A stretch of 64,000 nt of DNA from Anaerolineae bacterium (GTDB lineage: Bacteria > Chloroflexota > Anaerolineae > Promineifilales > Promineifilaceae), in the NCBI GenBank assembly GCA_023954475.1, contig JAMLHW010000008.1, positions 62,001 through 126,000 of the forward strand, written 5' to 3'. Made by a program: the position numbers and the translations under genes. The notes under the pieces were generated by a model, which made no database searches, had not been told where the DNA came from, and saw nothing but the letters and a program-made list of their open reading frames with translations. Numbering within the stretch: the stretch's first letter is position 1; each line of letters begins with the position of its first letter. Positions 1 through 64,000 of the stretch are shown piece after piece.

Positions 1-1
1 C

Positions 2-508
2 AAATCCGGTTCTTTGAAACGGTTGCTGACGACTAATATGAGCCGCAACGCGATATTACTCGGTCATTTTGTGGCGATGTTTCTGATCATCTTCGCGCAA
101 ATGTCGTTGCTGGTGTTGTTCGGCCAACTGTTTTTGCGGCTCAACTATTTCAGTGCGCCGGTGGCGACTCTGCTCCTGATCACCATGTCGGCCTTGTTCT
201 CGGCCAGTCTCGGCTTGCTAATCGGTGTGCAAGCCAAATCGGAAGAGCAAGTTGTCATGTATGCGTTGGTGGCGATGTTTGTGCTCGCCGCTTTGGGTGG
301 GGCGTGGCTGCCATTGGAGTTTACGCCGGAGACCTTTCAGCGTATTGCGTTTATGACGCCGATAGCGTGGATGATTGACGGGTTTCAGGAAATCAGCGTA
401 CGGGGGCTGGGTCTGACGGCCATTGCAGATTCACTACTGGTGTTGCTGTTGTTTTCGGTCGCGTTGGTTGGTCTGGCGTTGTGGCGGTTTCGGTCGGAGG
501 AGCGGTAG
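2..508 (+). CDS. ABC-2 type transporter permease, C-terminal part (5' end outside window)
   Basis: The reading frame is open from base 2, so the gene begins before the window. The visible 168 or so residues start with KSGSLKRLLTTNMSRNAILLG, which matches the cytoplasmic loop of ABC-2 exporters (usual form REKGTLKRLRATPLSR), followed by five or six hydrophobic segments and the short basic tail WRFRSEER. Such permeases pair with a DrrA-type ATPase and export drugs, lipids or polysaccharide; the substrate cannot be told. A TTG at 14 is an internal codon rather than a start. The gene lies opposite in strand to the other ABC-2 exporter at 2170-5539 and is a separate protein. Confidence 0.85.
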   Translation, partial: KSGSLKRLLTTNMSRNAILLGHFVAMFLIIFAQMSLLVLFGQLFLRLNYFSAPVATLLLITMSALFSASLGLLIGVQAKSEEQVVMYALVAMFVLAALGGAWLPLEFTPETFQRIAFMTPIAWMIDGFQEISVRGLGLTAIADSLLVLLLFSVALVGLALWRFRSEER

Positions 509-582
509 GAATGAAAATTCGGCCGAATTGCCCACTTCAACTTAACCAACCGCACGCACGCATTCTGTTGGCTACCACAAGG

Positions 583-972
583 CTAAAACCAATAATCAGC
601 GACACAACGCCCGTCACGTGGTAGGTCCTCAAATGTGTTCAACCCGTCAAAGCGGTCAATAGGTATCTGCGCCACAGCATCAGGCTCAGCCAGGCGTAAG
701 TTGACAGCAATGCGTCGACGCCCCTCCTCGTTCGGCCGCTGTGCACGCCAAAAAGCGACGCAGCCGCAAACAGGACAGAAGTGAAACTCAATCGTTTTGC
801 CTCGAATGTAATAGTGCGTTTTACCTGAGACATGAATACCTTCATTCTCGTAATCGTACGCCCACAGTACCCCGTAGCGACGACAGATTGTGCAATTGCA
901 GACAGTCGCGCCATCGGGTTGGCCTTCAAAATGCCATTTCACGGCGCCGCAGTGACAGGACCCTTCGATCAT
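583..972 (-). CDS. GFA/CENP-V domain zinc protein
   Basis: A 129-residue protein of the glutathione-dependent formaldehyde-activating (GFA) superfamily. It shows the full set of zinc cysteines: SCHCGAV near residue 5-11, CNCTICRRYG near 25-34 and HFCPVCGC near 64-71. The family is a small Mss4-like beta fold; a few members act on S-hydroxymethyl glutathione but most have no known substrate, so the role is open. It sits alone on the minus strand just downstream of the DUF4256 gene. No TCGGCCGA site lies inside it, unlike most genes here. Confidence 0.85.
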   Translation of the reverse strand: MIEGSCHCGAVKWHFEGQPDGATVCNCTICRRYGVLWAYDYENEGIHVSGKTHYYIRGKTIEFHFCPVCGCVAFWRAQRPNEEGRRRIAVNLRLAEPDAVAQIPIDRFDGLNTFEDLPRDGRCVADYWF

Positions 973-1001
973 CTTGTAATTTCCTCTGGTAACAACGCGT
1001 T

Positions 1002-1616
1002 CTAGACTCTTAATGAGCCACGAAAGCCTCTAGCGGCATAAAAAGACGACGCACCATTGTGATACACGAAAACATGACCGAAGCGCCGGTCACAGAAGAT
1101 GGCACCGCCAAGGTCTCTGATATCGTCTGGGGTTTGTATCCAACTCGAGGTCTTGGTGTCAAATTCGCCAAGTTTTTGCAATTTACGGTATTGATCTTCA
1201 GTCAATAGCTCGATTCCGATCGCAGCAGCGATGTCAACGGCATTCCCTCCCGGAAAAACCCCTTTCTTAATTCGTTCATTTTCCGCGTCGCCATCGTAAC
1301 AGATACTTCTGCGATTTTTAGGACTTTCCGCGGAGCAATCGTAAAAAATGTATTCGCCCGTCTTTTCATCTTGACCAACGACATCCGGTTCACCGCCGGT
1401 ATGCTCCATTGCGTGTAGTGATGCTAACTTTTCAGGATGGGCTTTCAATTTAGCTTGAACTGTCGACCATTCCAGTTGTTTGTGACGGTGCATATTTTTC
1501 TCAAAACGTTTCTTCAATAGGCCGAGTAGGTCTTCAGCTTGTTTTGATGATATATCCAGATCGATTTCAACTTTGGCAATAGACTTGCCACTACCTTTCG
1601 ATGATTGCTTTGCCAT
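1002..1616 (-). CDS. DUF4256 family protein
   Basis: A 204-residue soluble protein. The central and C-terminal parts carry the conserved DUF4256 strings MEHTGGEPDVV, YDCSAESPKNRRS, YRKLQKLGEFD, TSSWIQTPDDIR and VFVYHNGASSFY. The N-terminus is lysine and serine rich. The start ATG at 1616 follows AAAGGAGTCAATTC on the minus strand, so AGGAG sits at a good distance. The function of DUF4256 is unknown. It contains no TCGGCCGA palindrome and is flanked by a 550-bp noncoding stretch, which would fit later arrival, but one gene of this size could lack the motif by chance. Confidence 0.8.
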   Translation of the reverse strand: MAKQSSKGSGKSIAKVEIDLDISSKQAEDLLGLLKKRFEKNMHRHKQLEWSTVQAKLKAHPEKLASLHAMEHTGGEPDVVGQDEKTGEYIFYDCSAESPKNRRSICYDGDAENERIKKGVFPGGNAVDIAAAIGIELLTEDQYRKLQKLGEFDTKTSSWIQTPDDIRDLGGAIFCDRRFGHVFVYHNGASSFYAARGFRGSLRV

Positions 1617-2092
1617 GAATTGACTCCTTTGCGCTCTTACAAACGCTGTAACCTGTCACACTTTGCTGTGGCACGCTGGTTTTGCCTTTATCGCGCGTTG
1701 ACTTATGATCCATTTTGGGAAGGGTCAGGATTGAGTTGCGGCTTCATCGTCCGCAACTCATCACTAGAGCTGATTGTAAGAGGATAAGGTGTTACCTGAG
1801 ATCTGTCAACTCTAAGCAAGCCCCAGTGTCTTGAACATATTGCGACAGAGTCTTGCCATGTTGTAGTGAAACGCGATTTCTTTGCCAGACTTTAACGCGT
1901 TGTTATCCAGCCGTTAACACGCATTCGCTATACTTTAAATCAAGATGACGATTCGCTGTGACTGAAATACAGTACCCCCAGTCATCGGCTTGTCACGGGC
2001 ATGTACAAGCCTCCGCTACAATTGATGGCCCTTCCACACAAGATCGCCGGGTCAGGTGCCTGCCTGATTCGGCGGTCGCACTTTACCCAAAC
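1617..2092. other. Intergenic stretch without a recognised gene
   Basis: About 475 bases between the DUF4256 start and the terminator of the interrupted permease. I see no ORF with a plausible start and ribosome site, no RNA gene and no TCGGCCGA site. The sequence is somewhat richer in A+T than the neighbouring genes around 1790-1960. It may be the remnant of a lost gene, but no similarity is visible. Confidence 0.5.
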
Positions 2093-2122
2093 AAAAAAAC
2101 GGGGCAGATTTAACGCTGCCCC
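2093..2122 (-). terminator. Rho-independent terminator after the exporter operon
   Basis: On the minus strand GGGGCAG and CTGCCCC form a 7-bp GC-rich stem around an 8-base loop (2101-2122), followed directly by G and seven T residues (2093-2099). It lies about 50 bases beyond the stop codon of the permease fragment at 2170 and would end transcription of the ABC exporter operon. Confidence 0.85.
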
Positions 2123-2169
2123 ATGGATCCCCATCCAACAAAGGTGGTGTCTACGAATGTAAACACGAC

Positions 2170-2619
2170 TCATGTGCGCCGCGTCCTTACCCGCAAACCA
2201 TAGACTGCGAGCGCGTACATGGCAATACCTAACAGCAGACAGGCAAGGAAGCCTTGCCACAAAGCGGTTGCGTCCCAGCCTGTACTGAGTGTATTGCGCA
2301 TTGCCACCAGGACATAAGTAATCGGATTGAATTTGGCTGCAACTGACAACCAGCCGTCCAGCAGTTCGAGCGGCACAAAACTCGCTGTCAGAAATGTGAG
2401 TGGGAAAAAGATGAAGCTGGCAGCTTGCGTGACGGCAGCACTGCCACTGCCTAAAGCGGCTGATACAGTGAATCCGGCAAATCCGATACCTAATGCAACT
2501 GCCAACCCCACGACAGCCAATAATCCGAGCATGCCCGTGGCTGATTGTAGTCCCATGATGAGTGCCACGCCGATGACGACACCGGCCTGGATGCCAAGAA
2601 TGACGCCGCCAGCAATAAT
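2170..2619 (-). pseudogene. ABC-2 permease, C-terminal fragment (split by IS insertion)
   Basis: This is the distal part of a DrrB-like exporter permease. It contains the conserved stretch SFIFFPLTFLTASFVPLELL and several membrane segments, and ends in VRTRRT. It is separated from its N-terminal part (4147-4539) by a 1527-bp insertion sequence. Removing the IS and one copy of the 9-bp duplication joins GPIIA to GGVILGIQAGVV in the same frame and gives one 277-residue protein, a normal length for the family. As it stands the fragment has no obvious own start signal; a GTG or ATG inside could start it, but a working permease is unlikely. Confidence 0.9.
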
Positions 2620-4017
2620 CTAAGTTTTACCCATATCTAACAGAGGATCGAGAATCAGCCACATTGACAGGGCATCCTGGAGTCGCTGCCACCCACGCCA
2701 AATCACAGTGACGCCTGGGGCACCATCTCCTTTGCGGCGCAGAAAGCCACCCAGTTGCGCTATCCAGAGAATGACCTGCTCCACAGAAGGGATATTGTCG
2801 GGGTCGGCTACAGTCCGCGTCGCCAGGGTGTACAGAGCCCGCCACTCACCATCAGCCAAAACAGTCGTACACGGTGCATCAGGCTGAGCACGCAGCATCC
2901 AGGTCATCCAATGGATGCGCCAGGCAATGATCGAGAACAGAGCGATACAAGGTTGCAGGCGGTCGAAATGGTTGAGCCGACGCTGTTCAACCTGGCAACC
3001 GCTCTTGAGAATCTTGTGGAAAATCTCAACCTGCCAACGCCGGCAATACCACTCAACACATTCCAGCGCATCCTCAATCGACGCCACACTCACATTGGTC
3101 AGCAACAGCCACTCAACGCGCGTCATCCCGGCTGGCGGATTGTCCTCACGCACCAAAATGGCGGTGATCGTCACTGGTTCCAGCGGTGTTTCCCTTTGTT
3201 CGTGCGACCGATAAGGCGGTTTGAGCGTCACCTGTCGATAGCGCACGCTGATGGTTGCCTCACGAGCCGGTTCCAGTTTCTTGGCCGCCACTGAAATCGT
3301 CAACTGCGCTCTGTTCTTGCGGGACGACACGGCGCTCCATAGTTTTTGCGCTTCTGGTTCCAACAACGCTCGGTCCTGAGCAGCACGCAGTAGAAATGGC
3401 ACTTGACATGCCTGCGCCTCATGCATCAGTTCATACACGTCGCTCTCTGCATCACTGACAGCGACGAGTTGCGTCTGTTCAGGAATGTGGGGGGCGAGCG
3501 CTTTCAGGCTCTCAATCCATTTGTAGCTTTCTTTCTCCTCAATCGGTCGCGCCCGCTTTTCCTCGACCGTTGCTTCCGTTTCTGGTCGAACCCACAACTG
3601 TTGGTGCAACTCGCCTAACGGCAACCCTGCTGCTGTGACGGCCAGCGTATTGTGCATCACGATGCCTCGTAGTTTCTGTTGCCTGCTACCGATTGGTCCC
3701 AACCCCTCGATTGAAGGGAAGTGCGTGTAGTCCAAATAGGTTGTATCCTGCACCGCCAGGACACACTCATGACGCCCTACTCGTTCCCAGGTCCGTGTCT
3801 GATGCGGCTTCAATATCTTCGCCGCTGTCACTTTCTTGTTCTTGAACAGTCCGTACGTTGCCTTTGTATCGGCCCACTCATCACACCCCTGTGGAATTGA
3901 CCCACTTGGACGCTTGCCGAGCTTCGACATCGTCTCCCTGGCGCGACGATTGAGACGTTCGTCTCCCAGAGCGAGCCCCTGCATTTCATCCACACTCCAA
4001 TCGGGTGGTTGCTCCAC
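2620..4017 (-). CDS. IS4 family transposase, Tn5/IS50-like
   Basis: A 465-residue DDE transposase. The N-terminal region (LALGDERLNRRARETMSKLG, then DEWADTKATYGLFKN) is the Tn5-type DNA-binding domain. The catalytic aspartates are in VQDTTYLDY (near residue 97) and AVSDAESDVYE, and the glutamate is in the YREK signature YCRRWQVEIFHKILK, which fits Y-x2-R-x3-E-x6-K exactly. The length equals that of Tn5 transposase (476). No frameshift or internal stop is visible, so the enzyme is probably active. Confidence 0.93.
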   Translation of the reverse strand: MEQPPDWSVDEMQGLALGDERLNRRARETMSKLGKRPSGSIPQGCDEWADTKATYGLFKNKKVTAAKILKPHQTRTWERVGRHECVLAVQDTTYLDYTHFPSIEGLGPIGSRQQKLRGIVMHNTLAVTAAGLPLGELHQQLWVRPETEATVEEKRARPIEEKESYKWIESLKALAPHIPEQTQLVAVSDAESDVYELMHEAQACQVPFLLRAAQDRALLEPEAQKLWSAVSSRKNRAQLTISVAAKKLEPAREATISVRYRQVTLKPPYRSHEQRETPLEPVTITAILVREDNPPAGMTRVEWLLLTNVSVASIEDALECVEWYCRRWQVEIFHKILKSGCQVEQRRLNHFDRLQPCIALFSIIAWRIHWMTWMLRAQPDAPCTTVLADGEWRALYTLATRTVADPDNIPSVEQVILWIAQLGGFLRRKGDGAPGVTVIWRGWQRLQDALSMWLILDPLLDMGKT

Positions 4018-4146
4018 AGGGGGAAATGATCCCAGCTAACCGAGTTTGTTCGTTCATGTGCATGACCTCCATCTCTTTGTTTCCTCCTACCTTACTCGAC
4101 TTCGCCCTCTTTGTGAACCCCCGTCCAAGTTATGGGTAAAACTAAG
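2620..4146 (-). mobile_element. IS4 family (IS50-like) insertion sequence, 1527 bp
   Basis: A complete element bounded by 16-bp imperfect inverted repeats and a perfect 9-bp target duplication. It holds one transposase gene whose TAG stop lies in the first three bases of the left end. The insertion splits the ABC-2 permease of the exporter operon. The exact target duplication and intact transposase point to recent movement. No TCGGCCGA site occurs inside, although the host sequence carries one about every 600 bases. Confidence 0.93.
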
Positions 4147-4539
4147 AGCAATAATGGGGCCAAGGAGCAGGGCAGCACGGCTAACTGGCGTCAGTAATAG
4201 TTTGTCGAAGTAACCGGTTTCAATGTCACGGACAAGGTTCTGCGCAGCAATGCCGGCGCCCGAAAGTGATGAACTGACAATGGAGAGCGGCAATATAAAA
4301 GCGAGATAGCTGTTGCCTGCGAGTCCGGGTATGAATCCGGCTGCTCCCCCTAATGTCGATTCATAGATAATGAGGAAGAAAATGCTTATTGCCAGCGGGG
4401 GGATAAGTGCTGCCGGTGTGCGGAAAATGGTGATGAGGTTGCGCCACGTGACGAGCGCGATCTGGACACCTAGTCCGGCACGGCCGATCGTTTGTCGTTT
4501 TGCTGTTACAGAGCGTATTGAAGTTGCCTGGGTAGCCAT
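4147..4539 (-). pseudogene. ABC-2 permease, N-terminal fragment (split by IS insertion)
   Basis: The first 131 codons of the exporter permease. The start at 4539 (MATQATSIRSV) is preferred over an upstream ATG at 4614 because it is preceded by AGGAG eight bases upstream and lies 28 bases after the ATPase stop. It shows the usual ABC-2 opening, a first membrane helix (LITIFRTPAALIPPLAISIFF) and the loop NLVRDIETGYFDKLLLTPVSR. Translation now runs a short way into the IS and stops, so the last membrane helices are lost. The partner C-terminal fragment is at 2170-2619. Confidence 0.9.
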
Positions 4540-4567
4540 GGTTGTTACTCCTGATGCTGAATCCGGA

Positions 4568-5539
4568 TTACGCGGGTTGCAATTCGGCCGATTTTTCTGC
4601 TTCGAGCCGTTCACCGGTCACTTTTAGAAAGACATCGTCCAATGCCGGTTGCGTCAACGTCAACGAAATCGGACTGTTGTTGGCTTCGCGGAGACGATTG
4701 ATGACCGCAGGAATGCTTTCAGCCGCCTGATTGCGATACAGACGTACCGTACTGCGATCGATCTGGATGCGTTCCGCCATGTCCGTTAGTTCGTCAGCCG
4801 CCAATTCGGCCGATGCGCGGTCGTCAAACGCCAGGTTGATCGATTCTGTGCCCATCTCTGCTTTCAGACGGGCAGGGGCACCTTGTATCGCCAGCTTGCC
4901 CTTATTGATAATAGCAATCGTATCAGCCAGTTCATCAGCTTCTTCGAGATACTGCGTCGTGAGAAAAATGGTCATGCCTAATTCGCGATTGAGACGGCGC
5001 ACCTCTGTCCAAACATCGCGCCGGCTGGCGGGGTCAAGCCCGGTTGTCGGCTCGTCGAGAAACAAAATGTCCGGATCGTGGACGAGCGCAAGCGCCAGAT
5101 CGAGGCGGCGTCGCATACCACCGCTGTAAGTGCCGACTCTGCGGTCTACAGCCTCCGTAAGGTCGACCAATTCCAGTAATTCATTCGCGCGCAATTGGGC
5201 TGCTTTGCGACTTTCACCGAACATCTGCGCTTGCAGTGTGAGTAATTCCAAGGGTTTCATCAATGGGTCGATGCCAATATCCTGCAGCGCAACACCGGCA
5301 ATTCGGCGTACCTGACCTGCTTCCGAGATGATGTCATAACCGCCGACCGTTGCAGAGCCAGAGGTCGGTAAGCCCAGTGTGGTCAGAATTTTGATCGTCG
5401 TACTTTTACCGGCGCCGTTCGGGCCCAGGAACCCAAAAACATCCCCGGCATTCACGTGAAACGAAATGTCGTCTATGGCTGTTACCCCACCGGGATAAGA
5501 TTTGACCAAATTTTCCACCGTAATTTCGCGGTTACTCAT
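4568..5539 (-). CDS. DrrA-like ABC exporter ATP-binding protein
   Basis: A 323-residue ATPase of the DrrA/CcmA-type export family. Visible motifs are Walker A GPNGAGKST, the signature YSGGMRRRL, Walker B DILFLDEPT and a C-terminal DUF4162-like tail. The start at 5539 is chosen because GAGGAG sits seven bases upstream; an ATG at 5560 has no such site. It is the first gene of an operon with the permease immediately downstream, which is disrupted by an IS, so the ATPase now probably lacks its membrane partner. Expression is driven by the consensus promoter at 5583-5611. The transported substrate is unknown. Confidence 0.92.
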   Translation of the reverse strand: MSNREITVENLVKSYPGGVTAIDDISFHVNAGDVFGFLGPNGAGKSTTIKILTTLGLPTSGSATVGGYDIISEAGQVRRIAGVALQDIGIDPLMKPLELLTLQAQMFGESRKAAQLRANELLELVDLTEAVDRRVGTYSGGMRRRLDLALALVHDPDILFLDEPTTGLDPASRRDVWTEVRRLNRELGMTIFLTTQYLEEADELADTIAIINKGKLAIQGAPARLKAEMGTESINLAFDDRASAELAADELTDMAERIQIDRSTVRLYRNQAAESIPAVINRLREANNSPISLTLTQPALDDVFLKVTGERLEAEKSAELQPA

Positions 5540-5582
5540 CCATACGCTCCTCACAAGCATTGAAATCTTGCTTCAACGCCTA

Positions 5583-5619
5583 ATTATAAACGATTGAACA
5601 ACAAATGTCAATAATTTGT
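5583..5619 (-). promoter_or_regulatory. Consensus sigma-70-type promoter of the ABC exporter operon with overlapping inverted repeat
   Basis: Read on the minus strand: TTGACA (5606-5611), a 17-base spacer, then TATAAT (5583-5588), a perfect consensus. An inverted repeat ACAAAT-N7-ATTTGT spans 5601-5619 and covers the -35 box, which makes it a candidate operator, perhaps for the divergent ArsR-like regulator. The operator role is inference. Confidence 0.75.
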
Positions 5620-5682
5620 CGATATTTATCTGTGCAAAACAACTTTCTAGTCGATTTCTGTTAAGAAGGTGTTGCGGTCGGC

Positions 5683-5722
5683 TTGACAAATACAAAAACG
5701 ATATTATTATTGATAATGATAA
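5683..5722 (+). promoter_or_regulatory. Promoter of the ArsR-like regulator with overlapping palindrome
   Basis: TTGACA (5683-5688), a 16-base spacer and TATTAT (5705-5710) form a good promoter facing the regulator at 5783. The imperfect palindrome TTATTATTGATAATGATAA (5704-5722) lies over the -10 box and start point. A position like this suits autorepression. It also resembles a Fur-type box, but nothing nearby concerns iron. Confidence 0.65.
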
Positions 5723-5782
5723 CGATCTTACCTTCTGTGCAGAATACGATTTGCGCAAAGTTGGTTTTGGCACTGAGACACA

Positions 5783-6328
5783 GTGATGAGCACGACTGCA
5801 ACTGTCAATGCGATGATGCATCCCGTACGCTTGCGCATTCTGCAAGTGTTGGGTAGCGATGAGCTGACGACAAACGAAATTGCCGAACGCATGCAAGACA
5901 TTCCCAAGTCCTCAATTTATCGGCACTTGAAGGTGTTGCTCGGCGCTGAACTGGTTGCAATTGCTGGCACACGGCTGGTGAAAGGTATTGAAGAAAAGCG
6001 CTATGTCGTTGCCCGTTCGCTTTATCTCAATGGTGACGATGTGGCCGGTATGTCGGTTGACGATCATGTACGTGCGTTTGCAACTTATATGCTGCTGGTG
6101 CAGCAGGGGTTTACAAACTATCTACGTACTTCGGCCGATTCCGACAAGCATATCGACATGACCGAGGATCGTGCCGGTTACACAGAGGTTCAATTCTATG
6201 CAACGGATGCCGAATTTGATGCTGCCATGTTGGCGTTAAATCAAGCGTTGCGTCCGCTGCTGCACAATTCGGCAACTGACAACCGTCACGCACGCAAATT
6301 GATCACAATTACCCATCCAATAGAGTAA
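5783..6328 (+). CDS. ArsR-like winged helix regulator
   Basis: A 181-residue protein with an N-terminal winged helix-turn-helix (MMHPVRLRILQVLGSDELTTNEIAERM, recognition helix near PKSSIYRHLKVL, residues about 10-60), followed by an unassigned alpha-rich domain. This layout is that of ArsR/HTH_20 regulators without metal cysteines. Start is GTG 5783 or ATG 5786, both in frame. It is transcribed away from the ABC exporter, with promoters and palindromes for both in the 243-bp gap, so control of the exporter and of itself is the natural guess. The next gene, a CPBP protease, starts seven bases after its stop. Confidence 0.8.
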   Translation: MMSTTATVNAMMHPVRLRILQVLGSDELTTNEIAERMQDIPKSSIYRHLKVLLGAELVAIAGTRLVKGIEEKRYVVARSLYLNGDDVAGMSVDDHVRAFATYMLLVQQGFTNYLRTSADSDKHIDMTEDRAGYTEVQFYATDAEFDAAMLALNQALRPLLHNSATDNRHARKLITITHPIE

Positions 6329-6334
6329 CAAAAC

Positions 6335-7180
6335 ATGATGTTCAACTGGCTCCTTTGTATTCTCTTAATCGCCATTTCCATTCCCGGTACACTCGTTGTC
6401 CTGCCACGGACCATGCGCTCACTGCAACCAACCATTGAGAAAAACCTCAAACCGGGTCAGCCAATGCCGTCTGCGCGCGCATTGCTGCTCATCAGCTTGC
6501 TGCAAGCTGTCGCACTCGTCGCCATTGCCGCTGTGATTGGAACATTGCTGACGCCGGAAGTTGGCTTGAGTGCGCCGTTTTTCGAGGCAGTTACTGCCGG
6601 TGATTGGTCAGTCGCGTGGTCGAGTCTGTTGGCTCAATTGCCCATGTCGTTGTGGATTGGCGTTGGTGGGGCGCTGGTTTTTCTGGTGATCTACTATCGC
6701 GTTTTTCGGCCGAAAATGGATCCGTTTAACGTAGAACTGACCGAAAAAATGCGCAGCGAACTAGGTCTGGCAGGCCGCATTTTGTATGGTGGCATTTATG
6801 AGGAAGTGCTCACCCGCTGGGGATTGATGACTTTGTGTGTCTGGCTGATTTCACTGATCATTGGTCTCAATACAGCGTCGTTGTGGCTGGGGATTTTCGT
6901 TTCCGGTGTTTTGTTCGGACTAGGCCATCTTCCGGGGCAACTGGGTGCCGGTGCCCGTCGGACACGGCTGTTGATCATCGCTGTGATCTTCCTCAATTTG
7001 TGGGCATCGATTATGTTCGGCTGGCTGTTTTGGCAAGTCGGCTTGCTCAGCGCGATGATAGCGCATATGGTTTTCCACATCGTCTGGTATCCGCTCGATC
7101 AACGCCACCGTGTGCCGGATGCTAATAATAAGCCAATCGCCAATAATAAGCGGACCACCAGTCGTAAAAAGAAAGTGTAA
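6335..7180 (+). CDS. CPBP family intramembrane metalloprotease
   Basis: A 281-residue membrane protein with about seven hydrophobic segments. The CAAX-prenyl-protease/bacteriocin-processing (CPBP, formerly Abi) signatures are present: YEEVLTRWG (EExxxR type, near residue 151) and FGLGHLPG (FxxxH type, near residue 190), which together bind the catalytic zinc. The C-terminus is basic (RKKKV). It probably forms an operon with the ArsR-like regulator, and the pairing with an exporter region recalls bacteriocin or self-protection loci; that link is inference only. Confidence 0.87.
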   Translation: MMFNWLLCILLIAISIPGTLVVLPRTMRSLQPTIEKNLKPGQPMPSARALLLISLLQAVALVAIAAVIGTLLTPEVGLSAPFFEAVTAGDWSVAWSSLLAQLPMSLWIGVGGALVFLVIYYRVFRPKMDPFNVELTEKMRSELGLAGRILYGGIYEEVLTRWGLMTLCVWLISLIIGLNTASLWLGIFVSGVLFGLGHLPGQLGAGARRTRLLIIAVIFLNLWASIMFGWLFWQVGLLSAMIAHMVFHIVWYPLDQRHRVPDANNKPIANNKRTTSRKKKV

Positions 7181-7360
7181 TGGATGTATCCCTTCGCGTA
7201 GTACTAACGAGGAGACTCTTTTTCGGCCGATACCGTTTCCTCACTCTCCATCCACTACCAAAGGTACTTAACCGCAGATCGGCGATTGCACAGCATGTGG
7301 AACAAAAATCAGACATGCAGCGTCTCATGTGCAATGCAATTTAACTGGAGGCGCACAACA

Positions 7361-8002
7361 ATGCAAAATCGGCCGAAATGGTTTGTTTCCTGTCATCTTA
7401 TCGTGCTAGCGCTGGCGCTAGGTTTGCTTCTCGGAGCATGCGCACCCGTCCCTGAGCCACGTTCAACTGATACCGCAACAATACCGGCACCGGATGTAAC
7501 GACGCCGGCGACTGCCCCAGATGAACTCCCATTGCCCACGCTCGAACCAGGTGTTCCGACGTTACAATTCAGCGGAAAGGCAGAGGGCTGCGGAGATGTC
7601 TTTGTCTACAAATCCAATGCCGCGACGACCGAGTACATCACCGCATGGATATCGGGTCGCACTTATGGTTTGTCGTCAGAAGAAATGGTGTTCGACCTGG
7701 CTGAATCCGGTGACGACCTGCGCGTTGTCGTCGATGTCTATGTCGACGCCGTGCGCAATGTGGGCGAATTTCCCTATTGCAACGACATTGCACCCTGGGC
7801 TGAACCCATTACCCAATGGCAGGCTGTGGCCGGCACAGCAGCCATCACCTTGTCGACTGATCCGCCGGAATTCAACTGTGTGGGTGAGCCGTACCAGGCG
7901 ACTGTGCACCTGCGCGACCTCGTGCTGACAGATGGGGAGCAAGAAATCACGCTCGATGCGGTTGAATTCGAGAATGTCATTGTCGGCTGGTGCGCCGGAT
8001 AG
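7361..8002 (+). CDS. Predicted lipoprotein, unknown function
   Basis: A 213-residue secreted protein. The start ATG at 7361 is chosen because GGAGG precedes it by about ten bases and because it gives a clean lipoprotein signal: basic NRPK, a hydrophobic core and the lipobox LGAC with the lipidated cysteine at position 27. A Pro/Thr/Ala-rich linker (residues 30-65) follows, then a compact domain with SGKAEGCGDVFVY and two further cysteine regions. I do not recognise the domain. It is likely anchored on the outer face of the membrane. The gene is convergent with the hydrolase at 8065. Confidence 0.75.
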   Translation: MQNRPKWFVSCHLIVLALALGLLLGACAPVPEPRSTDTATIPAPDVTTPATAPDELPLPTLEPGVPTLQFSGKAEGCGDVFVYKSNAATTEYITAWISGRTYGLSSEEMVFDLAESGDDLRVVVDVYVDAVRNVGEFPYCNDIAPWAEPITQWQAVAGTAAITLSTDPPEFNCVGEPYQATVHLRDLVLTDGEQEITLDAVEFENVIVGWCAG

Positions 8003-8020
8003 CAAAAGTGCGTTGTGGAA

Positions 8021-8055
8021 GAGAAGTCGGGTATGTTCAATTAACCTGACTTCTC
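8021..8055. terminator. Hairpin between convergent genes
   Basis: GAGAAGTCGGGT and ACCTGACTTCTC pair over 12 positions with one G-T wobble around an 11-base loop. It lies between the stop codons of the lipoprotein and the hydrolase. There is no strong T-run on either side, so it may be a processing or weak bidirectional stop signal. Confidence 0.5.
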
Positions 8056-8064
8056 AAGTGAGGA

Positions 8065-8868
8065 TCATGGGTTCTTCAGATTTGCTTCCAGAAAAGCCAG
8101 TGTCTGTTGCCAGGCATCCATCGCCGTGCCCGGTTCATCATAATTATCTTCATTCAAAAACGCATGGCCGACTTCAGGGTAAATCGTGATTTCGTTGGGA
8201 ATGTCGAGCGTATTCAGCGCAGCTTCAAACTCGATCACGTCCTCCACAAAAATCTGTTGATCCTCCTCGCCAAAGATGCCCAAGACACCTTTGCCTTCTG
8301 TCAGCGGGCGCAGCAAATCCGGATCGGTGACAACGGAACCGTAATATAAAATGGTCAGTGCGAGGTTTTCGCCCTGGCGCATACCGAGCTGCAAAGATTC
8401 GCCACCACCAAAACAGAAGCCCATCGAGGCAACGCGCTCAGCATCGACGCTTTCGAGTCCACGCAGATGGTCGAACGCTGCATCGACGTCAGCAAAAATC
8501 TGCTCCTGTGGTGTTGTGATGCGCAGCCACAAAGCGCGGGGGAACATGCGGGTGGTTTCGCCCCGGTAAGCATCGGCTGCCAGTACGACATACCCTTCTG
8601 CAGCCAGGGCATCTGCCAGCTCAGTGATTCCATCGTTGAGGCCCCACCATTCGTGAATCAGCAACACGGCGGGATGAGGACCATCGCCGTCTGGTGTTGC
8701 CAGGTACCCGACGCGTTCGACACCGTCTGCACCGGTAAAGGTGATGTTGGTGTAATCGCTGGCACTTCGGCCGAAAATCGCGTCAACAACGATAATCCCT
8801 CCGAAAAGCAATACGATCGCCGTCAGCAATAGCAATAAGCCAACCAGAATGCGTTTGATCCAAACCAT
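8065..8868 (-). CDS. Dienelactone hydrolase family protein, membrane anchored
   Basis: A 267-residue alpha/beta hydrolase. One N-terminal transmembrane helix (residues about 7-30) precedes the dienelactone hydrolase domain. The nucleophile elbow is GFCFGG with cysteine as nucleophile, the acid is in the FGEEDQQI region and the histidine is in VGHAFLN, giving the family's Cys-Asp-His triad; HEWWGLN near residue 72 is also typical. The enzyme class opens dienelactones or related esters; the real substrate is unknown. The signal anchor places the domain outside the cytoplasm, which is less usual for this family. Confidence 0.85.
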   Translation of the reverse strand: MVWIKRILVGLLLLLTAIVLLFGGIIVVDAIFGRSASDYTNITFTGADGVERVGYLATPDGDGPHPAVLLIHEWWGLNDGITELADALAAEGYVVLAADAYRGETTRMFPRALWLRITTPQEQIFADVDAAFDHLRGLESVDAERVASMGFCFGGGESLQLGMRQGENLALTILYYGSVVTDPDLLRPLTEGKGVLGIFGEEDQQIFVEDVIEFEAALNTLDIPNEITIYPEVGHAFLNEDNYDEPGTAMDAWQQTLAFLEANLKNP

Positions 8869-8974
8869 GGTGATTGCTCCCTTGTTTTCCGGAAGTATAG
8901 GGTGCCGAATAGTCGATTCAAGCAGTTGTGTCGACCGCTAACTCACATCTGATGCAGGCTGTCGGCTAACTGAG

Positions 8975-11836
8975 CTAGCTTGCTGCCTGATGGCGATCGG
9001 CATATGCGTCCTGAATTTGCTGGTGTGCCGCAATGCCCAGATAAGATTGCCGCATTGCAGGATCGGTAATTTGGGCGGCACGAGCTTGCAGAAGTGCGTG
9101 CGTTTTGTCGAGCAGGTCAGACGCGCCGGGATCATCGCCGGCTGCCAACACACGATACGCTGTGAGCAATATGTCCAATCCCAGCGTGGTGCGCCCACCG
9201 CTCCATTCGGGATTTGTGGCAAAGTGATCGGCAATCTTCTGCGCATAGGTGAGTGCTGCGCTGTAATCGCCGTCGCCACCTCGTTGTAACAGAAATGCAG
9301 CGTATCCGGCTTGTGTTCTGAGCGCGCCACGTGGGTCTTCGAACGCCGGCCAGGCGGCGAGCGCCCGCGTAAATGCGTCGTTGGCGGCATCCAGGTTGCC
9401 GAGCGCTGTTTCGATGATACCGGCACTGCCCAGCATGTAGGCTTCGCCGTAATGGTCATCGAGTTCGCCGCTGACTTCCAGGGCGGCCTGGATGTAGGTC
9501 TGAGCCAATTCGGGACTCTTGTCGAGTAGGGCGATTTCGGCCAGATTGGCTAGCAAAAACTCCTCGTTGAGCTTTTCGCCGATGGTTCGCGTCAAATCCA
9601 GCGCGTGTTCGGCGATTTGGGCGGCTTGCTCATATCGGCCGATGTTCGTAAATGTTTCTGCAATGTTGGTCAGCGCAGCCGCTTCCCGTCGGCGGTCACC
9701 GGTCGTTTGCGTCAGACGCAGCGCCGCCCATAGATGTTCGAGCGCTTCGCTGTAACGTCCTGTCATCAAGGTTGCCATACCCAAACTGCTCAACAACCAC
9801 GCTTCGTCGCGCTGATCGACAAAACTCTTGCTGGCCTCCAGGGCCTCATGAAAGGAAGCGACCGCCGCTTCATAATCGCCACGCGCCCACGCAATCAAGC
9901 TCAACTGTTGCAACGCTTTTACTTCCCGGACAGGATCGTTGGCGCGTCGTGCCCAATACAAGGCCAGTTCTGTTTGCGCGGCCGCCTCATTCGGCTGGTT
10001 ATGCCTGAGAAGCGCCTCGCCCAGGCATATGCGGGCATCAGTTAACACGTCACCATCCGGACCGGTAACCACTTCATCGCTGTCCAGCGCGGCAACGGCG
10101 ACCGTAGCCATGGCAATGGCGCGTTCATAATTGCCGGTGCGATTGGCGTACCAGGCGTGACGCAGCGCAGCCGTTGCGCGTGCGCCTGCCGTTCCGATTT
10201 GTGCCGCCAGTTTTTCCATTGCTAACAGGTCGACCGCTTGTTGCTCACGCTCACCTCGAGCATCAAACAACGTCTCGCGCTTCAATAACAAATCGAATCG
10301 GCTTTGCAAGTCGTTTTTCGGTATGATTGTCAGCGCCCGTTCGTAAAGCTGCAGGGCTGCGCCGAATGCCAATGCATCTGTCGCTTTATCTCCGGCTATG
10401 GTGAGATAGTGTGCGGCTTTCTCGTTTAGCTGGGCCAGCTCAAAATGGTTTGCTAATTGGGCAGCAATCGTGTCAACTTCATCGCCGTACAAGGCTTCCA
10501 ATGCATTGCCGACATCTTCGTGTAGATAAACGCGTTCCACCTCGTCCAGTTTGCCGTAGAGATATGTGCGGATCAATTTGTGCGTGAATTGGTAGGTGGA
10601 GATACGTTGTCGGCCGATGCGCGCAACGCCGATACCTTCGATGAGCCGGTGTTTGTCCTGCAAATCACCGCTCAGGCGACGTACCAACTGGCGCACATCG
10701 CTGTGTTGCAAGGCGGCGATAATTTCGGCCGAAAATTGTTCGCCTTGTACACTAGCCAGCTCCAACGCGTCCTGCAACGCATCATCAATGCGCTGCAACC
10801 GTTCTTCCAATGCGCCTTCAATACGTGCCGGCAAACTGGCCCAGTCAATCGTCGCCGCAGCAACCCACTCACCCTCGGCATTCCGGACAAGATCACCGCG
10901 TTCGCGCATCGTCTGCAACACTTCAGTTGTAAAAAGTGGGTGGCCACCTGTCTGCTCAAACAAGCGCTTCTCAAACGTCGGCGTCAGGTGGTGCGGTTGC
11001 AGGCCCAGATATTGATGCACAAACTCCATGCCGCGCGTTTCGATCGCTTGATCCAAGTCCAGCGTAATGTTGCCGTAGTAGCGCCGCAATTCGACAACTG
11101 CTTTTTCCAACGGATGGCGTTTGCCGTCCCGTCCTGCTGTCAATTCTTCCGGCCGATACGCACTGACAATCATGACGGGTGACGATTCCAACCGGCGGCA
11201 CAGCCTGAAGAGCAAAGAGACAGAATCGGTATCCGCCCAATGGAAATCGTCCAGCGTGACGAGAACAGGCGCGCGTTGTGCCAGGCTGCGCAACACATTC
11301 GCATATTGCTCAAATATTTGCGTTTGCTCAATTCCTTTACCGAGTAACTTCTGACCTTGGGTAATGTCGGCCAGCTTTTTAAGTCGTTCATACCAGTCGG
11401 TCTTTTGCACAGCGACAGAGCCGACGCCAAGCCAGAGCTTGGCTCCAGGAACAAACGTACCGACAAGATCAGGCCCGCTCTCGACCAATACCTGAGCCGA
11501 TAAACTCAGCAAACCTTTCAGACGCTGGCGATTCTCGCCCCCAAGCGAACCGATACCGCGGCCATCTTCGACATCACCTGTCAATGTGGTGAGCACTTCG
11601 CGGAACGGCAAGTACGGATCGCCACTGCCCATATAGGCATCACAATTGCCCCTGGTAATCAGCAACTGCTCGTGCTGTTCGCGTGCGCGCCGGATAAATT
11701 CGGCGATGAGTGCTGTTTTACCGGAACCAGCCGATCCGGTGAGCAAAAGCACTTGATTGCTGCCAGCCAAAGTTGCGTTCAATGATTCGTCAAGACGGTC
11801 AAGCTCTTGTTCGCGCGCAACAATACGGTCTGGCAT
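8975..11836 (-). CDS. AAA ATPase with C-terminal TPR array
   Basis: A 953-residue cytoplasmic protein. The N-terminus is an AAA_16/STAND-type ATPase: REQELDRLDESL, Walker A GSAGSGKTALI near residue 36, Walker B VLVTLDDFHWAD near residue 200. From about residue 450 to 900 the protein is a long run of tetratricopeptide repeats (for example YERAIAMATVAVAAL and YSEALEHLWAALRLTQ). This is the architecture of MalT/LuxR-type and adenylate-cyclase-associated regulators, but no helix-turn-helix or cyclase domain is present here, so it is more likely a signalling scaffold. Its ligand is unknown. Confidence 0.82.
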   Translation of the reverse strand: MPDRIVAREQELDRLDESLNATLAGSNQVLLLTGSAGSGKTALIAEFIRRAREQHEQLLITRGNCDAYMGSGDPYLPFREVLTTLTGDVEDGRGIGSLGGENRQRLKGLLSLSAQVLVESGPDLVGTFVPGAKLWLGVGSVAVQKTDWYERLKKLADITQGQKLLGKGIEQTQIFEQYANVLRSLAQRAPVLVTLDDFHWADTDSVSLLFRLCRRLESSPVMIVSAYRPEELTAGRDGKRHPLEKAVVELRRYYGNITLDLDQAIETRGMEFVHQYLGLQPHHLTPTFEKRLFEQTGGHPLFTTEVLQTMRERGDLVRNAEGEWVAAATIDWASLPARIEGALEERLQRIDDALQDALELASVQGEQFSAEIIAALQHSDVRQLVRRLSGDLQDKHRLIEGIGVARIGRQRISTYQFTHKLIRTYLYGKLDEVERVYLHEDVGNALEALYGDEVDTIAAQLANHFELAQLNEKAAHYLTIAGDKATDALAFGAALQLYERALTIIPKNDLQSRFDLLLKRETLFDARGEREQQAVDLLAMEKLAAQIGTAGARATAALRHAWYANRTGNYERAIAMATVAVAALDSDEVVTGPDGDVLTDARICLGEALLRHNQPNEAAAQTELALYWARRANDPVREVKALQQLSLIAWARGDYEAAVASFHEALEASKSFVDQRDEAWLLSSLGMATLMTGRYSEALEHLWAALRLTQTTGDRRREAAALTNIAETFTNIGRYEQAAQIAEHALDLTRTIGEKLNEEFLLANLAEIALLDKSPELAQTYIQAALEVSGELDDHYGEAYMLGSAGIIETALGNLDAANDAFTRALAAWPAFEDPRGALRTQAGYAAFLLQRGGDGDYSAALTYAQKIADHFATNPEWSGGRTTLGLDILLTAYRVLAAGDDPGASDLLDKTHALLQARAAQITDPAMRQSYLGIAAHQQIQDAYADRHQAAS

Positions 11837-11914
11837 AGTTTCGATATGGTGATACGGGTGAAAAGAATCAGGCGATTACGGTACTGTCTGGGATGTCTGT
11901 TTGATGGCGATTTA

Positions 11915-12418
11915 TCAGTTAAATGGTGGCATGACAAAACCACCGTGGATGAAGATAAGCTCGACACCTGCCTCACTGATGTTAAATCGATAACGCCCTT
12001 TTTCAATCAGAATGTTCCAATCCATTGTCAGGATTGTGGTTGCCACTTCACCGGGCGGCTCCTCATCAATTGCATCGGGATCGGGTTTGTAGATCATGAG
12101 CGGTTTGAACGCTGTCTGCGTCCGCGCCCAAATTGTAAACGAAGCCGGCAGCGGGTTTTCTTCCGTATCTTTGTTGTCGACCGGCTGCAGCGATTCCCGA
12201 CCAGTCAGATCCTGGATATTTTTGGCATCGTCATAACTGTCTATTTCCCACATGAGTCGTGCATTCCATGTCGTATAGATGGGACTGATCTGCATTGTGG
12301 TTTCATCTGGTTTCACGTCGGTAACGAAATATTCTCGGCCGTTTTCGGCCATCATGGACAAGCGCAGCGTCATTTTTGACTTATTGGTGAAGTCAATCAG
12401 GGCGTAATCTTCAGACAT
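11915..12418 (-). CDS. Hypothetical protein, 167 residues
   Basis: The start at 12418 (MSEDYALIDFTNKSKMTLR) is supported by GAGGAG seven bases upstream; the longer reading from 12490 has no such site. The protein is acidic, soluble, without signal or membrane segment, and has regularly spaced beta-like stretches (LRLSMMAENGREYFVTDV, RLMWEIDSYDDA, GRYRFNISEAGVELIFIHGG). I do not recognise the family. It ends 78 bases before the AAA-TPR gene begins on the same strand, so the two may be cotranscribed and work together. Confidence 0.65.
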   Translation of the reverse strand: MSEDYALIDFTNKSKMTLRLSMMAENGREYFVTDVKPDETTMQISPIYTTWNARLMWEIDSYDDAKNIQDLTGRESLQPVDNKDTEENPLPASFTIWARTQTAFKPLMIYKPDPDAIDEEPPGEVATTILTMDWNILIEKGRYRFNISEAGVELIFIHGGFVMPPFN

Positions 12419-12539
12419 GGTTTTCTCCTCGTGATATGGGAATTGATTCTCGACGCAGTTTAGGATGCAATCAAGTCGGTGATGATGCACTAAACGCTAT
12501 CGTATCAAATTAGTTGAGTAATCGTCAATAGGTTGGCCG

Positions 12540-12911
12540 TCATGAAACTGGTTCGGCCGAAAATGTCAGCGGATAGCCTTCCAGTGCAGCGGCGAAATGC
12601 GCACGCCCTACGCGTCGCTGCGCGTCGTCTCGGGGATAGACACCGACCAATGCTTCGCCCATGTAGTGCGCCGTCAGCATCACCTTCATCGCTCGGTCGC
12701 TGTCAAGATCGAAAAAGCGCAGCAAAGCCAAAACGACGAAATCCATGGGTGTGACGTCATCGTTGTGAATGATAACTTGCCACGGTGGTTCGATTTCCTC
12801 GGCTTGCTCAACGATCTCTTCGATTTCAGGGTCGGCGATGAGCATGTCCGGCGTGCTATTCATGGTTGAATTGTAGTGTGTCTTGGGCGCGGTGTCATCC
12901 GGCTCAATCAT
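12540..12911 (-). CDS. clpS: ATP-dependent Clp protease adaptor ClpS
   Basis: A 123-residue protein (107 if translation starts at the internal ATG 12863). The core PPWQVIIHNDDVTPMDFVVLALLRFF, then AHYMGEALVGVYPRDDAQRR, is the ClpS fold that binds the ClpA or ClpC N-domain and delivers N-degron substrates; the NDDVTPMDFV loop forms the N-end binding pocket. An acidic N-terminal extension follows the usual flexible design. The first ATG (12911) overlaps the TGA of the aroK-aroB gene in ATGATTGA, which allows translational coupling. Being tied to the shikimate gene is unusual. Confidence 0.9.
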   Translation of the reverse strand: MIEPDDTAPKTHYNSTMNSTPDMLIADPEIEEIVEQAEEIEPPWQVIIHNDDVTPMDFVVLALLRFFDLDSDRAMKVMLTAHYMGEALVGVYPRDDAQRRVGRAHFAAALEGYPLTFSAEPVS

Positions 12912-14478
12912 CCCTGATCGCTGCCCATGTTGCCCGCACGGCGCTGTCTGTCACTTCGGCCGAAATAAACACGTCACCGACATCCCGGATCAAAATAAAG
13001 CGCACGGTGCCTTGTGCCTTCTTCTTGTCGCTTCGCATAGCCACCATAAGTTTGTCGATGTCGAGATAACCGGGAACGCGTGTAGGCAGCTTGACGTGAT
13101 GCAGCGTGGCTTCGATGCGCTGTTGCAATGCGGCCGAAGCCAAGCCCAAACGCGCCGATAGATTGGCTGCGGCCACCAAACCCATCGCCACACCTGCGCC
13201 ATGACGCACAGCGTAGCCGCTGACTTGCTCGATGGCGTGGCCGAATGTGTGGCCGAGATTGAGGACGGCGCGGCGACCCTGCTCAAATGGGTCTTCGGTG
13301 ACGATGTCGCGTTTGACCTCGATGGCGGTGGTGACGATTCGGCCGATTTCCGGCAGCTTTTCTAAAAGTGGTTGATCGACTGACTCCAGTTGTTCGAGCT
13401 GTGCAAACAAATCAGGTGCGGCAATCAGGCCATGTTTGACCACTTCTGCCATGCCCGCGGCCAGTTCCGCTTCCGGCAGAGTGGCCAATGTATCGAGATC
13501 GGCGACGACGGCCAGCGGTTGCTTGAATGCACCGACCAGGTTTTTGCCTTGCGGCAAATCAACGCCCGTTTTGCCGCCGATACTGGCATCGACCATCGCC
13601 AGCAGGGTGGTCGGGCATTGCACAAAGCCAATGCCGCGCATGTAGGTTGCGGCGATAAAACCGGCCATGTCACCCACCACGCCGCCGCCCAGTGCGATTA
13701 TGACGCTTTGGCGGTCGATGCCTGCATCGAGCAGTTGGCTGTACAGGCCATTGACCGTGGCGAGGGTCTTGAATTGCTCTCCCGCAGGCACGGTGAAGCT
13801 GTGTGCCTGCTCGAATTGGCCAGCGACTTGCGCGGCGTAAAGTGGGGCGACATGGTCATCGCTGATGACGGCAACGGTCGTTTTTGCGCCGATTATTTCG
13901 TGTAGCGACAATATTGCGCCGTTGCCAACGAGGATTTGGTAGCTTCCAGTGGGGTGCGGGACCGTTATCGGCCGATAAGTTGCAACAAGTGGCATGATTT
14001 CCTCAACGATTGCCGCAGGTGATTTGCCCGTCGTATCGATTTGTGGGAATTGATTGTACAGTGTGCGGCGTGCGGTGAGCAGTTCAGTGATGCGCCGGGT
14101 CGGATTAGCGACAGCAAGCAGGGGACGATTCGTATTATCCTTGATGCGGTCGTAAATGGTGTCCGCTTCGGCCGACAGACAGATGATTGTCGTTTTTGGC
14201 TGCACCAGCGCCACATTGTCCGGATTGGTGAAAAATCCGCCGCCGGTAGCCACGACGAGATTGTTTGCAGCGGCCAATTCCCGCGCTATAGTCGCTTCCC
14301 AGGCGCGAAACGCCGCTTCACCGTCGTCGGCAAAGATGGCCGAAATCGGTTTGCCGGAACGCTGCTCGATCAGGTCGTCGGTATCGACAAACGGACGGTT
14401 GAGCCTTGCAGCCAGCATTCGGCCGATAGTCGATTTGCCCGTTCCCATGAACCCGGTCAAGATGATGGTTTGCGTCAC
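12904..14478 (-). CDS. aroKB: Bifunctional shikimate kinase / 3-dehydroquinate synthase
   Basis: A 524-residue fusion. Residues 1-170 are shikimate kinase: Walker A GFMGTGKST, FVDTDDLIEQRSGK for shikimate binding, the ATGGGFF loop and the lid arginines (TNRPLLAVANPTRR). Residues 175-524 are dehydroquinate synthase: GGGVVGDMAGFIAATYMRG binds NAD, with VDASIGGKTGVDLP, the zinc site in AEVVKHGLI and NLGHTFGHAIE. It catalyses steps 2 and 5 of the shikimate pathway. It overlaps the acetyltransferase upstream by 4 bases (ATGA) and clpS downstream by 8, so all three are probably translated together. Fused AroK-AroB enzymes are known in several bacterial groups. Confidence 0.94.
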   Translation of the reverse strand: MTQTIILTGFMGTGKSTIGRMLAARLNRPFVDTDDLIEQRSGKPISAIFADDGEAAFRAWEATIARELAAANNLVVATGGGFFTNPDNVALVQPKTTIICLSAEADTIYDRIKDNTNRPLLAVANPTRRITELLTARRTLYNQFPQIDTTGKSPAAIVEEIMPLVATYRPITVPHPTGSYQILVGNGAILSLHEIIGAKTTVAVISDDHVAPLYAAQVAGQFEQAHSFTVPAGEQFKTLATVNGLYSQLLDAGIDRQSVIIALGGGVVGDMAGFIAATYMRGIGFVQCPTTLLAMVDASIGGKTGVDLPQGKNLVGAFKQPLAVVADLDTLATLPEAELAAGMAEVVKHGLIAAPDLFAQLEQLESVDQPLLEKLPEIGRIVTTAIEVKRDIVTEDPFEQGRRAVLNLGHTFGHAIEQVSGYAVRHGAGVAMGLVAAANLSARLGLASAALQQRIEATLHHVKLPTRVPGYLDIDKLMVAMRSDKKKAQGTVRFILIRDVGDVFISAEVTDSAVRATWAAIRDD

Positions 14479-15392
14479 GCCGGCTTGACCTCGATGGTGT
14501 ATTCGTCGTATTGGCGTACCTGCGTCATGCCGACACGCTGATAAAAACGGTGTGCGTCAGGCCGTTTGGAATCGACGCTGAGCGCCACCGACTTGACGCC
14601 GCGCTCGTAAAATCGGCCGAACGTGTGTCGCAGCAGGCCGGCTCCAATGCCGTTGCCTTGCCATTGCGGCAACACGCCCAGTTGACGCACCCAGCCGCCT
14701 GTCTCGTAGTTGTAAGCGAGGCTGGCACCGATGACTGCATCGTCCGCAATGGCGAGAAACCAGAGGTCTGGTTCAAAAATGTCGGCGCGCAGCATGTGGT
14801 CACACCACGCAGCGAACGGCGTGGCGGTGCGCTTCGGGCGAAAAAACGCGCTTTCGATGACGTGATGGACTGCGCGTTCGTCTACGCCCGGCTGGAATGT
14901 GCGGACGGTGACGCCGACGGGCCAGGTGGGTTGTGTGGGCGGCGTTTTGGCGACGAATGCCATCTGATGGTAAAAGGAGCCGGGCGCAAAATGGGCGTCG
15001 CGCAGGAGTTGGGCGTCGCGTTGGTTGACGTGGCCGACGACGGCGTGAGCGGTTGTCGGCTTGTCGATGACAGTTGGTCCACACGCGATGCAAAAGGCTA
15101 GCATCCGGGCACTGAGATCGGTTTCGGCCGAATCGGGATCGACGTAAAATTCGTAGTTGAGGTCGTCGCCCCACGGCAGAACGGCGGCGTACCCTTTGAG
15201 TGTGCCGTCGGCAGCAAAGACCAGTCGGGTACGTGTGGCGATGTCAACCTGCTGCCAGTAGTGGGTGACGTCTTCGAGGTCGGTGTCGGGGGAACCGTAT
15301 TCGGCCGATTCGCAGCGGCAAATCAACGCCAGCACGGTTGCGGCATCGTCCATCGTTGCCGGACGAAAGGTCAGTCGATTTTCGTGTTTCAT
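14475..15392 (-). CDS. GNAT family N-acetyltransferase, tandem domains
   Basis: A 305-residue protein with two GNAT-like halves. The first (residues 5-150) is degenerate. The second (160-305) keeps the acetyl-CoA loop in QLGVLPQWQGNGIGAGLLRHTF (Q/RxxGxG/A) and the final VALSVDSKRPDAHRFYQRVGM motif. This double arrangement resembles mycothiol synthase MshD and related enzymes, but no mycothiol genes are seen, so the acceptor is unknown. Its stop overlaps the aroK-aroB start by 4 bases. Confidence 0.85.
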   Translation of the reverse strand: MKHENRLTFRPATMDDAATVLALICRCESAEYGSPDTDLEDVTHYWQQVDIATRTRLVFAADGTLKGYAAVLPWGDDLNYEFYVDPDSAETDLSARMLAFCIACGPTVIDKPTTAHAVVGHVNQRDAQLLRDAHFAPGSFYHQMAFVAKTPPTQPTWPVGVTVRTFQPGVDERAVHHVIESAFFRPKRTATPFAAWCDHMLRADIFEPDLWFLAIADDAVIGASLAYNYETGGWVRQLGVLPQWQGNGIGAGLLRHTFGRFYERGVKSVALSVDSKRPDAHRFYQRVGMTQVRQYDEYTIEVKPA

Positions 15393-15545
15393 GTTCAGTC
15401 GCTGAGCCGGACGGTCGCGTCCCGCTTGAGCCTCACGGGCGCGATTTGAGCACCGGCAACTGTGCGCAGGCCCATGCTTGTATCTAGTCCCTTTTCCCGT
15501 TTAGCGTTGCCCTGACTGTAGCACGAAAGCAGCGGCAAAGGCAAA

Positions 15546-15591
15546 ACAAAAGCCCCGTCTCCATTCTGTTGAATGGCAGCGGGGCTTTTTT
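15546..15591. terminator. Bidirectional Rho-independent terminator at the trailer end of the CRISPR array
   Basis: AGCCCCG (15551-15557) pairs with CGGGGCT (15580-15586) and the arms continue inward with CCATTC/GAATGG. Six T follow on the plus strand; on the minus strand the tail reads TTTTGTTTT. It begins right next to the last CRISPR repeat and would end a CRISPR transcript running leftwards. Confidence 0.85.
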
Positions 15592-16552
15592 GCATCAATC
15601 TCTCTTGAGTACCTTCGGCCGAACCAACGCAACGAGTTAAGGTCGAGACTCAAGGTACGATTCGTTTCAATCTCTCTTGAGTACCTTCGGCCGAACCAAC
15701 CCCACATACAAACCCCAATAGCAGGTGTCTGCCGAGTTTCAATCTCTCTTGAGTACCTTCGGCCGAACCAACGGTGGTTGGGATTTTGTTATCTTGGGTA
15801 TTGGTTAGTTTCAATCTCTCTTGAGTACCTTCGGCCGAACCAACGACAAATGATCAAAAAGCCGAATCTCCAAAGAGATGGTTTCAATCTCTCTTGAGTA
15901 CCTTCGGCCGAACCAACGATTGCTTCGGCGTTCGGACCTCTTACCCTGCTGAGTTTCAATCTCTCTTGAGTACCTTCGGCCGAACCAACTAGCGGCAGCG
16001 GTGACATCAAAATTAATGGTGGACAGTTTCAATCTCTCTTGAGTACCTTCGGCCGAACCAACTTGTTTGACCTGATGGTATATTGCACTCTTGCTTTGGT
16101 TTCAATCTCTCTTGAGTACCTTCGGCCGAACCAACGCTGTCGATATGGATCGGAAAATCAAGGTAGTTGGTTTCAATCTCTCTTGAGTACCTTCGGCCGA
16201 ACCAACTAGGTAAACTAGCCCTAAACTAGTTTAGCCTAGCTAGTTTCAATCTCTCTTGAGTACCTTCGGCCGAACCAACCTTGCACGCAATTTTCAACAC
16301 AGCGGTTGTGAAATGGTTTCAATCTCTCTTGAGTACCTTCGGCCGAACCAACTCATTACAGCCTTTGACCCAAGTTCGGGTGCAGAAGGTTTCAATCTCT
16401 CTTGAGTACCTTCGGCCGAACCAACCTGGTGGGGCAAGAAGCTACGGTTGAATGCACATGGTTTCAATCTCTCTTGAGTACCTTCGGCCGAACCAACACC
16501 CACATTCATACGAATGGTGGTCGCCACGGATTGAGTTTCAATCTCTCTTGAG
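15592..16552 (-). CRISPR. CRISPR array, 13 complete repeats, 13 spacers and one truncated repeat
   Basis: The 37-bp repeat reads GTTTCAATCTCTCTTGAG then TACCTTCGGCCGAACCAAC on the plus strand. Repeats start at 15592, 15664, 15736, 15808, 15881, 15953, 16026, 16099, 16170, 16243, 16316, 16389, 16461 and 16535; spacers are 34-37 bp and all different. The minus strand is the likely sense strand, because the repeat then ends in ATTGAAAC, the common crRNA 5' handle. In agreement, the leftmost repeat is degenerate (GCATC in place of GTTTC) and is followed by a terminator. At the leader end the repeat at 16535 keeps only its first 18 bases and then runs into an IS. No cas gene lies in the window. 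Each full repeat carries TTCGGCCGAA. Confidence 0.98.
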
Positions 16553-18389
16553 GGTTGGGCATGGGTGAAGCGTGGCTACGTTTTTCGTATCCACGGCTAC
16601 GTTTATTGTAGCATAGGAGAAGAAAAACGCGGCAGGAGTGAAACTGACACCGCGTTTATCACCCGCAGAACGTAGCTGCCACGTCGCCGCAGTCGCGTTT
16701 TTCGCGGCATTACAGAACCTGGGCTACGTTTGAAAATGTAGCGGTGTCTCTCCATCAGGTACACTGTAATCGCGACAAAACAGACCCATCAAGGAGAGAC
16801 ACCCTAATGAAACTGTATCACACTATGATGACAAGACGTGCTTGGAAAGCATGGCTGACACCACAAACGCCATGGCCGACTCATCTACCCCGCTTGCTTC
16901 TATCTCACCAGTATCAGCCCCACTTTGTACACCACTGTCCGGTCACACAAGCGGCTGGCTTGTATTTACGCTTGCTGGATTGGGAGCAGTTGCCAACCAC
17001 ACTGGCCATGCAACATATTGGCGAACGCACAATCCCACTGGCTGCCTATGTGGGCGCATACCTTGTCAAACTCGACCAGCAGTTAGCCACATTCGGCGCG
17101 TTGCGACGCTATTTGCGCGAACATCCGGCATTGGTCTGGGCACTCGGATTCCCGCTGGTAGCACAGCGTTCACATACCGACCGGCTGGATGTTGAAGCAT
17201 CGTTGCCATCGCAACGTCATTTCAGCAAGAAACTGAGCACATTGCCCAATGAAGTGCTGCAATTGCTGCTGGACGGACAAGTCACCTGGCTCATCGAACA
17301 ATTGGGTGACAACTTTGGCGACATCGTCAGCACCGACACCAAACATATCCTCGCCTGGGTCAAAGAGAACAATCCAAAGGCGTACATAAAGGAAGGCCGC
17401 TTCGACAAAACACAGCAGCCGATAGGCGACCCCGATTGCAAATTGGGCTGCAAACGCCGTCGCAACCAGGTCACACCGACTAAAGAAGGACAACCGGTCA
17501 GCGAAAAAGTCAGCGTCGGTGAATTCTACTGGGGCTATGCCAGCGGCGTTGTGGCGACCAAAGTACCCCGTGTTGGCGAGTTTGTCCTGGCTGAATTGAC
17601 GCAGACCTTTGACAATGGCGATCTGAGTTACTTCTTGCCGCTAATGGCACAAGTCGAACAGCGTCTTGGGCGTCGTCCACGTTACGGAACGGCCGATGCC
17701 GCGTTCGATGCATTCTACGTCTACGACTACTTCCACAGCGACAAGCATGACGGCTTTGCCGCCGTTCCCCTGCGGAAAATGGGATACAGTCGTACTTTCA
17801 ATGAGGAAGGATTGCCGTTGTGCGAAGCAAGTTTGCCAATGCCTTTGACAGGCACATTTGTCAGCCGCACTGGACTGGTGCAACATCGACGCGGTCGTTA
17901 CGGTTGTCCGCTTCTGCACCCACAGCCCAATAGTCTCACTTGTCCGATTGACCACGCCAAGTGGCCCAATGGCGGCTGCAAAACCACCATGCCCACGGCT
18001 GATGGAGCACGTCAACGTTATCTGCTAGACCGAGAGAGCGACCGCTTCCGCGCCGTTTTCAAGCAGCGCACCGCTGTCGAGCGCATCTTCAGTCAGGCGG
18101 TGGCGCTAGGCATTGAGCGCCCCAAACTGCGTAACCGACTGGCGATCACCAACATCAACACGTTGACCTATATCCTCATCAATTTACGAGCCATGCACCG
18201 TGTGCTCGCAAATCCTGACTCTGACATTTGCTAGTTTCAATCCCTGATTGATGTAGAGCGATGGTGTGTGTTTTGTCGCAATTTCACGCCACTGTGCTAT
18301 TTGTGTACTTCAATCGCTGGGACGTTCTACCAGAGAGGAATCTGAAAACGTAGCCAGGGTAAAAGCCTTTTTACCTATGCCCAACCCTC
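16550..18389 (+). mobile_element. Insertion sequence in the leader-proximal CRISPR repeat
   Basis: About 1.84 kb. Inverted ends read GAGGGTTGGGCAT at 16550-16562 and the same sequence in reverse at 18377-18389, continuing imperfectly. The decamer GGCTACGTTT recurs near the ends (16574, 16595, 16722, and inverted at 18346-18355) and could be a transposase binding site. One transposase gene lies inside. No target duplication is seen: the left flank is half of a CRISPR repeat, while the right flank (TTTTCACGAC onward) does not continue that repeat. Insertion was therefore followed by deletion or rearrangement. No TCGGCCGA site occurs inside. Confidence 0.85.
16807..18234 (+). CDS. DDE transposase (family not assigned)
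   Basis: A 475-residue transposase. The start at 16807 follows AAGGAGAG at good distance; the longer frame from 16744 has no such site. Catalytic acids are probably D in VSTDTKHI (near residue 178), D in YGTADAAFDAFY and E in RTAVERIFSQAVALG, which fit a DDE_Tnp_1-like RNase H fold. Between the aspartates is a basic, cysteine-containing stretch (DPDCKLGCKRRRNQ) and later a CP/CPID cysteine group, so a zinc-binding insert is possible. It resembles unclassified ISNCY/IS5-like transposases; a family cannot be given by eye. The frame is intact. Confidence 0.85.
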   Translation: MKLYHTMMTRRAWKAWLTPQTPWPTHLPRLLLSHQYQPHFVHHCPVTQAAGLYLRLLDWEQLPTTLAMQHIGERTIPLAAYVGAYLVKLDQQLATFGALRRYLREHPALVWALGFPLVAQRSHTDRLDVEASLPSQRHFSKKLSTLPNEVLQLLLDGQVTWLIEQLGDNFGDIVSTDTKHILAWVKENNPKAYIKEGRFDKTQQPIGDPDCKLGCKRRRNQVTPTKEGQPVSEKVSVGEFYWGYASGVVATKVPRVGEFVLAELTQTFDNGDLSYFLPLMAQVEQRLGRRPRYGTADAAFDAFYVYDYFHSDKHDGFAAVPLRKMGYSRTFNEEGLPLCEASLPMPLTGTFVSRTGLVQHRRGRYGCPLLHPQPNSLTCPIDHAKWPNGGCKTTMPTADGARQRYLLDRESDRFRAVFKQRTAVERIFSQAVALGIERPKLRNRLAITNINTLTYILINLRAMHRVLANPDSDIC

Positions 18390-18469
18390 TTTTCACGACT
18401 AATTTGAAGCCCCACTTTATCCTCTGATCGCCGCTAATCGCTGTCACTCACCCCGAAATCGATGTTTGC

Positions 18470-18554
18470 GAGGTCTGTACACTTGCGCACACAAAATTTG
18501 CATTTTTCAATAAAATGTGTTAAGCGCCTTGCAATGGGTCGGTGTACAGACCTC
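18470..18554. repeat. 85-bp long inverted repeat, MITE-like
   Basis: GAGGTCTGTACAC (18470-18482) and GTGTACAGACCTC (18542-18554) are perfect inverted 13-mers 59 bases apart. Shorter paired pieces lie inside (GCGC with GCGC, ACACA with TGTGT). It lies between the IS and the stop codon of the fusion gene at 18570. It could be a miniature transposon, a transposon end or a terminator-like structure; a T-run is missing. The stretch 18390-18469 shows nothing recognisable and may contain what is left of the CRISPR leader. Confidence 0.6.
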
Positions 18555-18569
18555 TGCTACCGCGAGTTG

Positions 18570-21500
18570 TCACCATGCGACGCAATCTTCTGCCAGGATT
18601 TTATCCAGCGTTGCCACGACGCGGTCGGCGTTTTCGGCCGAAAAACAGAGCGGCGGCTTCAACTTCAAGACATTGTGCAGCGGCCCGTCTGTGCTGATCA
18701 AGATGCCGTGTTCGCGCATGCGCAGCGCGATAGTGGCCGCTTCCTCGGCCGCCGGTTCCAGCGTGGCGCGATTGCGCACCAGTTCCACGCCGACAAACAG
18801 GCCCAGCCCACGAACGTGACCGACCAGCGCATGACGTGTCTGCAAAGCGCGCAAGCCGTCCATCAGATAGGCACCGACGCGCAGCGCGTTGGCCTGCAAC
18901 CCGTCTTGCTCAACGGCGTCGAGCACCGCCATGCCGACAGCGCACGATACGGGATTGCCGCCAAATGTATTGAAATATTCCATGCCGTTGGCAAATGAAG
19001 CCGCGATGGCCGGCGTGGTGACGACTGCGGCCAGCGGATGGCCGTTGCCCATCGGTTTGCCCATCGTGACGATGTCCGGAACGACGTTTTGCGTTTCAAA
19101 TCCCCAGAAATGCGACCCGACTCGGCCGAATCCGACCTGCACTTCGTCGGCGATGCACACGCCGCCGGCGGCTCTGACGTGTGCAAAAGCTGCCTGCAGA
19201 TAGCCGTCCGGCAGCACAATTTGTCCGCCGCAGCCGAGCACCGATTCGCAGATAAATGCCGCAATCGGCCGATCAGTTGCCTGAGCGGCGGTCAGTTTTT
19301 CGCGTACATCCAGACCGTAACGTTGCCCTGCTGCCACATCAAACCCTTTGTACTGTCCACGATAGCCGTCCGGCAGCAGCGTTCGGTGCACATAGTCGCG
19401 CTGGCCTTCACCACCGGGGCCGTCGAATTTGTACGGGCTGATGTCGATCAACGAACCCAGATTGCCGTGATACGCGCCATCGACGATGAGCAAATCGCGC
19501 CTTCCGGTGTGGGTGCGGGCCAGACGCAGGGCGAGATCGTTGGCTTCACTGCCGGAGTTGACAAAAAAGCAGACGGTGAGCGGATCGGGCAGGGTGGCCG
19601 TAAGCCGTGCGGCATAGGTGACGAGATGGGGATGCAGGTAGCGGGTGTTGGTGTTGAGGACGCTTTGCTGCTGCCCGGCGGCCTCAACGACGAGCGGATG
19701 GCAATGGCCGACGTGGGCGACATTGTTGACACAGTCGAGGTACACCTGTCCGTTGTGATCGTAAAGATACTGGCGCGTGCCGCGCAACATGGTGAGTGGT
19801 TTCGGCCGATAACTGACACTCAAATTCGATCCAATCCGCCGCGCTCTTTCTGCTGCAATTTCCGTTGGCATCATGGTCGGCGTTGGAAAAGCAGCTTCCG
19901 GTACGTTCAGAATGAGGTTTGGATCAGGGCACAGACTGTGCCAGACGGCACGTTGGCTGGGCGGCGCGACGCCATGGAAGCCGCCGGCCATGCCGAGTAT
20001 GTCGGTGATGAGTTGAAAATGCAGATGGGGCGGCCAATGGCCGTTCTCGTCAAGTCGGCCGATTTCCGCAATTTTCTCGCCCTGTTGCACCGGCATTCCC
20101 TGTTCAAGGCCGATCAACGACTCTCGGCTGAGATGGCCGTACAGCGTGTAAAACGGCGTGCCGTCAGCGCTATGCTGCAGAATGATGGTCGGGCCGTAGT
20201 CGAGATGGGCGTCGTTGTCGCGGTAGCTGTGGACGAAACCGTCGAGCGGTGCGTATACCGACGAACCGGCCGGCAGAAAGAGGTCGATGCCGATGTGAAT
20301 GGTGCGCCGTTCAGGAAACTCGTCGGTGTTTTGCGCGTAGGCATCCGTGGCGTACGCCAGGCGTGGTTCATCGTAGCGTCCAATGCCAACTTTGGCGCCG
20401 CCGGCTGCCATTCGGCCGAAAATCCACGCCGACCACGCTTCCTGATTTTGCGGCGTCCAAACGTTGCCCAAATCGGGACTGCCCACACTGAAGTCAAACA
20501 CCGCCAGCGGCGTCGTGCGCAAATCGTAATCTGTCACGGGTGCCAATGCCGTTCCGCGTGCAGCCAGCCAACTCACAAGCGCCGGCGCGTTGACAACCGG
20601 CGGCAAGCCACATGCATGGCGGAAGACGGCAAGGGCGAAAGAGGGTGCCATGTCTGCCCAACGCGCCAGCGCTGCCCAAGCCGGGTTTTGGCTGATGGTG
20701 AGGTAAGCGTTGTCCGGTTCGACGGTTTGTTGATATGCGGAGATGCACACACTGACACACAGGCGCATGGCGATCAGATTGTAGAGCAGACTGATTTCCT
20801 GTTCCGTAAGTGCAAACTCGGTGTTGTAACCGCCAATGACGTGTGCGGCAGCGGTCAGCGGATCGCGTTTGTCGAGAATGACGTAGGCGGCGGCAACTGC
20901 CAATTCAAAAACGGTGCAACTGTACACGGCGTCGCCGAAGTCGATGATACCACCGATATGTGGTGTGCGCGTTTTGGCACCGGTGACGAGGATGTTGTAG
21001 TCGTTGGCATCGCCGTGAATGACGCTGCGACGCAGGTCAGGCAAACAGGGTGCAATCTCTGTCGTGAACCGCTGCCGGAACCGGGTGACGAGGACGCGTT
21101 GTTCGGCCGAATCTACGAATTCAAGATGCGCTTCGACCTCACGACCGGCGTGCTGCAAATCCCAATGCAAATCGCGGTGCGCGGCGGGATGATCAAAGTC
21201 GACCAGTGCGCCGCTCAGCCTGCCCATAAATCGGCCGAAATCAGTCAGCAATTCGGCCGAATGGGGCTTAAACAGCGCCAGTGGTTTACCGGGCAAATAA
21301 CTGATCAGGCGTATAAAATGCGTCTTCTCTTTTGCCCCGTGTACAATGCCGACTTCATCACCCGTCACCGTCTCCACAACTTCCGGAACCGCCACGTGCC
21401 CGTTCAAATGGGCCATGATCGCGTTTTGCATCGCCAGGGCAGCGCGATCTTCGCGCGCGTTGGCGATTTTGAGCACCCATTCGCGACCCGTGTTCGTGGT

Positions 21501-21626
21501 CACGCGAAAGTTCTGGTCACGGTCACTCGGTAATTCGTTGGCAGCACCAGCGATACCGTAAAGGTCATGTGTGATGCGTGCGGCGGTTTCGGCCGAAAAC
21601 GCAGGACGATCATCCAGTAGCGTCAT
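18570..21626 (-). CDS. Three-domain fusion: aminoglycoside-phosphotransferase-like kinase, M23 peptidase-like domain, class III aminotransferase-like phospho-lyase
   Basis: A 1018-residue protein starting at 21626 ([14 protein letters not shown] upstream); open frame further upstream overlaps the divergent lipid genes and is ignored. Residues about 1-340 are a phosphotransferase/kinase domain ([32 protein letters not shown]). Residues about 430-550 are an M23-like domain keeping HIGIDLF and HLHFQ zinc ligands. Residues about 590-1018 are a PLP class III aminotransferase fold with the lysine in [16 protein letters not shown] (near 855), the signature of ethanolamine-phosphate and phosphohydroxylysine phospho-lyases. 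The expected chemistry is phosphorylation of an amino alcohol followed by elimination of phosphate, as done by separate HYKK and PHYKPL enzymes in animals. The peptidase part is hard to explain. Confidence 0.88.
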
Positions 21627-21860
21627 AGAATCCTCGATACATTGCAAACTCAACTCCGATTCTAGCGAGTTGTGGGCAATCGTCCAACAGCGCGTCCACC
21701 GTAAGGCGGATTGCCAATCCGTCTCCCCGTGGGGCTGCCCGGAGATGGACAGGCGCGAAGCCGTTCCCTGCCACCTGTTCGCGCACCTCGGCAGTTTGGC
21801 AAGCCAATCAAATCGGGTATGATTCAGGCCACTTGAGAATCCGTCTGCAGAATAGCACGT

Positions 21861-22472
21861 ATGAACATCGCCAACATCATTACCCTTTTGCGTTATCCGC
21901 TTCTCATCATCGTCGTCTACCTGCTCTATCAGGACAATCCGACATGGCTGTGGATCGCCTTTGTCCTCAACATCATCCTGCTCATGATGGACACAATTGA
22001 CGGCGTCGTGGCACGGCGCTACAACATGACGACGATGTTGGGCAGCGCACTCGACATTGCCACCGATCGCGCCGTGGAGATCGTGCTGTGGATTGTCTAC
22101 ACCGATCTCGGCTTGATTTCGGTCGTGATTCCGATCATTGTCGTGATTCGCGGGATGTTGACCGATTCGATACGCAGCGTGGCAATGCAGCACGGCTATA
22201 CGGCGCACAAAATGATGCAAACAGAATGGGGCAGGTTCATCGTTGCATCTTCTGCCATGCGGACAACGTATAGTGTGACAAAAATAGCGGCATTTCTGTT
22301 GCTGAATATGGGATTGGCGCTGCAGGCCGGCGGCAGCGGCAGCGCGGAAACTGTGTTGACGATCGGCGGTGTGTTGGCATGGCTGGCCGCGATCATTTGT
22401 GTCATTCGCGGGTTGCCGGTCATTGTTGAAGCACCCCGCTTTTTTGCCGGACTGGAAGATAACGGCGTATAA
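21861..22472 (+). CDS. CDP-alcohol phosphatidyltransferase (PgsA-like)
   Basis: A 203-residue integral membrane protein with about six helices. The active-site motif D-x2-D-G-x2-A-R-x8-G-x3-D-x3-D is complete in DTIDGVVARRYNMTTMLG followed by SALDIATD (residues about 44-69). Enzymes of this family join a CDP-diacylglycerol-type donor to glycerol phosphate, inositol phosphate or another alcohol. The neighbours (acyltransferase, DedA, phosphatase) point to phospholipid synthesis, most simply phosphatidylglycerol phosphate. It begins a rightward operon that runs to about 26962 and faces away from the fusion gene. Confidence 0.88.
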   Translation: MNIANIITLLRYPLLIIVVYLLYQDNPTWLWIAFVLNIILLMMDTIDGVVARRYNMTTMLGSALDIATDRAVEIVLWIVYTDLGLISVVIPIIVVIRGMLTDSIRSVAMQHGYTAHKMMQTEWGRFIVASSAMRTTYSVTKIAAFLLLNMGLALQAGGSGSAETVLTIGGVLAWLAAIICVIRGLPVIVEAPRFFAGLEDNGV

Positions 22473-22512
22473 ACGAGAAAACCGCATTCTGGACAGGAAT
22501 GACGAGATAACC

Positions 22513-23397
22513 ATGCGATTTCAGGACTTTTTGAGCACGAGTGCTGTCACACGAACCGGTTTTGCGGTGGCGCGATATACACCGCCGTTTGGAGGGCGTC
22601 TGATTGCAGATGTGGCCGGCTACAGTTTGGGGCTTGCCAAACCGGAGGTGTATTGGACCGTACGCAATAATTTGCGCGTTGTCCTCGGCCCGACAGCGAC
22701 CGAAAAAGACCTGCATGAGACGACGCGGCGTGTTTTGCGCCATGCTGCTCTGACGTATTATGATTTTTTCCATGTCATTGATCGCTCGTCGGCCGAAATT
22801 CGTGGGTTAGTTAAGCTTGACGACGATTTTCTACAAAAAATCCACGATACGGTTGCAGCGGCTGATCGCGGGTTATTGGTTTTATCAACCCATATGAGCA
22901 ACTTTGACCTTGCAGGTTTCGCGTTCGGTACGCATAATCTACCTTTGCTCGGTCTGACTGTGGCTGACCCGACGACGGGATTTTTGCAGTTGAATGATGT
23001 GCGGCAGCGTTTTGGTTTTGACGTTGAACCGATCACGCCGCAATCGTTGCGCAAGGCGATTCGGAGATTGAAAGCGGGTGGGGTGGTGGCAACGGGAGTC
23101 GATCGGCCGATACCTGACGATGACATTGCTGTTGAGTTCTTTGGCAAACCGTCCTACTTACCTGCCGGCCCGGCACGATTAGCGGCATTGACTGGGGCCA
23201 AGGTCGTCATTGTCAGTTGCGTTCACGACAAAGAGTTCGGCTATCGCCTGCAATCGACCGATTTCCTCGATCTGGTCGAGACTGACGACCGAAAACAGGA
23301 CATTATCGAGAATACTCGGTTGTTTGCCGGTATCGTCGAACAATTCATTCGCGCTCATCCGGAACAATGGATGATGTTTCATCCACTTTGGCCTTAA
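22513..23397 (+). CDS. LpxL/HtrB-like lysophospholipid acyltransferase
   Basis: A 294-residue protein starting at ATG 22513, 40 bases after the phosphatidyltransferase; the longer upstream frame overlaps that gene. The LPLAT signatures are STHMSNFDLAGF near residue 125 (the HxxxxD/E-type catalytic motif, here H-M-S-N-F-D), GVVATGVDRPIPDD, and FFGKPSYLPAGPARLA. This class transfers acyl chains to lysolipids; in Gram-negatives LpxL acts on lipid A, while in Chloroflexota and actinobacteria it is more likely a glycolipid or PIM-type acyltransferase. Next to a PgsA-like enzyme, membrane lipid assembly is likely. Confidence 0.85.
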   Translation: MRFQDFLSTSAVTRTGFAVARYTPPFGGRLIADVAGYSLGLAKPEVYWTVRNNLRVVLGPTATEKDLHETTRRVLRHAALTYYDFFHVIDRSSAEIRGLVKLDDDFLQKIHDTVAAADRGLLVLSTHMSNFDLAGFAFGTHNLPLLGLTVADPTTGFLQLNDVRQRFGFDVEPITPQSLRKAIRRLKAGGVVATGVDRPIPDDDIAVEFFGKPSYLPAGPARLAALTGAKVVIVSCVHDKEFGYRLQSTDFLDLVETDDRKQDIIENTRLFAGIVEQFIRAHPEQWMMFHPLWP

Positions 23398-23482
23398 ATG
23401 ATGCTTACACACCAATGCGCCTGTGTGAGCGCAGCAACTGGGCTGCCGCCGTGTACGACGCGATGCACTATAATTGCACTTA

Positions 23483-24115
23483 ATGAATGCGGCAATTGAG
23501 TTTTTGCGAAATCTGATCCATTCACTTGAAGCGGGCGAAATACCAGAATGGGGGTGGTGGTCGTACGTTCTGCTCTCCATTTTAGTATTGCTTGAAGGTC
23601 CCATGTCAACGCTGATCGGTGCAGCGGCAGCAGCGGCAGGATTGATGCGCGTTAGTGCCGTCTTTCTGGTAGCGGCTTTTAGCAATCTGTTTGCCGACGT
23701 CATCTGGTATTCAATTGGTGCCAGCGGCAAGTTAGAGTGGTTTCGTCGTCGCACCAAAGTTACCGACGCGCAAATGGATGAATTACAGCAAGGCGTTTCT
23801 GACAACGCGGTCAAGATGCTGTTGGCTGCCAAGTTATCGGTTGGGTTTGCTGTGCCGACGCTAATCGCCGTTGGTTTAGCACGCGTGCCCTGGCGACGCT
23901 GGTTGCCCGCTGTGTTTGTCGGTGAGCTGATCTTTACGGGCTTTCTCGTACTTGTCGGATATTATGCCGCAGAATTGATTTCGCAAGTGGAACGCGGTAT
24001 TTATTATCTCGGAATCGTGATTTCGCTGGTGTTTATTGTGACAATTGCCATTGTCATCTGGCGATTTTTCAAGCGCAAACCAATTCAGACAACGTCACAT
24101 GAAACAGTAGAGTAA
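23483..24115 (+). CDS. DedA family membrane protein
   Basis: A 210-residue membrane protein (start ATG 23483; a TTG three codons earlier is also open). It has the DedA/SNARE-associated pattern: a re-entrant [20 protein letters not shown] segment near residue 35-55, [10 protein letters not shown], and the basic amphipathic piece between the halves ([24 protein letters not shown]). DedA proteins act in lipid scrambling, membrane potential and undecaprenyl-phosphate or phosphatidylethanolamine flipping. A TATAAT at 23469-23474 just before the start might be a -10 box, but no -35 box is seen. Confidence 0.87.
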
Positions 24116-24119
24116 CAGC

Positions 24120-24692
24120 ATGTCGGTCATTGCTAAAGCAAGAAAAGGGTTGAGCATATTCTATCATCGCATTCGCTATCAGGGGCTTGGCGTGACGCTG
24201 GCTTGGGCCATCGGGAGAGGCGTGCCAAAACTGACCGGCGTGCCGCTACTGCGCTACAGTCGCATTACGCCGACTGTCTATGTCGGGCCGCAATTCAACC
24301 AACGCGGCAAGCGGGCACTCGAAAAAGAAGGTATCGTCGGCGACATCAACATGCGTATTGAGTTTGATGATGCCGCTCACGGGTTGGCGCTGGCTGAATA
24401 TTGTTATTTGCCGACGATTGACGATGCCGCTCCGACGATGGCCCATTTGTTCGAAGGTACGGCGTTCGCAGAACGGATTGTTAATGCCGGCGGCAAGGTG
24501 TATATCCACTGTGCGGGTGGCATCGGCCGAGCGCCGACCATGGCAGCCGCCTATTTTATGAGTCAGGGGATGTTATTGGATGAAGCCCTGGCGTTGATCA
24601 AGAAGACACGCCCCTTTATCAACATCATGCCACCCCAGATGGCGCGTCTGCGCGAAGTGGAAGCCCATTTTGCCAACCAGACTGATGGTTGA
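24120..24692 (+). CDS. Dual-specificity / tyrosine-type phosphatase
   Basis: A 190-residue protein with the CX5R loop [21 protein letters not shown] (HCAGGIGR near residue 132-139). It starts five bases after the DedA stop and lies within the lipid gene run. The N-terminus is basic and mildly hydrophobic, as in membrane-associated forms. Dual-specificity phosphatases of the PTPMT1 branch dephosphorylate phosphatidylglycerol phosphate, the direct product of a PgsA-type enzyme. That makes this a candidate PGP phosphatase, an inference from context; protein phosphatase activity is the alternative. Confidence 0.85.
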
Positions 24693-24727
24693 CCAGATTT
24701 CTCGACGAGACAGCCAATCTTTTTGTC

Positions 24728-26962
24728 ATGACAATTGAACGCCGTTGGAGACAGCTCGCGTGGAGCGCCGTTATCGTTGCCTGGGCGGTGATTATCTGGG
24801 CCGGTGCGCAGATGTCACCAGAAAGGGCTTATGACGATGCGTTCATCACGTATCGCTACGCGGCCAACCTGCGCGATGGCCTGGGGCTGGTTTACAATCC
24901 CGGGGAATGGGTACTGGGCACGACAGCGCCGTTGTACGCTTTGTTGCTCGGCATGTTGGGGAAAACCGGTGTCATGCTGCCGACGCTGGGCCATGTCATC
25001 GGTGTCGCTGCCTGGGCTGTGACGGCATTATTCTCTGCCGCGTTGTTGTGGAATGATTCGGCCGAAAATCCCATCCGCCGCTTTTTACCTGCCGCCCTCG
25101 CGCCGCTGCTCATCGCCGTGCAACCTGCCCTTTGGAACAGCCTGGGCATGGAAGCGGCGCTCGTCGTCGCCTTGATGCTGGTCAGCGCCGTCAGTTGGCT
25201 GCGTGGTCATCGCGTCGTTGTCGTTGTCGCATTAGCCGCGCTCATTCTCGTCAGGCAAGACGGCGCGTTATGGGCGCTGGTGCTTGGCCTGGAGATGTGG
25301 CGGCGCGAAAAACGACTTCCATGGCGCGAAGGACTTGCCGTTGTCTTGCTCACATTGCTGTGGTTCGTTTACGCGCAATGGCGTTACGGCTCCTTTTTGC
25401 CCAACAGCATCGCCGCAAAAGTCGGTCAAAACGAGCTGATGGCTGTCACTGAGGCAAACGGTTTCGGTACGTTTGTTCGCGATTTCTGGCAGACAGTGAC
25501 GGTTGGTTCGATCTTGATTGCCCTGTTGTTTGCTCTGTTGCTGCTGCTGAGCGTGGTCGCTGTGCGGCGACGGCGTCAGTTTGGCTGGTTGTGGGTGTGG
25601 CTGATCGGCTATCTGCTCGTCTACTCAATTTTGGATGTGGCGACGTTTCCCTGGTATTTTGTGCCGCCGGTTGTAATTGCCTGTCTGTTGGCGGCGTTGG
25701 GGTGCGGCGAATTGGCGCCGTTATGGGATCGGTCTTTCGGCCGAATTGCCTTCGCACTACCTGTAATCCTGATCGTGAGTTTAGGCGCTAATCTGGTCGC
25801 ACAGGTGCAGGCACAGCCGGAGCGCTATCGACCGGCCTACCGTGCTGCTGCGGCATGGCTGGCATCTGAAACCCGGCCTACCGATGCCGTCGCAGCGATT
25901 GAGATTGGTGCGCTCGGTTTCTTCAGTAATCGGCCGATAGTGGATACGATGGGTCTTGTTACACCGGCACTGACGGTGCGTCAATTTGGTTGGGGTGAAA
26001 CGCTGGTCTACGCCATCAACGCGTTGCAGCCCGATTACGCGGTTGTTTTGCCTGACACAGCATGGGACGGCATTGTCGGTCAGCCGTGGTTCGAGGCCCT
26101 GTACGCACCTGCGGCGACGTTTGACGGTGTTTCGATTTACCGCCGTCAGGAAGTTCCGCAACCGGCTCACGTTATCACGCCGAATTTCCCATTTGCCGAA
26201 GGAATCATCCTGCGCCAGATCGCCTATGATGGGCAACGTCTCGAAACGACGGACACATTGCAGCTCGATTTGACCGTTGATGTGACTGCCGACCAGTCAC
26301 AATCGCTGTATTTTGACTTGTTTCTGGCCGACGCGCAGACGTTTGAACGGTTCGCGCCGACCGCGGTCATGCCGTTTGCCGGAGGGTACGGAACACAATT
26401 CTGGCGTGCCGGGGATCGATTTGTTGTACCTGCCGAACTGACTGTTCCTGCATCACTTAACGATGGCGTGTATCAAATTGGTGTGGGCTTGAACGGACAG
26501 GATGTGCTGGCCGGATGGTTGCGGTACGGCGATCCGCCTGTGTTGGAGCCGGTTGTCACTGACGCAGAAGACATCGCCTGGCTGGATGGCCCGGTTTTAT
26601 TGGGCCTGGATCCGGCCGAAACTACGGTCCAACCCGGCACAACGGCGACATTTACCGTTAGCTGGCGGCTTCCTGAAGCGCAGACCCGTGATCTGAAAAC
26701 GTTTTATCATCTCGTGGACGAATCAGGAACCATCGTCGCGCAGCGCGATCAGCGTCCGGTGAATGGGCGCTGGCCGTTGCCGGTATGGCAAGCGGGAGAA
26801 GAAGTCACGGAAGTGGTGTCAATTGTGCTGCCGGCAGATGTGCCACCCGGCAAGTACGATTTGAATATTGGTTGGTATGATGCGGCGGGACGGCTGTTGC
26901 TTGAGGAAGATTCGGCCGATAGGGTGCAAGTCGAACAGGCGCTGACTGTGATTGCCAAATGA
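24728..26962 (+). CDS. Polytopic membrane glycosyltransferase-like protein
   Basis: About 744 residues (TTG 24689 would add 13). The N-terminal half has about nine hydrophobic helices and the opening ERAYDDAFITYRYAANLRDGLGLVYNPGEWVLGTTAPLYALLL, typical of GT-C enzymes of the ArnT/PMT group where the DD pair in YDDAF is catalytic and the donor is a polyprenyl-phosphate sugar. From about residue 470 the protein is an extracytoplasmic beta-rich region with two similar halves, ending in KYDLNIGWYDAAGRLLL. The frame overlaps or abuts the phosphatase stop, so it belongs to the same operon. The acceptor may be a lipid or surface protein. Confidence 0.8.
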   Translation: MTIERRWRQLAWSAVIVAWAVIIWAGAQMSPERAYDDAFITYRYAANLRDGLGLVYNPGEWVLGTTAPLYALLLGMLGKTGVMLPTLGHVIGVAAWAVTALFSAALLWNDSAENPIRRFLPAALAPLLIAVQPALWNSLGMEAALVVALMLVSAVSWLRGHRVVVVVALAALILVRQDGALWALVLGLEMWRREKRLPWREGLAVVLLTLLWFVYAQWRYGSFLPNSIAAKVGQNELMAVTEANGFGTFVRDFWQTVTVGSILIALLFALLLLLSVVAVRRRRQFGWLWVWLIGYLLVYSILDVATFPWYFVPPVVIACLLAALGCGELAPLWDRSFGRIAFALPVILIVSLGANLVAQVQAQPERYRPAYRAAAAWLASETRPTDAVAAIEIGALGFFSNRPIVDTMGLVTPALTVRQFGWGETLVYAINALQPDYAVVLPDTAWDGIVGQPWFEALYAPAATFDGVSIYRRQEVPQPAHVITPNFPFAEGIILRQIAYDGQRLETTDTLQLDLTVDVTADQSQSLYFDLFLADAQTFERFAPTAVMPFAGGYGTQFWRAGDRFVVPAELTVPASLNDGVYQIGVGLNGQDVLAGWLRYGDPPVLEPVVTDAEDIAWLDGPVLLGLDPAETTVQPGTTATFTVSWRLPEAQTRDLKTFYHLVDESGTIVAQRDQRPVNGRWPLPVWQAGEEVTEVVSIVLPADVPPGKYDLNIGWYDAAGRLLLEEDSADRVQVEQALTVIAK

Positions 26963-26992
26963 CCTCACAGGTTGTTGGCGCTTGTCGTTCGA

Positions 26993-27616
26993 TCAGGTGT
27001 TGGGTGTTTTCGGCCGAAGCACAGCGACAAGTGCCATGGCCGCGAGCAGCGTTATCGCAAACAAGCCATAAAACGTCAGTCGAATCGCGTCCGAATTGGA
27101 ACTGCCAATCGGATTGTCCGGGTGCAGAATCAGCGTGGCCGAGCGCGTAGCCCAAAACGTGAACAGCGCCCATACGAGATAAATGCCACCCAGTACCCGC
27201 TGGTTCACTCGCCAGAGCGACAGCACCATGACGATGATGCCGGCTGCGATGACCTGCAAAGTTGACAAGGTGCGTGGCTCTGCCAGCGCTAACCCACCCC
27301 AGTTGACGATTTGTGCGGCAATGCTGGCAAGACTGCCGCCTAAGTAAAACGCCAGCGCCACCAGACCGATGATGCGCATCCAGGCAGCAAAGTCGTCTCG
27401 TCCGGTCAGTGCCACGATCAAGCCAATCAATCCGGCGACATAGATGCCGACCATGCCGACCCACATCAGGGAAACGTGCAGATAGACGGTCGCAATGCCG
27501 GAACCGAGTGTGGCTTCACGCGGTGCAACCGCAATTGCAATGGCGGTGAGTGCAGCGTAGACCAGTACAATGGCCAGTACCTGGGCGGAAGTCGGCAGGG
27601 AGCGAAAAGCGTTCAT
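26993..27616 (-). CDS. CcmC/CcsA-like six-helix membrane protein
   Basis: A 207-residue protein with six hydrophobic helices. The stretch TVYLHVSLMWVGMVGIYV resembles the YIHVPLAWVA helix of the haem-handling protein CcmC, and IVNWGGLALAEPRTLSTLQVIAAG lines up with the WG...WD.RLTS region, but the tryptophan-rich WWD motif itself is missing. It could be a divergent cytochrome c assembly protein or an unrelated six-helix protein. It ends 30 bases from the convergent glycosyltransferase and starts alone, with no other ccm genes nearby. Confidence 0.55.
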   Translation of the reverse strand: MNAFRSLPTSAQVLAIVLVYAALTAIAIAVAPREATLGSGIATVYLHVSLMWVGMVGIYVAGLIGLIVALTGRDDFAAWMRIIGLVALAFYLGGSLASIAAQIVNWGGLALAEPRTLSTLQVIAAGIIVMVLSLWRVNQRVLGGIYLVWALFTFWATRSATLILHPDNPIGSSNSDAIRLTFYGLFAITLLAAMALVAVLRPKTPNT

Positions 27617-28425
27617 TGTGGTTCCTTATTCGCTTGTAATGGTACGCCAAACCGGGAATGGTGACAATCTATCACGGGGTAGCTGCGTGTTGTTCATCTT
27701 AAAACGCAAAGTGAGCCTGGTGTAAGACCAGACTCACTTCGCGATGAGGAATACGTCTCTCTGGCCGAACCGCCACAATTCGGCCGAAGCTCGTTGACTT
27801 GGGCAGGGACTACCGCTTTATGTGCAGTCAATCATGTTGATTCGTATTGAAAAGTCGGTTCCTATGCCTGTGCCTCCTAACAATCAAAGGCTATGTACTC
27901 CGGCTTGCCATGGTCACTAAGTAATCAGTCATTACAGTACTAATATTAGTATTGTAGTACTTAAATCATAACGAGTTTAGCTTACGATTTAGCTTACGAA
28001 TTACCGGTAAAAAGTTGGGAGTTGCTTGTAGATAGTAAATGCCGGTGTTCAGCGTGCAGTGTCGTTCTGATTGTGACTTCGGCCGAAGCGACGCGCTGGC
28101 AGCCAACGACTGAAACGGTCATACTCAGCATACCGTCTTCATGGTTTTTGATCGCGTCCTACTTGATGTCTCTTTCTCCTGAGAATTCACGTTGCATGAC
28201 CGTCGTTTCCGGTACCACAATACCAAGACACTGGCCTGGAAAAGGGATGTTTGTTCCATTTTCTACTGTACGCAATTACCCTATCTGGTACCGAAGTCCT
28301 AATTGTGCATCTGCCCAAGTTTCGTAAGTTTGACTGTAAGGTTATGGTACTACGATACCAGAGTACAACGCCCGCAAAGGCAGTGCTACATACATCGTTG
28401 ACTGTCGTAGAAGAGAGTAAGTGAC
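27617..28425. other. 809-bp noncoding stretch rich in small palindromes before the secreted protease
   Basis: No convincing gene. Contents: an imperfect stem-loop AAGTGAG-CTGGT with ACCAG-CTCACTT at 27709-27739; two TTCGGCCGAA sites (27780 and 28079 regions); the perfect 14-bp palindrome TACTAATATTAGTA at 27938-27951; a tandem 12-mer TTTAGCTTACGA at 27976-27987 and 27988-27999; TTACCGGTAA at 28001-28010. The cluster between 27930 and 28010 is A+T rich and may be a control region for the protease, or remains of a mobile element. A 101-codon frame at 28022-28327 looks spurious. Confidence 0.55.
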
Positions 28426-31400
28426 ATGAGCAATCATCAATCTGATTATCAATTTGGACATCAAGTAATTATCCTGAGCCGTATCGCGCTTTTCTGTCTG
28501 GCAATGCTACTGGTCACAGTAGTCATGCGTGGCAGCGGCGCAACCGAAAGTACATCATCCCGTCTAAACGGGTCAATTGTGTCTGTTATCGTTCAGATGG
28601 ACTCAAATCTGGGTGATGCCGCGAGCGCAGTCAGCGCACTCGGCGGTGTCGTAACCGGCGAGCTACCGATCATCAATGCGCTCGTTGTTGACTTGCCTGA
28701 AGATGGCATTGCGCAGCTCGAAGCCATCCTCGGTGTGCAGAACGTTTCCATCGACGGCGTGGTCGAAACTGCCGCTCACGGTGGTGGCAATGGTCACCAC
28801 AAAGCGCGTGATGCGTTTGCTGTGTCTGGCTACAGCAATGACCACGGCACAGCCCATTGGGCTGACGCCTGGTCGGAGATCAACGATGACAACAATATAG
28901 TCGGTGGCAAAGTCAAGCACGATAATGACCGCTTGAAATTGGAAAATGAGGACCATGGGGCACAGCGCTCCTTCTCTCTTGAAAGTGCGACTGCGGCCAC
29001 ACTCAACCTCAGTTACGAGCGCGATCACTTTGATGCGAGCGGAGACTTTGTCACGATTGATTTCTCCACCGATGGCGGCGCAACCTGGGCTGAAGTTGGT
29101 CGTATTAGCGGTCCCGGCGATGACGATCAAGATTTTCCAGTGGCGAGTGCCTGGGATTTGAGTGAATATCTGGGTCTGGAAGTGACCATGCGTTTTATGA
29201 CCGGCCCCAATTTTGATGCCAAACTGTATGTACATGCCATCAGCATTGATTTCCAGACGGCAGACGGCACTTTTGCGTATGCCGACGAATTTGGCCCACG
29301 TCCGTACAGCAATAATCAGGGCAGCGCATGTTTCACCACTGCCTGGAACGAAATCAATGATGACAACAAATCCGACGGCGGCAAAGTCAAAATCGACAAC
29401 GAACGCCTCAAGCTGGAAGACGCCAATCACGGCGCATGGCGGGCATTTGATTTGACACAGGCAACCAGTGCCAGTGTGAGTTACACGTTTCGGCGCGACG
29501 GTTTTGACAAGAGTCATGAATATGTCGCGTTTGAGCTTTCGGCCGATAACGGTGCGACTTGGACTGAAATCGGCCGAATCGCCGGACCGCCCAATAAAGA
29601 CGATTCCCCAATTCCTGCGAGCCACGACATCAGTAGTTTTGTCGGTGGCCCGGTGCGAATGCGCTTTATCGGTAACAGCACCATCGATGCCAAATTGTAC
29701 ATTGACGATCTCGTTGTCTCATATGAAGATAGTGCGGGCGCCCCACGCACCTTACGCGATTCATTTGGTCCCAATCCTTATGGGGCTACCTATGGATCAG
29801 ATGCGTGGGATGGTGATTGGGAAGAACTCAATGACGACAGTTCGCCTGAAAGCGGCCATGTCAAAATCGATCTGGACAGGCTGCGTCTGGAAGACAAGGC
29901 GAAAGGTATCAAGCGGCGCGTCGACCTGCGTGACGCCAACGCCGAGGCCACGCTTGCTCTGGTCTATACGCACGATGGTTTTAACGCCAATTCCAAATAC
30001 ATTTCGCTGGAGATCGCGATTGATGGCAGCAACGAGTGGGTCGAACTGGATCGATTTGCCGGCGATGCGACTGGTGACACGCCGGTTGCCGTCAGTTATG
30101 ATATCAGCGCGTTTGTCGGCAACAAAGTGACAGTGCGCTTTTTGAGTTCGGCCGAATCGGACGGCAAATTGTGGATTGACAACCTGGTTATCGATTATGT
30201 CGTAAACGGCGCAACTGGTTCAGACGGCACATACAACATCAATACGATCAGCGACTACTTTGTGCGCGACAGCTTTGACGACCTGAGCTACAGCGGCAAC
30301 AATAGCACAACTGCCTGGACAAGTGACTGGCAGGAATCCGGCGAGAACGACGGCGCAAACAGTGGTGTCATCCGCGTGGTGTCGCCTGATACGTCCTCCA
30401 CCACCATCGCCCGCTCCATCACGCAAAGCAGCGACGATGCCGAAGAAGAAGGGCCACAAGGTGAAAACTTCGGTCCGGGCGGTATGTACTTGCATAGCAG
30501 CGATTTGGAATTAGTAGACGATTTGGAGCCGAGCACATCCGGCACGCAAAAGGTTGGCCTGCGCTTCAACAATCTCGACATTCCGCCGGGCTCGCTTATC
30601 GTAGGCGCCGCAATTGGGTTCAACGCAGTCTCCGCTGACGCGCCAAACAGGAATGACCAGGACACACATCTCATTATTAGCGGTCAAGCGGCTGACAATC
30701 CGGGCACGTTTACAACCACACGTTATGACATCAGTAATCGCGCAAAGACAGACGCGGAAGTTGCATGGATGCCCATTCGCTGGACACCGGATTTTACCTA
30801 CGGTACGCCGGATCTCAGTCCTGTCATTCAGGAAATTGTGAACCGGCCCGGATGGGTCAGTGGCAACAGCATGGTCTTTTTCATTGAAGGTGAAGGATCG
30901 CGTTCTGCACGCAGTTGGGATAATAACCATAGCAGCAGTAACGCACCGTATCTCAAAGTTGCTTATTCAAATGGAAACGCCGGTTATTGTTCCGACAGTA
31001 ATTGCCTGACCATTGGCGGGTACGATGTCGATTTCGGTAATTACAGCATTGCGCGTTCGGCCGACCTGTTTGGCGCTAACTCAGCGACGTTTTCGTTCAA
31101 TTATCAGCGCTTTGCCGTAGGCGACAGTTCAGGCAAGATCAAAGTGGAAGTATCGGCCGATGGCGGCAGTCATTGGGCTGAACTGGATGTGATTCGGCTG
31201 GATACAACAGATAGCGGCCCCGTGGCGGTGAGTTATGACATTACCGAGTATGCCGGCATGTATACGCAGATTCGCTTCCGCGGTGACCGCAATACGAGCG
31301 GCTACCGGTCGATTTCGATTGACAATGTGAGTATTGAATACCAGACCGGGGTTGATGCGCTCGTTTCGGCCGATGATTACCTCGAAGTGATCAGTGCCGA

Positions 31401-32673
31401 TGCCGTCCATGCCCAAGGCGTTACCGGCACAGGGGTTACCGTGGCAGTCGTCGATACCGGCGTCAATAGCACGTATCTGGAAAAACAACCCATTGCAACC
31501 TATGATGCCACCGGCGGTAGCGGTGACGATGCCAACGGACACGGCACGTATATGGCCGGTATCATCGGTAGCGCCGTCACCATCAGCGACAGTCTGCCGA
31601 TATCTGTCGCACCCGATACCGACATCGTCAACGTCCGCGTGCTCGACCACGAAGGCAAAGGCACCTATGCGCAGGTCATCGACGGCCTCAACTGGATTTT
31701 GACCAACAAAGACACCTACAACATCCGTGTTGTCAACATGTCACTAATGGGGCCGGTCGAAGGCCCATACTGGGAAAATCCGGTCAATCAGGCGGTTGAA
31801 GCATTGTGGGATGCAGGCATTGTCGTCGTCACGGCCGCCGGTAACACCGGCCCGTATGAAGGCTCGGTGACGACACCGGGCAACGACCCGTTTGTCATTA
31901 CCGTCGGTGCGATGACAGATAATTACACGCCGCAAGACAGCACAGACGATTACATTCCGCCGTTCAGCGCCACCGGCCCATCGGAGACCGGCTTTGTCAA
32001 ACCCGACATCGTCGCACCGGGTGCGCATACGTTGATGAAAGTCGATCCGAACAGCGTTTGGGGGCAGGCGAATGTCTCCAGTCATGTCGGTGATGGATTT
32101 TACGTCGGCTCAGGAACATCCGTTGCTTCAGCTGTGACATCCGGCGTTGTCGCACTGATGCTCGAGCAGAACCCATCAATGACACCCAATCAGGTCAAAT
32201 TTGCATTGATGTCCGGTGCGCAACCGGCCACTCATGACGACGGCACACTGGCTTTCAGCATCTTCCAACAGGGTGCAGGCCGGGTTGACGCGTGGACAGC
32301 GACGTTTGATGGTGTTTCCGGTGAAGCCAATAATGGGATGGTTCCCGGTGAGCAATACGTCGGTCGCGTCATTTACGATGACCTGATGGGTGGCTATCTC
32401 CTGGTTGATGAAAATCGCGAACCGTTACCGGAAGGGGAAAATTATTTCTGGGATGGTGGCTATTACTGGAACGGCGGCTACTATTGGAACGGTGGTTACT
32501 TCTGGAACGGTGGTTACTTCTGGAATGGTGGCTATTATTGGAATGGCGGTTATTATTGGAATGGTGGTTATTTCTGGAATGGCGGCTACTATTGGAATGG
32601 GGGCTATTATTGGAATGGCGACGCGTATTGGTACGGAGATTACTATTGGAATGGATTACTCCAGAGAGGCTAA
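28426..32673 (+). CDS. Secreted S8 (subtilisin-like) peptidase with beta-sandwich modules and aromatic repeat tail
   Basis: A 1415-residue exported protein. Order: signal or anchor helix (about residues 17-36); an inhibitor-I9-like piece (SIVSVIVQMDSN to about 110); three beta-sandwich modules of about 150 residues (about 130-280, 285-435, 440-595), each with the pattern W-EINDD, G-K/HVK-D-RL-LED, then DGG/A-W-E-R; a fourth module (about 605-975) split by an inserted domain of about 200 residues (about 645-850). The peptidase follows: Asp1010 in VAVVDTGV, His1039 in NGHGTYMAG, Ser1232 in GSGTSVASA. The end (about 1340-1411) is a hexapeptide tail YYWNGG repeated 12 times. Likely an extracellular or surface degradative enzyme. 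The start follows GAAGAGAGTAAGTGAC. Confidence 0.92.
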   Translation: MSNHQSDYQFGHQVIILSRIALFCLAMLLVTVVMRGSGATESTSSRLNGSIVSVIVQMDSNLGDAASAVSALGGVVTGELPIINALVVDLPEDGIAQLEAILGVQNVSIDGVVETAAHGGGNGHHKARDAFAVSGYSNDHGTAHWADAWSEINDDNNIVGGKVKHDNDRLKLENEDHGAQRSFSLESATAATLNLSYERDHFDASGDFVTIDFSTDGGATWAEVGRISGPGDDDQDFPVASAWDLSEYLGLEVTMRFMTGPNFDAKLYVHAISIDFQTADGTFAYADEFGPRPYSNNQGSACFTTAWNEINDDNKSDGGKVKIDNERLKLEDANHGAWRAFDLTQATSASVSYTFRRDGFDKSHEYVAFELSADNGATWTEIGRIAGPPNKDDSPIPASHDISSFVGGPVRMRFIGNSTIDAKLYIDDLVVSYEDSAGAPRTLRDSFGPNPYGATYGSDAWDGDWEELNDDSSPESGHVKIDLDRLRLEDKAKGIKRRVDLRDANAEATLALVYTHDGFNANSKYISLEIAIDGSNEWVELDRFAGDATGDTPVAVSYDISAFVGNKVTVRFLSSAESDGKLWIDNLVIDYVVNGATGSDGTYNINTISDYFVRDSFDDLSYSGNNSTTAWTSDWQESGENDGANSGVIRVVSPDTSSTTIARSITQSSDDAEEEGPQGENFGPGGMYLHSSDLELVDDLEPSTSGTQKVGLRFNNLDIPPGSLIVGAAIGFNAVSADAPNRNDQDTHLIISGQAADNPGTFTTTRYDISNRAKTDAEVAWMPIRWTPDFTYGTPDLSPVIQEIVNRPGWVSGNSMVFFIEGEGSRSARSWDNNHSSSNAPYLKVAYSNGNAGYCSDSNCLTIGGYDVDFGNYSIARSADLFGANSATFSFNYQRFAVGDSSGKIKVEVSADGGSHWAELDVIRLDTTDSGPVAVSYDITEYAGMYTQIRFRGDRNTSGYRSISIDNVSIEYQTGVDALVSADDYLEVISADAVHAQGVTGTGVTVAVVDTGVNSTYLEKQPIATYDATGGSGDDANGHGTYMAGIIGSAVTISDSLPISVAPDTDIVNVRVLDHEGKGTYAQVIDGLNWILTNKDTYNIRVVNMSLMGPVEGPYWENPVNQAVEALWDAGIVVVTAAGNTGPYEGSVTTPGNDPFVITVGAMTDNYTPQDSTDDYIPPFSATGPSETGFVKPDIVAPGAHTLMKVDPNSVWGQANVSSHVGDGFYVGSGTSVASAVTSGVVALMLEQNPSMTPNQVKFALMSGAQPATHDDGTLAFSIFQQGAGRVDAWTATFDGVSGEANNGMVPGEQYVGRVIYDDLMGGYLLVDENREPLPEGENYFWDGGYYWNGGYYWNGGYFWNGGYFWNGGYYWNGGYYWNGGYFWNGGYYWNGGYYWNGDAYWYGDYYWNGLLQRG
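32443..32658 (+). repeat. Tandem 18-bp coding repeat (12 units) in the protease tail
   Basis: Twelve consecutive units of 18 bases encode variants of Tyr-Tyr/Phe-Trp-Asn-Gly-Gly. The central units are almost identical; the first (YFWDGG) and the last two (AYWYGD, YYWNGL) are diverged, as expected for expansion from the middle. Codon choice differs between units (TAT/TAC, GGC/GGT), so the copies are not all recent. Confidence 0.92.
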
Positions 32674-32755
32674 TAGCAGTTGATGTTAACCGCTGCTGCG
32701 TCGAGCAGTAAGTAATGCAGCACAGCACCGCAGTATTGAGTACTGGTTGACTAGA

Positions 32756-34246
32756 ATGACTCGTTACAAACAGTGGTACATCGGTGCCGTTAGCCTGATT
32801 GGCGTTGGACTCGTTGTCTGGGCACTTGTCACTCCAACCACATGGGAAAACATCCCGCTTCTCCTCGGGTTTATTGTTCTCGCAGCGCTGTCACAGGTTG
32901 TTTCGACGATCAGCGCTCGCTCGGGGATCACCTTTAGCGTCAGCCAGGCCATTGGCCTGGCTGTTGTTGCTGTTCTCAATCCTGCAGCGGCTGTTCTCGT
33001 GGCTGCTGTCGATGGCATGGCTATCTGGGTGATCAACGCCATCCGTGATGACAAACGCGTTTGGAAAGGTAGTTTTGAGCAACTGGTTTTCAATAGCGGT
33101 ATGATCGTGATCGCCACGTTTGTGGCGGGCATGACGTTCGTCGGATTGCAGAGGGCATTTTCGGCCGAAACACCGTTCACCCAGTTTTTGACATGGGTTG
33201 TCGCTGCCATTGTACTGGATCAGGTCAACGTCTGGTTGGTGGCCGTTGTCATTGCACTGCAACACAACGTCAGCCCACTGCAATTCTGGTTGCAGCAGCG
33301 CTGGGCCATGCCCATCAACGTCATGATTATTGTCGGGGGTGGCATTCTCGTGGCGTATGGGGCTGACAAGCTTGGAATTGGTGGCCTCGTCTTGATCGCC
33401 TTGCCCGTCATGTTGTTGGCTTATCCGTTTCGCATCTACATCAAGCACAAAGAAGCCCAACTCGCCGCGCTGGACAAAGCCAATGAAGAGCTGCGCGCTG
33501 TCAATGTCGCTATAGAACGTTTGCTGGCCGTGATCAGCCACGATATGCGGACACAGATCGGCACGATACGCTTGTATGCGAATCTGCTGCTCGACAGCGG
33601 TCAAAAATTGGATGAAGCCAAACAAGAACGCATGTTACACGCGATTATAAACAGTGAAGAGACGCTGGCGCGTATAGTCGACAATATTGTGGAACTGGAG
33701 CGCATTCGTTCGGGTCAAACGTTGGAATTGCATCTCGATTCAGTGGACTTGCTCGACGTGATCCGACGTGCTTTGTATTCAGTTGAGGCCCATGCCAACG
33801 ATAAACAGATTGCCCTTTCTGTCCAGGACTCACCTGATCCGGTTTTGATTGAGGCTGATGCTGAGAAAATGACCCGCGTTTTCCAAAATTTGCTTTCCAA
33901 TGCCATTAAGTACAGTCCCGAAGGAGCCGCGGTTTCGGTATCTGTTGCACAAGGCGACCAGTTAGCGACAGTAGCTGTATCGGATACCGGCTTTGGCATC
34001 CCCGAAGAGGAACTGGCCACTGTTTTTGAGCCTTACCGTCGTGTTGAAGCAAACAGCAGGGCGAGTGGCGGTAGCGGTCTTGGTTTGGCAATTGTCAAGG
34101 AATATGTGCTTGCTCATCACGGCAGGGTGGATGTTTCCAGTAAGCAAGGGGTTGGGACGACGTTCACGGTCGAGATTCCGCTGTCGAATGGGTTTGGCTC
34201 AGTTGCGGAAAGTGATCATCCCACGATATCGCCACTGTCCGTCTGA
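32756..34246 (+). CDS. Membrane sensor histidine kinase, orphan
   Basis: A 496-residue kinase starting at ATG 32756. About six N-terminal membrane helices (residues 10-215) form a MASE-like sensor, followed by a short coiled coil (HKEAQLAALDKANEELRAVNVAI). The phosphoacceptor histidine is in AVISHDMRTQIGTIR (near residue 262). The ATPase domain shows the N box FQNLLSNAIKYSPEG, the G1 box DTGFGIPEE and the G2 box GGSGLGLAIVKEYV. No response regulator lies near. It starts 80 bases after the protease, so expression with it is possible. Confidence 0.9.
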   Translation: MTRYKQWYIGAVSLIGVGLVVWALVTPTTWENIPLLLGFIVLAALSQVVSTISARSGITFSVSQAIGLAVVAVLNPAAAVLVAAVDGMAIWVINAIRDDKRVWKGSFEQLVFNSGMIVIATFVAGMTFVGLQRAFSAETPFTQFLTWVVAAIVLDQVNVWLVAVVIALQHNVSPLQFWLQQRWAMPINVMIIVGGGILVAYGADKLGIGGLVLIALPVMLLAYPFRIYIKHKEAQLAALDKANEELRAVNVAIERLLAVISHDMRTQIGTIRLYANLLLDSGQKLDEAKQERMLHAIINSEETLARIVDNIVELERIRSGQTLELHLDSVDLLDVIRRALYSVEAHANDKQIALSVQDSPDPVLIEADAEKMTRVFQNLLSNAIKYSPEGAAVSVSVAQGDQLATVAVSDTGFGIPEEELATVFEPYRRVEANSRASGGSGLGLAIVKEYVLAHHGRVDVSSKQGVGTTFTVEIPLSNGFGSVAESDHPTISPLSV

Positions 34247-34354
34247 TTTGCTGTATTTCGGCCGATTTTGCTTTTTTACGCAAATGGTCCACACTGTTCC
34301 ATATCAAAGTAATTAGAGGAGGATTCGGCCGAAATCCGTCAATAAACCTGTTTC

Positions 34355-34846
34355 ATGTTCAGCTTCAGACACGAATGGTCAAATAGTGGCATCACCTACA
34401 CCTTTACCGGGCTGGAAACACTTACCGTGCCGCCCGATCGCGTCAAGACTGTCGCATTTACACGCGCCGGCAAGATACTCCTTGTGACTAATTCCGTTTG
34501 GTCACCGCAATGTTGGCTGCCGGGTGGGGGCGTCGAAGATGGCGAAACGCCAGAAGAAGCGCTTGCGCGTGAACTCGTCGAAGAGGCCAACGCCACACTG
34601 CACCAACGGGTCAAAATTGGCGCACAACGCATAGACGAATCCACTGGCAAAACGTGGTACGAGACCTTCTATTGGAGTCGCGTGACGGTTGCACAATCTT
34701 TTGCACCCCAGACAGAGGTCACGGAAAGACATCTTGTTACCCCCGATGCCTTTCTCGACAGGCTCTTTTGGGGCAGATTGGACCCTAAAGCCCCGATATT
34801 GCTGCAACGTGCCCAGGATGTCGAACGACGGTTTAGCGGACTGTAG
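34355..34846 (+). CDS. Nudix hydrolase
   Basis: A 163-residue protein with a complete Nudix box, G-x5-E-x7-REUxEE, in GGVEDGETPEEALARELVEE followed by ANATL (residues about 50-75). WLPGGG precedes it as usual. These enzymes cleave nucleoside diphosphates linked to another group with the help of Mg or Mn; the substrate cannot be read from the sequence. The 108-bp gap before it holds two TCGGCCGA sites and an AGAGGAGG-like stretch. It is convergent with ppdK. Confidence 0.88.
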   Translation: MFSFRHEWSNSGITYTFTGLETLTVPPDRVKTVAFTRAGKILLVTNSVWSPQCWLPGGGVEDGETPEEALARELVEEANATLHQRVKIGAQRIDESTGKTWYETFYWSRVTVAQSFAPQTEVTERHLVTPDAFLDRLFWGRLDPKAPILLQRAQDVERRFSGL

Positions 34847-34854
34847 CGACACAC

Positions 34855-34889
34855 AAAAAAAGGCGGTGAGATCGAAACCCCACCGCCTT
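34855..34889 (-). terminator. Rho-independent terminator of ppdK
   Basis: On the minus strand AAGGCGGTG and CACCGCCTT form a 9-bp stem around a 12-base loop, followed by a run of seven T. It lies 33 bases beyond the ppdK stop and between two convergent genes; it may also slow transcripts from the Nudix side. Confidence 0.88.
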
Positions 34890-34921
34890 CTGATTTAAGT
34901 CAGTTTGGCTTGTTCAGAGTA

Positions 34922-37708
34922 TTACGCTTCGTCGGCCAAAGCTGCGTGGGCTGCCGCCAAACGCGCAATCGGAACACGGAACGGCGAGCAAGAGACGTAG
35001 TTCAGGCCCAGCTTGTGGCAAATCTGAATGCTCTTTGGATCGCCGCCGTGCTCGCCACAAATACCGACTTCCAGGTCATGACGTTGTCCACGACCCAACT
35101 CAACGCCGATGCCCATCAGCTTGCCGACGCCATTGGCATCAATCGACTCAAACGGATTCTCCGGCAAAATGCCGCGCTGCAAGTATTCCATCAGGAAACC
35201 AGCTTCCGCATCGTCGCGGGAGACACCAAACGTCGTCTGCGTCAGGTCATTTGTACCGAATGAGAAGAACTCGGCGACCTCGGCAATTTCATCGGCCGTC
35301 AGGGCCGCACGCGGAATCTCGATCATCGTGCCGAATTTGTATTTGACTTCGATGCCTTCTTCTGCCATCACCTCTTTGGCCACTGCTTCGAGCGTGCGCT
35401 GCTGCACTTTCAACTCGTTGACGTGCGATACGAGTGGAATCATCACCTCAGGATGAACATCGACACCGTCTAAAGCGACGCGGCAGGCGGCTTCAAAGAC
35501 GGCGCGGACCTGCATCTTGGTGATTTCGGGGAACAAAACACCGAGACGAACGCCGCGCGTGCCGAGCATCGGATTCATTTCGTGTAGCGCTTCGACACGC
35601 TCCAGATAATGCTCGCGAATGCGAATCTTGCCCAGTGCTTCGTCAATTTCGCTCAGCGTGTGGAAGTGCTGCATCTGCACCTTGAGGTCGGCCAATTCCT
35701 GGATCAAATCGTCGCGTGCGGGCAGGAACTCGTGCAACGGCGGGTCGATGAGGCGGATGATTACTGGCTGGCCGTCCATGGCGCGGAACAGGCCGGCAAA
35801 ATCGTTGCGCTGTAGCGGCAACAGTTTGTCGACCGCTTCCTGACGCTCTGTCGTGGTTTTGGCCATGATCATCTTGCGCACAATCGGCATGCGTTCAGTT
35901 TCAAAGAACATATGCTCCGTGCGGCAGAGACCGATACCTTCAGCGCCGTATTCACGGGCACGTATGGCGTCATCCGGATAGTCAGCGTTGGCCCAGACGC
36001 CCAGTTTGCGGATATCGTCGGCCCAACTGAGCAGTTTGCTTAGGTACAGGTTGTTGATGTCGGGCATGACCGTCGGCAACTGACCCAGATACACTCGGCC
36101 GAGGTTGCCGTCGAGTGACAGCCAGTCACCTTCTTTGACAAAGGTGTCGCCATCGATGGTCATCTGGCGTGAATCGAGGTCGATCTCCAGTTCCATGATG
36201 CCGACGACTGCCGGTTTGCCGAATTGGCGGGCGACGAGGGCGGCATGGCTGGTACGACCGCCACGGCTGGTGACGATGCCTTCTGCGGCAAGCATGCCGT
36301 GTACGTCGTCCGGTTTTGTCTCTGGGCGCACCATAATCACTTTGCGACCCAATTCTTTTGCCCATCTTTCTGCTGTATCGGCATCGAATGCGGCCATACC
36401 GACGGCAGCACCGGGCGAAACGTTCAGCCCTTCGGCGTAGATTTCAGTTTTCTTGAGCGCTTGTTTGTCGAGCTGCGGGTGCATGAAGAAATCGATTTGC
36501 GCTGGTTGTACGCGACCGACCGCGGTGCGAATGTCGATCAGACCTTCGTCGACCATGTCTACAGCAATGCGAACTTCGGCTTGTGCCGTGCGCTTGCCGT
36601 CGCGAGTTTGCAGGAGCCACAATTTGCCTTGCTCAATGGTGAATTCCATGTCTTGCATGTTGTGGTAGTGCTTTTCGAGTTTGTTGGCAATGCTCTCGAA
36701 TTCGTTGTAGACAGCCGGATTCCATGTCTGCAATTCCTGAATGCGCTGCGTGACGCGAATACCGGCGACGACGTCTTCACCCTGAGCGTTGATCAGGAAG
36801 TCGCCTTCCAGTTCTTTTTCGCCAGTCGAGGCGTTGCGCGACATGGCGACACCGGTGGCCGAGTCGTCACCGAGGTTGCCGAAGACCATTGTCTGGATGT
36901 TGACGGCCGTTCCGAGGTTGTGGGCGATGCCAGCCTGATTGCGGTAAGCAATGGCGCGGCGGCCATTCCACGATTTGAAAACGGCTTCGGTTGCCAGTTT
37001 TAGTTGCTCGTACGGATCGCTGGGGAAATCAATGCCGGCGTAAGTGTGGACGATGACTTTGAAGCGCTGGGTTAGATAGCGCCAATCTTCGGCCGATAAG
37101 TCGGCATCTTCCGTCACGCCTGCTTTCTTGCGCTGCACACCGATGAGTGCTTCAAACGGTTCGTCGGGAATGCCAAGTACGACACTGCCGAACATCTGCA
37201 CGAGGCGGCGGTACGAATCGTAGACGAAACGGGCGTCATGGGTCAACTTGATCATGCCTTCAGCCACGGCATCGTTGAGTCCGATGTTGAGGACGGTGTC
37301 CATCATGCCTGGCATGGAGAATTTTGCGCCGGAGCGGCAGGAGACAAGTAGCGGTTTGTCCGGGTCGCCAAATACCTTGCCGGTTGATTCCTCAATCGCG
37401 TTAACAGCGTCCAGGACTTGCTCCCACATTGTCGATGGGAATTCTTCATTGTTTGCCAGATAGGCGTTGCACGCTTGTGTACTGACGGTAAATCCGGGAG
37501 GTACCGGAACGCCCAGGCGGGTCATATCGGCCAGATTGGCACCTTTGCCGCCCAGCAGGCTGCGCACGCCGTCCCAGTCGCCGGCCGTTTTCTCGGCCGA
37601 TTCAACTTCACTAAACAAATAGACCCATTTTTGAGCCTCAGGATTGCCATTCGTACCGAATGCTTTCGATTTCTTTCCTTCGATTTTTGCAGCAGATAGT
37701 TCACTCAT
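34922..37708 (-). CDS. ppdK: Pyruvate, phosphate dikinase
   Basis: A 928-residue enzyme (family about 870-900) that interconverts pyruvate + ATP + phosphate and phosphoenolpyruvate + AMP + diphosphate. Domains in order: ATP-grasp (LLGGKGANLADMTRLGVPVPPGFTVS, then SCRSGAKFSMPGMMDTVLNIGLND), phosphohistidine swivel domain with GGRTSHAALVARQFGKPAVVG (catalytic histidine in TSHAA), and PEP-binding TIM barrel (GLCRTEHMF, MLGTRGVRLG, SFGTNDLTQTTFG, CGEHGGDP). The N-terminus has about 25 extra residues rich in Lys and Ser. With glgA nearby in the window it fits gluconeogenic or glycogen metabolism. It stands alone with its own terminator. Confidence 0.96.
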   Translation of the reverse strand: MSELSAAKIEGKKSKAFGTNGNPEAQKWVYLFSEVESAEKTAGDWDGVRSLLGGKGANLADMTRLGVPVPPGFTVSTQACNAYLANNEEFPSTMWEQVLDAVNAIEESTGKVFGDPDKPLLVSCRSGAKFSMPGMMDTVLNIGLNDAVAEGMIKLTHDARFVYDSYRRLVQMFGSVVLGIPDEPFEALIGVQRKKAGVTEDADLSAEDWRYLTQRFKVIVHTYAGIDFPSDPYEQLKLATEAVFKSWNGRRAIAYRNQAGIAHNLGTAVNIQTMVFGNLGDDSATGVAMSRNASTGEKELEGDFLINAQGEDVVAGIRVTQRIQELQTWNPAVYNEFESIANKLEKHYHNMQDMEFTIEQGKLWLLQTRDGKRTAQAEVRIAVDMVDEGLIDIRTAVGRVQPAQIDFFMHPQLDKQALKKTEIYAEGLNVSPGAAVGMAAFDADTAERWAKELGRKVIMVRPETKPDDVHGMLAAEGIVTSRGGRTSHAALVARQFGKPAVVGIMELEIDLDSRQMTIDGDTFVKEGDWLSLDGNLGRVYLGQLPTVMPDINNLYLSKLLSWADDIRKLGVWANADYPDDAIRAREYGAEGIGLCRTEHMFFETERMPIVRKMIMAKTTTERQEAVDKLLPLQRNDFAGLFRAMDGQPVIIRLIDPPLHEFLPARDDLIQELADLKVQMQHFHTLSEIDEALGKIRIREHYLERVEALHEMNPMLGTRGVRLGVLFPEITKMQVRAVFEAACRVALDGVDVHPEVMIPLVSHVNELKVQQRTLEAVAKEVMAEEGIEVKYKFGTMIEIPRAALTADEIAEVAEFFSFGTNDLTQTTFGVSRDDAEAGFLMEYLQRGILPENPFESIDANGVGKLMGIGVELGRGQRHDLEVGICGEHGGDPKSIQICHKLGLNYVSCSPFRVPIARLAAAHAALADEA

Positions 37709-37942
37709 GGTTATTTCTCTCTCTAACTAACGGTGTTGGGCGACCCCATCCCCACTGTTCTCAGAATGGGTTTATGCATGTCGCATACACAAATCAATGT
37801 TCGTGGCAGCAATGCTCACGCCCACCATTGTATGTTGGTGACAGTGCAACAAACAGTGACAGAGTACACTAATGCGGGTGACAAAAGTCATTGGCATGGT
37901 TGACGCCTGAGAAAAAATCGGCCGAAACGGCGCACACCTTGG

Positions 37943-37971
37943 TTGCCTCCGTCTCTCAATCTTAGTATAAT
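37943..37971 (+). promoter_or_regulatory. Promoter of tRNA-Lys
   Basis: TTGCCT (37943-37948), a 17-base spacer and a perfect TATAAT (37966-37971) lie 14 bases before the mature tRNA 5' end. The -35 box matches four of six consensus bases. Confidence 0.65.
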
Positions 37972-37984
37972 TTTGCCTCGTCTA

Positions 37985-38056
37985 GCCTCCGTAGCTCAAC
38001 GGCAGAGCAGGAAACTCTTAATTTCAAGGTTATAGGTTCGAATCCTATCGGGGGCA
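37985..38056 (+). tRNA. tRNA-Lys (anticodon CTT)
   Basis: A 72-base cloverleaf: acceptor GCCTCCG with CGGGGGC (one G-T pair), D arm GCTC...GAGC, anticodon loop CTCTTAA giving CTT for lysine AAG codons, variable loop AGGTT, and T arm ATAGG-TTCGAAT-CCTAT with discriminator A. The first pair of the anticodon stem is a mismatch (G-A). The 3' CCA is not encoded (ACTACG follows). Its own promoter and a strong terminator make it a single-gene unit; no integrase or attachment-site repeat is seen beside it. Confidence 0.95.
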
Positions 38057-38065
38057 CTACGACGA

Positions 38066-38097
38066 CCTCAGCCAGTGTCAATTGGCTGAGGTTTTTT
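38066..38097 (+). terminator. Rho-independent terminator of tRNA-Lys
   Basis: CCTCAGCCA (38066-38074) and TGGCTGAGG (38083-38091) form a perfect 9-bp stem with an 8-base loop, followed by six T. Confidence 0.93.
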
Positions 38098-38199
38098 ATT
38101 GTCACAGCCGCTCAATGTGTGTCGCCGCGACACTCACAATCCCCTATAATTGCGGCAAGCCTGCCCAATAATACAATCACCGTACACAGGGAAGAGTCC

Positions 38200-40482
38200 A
38201 TGGCACATGTATCCCGCAAGCTGTCCAATGCGTTTGAAGGCGCACTAGCCGGTGGCGGTGATCCGGCTACTTCACCACTTTATGTTTTTGGCCCATTCCT
38301 GCGCCTGATTGTTGTCGCAGGCGTCGCCCAAATCACGTTCGGTGCCAGCATCTGGCTCGTCATCTTCACCATTGCGCTCGTTTCCGCCATGTATCGGCTC
38401 GTCATGGTCTGGATAACGGATGGCAGTGGTGGAAGTGGTCTTAACGAGGAAGAGTTTGGCGGTTGGGCAGTCAAAGTCAACGCGGGCATTACTGTTGTCG
38501 AATATACGCTGACGTTTCTCGTCAGTATGGCAGCGTTGGTCACTTTTGTCGCTGACCGGGTGCCGACACTCAATCAAACGTTTATCGGTATTGAATTGCG
38601 TGTGTATGTCGCCATTGCACTGAGTGTATTGACGGGTTGGTTGGTCAATCGAGGTCCGAAGGTAGCGGCACGGGCATTTGGACCGGCCACGCTGGGCGTG
38701 TTGATTTTGCTGTGGGCGATGATCATCAGCACTATTTTCAAGTTGGGGTTCCAGCTTCCAGATTTTAATCTGGAGGCGTTTTCGGCCGAAAATATTCGCT
38801 ATACACTTGGCGGTTATGCGCGTATCCTCGCCGTCATGACCGGCATTGAGATTTTTGCCAATCTCGTACCCGCATACAATGGTACATCGGCCGAAAAGAG
38901 CCGCAAAGCGTTCAACAGTTTGCTCATCATCATGGGCACGACCGGTTTGACCATGCTCATCGTCGGCCCGGCCATCTTCCAACTGGCCGACCCAACCAAT
39001 ACCGAAGTCTCGGTCTTTACGCAGACGATGGATCAATTGCTACCTGAGCCATTGGCTTGGCTTGGCACTATTGTCGGTGTCGCTGTGTTGTTGTCTGCAT
39101 CAGCTGCCAGTGCGCAAGGGTTACAAAACCTGGCGCTCGGGCTCAAATATCGCAATTACGTTCCCGCCTTTATCGGCCAGCGCAACCGGTTTGGCGTGGC
39201 TGATAAACCGGTCTGGCTCGAAGTAGCTGTCGTATCGCTTTGTTTTGTGGTGTTTGGTGCGGATGAAGAAACGTATCTTGCAATCTATGCGGCCGGCGTG
39301 TTCATTTTGCTCAGCATGACCGGCTGGGCGGCGACGCGGCGGCTGTTCCGCAATCTACGAAGCGACAGGCGCATTGGCGGTTTCATTGCGTTGGTAGGCA
39401 CGGTGGCGGCCGCATTGTTGACTTCAGTTGCGACCCTTATCATTTTTGAGGAACGTTTTTTTGAAGGCGCCTGGACCTACCTGCTCTTTCTGCCATTGCT
39501 CTACATTCTCTTTACATGGTTCCGTAGGCATTTAGGTGAGCCAACCCTGGCTGAAGAGCATCTAGGCAAAGTTATTCTCGACCGCAAATACCTGAGACCT
39601 TTCCACGAACTGCGTGTCGGCGAGCATCTTTCAACGGAATTTGAGCAGATCATCGTGCCGCTCGACGGCTCTGATTTTGCGGAACGGCCGCTTTCCTTTG
39701 CGCAGTCGATTGCACATGCGTACGACGCCCAGATGACACTGATGACTGTTGCACCACCGGCAAAAGCCAAATTTAGACGTGCCGACGCAACTGAGCGCGA
39801 TCAAGAATGGCGCCAACAGGTTGCGTACCTCGACAATTTGGTCCAGGGATTGCAACGGGCAGGGATAAACGCTGACTTTGTGATTGAATCCGGTTCTATT
39901 GTCGAGCAGATCGATGCGTTTGCCGCGGAAAGCCATGCCGATTTAATCCTCATGAGTACGCACGGACGATCTGGCATGGAGCGATGGCTTATCGGCAGTG
40001 TTGCCAATAAACTGACTCGGCAGACGTCGACGCCTGTGTTGTTGGTTCGGCCGACTGTGGCATGGCGCAGTCGCTGGTCGCAGTTCAAGCGGCTGCTCGT
40101 CGCGCTGGACGGTTCTCAAAACGCCGAATATATCCTGCCGTATGCGGTTTCATTTGCCCTGCACTTTGACAGCGAAATAATCCTGCTGTCTGTGCCTTCC
40201 GGCCAGGAAGACGCCATCAGCAGCGCTCATTCCGAATCAATCAGAACCTATCTCGAACACATTCTGGACGTTGTCCGCGCCCAAAATATTGAAGCACAGG
40301 CGATTGTCACCGGATCTAGCGCGGCCAGCACGATCATCGATGTCTGTGAAGGTGAGGAAGCCGATTTGATCATGATGACGACACACGGCTTTAGCGGATT
40401 GGACCGCTTTATGTTGGGCAGTGTGGCAGAACGGGTAATTCAGCACACGATTGCACCGGTTTTTCTGTTGCCGAGCCGCTAG
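38200..40482 (+). CDS. APC superfamily permease fused to two UspA domains
   Basis: A 760-residue protein starting at ATG 38200 behind GGAAGAG. Residues 1-460 are an APC-type amino acid or cation permease with about 12 helices (GGGDPATSPLYVFGPFLRL, GIEIFANLVPAYNGTSAEKSRKAF). After residue about 490 come two universal stress protein domains: FEQIIVPLDGSDFAE ... STHGRSGMERWLIGSVA, and FKRLLVALDGSQNAE ... TTHGFSGLDRFMLGSVAERV. Both keep the ATP-binding glycine pattern. The UspA part likely senses nucleotides and controls transport, as proposed for similar permease-UspA fusions. A TATAAT lies at 38145-38150 without a clear -35 box. Confidence 0.9.
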   Translation: MAHVSRKLSNAFEGALAGGGDPATSPLYVFGPFLRLIVVAGVAQITFGASIWLVIFTIALVSAMYRLVMVWITDGSGGSGLNEEEFGGWAVKVNAGITVVEYTLTFLVSMAALVTFVADRVPTLNQTFIGIELRVYVAIALSVLTGWLVNRGPKVAARAFGPATLGVLILLWAMIISTIFKLGFQLPDFNLEAFSAENIRYTLGGYARILAVMTGIEIFANLVPAYNGTSAEKSRKAFNSLLIIMGTTGLTMLIVGPAIFQLADPTNTEVSVFTQTMDQLLPEPLAWLGTIVGVAVLLSASAASAQGLQNLALGLKYRNYVPAFIGQRNRFGVADKPVWLEVAVVSLCFVVFGADEETYLAIYAAGVFILLSMTGWAATRRLFRNLRSDRRIGGFIALVGTVAAALLTSVATLIIFEERFFEGAWTYLLFLPLLYILFTWFRRHLGEPTLAEEHLGKVILDRKYLRPFHELRVGEHLSTEFEQIIVPLDGSDFAERPLSFAQSIAHAYDAQMTLMTVAPPAKAKFRRADATERDQEWRQQVAYLDNLVQGLQRAGINADFVIESGSIVEQIDAFAAESHADLILMSTHGRSGMERWLIGSVANKLTRQTSTPVLLVRPTVAWRSRWSQFKRLLVALDGSQNAEYILPYAVSFALHFDSEIILLSVPSGQEDAISSAHSESIRTYLEHILDVVRAQNIEAQAIVTGSSAASTIIDVCEGEEADLIMMTTHGFSGLDRFMLGSVAERVIQHTIAPVFLLPSR

Positions 40483-40510
40483 CGGGAAGGGAGTGTGGTT
40501 AACAGTGCGG

Positions 40511-40714
40511 TTATTTACGGGCGAACCGGGTGATGAGGGAACTGTCCCATAATTGCGTCGGATCGATTTGGATCTTCCGCAAAATCTGCGAGCTGATAAA
40601 GGCGAGAATGATCTCGGCCGAAATTTGTCGCAAAAGCACACCATCCGCTTCTGAACTGACTTCAAGAAAACCACGATTGGGAATGGCAACTGAACGGTAA
40701 AAGGCTCTGATCAT
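40511..40714 (-). CDS. Possible small protein at the end of the RCCR-like operon
   Basis: A 67-codon frame 20 bases after the stop of the reductase-like gene, on the same strand. The sequence (MIRAFYRSVAIPNRGFLEV, then AEIILAFISSQILRKIQID) has an amphipathic middle but no family that I know. The start lacks a clear ribosome site. It includes one TCGGCCGA palindrome read as Ser-Ala-Glu, the reading most common in true genes here. It may be real or noncoding. Confidence 0.3.
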   Translation of the reverse strand: MIRAFYRSVAIPNRGFLEVSSEADGVLLRQISAEIILAFISSQILRKIQIDPTQLWDSSLITRFARK

Positions 40715-40734
40715 CGCTTCGATGTGCAGTTGCG

Positions 40735-41538
40735 CTATCCGGCGCGGGGCAGGGTGCGGTTGCCGCCCCAGAGCGTCCGGATAAGGCGATCAGTCATTTC
40801 CTGCCCAAACAGACGTACGGCAATCGCATTGGCCGGATCGCGTTCGGCGACGGTGCGCCGGATGTATTCGTCGCGCTGTGCGATAGCAGGACGGTCGGCA
40901 ACAGGTGAGGGATCGGCCGAATCGACCCAAACCAGCCAGCGATCCAGCATTTCGTGCGCCGTTTCGCGAATAAGTGCCAGCGTTTCGTCGGTTGGCGGCA
41001 CCATGAAACACAGGCTCGTCGGCGACTGATAGAGGCGCATCGATGCATCCTGGCTAACGAATGGCGAGAAGCGGCTGTCGTTGCGCAATTGCAGAAACCG
41101 TGCATTGGCTGGCTCGTAATAGGTGTCGAAATAGGCCATGTCAGTCCACGGATCAGTGCGCGGCAGATAATCCATATACATGAAGATGTCGGGCGCCGTG
41201 CCGAGCGCGAAGCCAAAATTGGGCACATCGATCTGTGGGCCGAGGCTGATGGTCAGATGCATATTGGTGAAGCTGGTCTGCGGCGTGCCGATCCACGAGT
41301 AGACGAGCCAATCGATTTCCGGGTCGGCGAAAGTACTCAGAAAGCCTTTGGCACCAGTTGAGGAGTGATAGGGTTGAAATTCGGCCGAACACGGATCCAT
41401 CGTGAGGTCAAAACGCGCATCGACTTTTGCCTTGAGTTCGCTGGTAATGTGCCAGAGCGCATCGAAAGCTTCCTGATTGTCAACCGCCGGCCGATCTTCG
41501 ATCATTTCCGCAATTGATCTGGTTGTATCTTTTGTCAT
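40735..41538 (-). CDS. Red chlorophyll catabolite reductase (RCCR)-like protein
   Basis: A 267-residue soluble protein; the start at 41538 is set by GAGGAG seven bases upstream. Several stretches line up in order with plant RCCR as I remember it: DWLVYSWIGTPQTSFTNMHLTISL with the plant DFVIGSW...LNITS region, VPNFGFALGTAPDIFMYMDYL and PRTDPW with the plant APNF...ILDLPHRKD, SPFVSQDASMRLYQSPTSL with PYVSPSLFVRSAFSPTA, and QRDEYIRRTV ... AVRLFGQEM with the RRDKSFRRKS ... FPRMFGEE end. RCCR reduces an open-chain tetrapyrrole using ferredoxin and is related to bilin reductases. Whether the catalytic acidic residues are kept is unclear. It is the third gene of a GntR-led operon. Confidence 0.65.
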   Translation of the reverse strand: MTKDTTRSIAEMIEDRPAVDNQEAFDALWHITSELKAKVDARFDLTMDPCSAEFQPYHSSTGAKGFLSTFADPEIDWLVYSWIGTPQTSFTNMHLTISLGPQIDVPNFGFALGTAPDIFMYMDYLPRTDPWTDMAYFDTYYEPANARFLQLRNDSRFSPFVSQDASMRLYQSPTSLCFMVPPTDETLALIRETAHEMLDRWLVWVDSADPSPVADRPAIAQRDEYIRRTVAERDPANAIAVRLFGQEMTDRLIRTLWGGNRTLPRAG

Positions 41539-41576
41539 CCGTATTCTCCTCGTCAGACAAACCGGGTTTGAATTGG

Positions 41577-42440
41577 TTACCATTCCCACGGCATGTCGTA
41601 CCAGTGGATAAATTCCTCAAGCGCATTGTCGAGTACACTGTACTGATTGCCGCGGCTGTTGGTTCGTTCGGTGGCGACTCCGGCATCGTAAAACAAGCGC
41701 ATTGTGGCATCAATCAATGCACGCGGCACAGAGTCGGCGTCGTGCGCTTCATCCATTTGCATAAAAGCTTCCACCAGATTGCTCTTTTCGGCCGATAAAT
41801 CCTGCCCACAAAGGGCGGCATACGTCAGCATACCGGCTACCAGCGGTGCGATGCGATGCGTCCGACCGTCAGGACCGAGTGCCGCCAACATATCCGTCCA
41901 CACCTGATAAGTGGCATTGCCGACGATTTCAGCCAGCGATTCTTTAGCATGTGGCATGAGGTTTGCTCCTGTTAATTTGGGCAATATCGGCCAAACATTG
42001 TCGGGCGTTTCCGGAAAGGCGCTGCCGATGATATGTGCTACAGGAATGCCGCCATCGTGAAATGCGCCCCCGGTGATTTGCCCTGCGGCCGAATCCAGAA
42101 ATCCAAACGACACAAAATCGTGCCCAAAGCGCGGCCAGCGGCCGCGCCCCGTCATGATACCGTCGGCCCATTGCACGCCCATACCGACCACATCAGGGCC
42201 GTGATAATGGCGCTTCGGCCCGTCAATGTGCAGGTCAAATACCCATTCACCGGCAAAAGCAGCCATCGGGTGATCAACCAATTCGGCCGAAGGGCGGCAC
42301 TGCTGCACCACGCGCATATGCCCATTGGTTGACTGGTGCAACGTGCGCCGCTGCTGAATGGTTCCGGCAAAGCGGCCGTTGGGTTCAAATACGTACTCTG
42401 TGACACGCCATGCGCCCAGAAAACCATCACCAATTGACAC
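41577..42440 (-). CDS. Unknown protein in the GntR - RCCR-like operon
   Basis: A 287-residue soluble protein, 12 bases after the GntR gene and 38 before the RCCR-like gene. The N-terminal half begins with FLGAWRVTEYVFEPNGRFAGTIQQRRTL, which has the GxW-plus-beta-strands look of a lipocalin or calycin barrel, followed by FAGEWVFDLHIDG and MTGRGRW. The C-terminal half (from about 165) is alpha-helical (KESLAEIVGNATYQVWTDMLAAL). I do not recognise the family. A small-molecule-binding role beside a putative tetrapyrrole reductase would fit, as inference. Confidence 0.7.
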   Translation of the reverse strand: MSIGDGFLGAWRVTEYVFEPNGRFAGTIQQRRTLHQSTNGHMRVVQQCRPSAELVDHPMAAFAGEWVFDLHIDGPKRHYHGPDVVGMGVQWADGIMTGRGRWPRFGHDFVSFGFLDSAAGQITGGAFHDGGIPVAHIIGSAFPETPDNVWPILPKLTGANLMPHAKESLAEIVGNATYQVWTDMLAALGPDGRTHRIAPLVAGMLTYAALCGQDLSAEKSNLVEAFMQMDEAHDADSVPRALIDATMRLFYDAGVATERTNSRGNQYSVLDNALEEFIHWYDMPWEW

Positions 42441-42452
42441 GTGTCACGCTGC

Positions 42453-43172
42453 CTAAATTGTGATTTGATATTTGAAGCGGCTACCGTCGAAACAGGCTTC
42501 CAACAGTTCGATCGGTGTTCCGCTTGTGTCGTAGACGATCAGTTCGATGCTGAGAACCGGCACATCGGCGCGCACGCCGAGTAATTCGATTTCGGCCGAA
42601 CGCGCCGGCATTGCTTCAAGTGTGCGTTTGACGTGATAGCCGGGAGTCAACGGAGTCTGGCGCAGACGTTCCTGCCAGGCGTCGTCCTGTAGCTGAGTCG
42701 CGTCGTCTTCTGATACGACGGCGGCAGGGAGATAGGCAACGTGATGACCGATGGGGGTAGTATCGGCCGAAAACAGCCAGCGCAGGCGATACACCTGTTC
42801 ACTGCCCAAAATAGCGCTGACGTGACGCGGCGCATCTATCCATTGCCGGTCGCGCAATTGCCACTGCGGATTGACACCTTGCTGAACGAGATACTCAGAA
42901 AAGCCGACACCGGCTCCCGGATCGTGGACGAGCTTGGATTGCGTGACAAAAGTCCCGCGACCGCGATGCCGCAGCAGCACGCCTTCGTGCACCAGATCGG
43001 ACAGTGTTTGCCGCACCGTCGTGCGGCTGACGCCGTATGTCTCCTGCAACTCATGTTCACTGGGAATGAGGTCACCCGGCGACCAAAGACCGCTCTCTAT
43101 CTTTTCCAACAGAATTTGTTTAAGTTGATAGTAGAGCGGCAGTGGTGAAGATCGATCAATCTGTTGTGACAT
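42453..43172 (-). CDS. GntR family (HutC/UTRA type) regulator
   Basis: A 239-residue repressor. Residues 8-75 are the GntR winged helix (PLYYQLKQILLEKIESGLWSPGDLIPSEHELQETYGVSRTTVRQTL ... RHRGRGTFV). Residues about 95-239 are a UTRA effector-binding domain (YRLRWLFSADTTPIGHHVAYLP, VLSIELIVYDTSGTPIEL). HutC-type repressors release DNA when a metabolite binds UTRA. It is the first gene of the operon, behind a consensus promoter with a palindrome placed at the start point, so autoregulation is likely and the ligand is probably the substrate of the downstream proteins. Confidence 0.93.
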   Translation of the reverse strand: MSQQIDRSSPLPLYYQLKQILLEKIESGLWSPGDLIPSEHELQETYGVSRTTVRQTLSDLVHEGVLLRHRGRGTFVTQSKLVHDPGAGVGFSEYLVQQGVNPQWQLRDRQWIDAPRHVSAILGSEQVYRLRWLFSADTTPIGHHVAYLPAAVVSEDDATQLQDDAWQERLRQTPLTPGYHVKRTLEAMPARSAEIELLGVRADVPVLSIELIVYDTSGTPIELLEACFDGSRFKYQITI

Positions 43173-43259
43173 GAAACTTGTCCTGAGTTGATTGCCAGGT
43201 CAACTGCACTGATCGCGTTGAACAGGCGTGTGCCGACCGCCACAAACAGCGCAAAGTGA

Positions 43260-43308
43260 AATGTTATAACATTGTGACAATAATACGACTTTCGCGATCG
43301 GGTGTCAA
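43260..43308 (-). promoter_or_regulatory. Promoter and operator of the GntR - RCCR-like operon
   Basis: On the minus strand TTGACA (43303-43308), a 17-base spacer and TATTAT (43280-43285) form a strong promoter. The perfect 14-bp palindrome AATGTTATAACATT (43260-43273) starts six bases further on, over the expected transcription start. This is where a GntR dimer would block RNA polymerase. The leader to the GntR start is about 90 bases. Confidence 0.8.
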
Positions 43309-43331
43309 CGCGGCAAGATGACCGGTCTGAC

Positions 43332-45311
43332 TTACGCTTCGGAGTTTTGCACGTCGCCCGCATTCATCAGAATGGGGTTCCTGTTTGTTGCGGTTTCGGC
43401 CGATTCCATGCCTTGTAGCCGTTCAAGTTCCATCTCGTACACGGCGTCAGCGACGTTTTCAATGGCTATGCGCTGCTTGCGGTACAAATCCGACTCGCTC
43501 ATCGCTAGCCGTCTGGCCACATCGCGCACTTTGCTTCCTTGCACGAACTTCAGCTCCAGAATGTTGTAGAGCACCCACTCAGTGCGCGTCATGCTGCGGT
43601 CACCTTCCGGTTTCTGATATTCGATAGCCCGTTGGAGCACAGCGCGTAGCGCTTTGGCGGGATTGCCGTCATGTTCCTGTGCTTCGTCCTGCACCACTTC
43701 TAATTCCAGTAGGGGGCTTTCCGTGAGCTTGGGACCGCCCCAATAATGGGTGAGCGCATCCTTGACCATTTTGTTGAATTCATCGTCCTGGAGTAACTCT
43801 GACTGTACCGGTTTTTCGGCCGAAGGTGTCAGCGTCGGCCGACCGCGCATGCCGGCCGCACTGCGCCGAATTTGAAACGCCGTGATTTCCGGCAACAATC
43901 CCTCGACGGCTGTAAAGACGACCTGCTGCAACAAGCGATCTTTAAGCGCTGTCGCTGCTTGTGTGGACAAATTCGCGAGTACCAGCCGTTCCTTTACGTT
44001 CAAATCAGGCTGCGGAGAACGCGATTCAATACCCATGATGCCGAGAAGCTGGTTGTTCTGGCGGTCGTAAAGCGGCTCGATCCAGTAATTGCGCCATATG
44101 ATCAGACCCCCGGCAGTGTCCAGCTTGTCGGGTGTTACCAGCGTTTGCCAATCGTCATCACGCCACAACTGCGCGAAATATTCCGGCTGGCCGATAATCG
44201 CTTCCAATCGCGGCCCATCGGCCGAAAAACTGGCAATAAACGCAGTAGGTACCTGGAATACATCGCATCCTGCCGCCAGCAGGCTCTCCAAATACTGATG
44301 CAAATCGTGACTGGTCAACAGCCTCTCGCTCAGTTGTTGAATGCGGCGCACATCCGGTTCATTGTTGAGCTGCAACACGCGCTCCAGCGGCAGCTTGAAG
44401 GCATGGATAGCCCATTCGACGATCATCACTGTGCCCACGACGGCGATTGCCAGCGCTGTCTGCGATGGAATGCCCAGGATCGGCCCGGCACGGTCGACGA
44501 GTACATAGACGAGCAGCACGATGGTGCCGGTCAGCGGAACGCGAGCCATAAATTTGTAGAGACGTACGCGCACGACTCGGTCGGAGGAGAGGGCGCCGAA
44601 GTAGACGAGGTTAGCCGTCAACGTAGCAAACATCAGCGCGACCAGGACATTGCCAACGATTAGCAGTAGCCACATCAGCACTGTGACCTGTTCCGTCGAT
44701 GATCCGGTGAGTGTCAAATAGGGGAAAACGCCGAGTGGAGCAGCCAGGCTGGCAAGGAAGATGTTGCGCATGCGCTGCCGCGTCGTTGAAGTGATTGTCC
44801 GACGGTAGGCACGCCAGATATTGTAGATGCTGCCTGCGCTGAGGATGATGAAGAAGATGACAAAAACGAAGAACAGGGGACCGGCGGCAAAATGGGGTGC
44901 ACGCGAGGTTGTGACGATGGGACCGACAATCCAGTCGGTAAACAGCACGAGGATGAAGAATAAACTGCTGAAACCATAACCGAGCCAGACAGCGACTCGA
45001 CGTCGGCGGGAGAATTTCCCGGTGGAAACGAGCAAGGCATTGCTCAAATGCAGTTGCGCTGCCGGTACGAAGCAGATGCCCAACCATTCAACTGCAAGCC
45101 ACGGTTCGGCCGAAATGGAGACTGTTGTCCGACTGACCAACAACTCCGTGAAATAAACCGTAACGACAAATGCCAGCAGCAGACTAAATGCACGTGTTAC
45201 TTCGTCTCTGATGAAATATTTTGTGTTATAGAGAATCACCGACGAGCCAAAAATGACAATCGTCGCCTGCAAGACATCGTTTATGAGCGCCAGTGTATCC
45301 AGCGAAGTCAT
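43332..45311 (-). CDS. 7TM - GAF - helix-turn-helix membrane regulator
   Basis: A 659-residue protein. Residues 1-310 hold about eight helices in the layout of the histidine-kinase N-terminal 7TM sensor (LALINDVLQATIVIFGSSVILYNTKYF...). Residues about 325-480 are a GAF-like domain (LLTSHDLHQYLESLLAAGCDVFQVPTAFIASF). A linker (RGRPTLTPSAEKP) and a C-terminal domain with RSMTRTEWVLYNILELKFVQGSKVRDVARRLAMSESDLYRKQRIAIENVA (about 585-635) follow; the last part reads as a helix-turn-helix. There is no kinase domain, so the sensor seems wired straight to DNA. It is the last gene after kinase and ftsH, starting 39 bases after ftsH. Confidence 0.78.
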   Translation of the reverse strand: MTSLDTLALINDVLQATIVIFGSSVILYNTKYFIRDEVTRAFSLLLAFVVTVYFTELLVSRTTVSISAEPWLAVEWLGICFVPAAQLHLSNALLVSTGKFSRRRRVAVWLGYGFSSLFFILVLFTDWIVGPIVTTSRAPHFAAGPLFFVFVIFFIILSAGSIYNIWRAYRRTITSTTRQRMRNIFLASLAAPLGVFPYLTLTGSSTEQVTVLMWLLLIVGNVLVALMFATLTANLVYFGALSSDRVVRVRLYKFMARVPLTGTIVLLVYVLVDRAGPILGIPSQTALAIAVVGTVMIVEWAIHAFKLPLERVLQLNNEPDVRRIQQLSERLLTSHDLHQYLESLLAAGCDVFQVPTAFIASFSADGPRLEAIIGQPEYFAQLWRDDDWQTLVTPDKLDTAGGLIIWRNYWIEPLYDRQNNQLLGIMGIESRSPQPDLNVKERLVLANLSTQAATALKDRLLQQVVFTAVEGLLPEITAFQIRRSAAGMRGRPTLTPSAEKPVQSELLQDDEFNKMVKDALTHYWGGPKLTESPLLELEVVQDEAQEHDGNPAKALRAVLQRAIEYQKPEGDRSMTRTEWVLYNILELKFVQGSKVRDVARRLAMSESDLYRKQRIAIENVADAVYEMELERLQGMESAETATNRNPILMNAGDVQNSEA

Positions 45312-45350
45312 CAGGTTAAAAAAGGAAGACGTGATTTGTACGCCGTTGGT

Positions 45351-47282
45351 CTATGCCGGTGAAGGTGACGGGTTAAACGTAGGTGGTTCCCAATCGCGTT
45401 TGTCGCCTGCGCTAGTTGACGGCTGTGATGTCGATTGCGTTGGCGTTTGCGTGGCCGGTTCCCGACCTTCTACCAGTGCCGCAAATTCTTCGGCGTCTAG
45501 TGATTCAACTTCGAGTAACGTTTGCGCGACCAACTCCAGCTTGTCGAAATTTTCTTTGAGCAGCGTGTACGCACGCTTGTATTCTGTGTCGATGATGTCA
45601 CGAACTTCTGCGTCGATCTTCTCTGCAACGGCATCGGAGTAATCGCGTTGTTCCGAGATTTCACGACCCAGAAAAACCATTTCTTGCCGTTCACCGTAAA
45701 CGCGTAAACCCAGATCCACACTCATACCGTATTGGGTCACCATCGCCTGCGCCATTTTGGTCACAGCGCGTAAATCACTACTTGCTCCGGTCGTGATCTC
45801 TCCGAATACGAGCTCTTCGGCAATGCGTCCGCCCAGTGCGCTGGCAATGTAAGCTCGGAATTGTGACTCGCTCATGAAAATCTGGTCTTCGTCCAGATAC
45901 CATGTCGCGCCACCAGAAACACCGCGCGGAATGATCGTGATTTTGCGAATAGCACGAGCATACGGCAGTAAATGACTGACGACAGCGTGTCCCGCCTCGT
46001 GATACGCGGTAATTTCGCGCTCCTCAGCACTGATGACGCGGCTTTTGCGTTCTGGTCCCATTTGCACCCGCTCGACTGCTTCGTGAAATTCCGGCATGCC
46101 GATATTGCGTCGACTGCGCCGCGCCGAGAGCAAAGCAGCTTCATTGACTGTATTCTCAATATCTGCGCCGGAGAAGCCCGGTGTGGCCCGTGCTAACACT
46201 TCAACGCTGACATTTTTGGCGATTGGTTTGCCGCGCATGTGAACACGGAATATCGCTTCCCGTCCCTTGAGATCGGGCCTGTCGACGACGACGCGCCGGT
46301 CGAAGCGCCCTGGCCGCAGCAGCGCCGGGTCGAGGATGTCGGGTCGGTTTGTGGCAGCAATGATGATGATGGCTGTGTCTGTATCGAAGCCGTCCATTTC
46401 GACGAGAATCTGGTTCAGTGTTTGTTCGCGTTCGTCATGTGAACCACCTAAGCCAGCACCTCGTTGTCGGCCGACAGCGTCAATTTCATCGATAAAGATA
46501 ATGCAGGGACTGTGCCGTTTTGCTTGCTCAAACAAGTCACGTACGCGGCTGGCACCAACGCCGACAAACATTTCCACAAATTCCGAACCGGCAATACTGA
46601 AGAAAGGAACACCTGCTTCACCGGAAACCGCTTTGGCGAGCAATGTTTTGCCTGTGCCCGGCGCACCGACGAGCATAACGCCTTTGGGAATGCGCGCACC
46701 GAACGTGACGAATTTCTCCGGTTGCTTGAGAAATTCGACCACTTCCATCAACTCTTCTTTGGCTTCTTCGACGCCGGCAACATCGGCAAAAGTCACAGTT
46801 GGGTGATCACCGGTGAACATCCGGGCCTTGCTTTTGCCGAAAGCGCTCGCCTGGTTGTTGGCTCCCTGGCTTTGCCGATACATGAAGTAGAAAAAGCCGA
46901 TGATCAGCAGCACCGGGAGGAAGGCGAGAATGATGCCGAATACGCTGGTCAGTTGGCTGGGTTGCTTGTAAATAATGGTGGTGCCACCGTCGCCAAAACT
47001 ACTTTCGTCCACGCCATAAGCGCCCAGTATTTCTTCCAGCGAACTGGAGCCGCTGGTACGCGATGTGACGACGCTATCGTCCTTGTACAGAATGGTCAAA
47101 TCGCTACCGTCACCGGAAACGGTCACTTCTTTCACAGTGCCCGCATTGATGTCAGTCGCTAGTTGGGTGATAGATATGTCGTTGCTGGGCGCCAGATTGA
47201 GGTTGAAAAACCATAGCATAAGGATCAATGCCAGCGGTGCGAGCAGAAACAAGAGGATGCGGCGGTAATTGATACTGTTCAT
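45351..47282 (-). CDS. ftsH: ATP-dependent zinc metalloprotease FtsH
   Basis: A 643-residue membrane protease. Residues 1-130 contain two membrane helices around the periplasmic FtsH_ext domain. The AAA domain shows Walker A GAPGTGKT, Walker [12 protein letters not shown], the pore loop [14 protein letters not shown] and the SRH with RPGRFDRRV. The zinc site is HEAGH, with the third ligand in the [12 protein letters not shown] region. A Pro/Thr/Ser tail ends the protein. FtsH degrades membrane and regulatory proteins. It starts 21 bases after the kinase stop, so the two are probably cotranscribed. Confidence 0.96.
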
Positions 47283-47303
47283 AAGCGTTTCAAAGTGTAG
47301 CCG

Positions 47304-48440
47304 TTACTGCCAGGCCAAGTACACGGCATACCATAGTGGAATGAGTCCAATCAGGGCAATAAAAGCGACGATTCCGAGCAGAATGGCGATCCAATCAGGA
47401 TCGTCCACGCTAGATGCGCCGGTTTCAGGTAGTGATGCCGGCTGGGGGTTTGCAGTTGTCGTTGTTGATTGAACTGCGGGCTGCTGGTAATCGACAGTTG
47501 GTGCTTCGTCTTGTGTCGGTGGCGGCACCGCAATTGATTCGGCCGAATTGGCGATAACGGCGGCTGTTGCGACGCCGGTCATGGTGTGGCGATTGTTGAG
47601 ACGGTACGACTGCAGAATTCGGCCGAATTGACCTGCAGTACGATAGCGCTGTGCCGGTTCTTTGGATAATACTTTTTGCACGATTTGATCCAACTGCTTC
47701 GGTGCAGCGGGATTGTATAGCGCGATTGAGGGCGGCACAGCTTGTATATGCTGTAGCGCCATTGCCGTGTGATTCTCGGCTTCAAACGGTAACTGGTTCG
47801 TGAGCATCTCAAACAAGATGACGCCTAGCGAATAGACATCCGACGCCGGTGTCGGATGTCGTCCGGCCGCCTGTTCCGGTGAAAAATACTGCGGCGTTCC
47901 CCATACCTGGTCCTGATGGGTCAACGTCGTTTCTGTCATGGCGCGAGCGATGCCAAAATCGGCGACTTTCACGTGATCGTCCTGGCTGACCAGGATATTA
48001 TGCGGCTTGACATCACAGTGGACGAGGCCGGAACGATGAGCGTAACCAATACCACTGCACATCTGCATCATCAAATCGAGTGATCGATCAATAGGTAGCA
48101 GCCGTTCCTCTGCTGCCTGACGGCGAATGATTTGCTTTAGCGTTGCCCCTTCCACGAACTCCATGACAATGTAATAGCGATCCCCATCCTGACCGATGTC
48201 ATGAACGGTGACAATGTTGGGGTGGGACAGATTAGCCGCAGCGTGCGCTTCTTTTTGAAAGCGCTTCAGGAACTCAGCGTCATCCGTCAAGCTGAGGTGT
48301 AACAGCTTGATGGCGACGATGCGCCCCAAAACCAGGTCTTCGCTTTTGTAAACAGCTGCCATGCCACCACTGCCGACCCGCTCCAGTAGTTTGTAGCGCC
48401 CGTTGAGAACGTGTGTGTCGCCCACCGGTGATCGTTCCAT
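47304..48440 (-). CDS. Membrane Ser/Thr protein kinase (PknB-like)
   Basis: A 378-residue kinase. The glycine loop is GSGGMAAVY, the ATP lysine is in IVAIKLL, the catalytic loop is HCDVKPHNIL (HCD in place of HRD) and the metal loop is DFGIA. A Pro/Thr/Gln-rich linker (about 275-345) leads to one C-terminal transmembrane helix (WIAILLGIVAFIALIGLIPLWYAVYL) with almost nothing outside, so it lacks a PASTA-type sensor. It heads an operon with ftsH and the 7TM-GAF regulator, which suggests control of proteolysis or envelope stress by phosphorylation; that part is inference. Confidence 0.93.
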   Translation of the reverse strand: MERSPVGDTHVLNGRYKLLERVGSGGMAAVYKSEDLVLGRIVAIKLLHLSLTDDAEFLKRFQKEAHAAANLSHPNIVTVHDIGQDGDRYYIVMEFVEGATLKQIIRRQAAEERLLPIDRSLDLMMQMCSGIGYAHRSGLVHCDVKPHNILVSQDDHVKVADFGIARAMTETTLTHQDQVWGTPQYFSPEQAAGRHPTPASDVYSLGVILFEMLTNQLPFEAENHTAMALQHIQAVPPSIALYNPAAPKQLDQIVQKVLSKEPAQRYRTAGQFGRILQSYRLNNRHTMTGVATAAVIANSAESIAVPPPTQDEAPTVDYQQPAVQSTTTTANPQPASLPETGASSVDDPDWIAILLGIVAFIALIGLIPLWYAVYLAWQ

Positions 48441-48521
48441 AATGTCATTTTAACATAGTTGTGAGTGTGGGGGAAAGCGGTTAAGGTAAGTGTGAGTGTG
48501 GCACCGCTTTGCACTGTGTAG

Positions 48522-48552
48522 ATTACCGTTTTTGCCGGATCAAAACGGTAAT
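48522..48552. other. Stem-loop between the kinase operon and the 2H phosphoesterase
   Basis: ATTACCGTTTT and AAAACGGTAAT form a perfect 11-bp stem with a 9-base loop. On the minus strand it stands after the 2H phosphoesterase stop (48605) and before the kinase start, in the position of a terminator, but the T-run is inside the stem and no clear T-tail follows. The same gap has two copies of TGAGTGTGG (about 48460 and 48492). Confidence 0.5.
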
Positions 48553-48604
48553 GTGACAATTGATCGACTCATTTCGCGTCGCCACTTCTGTGGTTGTATT
48601 CATG

Positions 48605-49144
48605 TCAACCAAATTCAACGGTGAAGTTTGTGGTTGGCTGGCTGCTCATGCTGCGAATAATCGACAATGTGTTGATTGGAAATTCCCAGACAAACTCATA
48701 TTGATCGAGCCAGGCGATGAGTGGGCCAAGGATTTCGGCCGAAATGGTGAGATGCGCCAGTGTGACGTGAGGAACCCAGGTTGTCGGTGCAAAAATCGGC
48801 ACCGGATTTACCGCATACCGTTGTCCAATGGCATAAATACTTTCGTGTAGCGATGATATTTGCTTCGTTCGCGTCACGCCGATGAAGATGACAGTGCGAT
48901 CACCGCTAAAAACGCCGACACCCCATGTGCGAATCGTACGGGCAAATGCCGTCTTCGCCCAATTCGTTAGCTCTTGCTGTAATGGAGGTTGTGTGTATGA
49001 CGTCGCAACATGAAACGTGATGTGAGGAAACGCTGTTGATTCGGCCGACGTACTGATGCCGAATTCGCGATTCAATCCGTCCCACAGCAACTGAACGCGT
49101 TCTGCAAAAGGCGGTGGCAAGATGGTCACAATTCCGGTAGGCAT
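48605..49144 (-). CDS. 2H phosphoesterase (2'-5' RNA ligase-like)
   Basis: A 179-residue protein with two HxT motifs, PHITFHV near residue 39 and PHVTLAH near residue 126, the mark of the 2H phosphoesterase/LigT superfamily. These enzymes hydrolyse or form 2',5'- and cyclic phosphodiester bonds in RNA or nucleotides. It follows the amidase by 28 bases and is the last gene of the leftward DUF2723 operon. Confidence 0.87.
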   Translation of the reverse strand: MPTGIVTILPPPFAERVQLLWDGLNREFGISTSAESTAFPHITFHVATSYTQPPLQQELTNWAKTAFARTIRTWGVGVFSGDRTVIFIGVTRTKQISSLHESIYAIGQRYAVNPVPIFAPTTWVPHVTLAHLTISAEILGPLIAWLDQYEFVWEFPINTLSIIRSMSSQPTTNFTVEFG

Positions 49145-49172
49145 AAGGATTTCAACTTACTCAAAGCAAGGG

Positions 49173-50624
49173 TCATAAAGCGCTGTTCTGATGGTTGAGA
49201 TTGTTGAACCCGGCTTCGAGCGCAGCAGCGACATCGAGCAGTGTGCCTTCGGCACCCGGTGCACAGGCCAGCATGATACCGGGCACGAGACCTGTGGGCG
49301 TGTCTCGATTGGTCCAGGCCGGCACAGTGATGGCCGGTAAATCCATCATGTTGCAGAATGTCATCGGTGTCATTGTACCGTTAACGCCGGGTTTAAGCGT
49401 ACTGCGATTCATGCCACCGTGGCGTGGTGCGAGCAGCCCAATTGAAGGCAGTAAAACAACGGCATTGTCTCCAAGCCGTGTCCAATATTTCTGGCGTGCT
49501 TTCTTGTAGCTGTCGATGATGGTGTTAATTCGCTGCGGTTTGGCACGCACGAGCGGCATGGTAACCAGCATCTGGTACAAACCTGAGTCGATGGTCGGCC
49601 GACCGCTGAGCTGACGTATCATTTCGGCCGATTTGCGGAATTTAGTGCCATCTGCCGTTGTTAGCAAGTCGCGCATCGGGCGTTCAAAACTGGCCGTGAT
49701 CAGGCGCAGCAAATTGTTGTAAAGCGCCGACACATCGTCAAACGGTTGCGTTTCTGCTACCAAACCGGCGCTCATGAGAATGGTTTGAGCTTCCACTAGC
49801 GCTGCATCGATGACGCTATCGACAATAGTCATGAAAAACGGGCGCGGCACGATCAGGCGCACACCGTTGACAGGTTGCGGATTGGGTAAAGCGGCATCGG
49901 CAATGACGTTGTAGACGAGGCGTGCGTCGCGTACTGAGCGTGTGATCGGGCCGACAGCGAGGAGTGAATCGACGAAATGTCCTGACAAATCTGGCCAGAT
50001 ACCATCTTTGGGCACAGTGAATGACGCCGGTTTGAAGCCGACAACGCTGTTGAACGATGCCGGAATGCGGATGGAGCCGAGAATGTCATTGCCGAGTCCC
50101 AATGCACTGCTGCCGGAACCGACGAGTGCGGCTTCGCCACCTGACGATCCGCCGGCTGTATGCATTGGATTGAGACAGTTATTGGTTCGACCGAAACGCA
50201 GGTTGGTTGTCTCGCCCGTCATGGCGAATTCGGGGACATTGCTCCGGGCGATGATGATCGCTCCAGCCGCCTTGATGCGTTTAACTACAGTCGCTTCGGG
50301 CAACTGCTCCGGTGGCATGCGCAGCGATCCGACCGTCACTTGCTCGCCATCGAAGCCAAACGTTTCCTTCACACTGATGGGAATGCCTGATAGTGGCCCA
50401 GGGCGAGGATTGCGTGCTTCTCGCAAGGCACGTTCGTGAAAAATCTGGGTTGCCGCATTGATGCGGTGATGCTGCTGTTCAAGGCGTGCCAGAAAGTCGC
50501 TGACAATGCGATAAGGCGTCGTTTCGCCGGCCTTGATTTGACGGCGCAGCTCAGTGGCATCAGGCAGATTGTGGTGCGATGCTCGATGCGTTGTGCGTTG
50601 TTTGTCCTCTGTAGTGTGCTTCAT
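49173..50624 (-). CDS. Amidase signature family enzyme
   Basis: A 483-residue amidase. The Ser-cisSer-Lys triad is visible: Lys in GIPISVKETFGF (near 87), the GGSSGGEAALVGSGSSALGLG core near 155-175 and the nucleophile Ser in NDILGSIRIPASF (near 180). The usual GGS before RxPA is replaced by LGS. Family members hydrolyse amides, including fatty acid amides, carbamoyl groups and Glu-tRNA-Gln; nothing here marks GatA (no gatB or gatC, different C-terminus). The start ATG overlaps the stop of the DUF389 gene by 4 bases. Confidence 0.9.
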   Translation of the reverse strand: MKHTTEDKQRTTHRASHHNLPDATELRRQIKAGETTPYRIVSDFLARLEQQHHRINAATQIFHERALREARNPRPGPLSGIPISVKETFGFDGEQVTVGSLRMPPEQLPEATVVKRIKAAGAIIIARSNVPEFAMTGETTNLRFGRTNNCLNPMHTAGGSSGGEAALVGSGSSALGLGNDILGSIRIPASFNSVVGFKPASFTVPKDGIWPDLSGHFVDSLLAVGPITRSVRDARLVYNVIADAALPNPQPVNGVRLIVPRPFFMTIVDSVIDAALVEAQTILMSAGLVAETQPFDDVSALYNNLLRLITASFERPMRDLLTTADGTKFRKSAEMIRQLSGRPTIDSGLYQMLVTMPLVRAKPQRINTIIDSYKKARQKYWTRLGDNAVVLLPSIGLLAPRHGGMNRSTLKPGVNGTMTPMTFCNMMDLPAITVPAWTNRDTPTGLVPGIMLACAPGAEGTLLDVAAALEAGFNNLNHQNSAL

Positions 50625-52528
50625 TGCAAGGCGAGCGGTTCCGGTGTAGGTGTCGGCGGTTCAAACGGTTTGGGTTTGGTCACGTTGATCACGGTCAATT
50701 CGAGGATCATTTCGCGGTCCAGACCGATTTCATCTTGCAGCCTTTGGCCAATGACGTCGCTCAATGTTTGTACGGCAATGATCGGTAATTCGTGCGTACT
50801 GCGCAATGTCAAGTCAAGCACGAGCGGCGCCGATGGATCACTGTCGGTCTCGATGACGAGGGAATCGTATTCGATTTCGATGGCAGGAAATGCCGTATTC
50901 ACACCTTCAACGGTTTGCTGGACAATCGTGTATGTGTTTTGGTTGATGGTGTTGGTTTTGGCGAGTGTATAAGTAGCATAACTCAGGAAAATGCCAATTC
51001 CCAGCAGCAATCCCAAAGCGATGCGGGTTGTGCGTTGTTGGATGGTACGGCGCGCTTTCTGGCTGGTTTTCGGCCGAAAACCAAACGCGAGGAAAACCAG
51101 TGTGGCGGCTGAACTGATGGCGATGAAGTTGGTTATGAACAACAGCAAAGCGCCGGTTCCGTCGCCAAAGCGCCCTTGTGAATACGCGAGGCCCGAACTC
51201 GCCAACGGTGGCACAAGGGCAGCGGCAATGGCAACACCAGGCAACGCGCTGGCCGCACCTGTGTAGGCAATGGCAAACGCACCAGCCAACCCCGAAAAGA
51301 GTGCGATCATGAGATCGATAAGCGTCGGCTCGGTACGTGCCAAAATTTCCGGCGTCAAATTGTTGTTGCCGGCTACCAGTCCGATCAGAAAACCGACCAG
51401 AAGCGCAATAAACATGCCGCGCAGGGCCGACCCCAGTGCATAGCGCAAGAAGCGCAAATCTCCCAGCACGATGGCCATGCCGCTACCAACAATTGGTGAC
51501 ATCAGCGGTGCAACCAGCATGGCGCCGATAACAACCGCCGGACTGTCCTGCAGCAAACCCAATGAAGCAATCGCAGCGGACAGCGTCATCAACACGAAAT
51601 AGTCAAGGTTGGGCCGTGAGTTGCGGCGCACGCGCATGTAGACCTGGGCGCGTTCGCTGACGCTCAGATGGGGAATGATGCGCTGCAAACCATAATCGAG
51701 CCAATGCAGCGCTCCACCGAGAACAGGGCGTGTCGATTCGCGTGCAATGATCACCGGCGTTTTGCTTTCGCGGACGACGGCATCGACGATGTTCCCAAAC
51801 AGGAATCGATCCAGCGATCCCTCGTTGCTTGCTCCCATGATGACGAGATCGTAATCATTGGCGACAGCTTCCAAGATGCCTTGCGTTGGGCTGGTGGCTT
51901 CCACGACTTTTGTGTTGATGCGATCTTCAGCATCAAGTGATTGCACAATGCGTTTAAGCTGTTGATTGCCTAGCGCGACTTCATGATGACCTTGATCGGC
52001 ACGTGCAACATACAAGATGTCCAGTTCAAATGTGCGCGGTAATTGAACCAGCATGCGCAGTATGTTTATCGTAGCCGGACCACCCGCTGTCGGGATGACG
52101 ATGCGCTGGATTGGTTTCTGCCTGATTTCAGGATTGCTGTACGAACCGCGCATGACCGCTATGGTGCAGGGCAGGTCGTTGAGATTGTTTTGTGCCGTGT
52201 TTTCGGTGTCGAAGAGTAGGAGATCAATTTTGCCGCGCGTGACCAAATTGCGCAGGTCGTTGCGTGTTTCATCTATTTTGACGATTAGAACATCGCATTT
52301 CGCAGCTCCCTCACCGTAAGATTCCAATTCGAACGCTGTCGCCCGTGCGCGTTCCAGAAGCTCGGGTGTCTGATCAGGGACAATTACGGCTGCAATGACG
52401 ATCCCGTTTTGTGCTTTTGACAGGGCTTCACCGAACCGATAGAGGTAGCTGTCCGCATTATCGGCCGAAAACAGCACCAACGTGCGCCATACCTGCGTTG
52501 TTGGAAATGCGCCCTGCACAATTTGCAT
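50621..52528 (-). CDS. UspA - DUF389 membrane protein
   Basis: A 635-residue protein. The N-terminus (1-290) contains one or two UspA-like nucleotide-binding domains (IQRIVIPTAGGPATIN ... VIMGASNEGSLDRFLFGNIVDAVVRESKTPVII). From about 315 to 500 it is a TIGR00341/DUF389 membrane domain of six or so helices (LDYFVLMTLSAAIASLGLLQDSPAVVIGAMLVAPLMSPIVG ... ASALPGVAIAAALVPPLASSGLA). The end is an extracytoplasmic domain with a Pro/Thr tail. Function unknown; the design parallels the APC-UspA protein at 38200. It starts 14 bases after the DUF2723 gene. Confidence 0.87.
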   Translation of the reverse strand: MQIVQGAFPTTQVWRTLVLFSADNADSYLYRFGEALSKAQNGIVIAAVIVPDQTPELLERARATAFELESYGEGAAKCDVLIVKIDETRNDLRNLVTRGKIDLLLFDTENTAQNNLNDLPCTIAVMRGSYSNPEIRQKPIQRIVIPTAGGPATINILRMLVQLPRTFELDILYVARADQGHHEVALGNQQLKRIVQSLDAEDRINTKVVEATSPTQGILEAVANDYDLVIMGASNEGSLDRFLFGNIVDAVVRESKTPVIIARESTRPVLGGALHWLDYGLQRIIPHLSVSERAQVYMRVRRNSRPNLDYFVLMTLSAAIASLGLLQDSPAVVIGAMLVAPLMSPIVGSGMAIVLGDLRFLRYALGSALRGMFIALLVGFLIGLVAGNNNLTPEILARTEPTLIDLMIALFSGLAGAFAIAYTGAASALPGVAIAAALVPPLASSGLAYSQGRFGDGTGALLLFITNFIAISSAATLVFLAFGFRPKTSQKARRTIQQRTTRIALGLLLGIGIFLSYATYTLAKTNTINQNTYTIVQQTVEGVNTAFPAIEIEYDSLVIETDSDPSAPLVLDLTLRSTHELPIIAVQTLSDVIGQRLQDEIGLDREMILELTVINVTKPKPFEPPTPTPEPLALQ

Positions 52529-52542
52529 TCAGTCTGCTCCGT

Positions 52543-55014
52543 TTACTTAATCGTCATTCGGCCGACTTCTACCCATGGGGCAGCGGCAACAATTACTTCA
52601 TCGAGAACGGCAAGCGGCTGCTTTGTAAAGGCATCGTACAAGCGCAATGTGGCTAACACCGTTTGTCCGGCGACAGCATTTGCTCCGGTTTTTACATTGC
52701 GTTGTTCACTCACTTGCGAACCGGAAATCCATTTCAACGTTGGAATCGCGCCCAAAGCCGGAATGCCGTCGTTTTGCGTCACCCAGGCCCAGGTTGTTTC
52801 GTCTGCTTCCAGTCCGATGAGAGCATTGCCGACGACATAATCGCGTGTTAAGGGTATTGAACTGCCAAAGTAGTTGGAAAAGACAACCGTGCGATTGGCT
52901 CGATACGTGTCGTCGGGAGCGAAGCTGTTGCCGTACCACACGATGCCCTGTCCAAACGGAATATAGTTGCAGGGCAGTTTGCAGTCACTCGCTCTCAAAG
53001 TCAACGAACCGATTTGTTGAAAGTTGCTGTCATATGTGGTTGTGACGAAACCGCCGTCCGCCAGTTGTGTATGGACGTAGAGTCTGGGGTGATTGGGATA
53101 GGTTAAATCCCAATCGTAGCCGCGCACCGTATCGCCGTTGGCAAGCTTCTCTATGACTGTGTTTTGTGTGAATGGCAATATCGACATCGGCGTCACCCTC
53201 AGGCGGGTCACCGAGACACGCGACGATGGGTTCTCCGTTGTGTCACCAACTGCGCTGCCTCCGATTGCGATGGTATGGATGTCGGGTATAGTGCCGGGGC
53301 GCGGCGTCAAACGGAAGCGTGTTAATGTCAATCCCTCCGGTTGGGCGCGAACGGTGAGATCATCCTGTGCCCATAATCTCCCATCGGCCGAAATAAGATG
53401 GGCAAACAATGTGGCGTCGGCGGTTTCGGTGAGTGGTTGCCAGGCTATGGTGAAATAGACGTCGCTCCAGATTTCGGCCGAATCGCGATCCAGCATATAA
53501 CCGACAACTTCAACGGCTTCATTCAATTGCGTAGAAAATGGTGTGAATGATGCCGGCAGCGTTACGCGCGGTGTCTGACTGTACAGAAAAGCGTCTCCCA
53601 ACGGCTCCGCAGGCGGCAAGGCGGCAAAGGCAAACTCGTCGAAATCGGTCGCTACCACATCGTGACCGGCTTGCAATGCGCCGGCAATTTCTGCTGCCCA
53701 GGTCTCGGCGTACGGTTCTGAACCTGGTTCAACATAGTCAATTGTCAGATCGGGCCGCCGCCCTTCCACTTGCTGCAAATACCACAAGGGTGTCACCCAA
53801 TGCCAATTAGCCAATACCATGGCGTTTTCCGGTGCGCCTTCCAGGATAACTGCTGCATAATTTTCGGCCGAATAATCATGGTGCAGATAGGTATAGCTAC
53901 TGCGATTTTGCACGCCTTGAAAAAAGGCGAGCGCCAATGCCGCTATGAGCAGCGATCCCGCTGCGATTTGCCATTTATCCCCAAGATCTACCCACCACCA
54001 CGACAACCCACAGCCAAATGCTATCACAGCGGGGATATAGGCAGGCAGCATGTACTCAACTGTTTGCGGGGCACGATAAATGGCTGTCACGAGCATATGT
54101 GACAGAAACGCGCCGCTCAACAAGACCGAAAGTCGCCAATCGGTCATGGTCACAACGATCAGCCCTAAGAGGATTCCCAGCAGCAGGATAGCTAGAAACT
54201 GAAATTGCAAAACGATCATCATGACCCGTAAACGGGCTAGCAGGATATCCGGCGCCGAAAATCCGAAAAAATCGCCACGAAAGCCAAGGGCGAGTACGTA
54301 ATTGAGAAACGCACCCAGCGTACGCAAATCCGGGTCTGTGAGCGGCAGATATAGTAAGGGTAACAATCCCAGTAAGCCCCACGGCAATGCCCGTCGCCAG
54401 CGATCCAGATGGCGCCGTCCATCGATCAGCCACAAGTACAGCATCCAGAATACGGCCATGAAGACAAGCGATAGGTGGTGGGTTATGCCAAAACCGACCG
54501 CTAGGGCGAAAGCGATCAACCAGCGCCGCTTGGCCGTTTCGCCTTCGGCATCGCGATAGCGAATGAGTGTATAGAAAGCCAGTGCCGCCAACAATGCAGT
54601 CAGCGCCCGAACGTTGGCGGTCGTTGCCTGCGACCACACTGTCGTGGCGGTGCCGAGTGCCACCGCAGAAATCAGAGCGGCCAGGTTCGATTGGGTGAGT
54701 TGGAATGTTGTCGCGTAGACGACGAGCAGCATCAGGACGGTAAAAACGACCGAAAGTAGGTTAACACGGTAGGCGATTGTCGGGCCAATCGGCAGCAAGG
54801 TCATAGCATGCGCCAGCAATGTATACAGCGCAAATCCCGGTGGGTGAGCGACACCGGGTTCGGCCGCCACGAGTTGGAATTCACCGCTGTCGGCGGGCAG
54901 TACGCCCGGCGCTAATGTCGACCAGTAGAGGACAGCAAAGGCAGCACCTGCCAGCACGAGCATGATGTGCACATTGTGATTCTTCCAACTGTATTGCAAC
55001 CGCTTCGAGATCAT
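52543..55014 (-). CDS. DUF2723 family membrane glycosyltransferase-like protein
   Basis: An 823-residue protein. The N-terminal part has about ten helices and the DUF2723 mark LAPGVLPADSGEFQLVAAEPGVAHPPGFALYTLLAH (residues about 33-68), where the acidic residues of the ADSGE region correspond to the catalytic pair of O-mannosyltransferase-like GT-C enzymes. From about 440 the protein is soluble and beta-rich, outside the membrane. A role in glycosylating lipid-linked or protein acceptors is likely. It leads the leftward operon that continues with DUF389, amidase and 2H phosphoesterase. Confidence 0.85.
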   Translation of the reverse strand: MISKRLQYSWKNHNVHIMLVLAGAAFAVLYWSTLAPGVLPADSGEFQLVAAEPGVAHPPGFALYTLLAHAMTLLPIGPTIAYRVNLLSVVFTVLMLLVVYATTFQLTQSNLAALISAVALGTATTVWSQATTANVRALTALLAALAFYTLIRYRDAEGETAKRRWLIAFALAVGFGITHHLSLVFMAVFWMLYLWLIDGRRHLDRWRRALPWGLLGLLPLLYLPLTDPDLRTLGAFLNYVLALGFRGDFFGFSAPDILLARLRVMMIVLQFQFLAILLLGILLGLIVVTMTDWRLSVLLSGAFLSHMLVTAIYRAPQTVEYMLPAYIPAVIAFGCGLSWWWVDLGDKWQIAAGSLLIAALALAFFQGVQNRSSYTYLHHDYSAENYAAVILEGAPENAMVLANWHWVTPLWYLQQVEGRRPDLTIDYVEPGSEPYAETWAAEIAGALQAGHDVVATDFDEFAFAALPPAEPLGDAFLYSQTPRVTLPASFTPFSTQLNEAVEVVGYMLDRDSAEIWSDVYFTIAWQPLTETADATLFAHLISADGRLWAQDDLTVRAQPEGLTLTRFRLTPRPGTIPDIHTIAIGGSAVGDTTENPSSRVSVTRLRVTPMSILPFTQNTVIEKLANGDTVRGYDWDLTYPNHPRLYVHTQLADGGFVTTTYDSNFQQIGSLTLRASDCKLPCNYIPFGQGIVWYGNSFAPDDTYRANRTVVFSNYFGSSIPLTRDYVVGNALIGLEADETTWAWVTQNDGIPALGAIPTLKWISGSQVSEQRNVKTGANAVAGQTVLATLRLYDAFTKQPLAVLDEVIVAAAPWVEVGRMTIK

Positions 55015-55190
55015 TGACGCGTATTATACCGTACGCGGTCTGCAAGCTGTAGCGGAACGCTTCAGCCGTCGAGGCCGCAGGCTTTGCGGAGTCGCATGCC
55101 AAATCGGGCCTCTGCATTCGTTTACCCATTTTGTGCTTGCGATCAGTATGTTATCAGCTTGGATAAGCATTGGAATGGGTGGCTTACAGC

Positions 55191-55219
55191 TTGACGCTGT
55201 GCTGCGTCATGCCTATACT
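55191..55219 (+). promoter_or_regulatory. Promoter of the thiamine operon
   Basis: TTGACG (55191-55196), a 17-base spacer and TATACT (55214-55219). The predicted start near 55226 puts the riboswitch at the very beginning of the transcript. Confidence 0.8.
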
Positions 55220-55242
55220 TCGTAATGAAAAAGTAGATAGTT

Positions 55243-55333
55243 GTCGCGGGAGCCTGGGCAAACCAGGCTGAGATTCCTCATTGGTGAGGTAAACCGTAGA
55301 ACCTGATCCAGGTCATGCTGGCGTAGGAAAGAC
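55243..55333 (+). ncRNA. TPP riboswitch (THI element)
   Basis: The conserved core is plain: GGGAGC, then GGCTGAGATT (pyrimidine-sensing arm, 55267-55276), the variable arm CCTCATTGGTGAGG, then ACCGTAGAACCTGATCCAGG and TCATGCTGGCGTAGGAAAG (diphosphate-sensing arm). GTC and GAC close helix P1. It binds thiamine diphosphate. A terminator lies 13 bases downstream, so control is probably by premature termination when TPP is abundant. It precedes thiB and fits the operon's role in thiamine uptake. Confidence 0.96.
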
Positions 55334-55345
55334 GAAAAGAAGTCA

Positions 55346-55379
55346 AAACGCCACTCGCCAGTCAGGGTGGCGTTTTTTT
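55346..55379 (+). terminator. Terminator of the TPP riboswitch expression platform
   Basis: AAACGCCAC and GTGGCGTTT pair over nine bases with a 12-base loop and run into seven T. It lies between the aptamer and thiB. The alternative antiterminator pairing was not worked out. Confidence 0.9.
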
Positions 55380-55418
55380 GTTGGTCATCCTGCTTGCGCG
55401 TGGCTGTGAGGGAAATCA

Positions 55419-56462
55419 ATGATTGTGAAAAAAGTCGTTTTGTCGCTTATGATGCTATTGTTTCTGGCAGGTTGTGGGCCTGATTCGGCCGAACCGGTGA
55501 CGTTGCGCCTGATGACACACGACAGTTTTGAGATCGGTGCAGAAACGCTGGACCAGTTTTCGGCCGAAACCGGCATCGCTGTCGAGATTTTCAAAGCCGG
55601 TGACGGTGGACAAATGGTCAATCAGGCTGTTCTCGCCAGAGACAATCCTCTCGCCGATGTCATGTACGGCGTCGACAATACATTTCTCAGCCGGGCGCTC
55701 GCCAACGATATTTTCCTGGCTTACGCATCGCCTGAGTTGGCTAACATCGACGACGCGCTCAAGGTCGATCCGCAAAATCGCGCTTTGCCGGTTGATTTTG
55801 GCGATGTCTGTCTGAATTACGATAAGGCGTGGTTTGCCCAATCTGAACTGGATCCGCCGGATTCGCTCGATGATTTGATCGATCCGGCGTATGCAGGATT
55901 GACCGTGGTGCAGAATCCGGCGACATCGACACCGGGTCTGGCATTTCTGTTTACAACAATTGGAGCCTATGGTGAGGATGGATTCGAGGCGTACTGGCAA
56001 GCGTTGAATGCGAATGATGTGCTGGTGACCAACGGTTGGGAAGATGCATATTGGGGACAATTCTCGGGTGCATCCGATGGTGATCGGCCGATTGTCGTCA
56101 GCTATGCCAGCAGTCCGCCGGCTGAGGTCCTCTTTGCCGAAGAGGAATTGAGCGAAGCGCCGACAGCTGCCGTTACGGCAGACGGCACCTGTTTTCGCCA
56201 GATCGAGTTTGTGGGAATTCTCAACGGTACGGCCCACGAAGCCGAAGCGCAGCAGTTAGTCGATTTCTTGCTCGGCCGGACATTTCAGGAAGATATTCCG
56301 TTGAACATGTTTGTCTATCCGGCCAATAATTCGGCCGAAATCCCCGGCATCTTCGGTGAGTATTCCGTCTTGCCCCAAAACCCGGTCACGCTGAATTACG
56401 ACACGATTGACCAGAATCGCGAGGCCTGGATACAGGCATGGACCGAAATCGTACTCCAGTGA
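55419..56462 (+). CDS. thiB: Thiamine ABC transporter substrate-binding lipoprotein
   Basis: A 347-residue lipoprotein: signal with lipobox LAGC (Cys19), then a type II periplasmic-binding fold. LRLMTHDSFEIGAETLDQF, GDGGQMVNQAVLARDNPLADVMYGVDNTFLSRA, PVDFGDVCLNYDKAWF and NGWEDAYWGQFSGASDGDRPIVVSYASSPPAEV match the ThiB/TbpA family, including the aromatic residues that stack on the pyrimidine. It captures thiamine or its phosphates for ThiPQ. It directly follows the TPP riboswitch. Confidence 0.94.
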   Translation: MIVKKVVLSLMMLLFLAGCGPDSAEPVTLRLMTHDSFEIGAETLDQFSAETGIAVEIFKAGDGGQMVNQAVLARDNPLADVMYGVDNTFLSRALANDIFLAYASPELANIDDALKVDPQNRALPVDFGDVCLNYDKAWFAQSELDPPDSLDDLIDPAYAGLTVVQNPATSTPGLAFLFTTIGAYGEDGFEAYWQALNANDVLVTNGWEDAYWGQFSGASDGDRPIVVSYASSPPAEVLFAEEELSEAPTAAVTADGTCFRQIEFVGILNGTAHEAEAQQLVDFLLGRTFQEDIPLNMFVYPANNSAEIPGIFGEYSVLPQNPVTLNYDTIDQNREAWIQAWTEIVLQ

Positions 56463-56612
56463 TGTGCTATAATCGACGCCGCAATTTTGCACGAGACGAC
56501 AGTTTTCCGGATCAGACGTTGACACGTTTGCCTGACTGAATTTGCAAATCGTCTTGATGTAATTGCCGTCTGTTTATCTAAACTGCAACTGCGTTGAAAT
56601 GCGCTAAATCAT

Positions 56613-58475
56613 ATGTTTGAAACGGCTCTTGTCATCGCTATTCTGGTTGTGGCCACCATACTGTTCATCACGGAATGGTTGCGTGTTGATGTCGTGGCGC
56701 TGGGCGTTGTCGTCGCGCTGATGTTGACGCGGGTGCTGACGCCGAGCGAAGCAACCGCCGGATTTAGTGATAGCTCTGTGCTGACCGTCGCCGCATTGTT
56801 TATCGTCGGCGGAGGCGTGATGCAGACCGGTCTGGCGGCTGTCGCTGGGCGACAGATCTTGCGCTGGGGCGGCACGGGTGAAGTGCGATTGCTCGTCGTG
56901 CTCATGATCGCGACGGCGTTTATGTCGGCGTTTATGAGCAGTACGGGCACTGTCGCCATTTTGCTGCCGGGTGTCATGATGCTGGCGCAGCGCGCACGCA
57001 TTAAGCCATCGCGGTTGTTGATTCCATTGTCGTTTGGCTCACTGCTTGGCGGTGCTCTGACGCTGATCGGCACGCCGCCCAACATTATCGTCAGCGACAC
57101 GCTGGCGGCAGCGGGGTATGCGCCATTCGGATTTTTTGCCTTTACGCCGATGGGGACAATTTTGCTGATCATCGGTGTGATTGCGGTAGTGACTTTCGGC
57201 CGAAAACTACTCCCTTCTCATCCGTCCGTCCTCGATACCGACGCCGTTGCCGATCAACAGCAGTTGGCCCAGGCATACGACCTGGACGACGATCTGTATC
57301 GCCTGCTAGTGCCGGTCACATCCACGCTGGCCGGTAAAACCATTGCCGATTCCCATCTTGGCAGCGATTATGATGTGACTGTTTTGAAGATTATGCGCAA
57401 GCCGCAACCTGAAAACGGCAAGCCGCTTGCGCTGCGTACTCAAGACCCGATTCACGATCAACCCGTTTTGGTTACTGCCCAAACACACGTCAGGGCTGAC
57501 GATACACTCATCGTTCGAGGTGATCGCGTCGACGTAGACAAAGCAGCTGCACACTGGGAGTTGCTGGTGCAGCCCGCTAAACCCAAAGACATCAAGGCAT
57601 TGGTTGGCAGGGATGTCGGCATCGCTGAAGTGTTGTTTCCGCCGCGATCGCAACTTTTGGGGCGGACGGTCGCTGATGCGCTCTTTGCCCAGCAATATGG
57701 CTTACAAGTCTTGGGCATTCATCGACCAGGGCGTGACGATCTCATCGATCCGCGCGGCGTGCGCCTGCAATTCGGCGACACGATCATTGTGCAGGGATCG
57801 TGGGACAACATTGCCCAGTTGAAAAAGCGGCGACGGCAATTTATCGTGCTCGGCGACCCGGAAACGATGGAAAGCCCGCCACATCGTGAACGCTCGTCAA
57901 TCGCGCTGATCATCATGCTCGCGATGGTGCTCGCCATGATCTTTGGCAGCTATACGACTGTTGTGGTGACGATGACGGCGGCTTTGGCCATGATCGTCTT
58001 TCGCTGTTTGACGATGGACGAGGCGTACCGCTCGATCAATTGGCCCAGCATCATTTTGATTGCCGGGATGATTCCGATGAGTACGGCGTTGGAGAAAGTA
58101 GGTGTCGTCGATGCAGCGGCTAACGGTTTGGTAGACACGCTGGGTGCTGTGGGGCCGATTGCTGTCATGGCTGGTTTGTTCGTGTTGACAGCCGGATTCA
58201 CTCAGGTCATTTCTAACACGGCGACGACGGTGATTGTCGCACCCATTGCGCTGACGGCGGCGCAATCGCTGGACGTGCAGCCACAAGCGTTTATGATGGC
58301 TGTGGCGATTGCGGCATCGATGGCATTTGCCACACCGGTTGCGTCGCCGACAAATACACTAGTCATGAGTGCGGGTAGTTATCGTTTCAACGATTTTGCG
58401 CGTATTGGTTTGCCGTTGCTTGTAATTTCGTTAATTGCATCGCTGATTTTCCTGCCGCTGTTGTGGCCGTTTTAA
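56613..58475 (+). CDS. SLC13/DASS-type transporter with two RCK_C (TrkA-C) domains
   Basis: A 620-residue membrane protein. Two transport repeats flank a soluble middle: helices up to about 205 with SDSSVLTVAALFIVGGGVMQTG, the SSTGTVA loop and GTPPNIIVSD; two TrkA_C domains (about 235-320 and 330-415); and helices from about 430 with TQVISNTATTVIVAPIA and SPTNTLVMSAGSYRF. The SNT-type signatures bind sodium and an anion such as sulfate, phosphate or dicarboxylate. It lies between thiB and thiP, 150 bases after thiB, and breaks an otherwise standard thiBPQ order. A TATAAT at 56468-56473 could be part of an own promoter. No TPP link is known for this family. Confidence 0.9.
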   Translation: MFETALVIAILVVATILFITEWLRVDVVALGVVVALMLTRVLTPSEATAGFSDSSVLTVAALFIVGGGVMQTGLAAVAGRQILRWGGTGEVRLLVVLMIATAFMSAFMSSTGTVAILLPGVMMLAQRARIKPSRLLIPLSFGSLLGGALTLIGTPPNIIVSDTLAAAGYAPFGFFAFTPMGTILLIIGVIAVVTFGRKLLPSHPSVLDTDAVADQQQLAQAYDLDDDLYRLLVPVTSTLAGKTIADSHLGSDYDVTVLKIMRKPQPENGKPLALRTQDPIHDQPVLVTAQTHVRADDTLIVRGDRVDVDKAAAHWELLVQPAKPKDIKALVGRDVGIAEVLFPPRSQLLGRTVADALFAQQYGLQVLGIHRPGRDDLIDPRGVRLQFGDTIIVQGSWDNIAQLKKRRRQFIVLGDPETMESPPHRERSSIALIIMLAMVLAMIFGSYTTVVVTMTAALAMIVFRCLTMDEAYRSINWPSIILIAGMIPMSTALEKVGVVDAAANGLVDTLGAVGPIAVMAGLFVLTAGFTQVISNTATTVIVAPIALTAAQSLDVQPQAFMMAVAIAASMAFATPVASPTNTLVMSAGSYRFNDFARIGLPLLVISLIASLIFLPLLWPF

Positions 58476-58586
58476 TGCACGATACTTTTCACACGATGTT
58501 GCAACAAGAGAATTCGGCCGAATTGCATTCCATGCTCGAGGCAATAGAGACTATGGCACTTGGTGAAACACATCGCTGATCGACCT

Positions 58587-60290
58587 ATGTTCAAGCGCAT
58601 CAATTGGCGGTCGTTGTGGTGGTTACTTCCCGGCATTCCGCTGGCTTTTTTTACTCTTTTTTACTTTTATCCCCTGCTCTCGATCTTCAATCTCAGCTTT
58701 ACGACAGACGGAAAACTCGATCTAAGCCCGCTCAACCAGCTTTTTTCTACATCGTACTATGCAGGATTGCTCTGGTTTACGACATGGCAAGCAGTCATAT
58801 CGACGCTGTTAACCTTGCTTTGTGCGTTGCCCGGTGCGTACGTGTTCGCCCGCTACCAGTTTCGCGGTAAAGGTACGTTACTCGCAGTGAGTACCCTGCC
58901 GTTTGTATTGCCAACGGTTGTCGTGGCTGCGGCGTTCACTGCGCTGTTCGGCCGATCAGGTGTTCTCAACGTCTGGCTGATGCAAGTGTTTGATTTGACA
59001 ACGCCTCCCATTCAGATTGAACAGACGATTTGGATCATCTTTTTGGCGCATATCTTCTTCAACTACAGTGTCGCGCTGCGCATGATCAGCAGTTACTGGT
59101 CTAATCTGGATCCCGATTTGGCGAACGCCGCGCAGTTGTTGGGCGCATCGCCGCAGCGTGCGTTCTGGACCGTTACGTTGCCGCTGCTGCGCCCGGCGGT
59201 GACGGCAGCGGCGGTTCTGGTATTTATTTTTTCGTTTACCAGTTTCGGCGTCATTCTCATTCTGGGTGGACCGCGCTTCGCCACGCTGGAAGTTGCCATT
59301 TACCGGCAAACGGCTTTTTTATTCAATCTACCTGTGGCGGCTGCACTCTCGATCATCCAGATTGCATTCACGTTTCTGTTGATGTGGCTGTATACACGGA
59401 CACAGTCACGCGTTAATCGGCCGAAACGGTTGCGGTCGGCGATGAGTACCGTTCGGCCGATAAGTACACGACGCGACCGCCTCATCGTCAGCTTCAATCT
59501 GGTATTTATGCTGGCACTGTTGGCGTTTCCGCTGGCTGCACTGGTCTTGCGCTCATTTGCCGGTCCTAATGGCTGGACAGCGCTGTACTATCGCGAACTG
59601 TTTGTCAATCGCCAGAACTCCCTATTTTTTGTGCCACCGGCGACAGCTGTATTCAATTCGCTGCTCTTTGCTGTTGCCACCGTTGTGCTTGCCGTCAGTT
59701 TGGGTCTCATGGTCACGATTGTTGTGGCCGGCAGCGGACGCCCGACACGGCGCCGCGGTACGGGTTGGGTAGGGCACTTGCTCGACCCGCTTTTTATGCT
59801 GCCGTTGGCGACATCGGCTGTTACTCTGGGTTTCGGCTACATCATTTCACTCGACAAACCGCCGCTCAATCTGCGCAGTTCAATTGTGCTCGTACCTATT
59901 GCGCACACATTGGTGGCAATGCCGTTTGTCATCCGCAGTACCTTGCCGGCCGTGCGCCGCATTGCGCCCAGTTTGCGCGAAGCTGCGGGAATGTTAGGCG
60001 CTGAACCACAGCGTGTCTGGCTGGAAATTGATTGGCCACTCATCCGGCGGGCGCTGCTGGTTGGTGCTGTGTTTGCCTTCACAGTCAGCATGGGTGAATT
60101 TGGCGCGACGCTGTTCATTGCACGTCCGCAAACGCCGACGATGCCGGTCGCCATTTTCCGCTTTCTCGGCCGACCCGGTGCGCTTAATTACGGGCAGGCA
60201 CTGGCAATGAGTACTCTGCTCATGCTGGTGTGTGCTGCCGGCTTTATCGTCATTGAACGTTTTCGCCTGGGCAACGAAGGGGAGTTTTAG
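58587..60290 (+). CDS. thiP: Thiamine ABC transporter permease
   Basis: A 567-residue permease with about 12 helices in two homologous halves. Each half keeps the ATPase-contact EAA loop: NAAQLLGASPQRAFWTVTLPLLRPA near 175-200 and REAAGMLGAEPQRVWLEIDWPLIRRA near 460-490. This double-length single-chain form is that of ThiP and FbpB. The start is taken as ATG 58587; TTG 58560 is also open, and neither has a good ribosome site. It starts about 110 bases after the SLC13 gene. Confidence 0.9.
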   Translation: MFKRINWRSLWWLLPGIPLAFFTLFYFYPLLSIFNLSFTTDGKLDLSPLNQLFSTSYYAGLLWFTTWQAVISTLLTLLCALPGAYVFARYQFRGKGTLLAVSTLPFVLPTVVVAAAFTALFGRSGVLNVWLMQVFDLTTPPIQIEQTIWIIFLAHIFFNYSVALRMISSYWSNLDPDLANAAQLLGASPQRAFWTVTLPLLRPAVTAAAVLVFIFSFTSFGVILILGGPRFATLEVAIYRQTAFLFNLPVAAALSIIQIAFTFLLMWLYTRTQSRVNRPKRLRSAMSTVRPISTRRDRLIVSFNLVFMLALLAFPLAALVLRSFAGPNGWTALYYRELFVNRQNSLFFVPPATAVFNSLLFAVATVVLAVSLGLMVTIVVAGSGRPTRRRGTGWVGHLLDPLFMLPLATSAVTLGFGYIISLDKPPLNLRSSIVLVPIAHTLVAMPFVIRSTLPAVRRIAPSLREAAGMLGAEPQRVWLEIDWPLIRRALLVGAVFAFTVSMGEFGATLFIARPQTPTMPVAIFRFLGRPGALNYGQALAMSTLLMLVCAAGFIVIERFRLGNEGEF

Positions 60291-60292
60291 CC

Positions 60293-61339
60293 GTGGATGC
60301 ACTCCTGAACGTCAATTCGCTGACGAAATCCTTTGACGATCACATTGCGCTGCGCAGCATCGATCTCGCCGTTGCCGCAGGGGAGATTGTCTGTTTGCTG
60401 GGGCCGTCCGGATGTGGCAAGACGACGTTGTTGCGCACAATTGCCGGTTTGACGCTGCCGGACTCCGGTACGGTTGCGTTTGCCGAACGCGATTTGGCGG
60501 CAGTTCCACCTCACAAACGCGACTTCGGTATGATGTTTCAGGATTTCGCGCTGTTTCCGCATAAAAGCGTCTATGAGAATGTGGCATTTGGACTGCGCAT
60601 GCGGGGTGATTCGGCCGAAAAAGTGCAGCAGCGCGTCGCCGAAATGCTGGAACTCGTCGACATGACTGCGTTTGCACAACGTCGCATTGAGCAGTTGTCG
60701 GGCGGTGAACAGCAGCGCGTGGCGCTAGCACGATCGCTGGCTCCCGGTCCGCGCCTGCTGATGCTCGATGAGCCGTTGGGTGCATTGGACCGGGCTTTGC
60801 GTGAACGCCTGATGCTCGAATTGCGGCGCATTCTCAAGCAGGTCGGTGTCACCAGTATCTATGTCACCCACGACCAAACGGAGGCATTTGCGATAGCGGA
60901 CCGCATTGTCATCATGCACGCCGGAAGAATTGAACAGATCGCCTCGCCAACCGTGTTGTATGAACATCCGGCAACAGCCACGGTGGCACGGTTTCTCGGT
61001 TTTTACAATGTGCTGCCGGCGACTATCGTTGCGTCAGGGGTAGTGGATAGCACTATCGGCCGATTTACCGTTTCGACTGCCGGCTATGAGGATGGAAATC
61101 GTGTCAATCTGCTGATCAAACCGGACGCAATCCAGGCGTTTCACGGCAACACAAGCCAAAACAGCCTTGTTGGTCGTGTCATCGCGCAATCATTTCGTGG
61201 TCGGTACGTGCAATTGTGGCTTGATTGCAGCGGTGTCACGTTGTTGTTCGAGCTTGGTTCCGTTACCGATCTGGCGGTTGATGAATCAGTGACAATAGCG
61301 CTCGCGTCTGATCGATTGTCTGTACTCCCCAGCGACTGA
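60293..61339 (+). CDS. thiQ: Thiamine ABC transporter ATP-binding protein
   Basis: A 348-residue ATPase starting at GTG 60293, two bases after the thiP stop and behind GGGGAG. Motifs: Walker A GPSGCGKTT (near 36), signature LSGGEQQRVALARSL, Walker B LLMLDEPLGALD, switch histidine in VTHDQTEA, and a C-terminal TOBE-like region from about 240. Classical ThiQ has about 230 residues, so the TOBE extension resembles FbpC/PotA-type ATPases. The riboswitch and thiB decide for thiamine rather than iron. Confidence 0.88.
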   Translation: MDALLNVNSLTKSFDDHIALRSIDLAVAAGEIVCLLGPSGCGKTTLLRTIAGLTLPDSGTVAFAERDLAAVPPHKRDFGMMFQDFALFPHKSVYENVAFGLRMRGDSAEKVQQRVAEMLELVDMTAFAQRRIEQLSGGEQQRVALARSLAPGPRLLMLDEPLGALDRALRERLMLELRRILKQVGVTSIYVTHDQTEAFAIADRIVIMHAGRIEQIASPTVLYEHPATATVARFLGFYNVLPATIVASGVVDSTIGRFTVSTAGYEDGNRVNLLIKPDAIQAFHGNTSQNSLVGRVIAQSFRGRYVQLWLDCSGVTLLFELGSVTDLAVDESVTIALASDRLSVLPSD

Positions 61340-61661
61340 CTACTTGCTCTTTCGGCCGAAAGAAACGCCTGCTCCTGTGCTACTGGTTGACTTTGTCGGC
61401 TGAACAGGTCAGATTATTCGGCATCTCACCGGCCACTAACGTGAAAATTGCGATCAAATACCTCTCTTCGCTAGTACCCTGCCCATAATCGTGCGTAAAC
61501 TCTCTGTTTGTAAGCACAATTGAAAGGTAAATTGCGTATGATGTTCGTAGCAATTCGCAGTAAGTTGACTTCGATCCGCATGTCGAATCGCCCCAGACAT
61601 TGAATTTGTTGGGCGTATCAAGCCATTTTCGTAGCTTTCGAACAGAAAGGTTAAAAAATGG

Positions 61662-61690
61662 TTGTAAAATGACTGCACAGTTTGTATAAT
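61662..61690 (+). promoter_or_regulatory. Promoter before the 91-residue protein and glgA
   Basis: TTGTAA (61662-61667), a 17-base spacer and a perfect TATAAT (61685-61690), 67 bases before the ATG at 61758. The preceding stretch 61340-61660 holds one TTCGGCCGAA site and no gene that I can see. Confidence 0.7.
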
Positions 61691-61757
61691 GAATTTTGTC
61701 GAATTTATGTCGGTCGGTCTCATTTAGTTGGCATCATAATTGGGTAAGGAACATGCA

Positions 61758-62033
61758 ATGGCAAACCAAGAAACTGTCGTCACAGTCATGGATGTCAATG
61801 CGCCGATACAAATAGCGCGCATTGCACTCAATGGATATAACATTCAGGCAGGTAACGTTTTCGGCCGAAGTGGAGCCATGCGTAGCTTCAAGGTTGTTTC
61901 CGGAGACGTATGGGAATTGTGGGATCGACAGTCACCCGCCGTCATACAGGATGAGCACGGAAATCGCTCTACCATTCGCATTTTTGCCATGCCGGCCGAA
62001 AAGAATTCATCCGGTTTCGTTGAATTTCTGTAG
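61758..62033 (+). CDS. Small hypothetical protein, 91 residues
   Basis: The ATG at 61758 follows AAGGA at good distance; an in-frame TTG at 61740 lacks a site. The sequence (MANQETVVTVMDVNAPIQI ... SFKVVSGDVWELWDRQSP) is soluble and beta-like, without membrane segment or known motif. It has its own promoter. It lies 149 bases before glgA and may share its transcript; a weak hairpin without T-tail (62082-62104) lies between. Two TCGGCCGA-like sites are inside or near, as in native genes. Confidence 0.65.
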   Translation: MANQETVVTVMDVNAPIQIARIALNGYNIQAGNVFGRSGAMRSFKVVSGDVWELWDRQSPAVIQDEHGNRSTIRIFAMPAEKNSSGFVEFL

Positions 62034-62182
62034 ACAACTTCCCAGATTGACCACCTTCTTGTACACTAGAGCCTCGACTTCGTCGGGGTTCTTTTGATCC
62101 CGACACCAGGGCTTGCGCACGGGCCGATCGACTTGTGAGTTGGTATGTTGCGCAACAAACTTGAGTGATTAAAGGATGTAGT

Positions 62183-63628
62183 TTGAGCAACGAAAAATTG
62201 AAGATTCTATTTCTTAGCGCCGAAGTCGCGCCTTTTGCCAAAGCAGGTGGGTTGGGAGACGTTGCCGGATCACTGCCTAAAGCTCTCCAGGCTCGTGGGC
62301 ATGATGTTCGTGTAGTCATGCCGGCCTATGCCAATATTGAGGCAGGCTATCGCGATGTATCCCCGATGGTAGGTCACCTGACGGTGCCGGTGCGTAACAG
62401 CACACTTCCGACCGGCGTGTTTCATGGGACATTGCCCGGCAGCAATGTGCCCGTCTACTTCATCGCAGAGCGCAATTTGTTTAATCGGCCGAATGTTTAT
62501 GGTTATGGCGACGATGCTTACCGTTTTGCCTTTTTCAGCCGCGCGGCACTGGAACTGACGCTGGCGCTGGACTGGCGACCGGATATCGTCCATGCCAATG
62601 ACTGGCATACTGCACCCGCAGTTGCCTGGTTGGCCACAGGCGCACAGGGTCACGACCGTCTGCGCGACATACCGACCGTTTTCTCGATTCACAATATCGC
62701 CCACCAGGGCCTTACAAGCTGGGATATTTTCGACTACCTGAACATTATTACGCATGGGTTGCGTGAAGAGCGGTTCAACGAAGTCAATTTCATGGCGCGC
62801 GGCATTTATCATGCCAGTCTGGTCAATACGGTGAGTCCCACCTATGCTCGTGAAATCACGACATCAGAGGGTGGCGCCGGTATGGATGGCCTGTTGCGTC
62901 ATCGCGGTAGCGATCTGTTCGGCATTCTCAATGGCATCGACACGGATGTGTGGAATCCGGCAACAGATGATCGCATTCCGCACCACTATTCGGCCGAAAC
63001 TATTGACGACCGTTGGCGCATGCGCCACGCACTGCAAGCGTTAGCTGGTTTGCCCCAGCGCGACGGTATTCCGGTGGTCGGATTGGTGTCGCGGCTCGAT
63101 TGGCAAAAAGGATTGGACATAACCGGTGAAGCGATTCACCGGCTGATGAACAATTGGGCGGGAGAAGCGCAATTCGTCGTATTAGGCACAGGAGCACCGG
63201 AATACGAGCAGATGTTTGCCGGCCTTGCCTACTATCATCGCGAGAAAATGACGGCGATACTTGAATACAATGCCGGTATGGCGCCTTATATCTACGCCGG
63301 CAGCGACATGTTCCTGGTGCCGTCCCGCTTTGAGCCGTGCGGGCTGAGTCAGCTAATTGCCATGCGTTACGGGTCGGTGCCGGTTGTGCGCAGCACCGGT
63401 GGTCTGGCGGATACGGTGTTGGACAGCGTGACAGGCTTTCAATTTCACGATTACAATGCCGATGCATTGTGGCATGCGTTGTCACGCGCCATTTACGTTT
63501 ATAACGTCGACAAACCGCGCTGGCGTGAAATTCAACTTGCCGGTATGCACGCTGATTTTTCATGGCAGCGGTCGGCGGCGGAATACGAACACATGTATCG
63601 GCTGGCAATCGGCCGAAATCAAGCATAA
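62183..63628 (+). CDS. glgA: Glycogen synthase
   Basis: A 481-residue GT5 enzyme. The start is probably TTG 62183, seven bases after AAAGGATG; GTG 62165 would add six residues. The N-terminal KILFLSAEVAPFAKAGGLGDVAGSLPKAL carries the KxGGLGDV motif that binds ADP-glucose. HANDWHTAPAV, SIHNIAHQG, NGIDTDVWNPATD and FEPCGLSQLIAMRYGSVPVV follow in the usual order. It lengthens alpha-1,4-glucan chains. It is followed by malQ, so this is a glycogen gene pair. Confidence 0.95.
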   Translation: MSNEKLKILFLSAEVAPFAKAGGLGDVAGSLPKALQARGHDVRVVMPAYANIEAGYRDVSPMVGHLTVPVRNSTLPTGVFHGTLPGSNVPVYFIAERNLFNRPNVYGYGDDAYRFAFFSRAALELTLALDWRPDIVHANDWHTAPAVAWLATGAQGHDRLRDIPTVFSIHNIAHQGLTSWDIFDYLNIITHGLREERFNEVNFMARGIYHASLVNTVSPTYAREITTSEGGAGMDGLLRHRGSDLFGILNGIDTDVWNPATDDRIPHHYSAETIDDRWRMRHALQALAGLPQRDGIPVVGLVSRLDWQKGLDITGEAIHRLMNNWAGEAQFVVLGTGAPEYEQMFAGLAYYHREKMTAILEYNAGMAPYIYAGSDMFLVPSRFEPCGLSQLIAMRYGSVPVVRSTGGLADTVLDSVTGFQFHDYNADALWHALSRAIYVYNVDKPRWREIQLAGMHADFSWQRSAAEYEHMYRLAIGRNQA

Positions 63629-63644
63629 TCATCATGAACCATAG

Positions 63645-63674
63645 AAACCGGGTTTCTTTCTAGAACCCGGTTTT
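63645..63674 (+). terminator. Hairpin between glgA and malQ
   Basis: AAACCGGGTT and AACCCGGTTT form a 10-bp stem with a loop of 9, ending in TTTT. The tail is short, so termination may be partial and malQ may still be read through. Confidence 0.6.
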
Positions 63675-63700
63675 GCGGGTCTGGCAGGAGATAGTTCAAA

Positions 63701-64000
63701 ATGCGATTCACGCGTGCGGGTGGCGTTCTCGTTCATCCAACTTCATTTCCAGGCCGTTACGGCATCGGTGATTTAGGCGATGCCGCTTACGGATTTGTCG
63801 ATTTTCTGGAACAATATGGTCAGGGGTTGTGGCAGGTGCTGCCATTAGGTCCGACCGGTTATGGCGACTCACCGTACCAGAGTTTTTCAGCTTTTGCCGG
63901 CAATCCACTGCTGCTCAGCCCGGATCACCTCGTTCGCGATGGTTATTTACCCGCCTCGGCGATTGCTGATGTTCCCGATTTGCCTCATGATCGTGTTGAT
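63701..64000 (+). CDS. malQ: 4-alpha-glucanotransferase, N-terminal part (runs off window)
   Basis: ATG 63701 follows AGGAG by nine bases. The first 100 residues contain AGGVLVHPTSFPGRYGIGDLG, LWQVLPLGPTGYGDSPYQS and FAGNPLLLSPDHLV, the well-known opening of GH77 amylomaltase. It rearranges alpha-1,4-glucans and works with glgA in glycogen turnover. The 3' end is outside the window. Confidence 0.95.
   Translation, partial: MRFTRAGGVLVHPTSFPGRYGIGDLGDAAYGFVDFLEQYGQGLWQVLPLGPTGYGDSPYQSFSAFAGNPLLLSPDHLVRDGYLPASAIADVPDLPHDRVD

Follow-up and report, generated by a model that had tools for sequence, protein, structure and literature searches.

Every complete repeat of the CRISPR array in the 64,000-nucleotide stretch of DNA analyzed here (the window) contains a palindrome that is iterated throughout its genome. 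This repeat palindrome is probably the lineage's copy of a family-wide iterated palindrome with the core CGGCCG, the same genome-wide process shaping both genome and repeats. In relatives with a defined palindrome type, repeats with a symmetric octamer carry the type of their host; a chance origin unconnected with the palindrome of the genome is therefore unlikely.

RESULTS

The array extends from 15592 to 16552, as the earlier note gave. Its complete part (15592 to 16497, minus strand; minus-strand repeat, GTTGGTTCGGCCGAAGGTACTCAAGAGAGATTGAAAC) comprises 13 repeats of 37 bp and 12 spacers of 34 to 36 bp, i.e., direct repeats of the same sequence separated by regular, unique spacers, as defines a CRISPR array. 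Searching the 5.12-Mb genome that holds the window (G000) for the repeat GTTTCAATCTCTCTTGAGTACCTTCGGCCGAACCAAC with up to 3 mismatches revealed 12 perfect copies and 1 copy with 2 mismatches, and no further copies outside the array. At the same threshold, 395 further genomes from the class (a sample without G007) yielded no copy of the repeat. The copy with mismatches is the trailer-end repeat (15592 to 15628, minus strand), which reads GCAT.. for GTTT.. and has an intact palindrome. At the opposite end, an 18-bp stump of the leader-proximal repeat (16535 to 16552, minus strand) lacks the palindrome-side half. Repeats processed by Cas6 usually end at the 3′ side with the 8-nt handle ATTGAAAC. 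Because the minus strand ends with ATTGAAAC and the degenerate repeat lies at the left, the crRNA strand is most plausibly the minus strand, with the leader side at the right.

On that side, the array adjoins an insertion sequence (16550 to 18389, plus strand) with 20-nt inverted repeats at 16550 to 16569 and 18370 to 18389. An open reading frame of 496 amino acids within it (16744 to 18234) had no Pfam match and is taken to be its predicted transposase. The leader-side repeat is cut at 16552 by this element, leaving no intact leader, and the missing repeat half was not present beyond the right end of the insertion sequence. Matches to Cas1 (PF01867), RAMP (PF03787), and Cas6 (PF10040) were absent from the 97.9% complete genome; as far as these three families go, G000 lacks the genes of a functional CRISPR-Cas system. 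Most likely, its array is an orphan relic, the leader side of which was cut by the insertion sequence.

The decamer TTCGGCCGAA was confirmed in all 13 complete repeats, including the degenerate end copy, as the earlier note had claimed. The first copy is located at 15614 to 15623, and the others, spaced 71 to 73 bp apart, start at 15686, 15758, 15830, 15903, 15975, 16048, 16121, 16192, 16265, 16338, 16411, and 16483. A random 37-mer of G000 contains the core hexamer with a probability of 6.3%, the octamer TCGGCCGA with 4.8%, and the decamer with 2.0%, so that the previously assumed chance of about 5 percent for a 37-bp repeat agrees with the measured value for the octamer. At genomic density, a coincidence would therefore be of low probability, yet possible; without genomic enrichment, the chance that a random 37-mer contains one particular 10-mer is, by arithmetic, ∼3e-5. 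A search of 84,980 species genomes for spaced copies of TTCGGCCGAA returned six loci, none of which is a CRISPR array (0/6). Thus, no CRISPR array with at least 3 spaced copies was detected in this set, from which records of the own genome may be left out, indicating that the decamer in itself is no common feature of repeats.

In the whole genome, 3,215 copies of TTCGGCCGAA were counted versus 17 of a control with reversed letters. Within the window, 41 decamers are scattered outside the array between 518 and 62998, where a first-order Markov model predicts 0.12, and TCGGCCGA, the octamer with T..A flanks, occurs 98 times there (1.6 expected from the same model). Across 392 kb of G000 outside the array, we found 781 CGGCCG sites, where dinucleotide frequencies predict 194; of the sites found, 80% are TCGGCCGA (628 versus 10.1 expected). 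The earlier figure of one site per ∼600 bp is therefore valid for the octamer, but not for the decamer, which occurs about once per 1,600 bp. The palindrome thus resembles a highly iterated palindrome (HIP), such as HIP1 of cyanobacteria, in being an octamer strongly overrepresented genome-wide, at ∼1 per kb. Elsewhere in G000, a 78-bp tandem repeat comprises 4 copies, each with ATCGGCCGAT (L074, G000:C25:20001-40000, positions 1520 to 1830). Exactly spaced tandem repeats with TTCGGCCGAA were present in unrelated bacteria (L016 and L017 on CAMMMI010000001.1, L012, and L014).

For comparison, a search for Cas1 covered all 52 genomes of the family, the neighborhoods were taken, and repeats were extracted by script; related repeats were also collected by pattern. 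Palindrome types were counted outside arrays in 7 to 392 kb per genome, some samples comprising only 7 to 30 kb. CGGCCG turned out to be enriched in nearly all sampled members, with lineage-specific flanks that yield the octamer variants TCGGCCGA, ACGGCCGT, and GCGGCCGC. The T..A type was found in G000 and G007. Most genera of the family are of the A..T type (G003, G004, G005, G006, G009, G013, G016, G018, G020, G023, G024, G025, G026, G041, and others). G043 represents a G..C type; G008, G032 to G035, G037, and G047 to G049 have no fixed flank, and G011 showed no CGGCCG enrichment. A constant core with alternate outer letters among relatives (T..A, A..T, G..C, or unfixed) is a further HIP-like property; the cyanobacterial palindromes occur in the types HIP1, TCGATCGA, and GGGATCCC. 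Since flanks differ by lineage, counts of the decamer in relatives register the T..A type only.

Repeats with CGGCCG were identified in G000, G004, G007, G023, G025 (two arrays), G033, and G034. The repeat octamer is TCGGCCGA in both T..A genomes (13/13 repeats in G000 and 19/19 copies in G007, locus L211) and ACGGCCGT in two A..T genomes (10/10 in G004, locus L247, and 27/27 over the two arrays of G025). The type of the host was hence matched in all four genomes with a defined type and a symmetric repeat octamer (P = 0.009, based on few independent cases, after permutation of genome-type labels over the 14 array-bearing genomes). In G023, an A..T genome, the repeat reads ACGGCCGC with A..C flanks, which amounts to half a match. 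The repeats of G033 and G034 contain CGGCCG, and their genomes are without a fixed type. A reading as coincidence, based on CGGCCG in the repeats of G025, G023, G033, and G034, whose genomes lack the decamer TTCGGCCGAA, was dropped when CGGCCG types of their own were found in these genomes.

CGGCCG is absent from the repeats of G005, G006, G008, G009, G013, G016, G032, G035, and G043, from the third array of G025, and from the I-E arrays of G003, G007, G026, and G041. Most repeats in palindrome-bearing relatives, among them the I-E arrays and several 37-bp lineages, thus do not contain it. The earlier note had regarded other arrays of the genome without the motif as evidence against a link; in relatives, such arrays do exist (the I-E array of G007 and the third array of G025). 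The note's suspicion that genomic palindrome and repeat are linked was partly borne out, in that octamer-bearing repeats of relatives with a defined type carry the variant of their host.

Five repeats from G000, G004, G023, and G025 can be aligned without gaps, and CGGCCG is invariant at crRNA positions 8 to 13, surrounded by variable letters. The related repeats of G033 and G034 contain it four bases further along, and the octamer of G007 is situated in a different repeat from that of this lineage. Genes for a reverse transcriptase (RT) and Cas1 lie beside the CGGCCG-bearing arrays of G004 and G025, accompanied in G025 by Cas2. These RT-Cas1 loci, which also encode WYL proteins and, in G025, Cas2 and a CARF protein, have 37-bp repeats that are homologous to those of G000 and contain CGGCCG in the corresponding place; G000 has the array only. 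In L247 (G004:C248:28000-43617) and L064 (G025:C61), the RT and Cas1 genes are part of a gene cluster, which in L247 also encodes a GTPase, a Tubulin_2 protein, a vWA protein, and GAF and WYL proteins. A literature search on RT/Cas1 gene clusters of this kind found nothing.

The earlier note had suggested that the palindrome supplies the crRNA stem and had proposed a fold prediction, which placed the stem elsewhere. A stem was predicted beside the 8-nt handle, with the sequence CTC-AAGA-GAG in G000, CCC-AUGA-GGG in G025 and G023, and CCC-UUUGA-GGG in G004. Its pairing probability was 0.46 in G000 and 0.79 to 0.99 in G004, G023, G025, G033, and G034. A hairpin within the palindrome reached a pairing probability of 0.17 or less, and the whole repeat folded no better than shuffled sequences. 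The predicted stem occupies crRNA positions 20 to 22 and 27 to 29, and the palindrome occupies positions 6 to 15. On the basis of folding and repeat comparison, the palindrome was rejected as a crRNA hairpin, and according to these predictions it seems to contribute nothing to crRNA formation.

Spacers of relatives with a defined type contained 9 octamers, compared to 18.7 expected at genome density and 0.2 expected from composition. The octamer is thus ∼43 times more frequent in them than composition predicts and half as frequent as in the host genome. The spacers in question are from G005, G009, G016, and G041. A mark that bars self DNA would leave spacers entirely free of the palindrome only in the case of invaders without it. 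Palindrome-bearing DNA therefore does enter arrays, so that a strict self-mark against adaptation was rejected, and the sources of spacers (invaders) apparently carry the palindrome too. A role in adaptation, another suggestion of the earlier note, is unsupported, given these spacers, the cut leader side in G000, and the lack of Cas1, Cas6, and RAMP matches there.

In G000, a single PF00145 enzyme and six matches to PF01555 were detected. No PF00145 match was obtained in the palindrome-rich genomes G004, G005, and G020, and the PF01555 matches of G005 were all weak. A PF00145 cytosine-5 methylase was therefore rejected as the common cause, also because the enzyme of G000 is, among those sampled, closest to that of G003 (45%) and not to that of the T..A genome G007. 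The gene for this sole PF00145 methylase of G000 (L108, G000:C20) is followed by one for a HATPase_c_3 protein; the pair looks like a candidate defense or modification module.

DISCUSSION

Among published cases, CRISPR1 of Synechocystis sp. PCC 6803 comes closest; its repeats contain the HIP1 core CGATCG and are heavily methylated (PMC6604393). In both arrays, a genome-wide iterated palindrome is present in every repeat (13/13 in G000), forming a dense row of identical sites. However, CRISPR1 carries 7 of the 8 HIP1 letters, whereas the repeats of G000 carry the full octamer and decamer of their host, with the core CGGCCG. In Synechocystis, the motif forms the loop and part of the stem; in G000, it is located outside the predicted processing stem and hence not in a Cas6 stem-loop. 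Moreover, the search of G000 revealed no Cas1, Cas6, or RAMP genes. In cyanobacteria, HIP1 (GCGATCGC) is accompanied by alternates such as TCGATCGA, and Elhai tied iterated palindromes to cognate methyltransferases (PMC4390886). The palindrome described here is like these HIPs in being a palindromic octamer at about 1 per 600 to 1,000 bp with a constant core and lineage-specific outer letters, and unlike them in its bacterial group, its core, and the absence of PF00145 from several palindrome-rich genomes. A literature search for such iterated palindromes, limited to Chloroflexi, found nothing.

The most economical reading is that one process shaped the repeats and the remaining genome alike, the result being spread by repeat duplication during spacer acquisition. 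The process that creates or keeps CGGCCG sites genome-wide would also act on CRISPR repeats; it may be mismatch repair coupled to methylation, which has been proposed for the HIPs of cyanobacteria. Spacer acquisition copies changes of the leader-proximal repeat into new repeats, so that a single event at this position would yield a uniform array. Within one repeat lineage, the core is fixed at crRNA positions 8 to 13, outside the predicted processing stem, and the flanks would have changed to the type of the host (A..T in G004 and G025, T..A in G000). What limits this reading is that G004, G025, and G023 share one repeat lineage to which the G000 repeat is related, and that the T..A type of G000 and G007 may be due to shared ancestry. 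Two to three independent gains among ∼7 to 8 repeat lineages are only slightly above the 3 to 5% per repeat that would apply to ordinary genomic DNA.

Alternatively, a CRISPR function might keep the palindrome, either as a methylated or protein-bound site of the array or as part of the recognition site of the Cas1-Cas2 integrase that belongs to this repeat lineage. Such a function is possible, though on balance unlikely. The invariant core in the five aligned repeats, the presence of CGGCCG in the related repeats of G033 and G034, the RT and Cas1 genes adjoining such arrays in G004 and G025 (with Cas2 in G025), and the methylated precedent of Synechocystis CRISPR1 are all consistent with it. 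On the other hand, most repeats of palindrome-bearing relatives do without CGGCCG, octamer-bearing spacers demonstrate that the palindrome does not bar DNA from adaptation, G000 has no Cas1, Cas6, or RAMP match, and palindrome-rich G004, G005, and G020 have no PF00145 methylase. In Synechocystis, interference was unaffected by loss of the m5C mark (PMC6604393).

The match of repeat and genome is probably not a coincidence, and we consider an unrelated TTCGGCCGAA in the repeat quite improbable. By density alone, the octamer would be found in nearly one of 20 37-mers of G000, and the repeat of G034 holds TCGGCCGA in a genome without a T..A preference. Yet the flanks agreed with the host in all four qualifying genomes, and neither the small chance calculated without enrichment nor the lack of such arrays among the species genomes searched favors an accident. 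Least probable is a horizontal acquisition of the array from another T..A-type bacterium, whose genome the match would then reflect: the absence of the repeat from the 395 other genomes searched, the T..A type of G007, which belongs to another genus, and the lack of Cas1, Cas6, and RAMP matches would fit, but within the family, the repeats of G004, G023, and G025 align with it without gaps, and even then repeats would carry the type of their host.

This array represents a second, independent case of an iterated palindrome in CRISPR repeats, with a different palindrome. New relative to Synechocystis is that across relatives, the repeat holds the host's own variant. It is also conceivable, though doubtful, that repeats are actively kept matched to the palindrome because the array site is used by a factor of the host, be it a methyltransferase, a binding protein, or the RT-Cas1-Cas2 integrase; a switch of the genomic palindrome type would then force a switch of the repeat. 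CRISPR repeats, being short, repeated, and time-ordered by their spacers, are a place to watch iterated palindromes arise or switch type, and the family, in which a single core is combined with different flank types and methylase genes are present in some members but absent from others, offers a setting for testing the methylation-based model of iterated palindromes.
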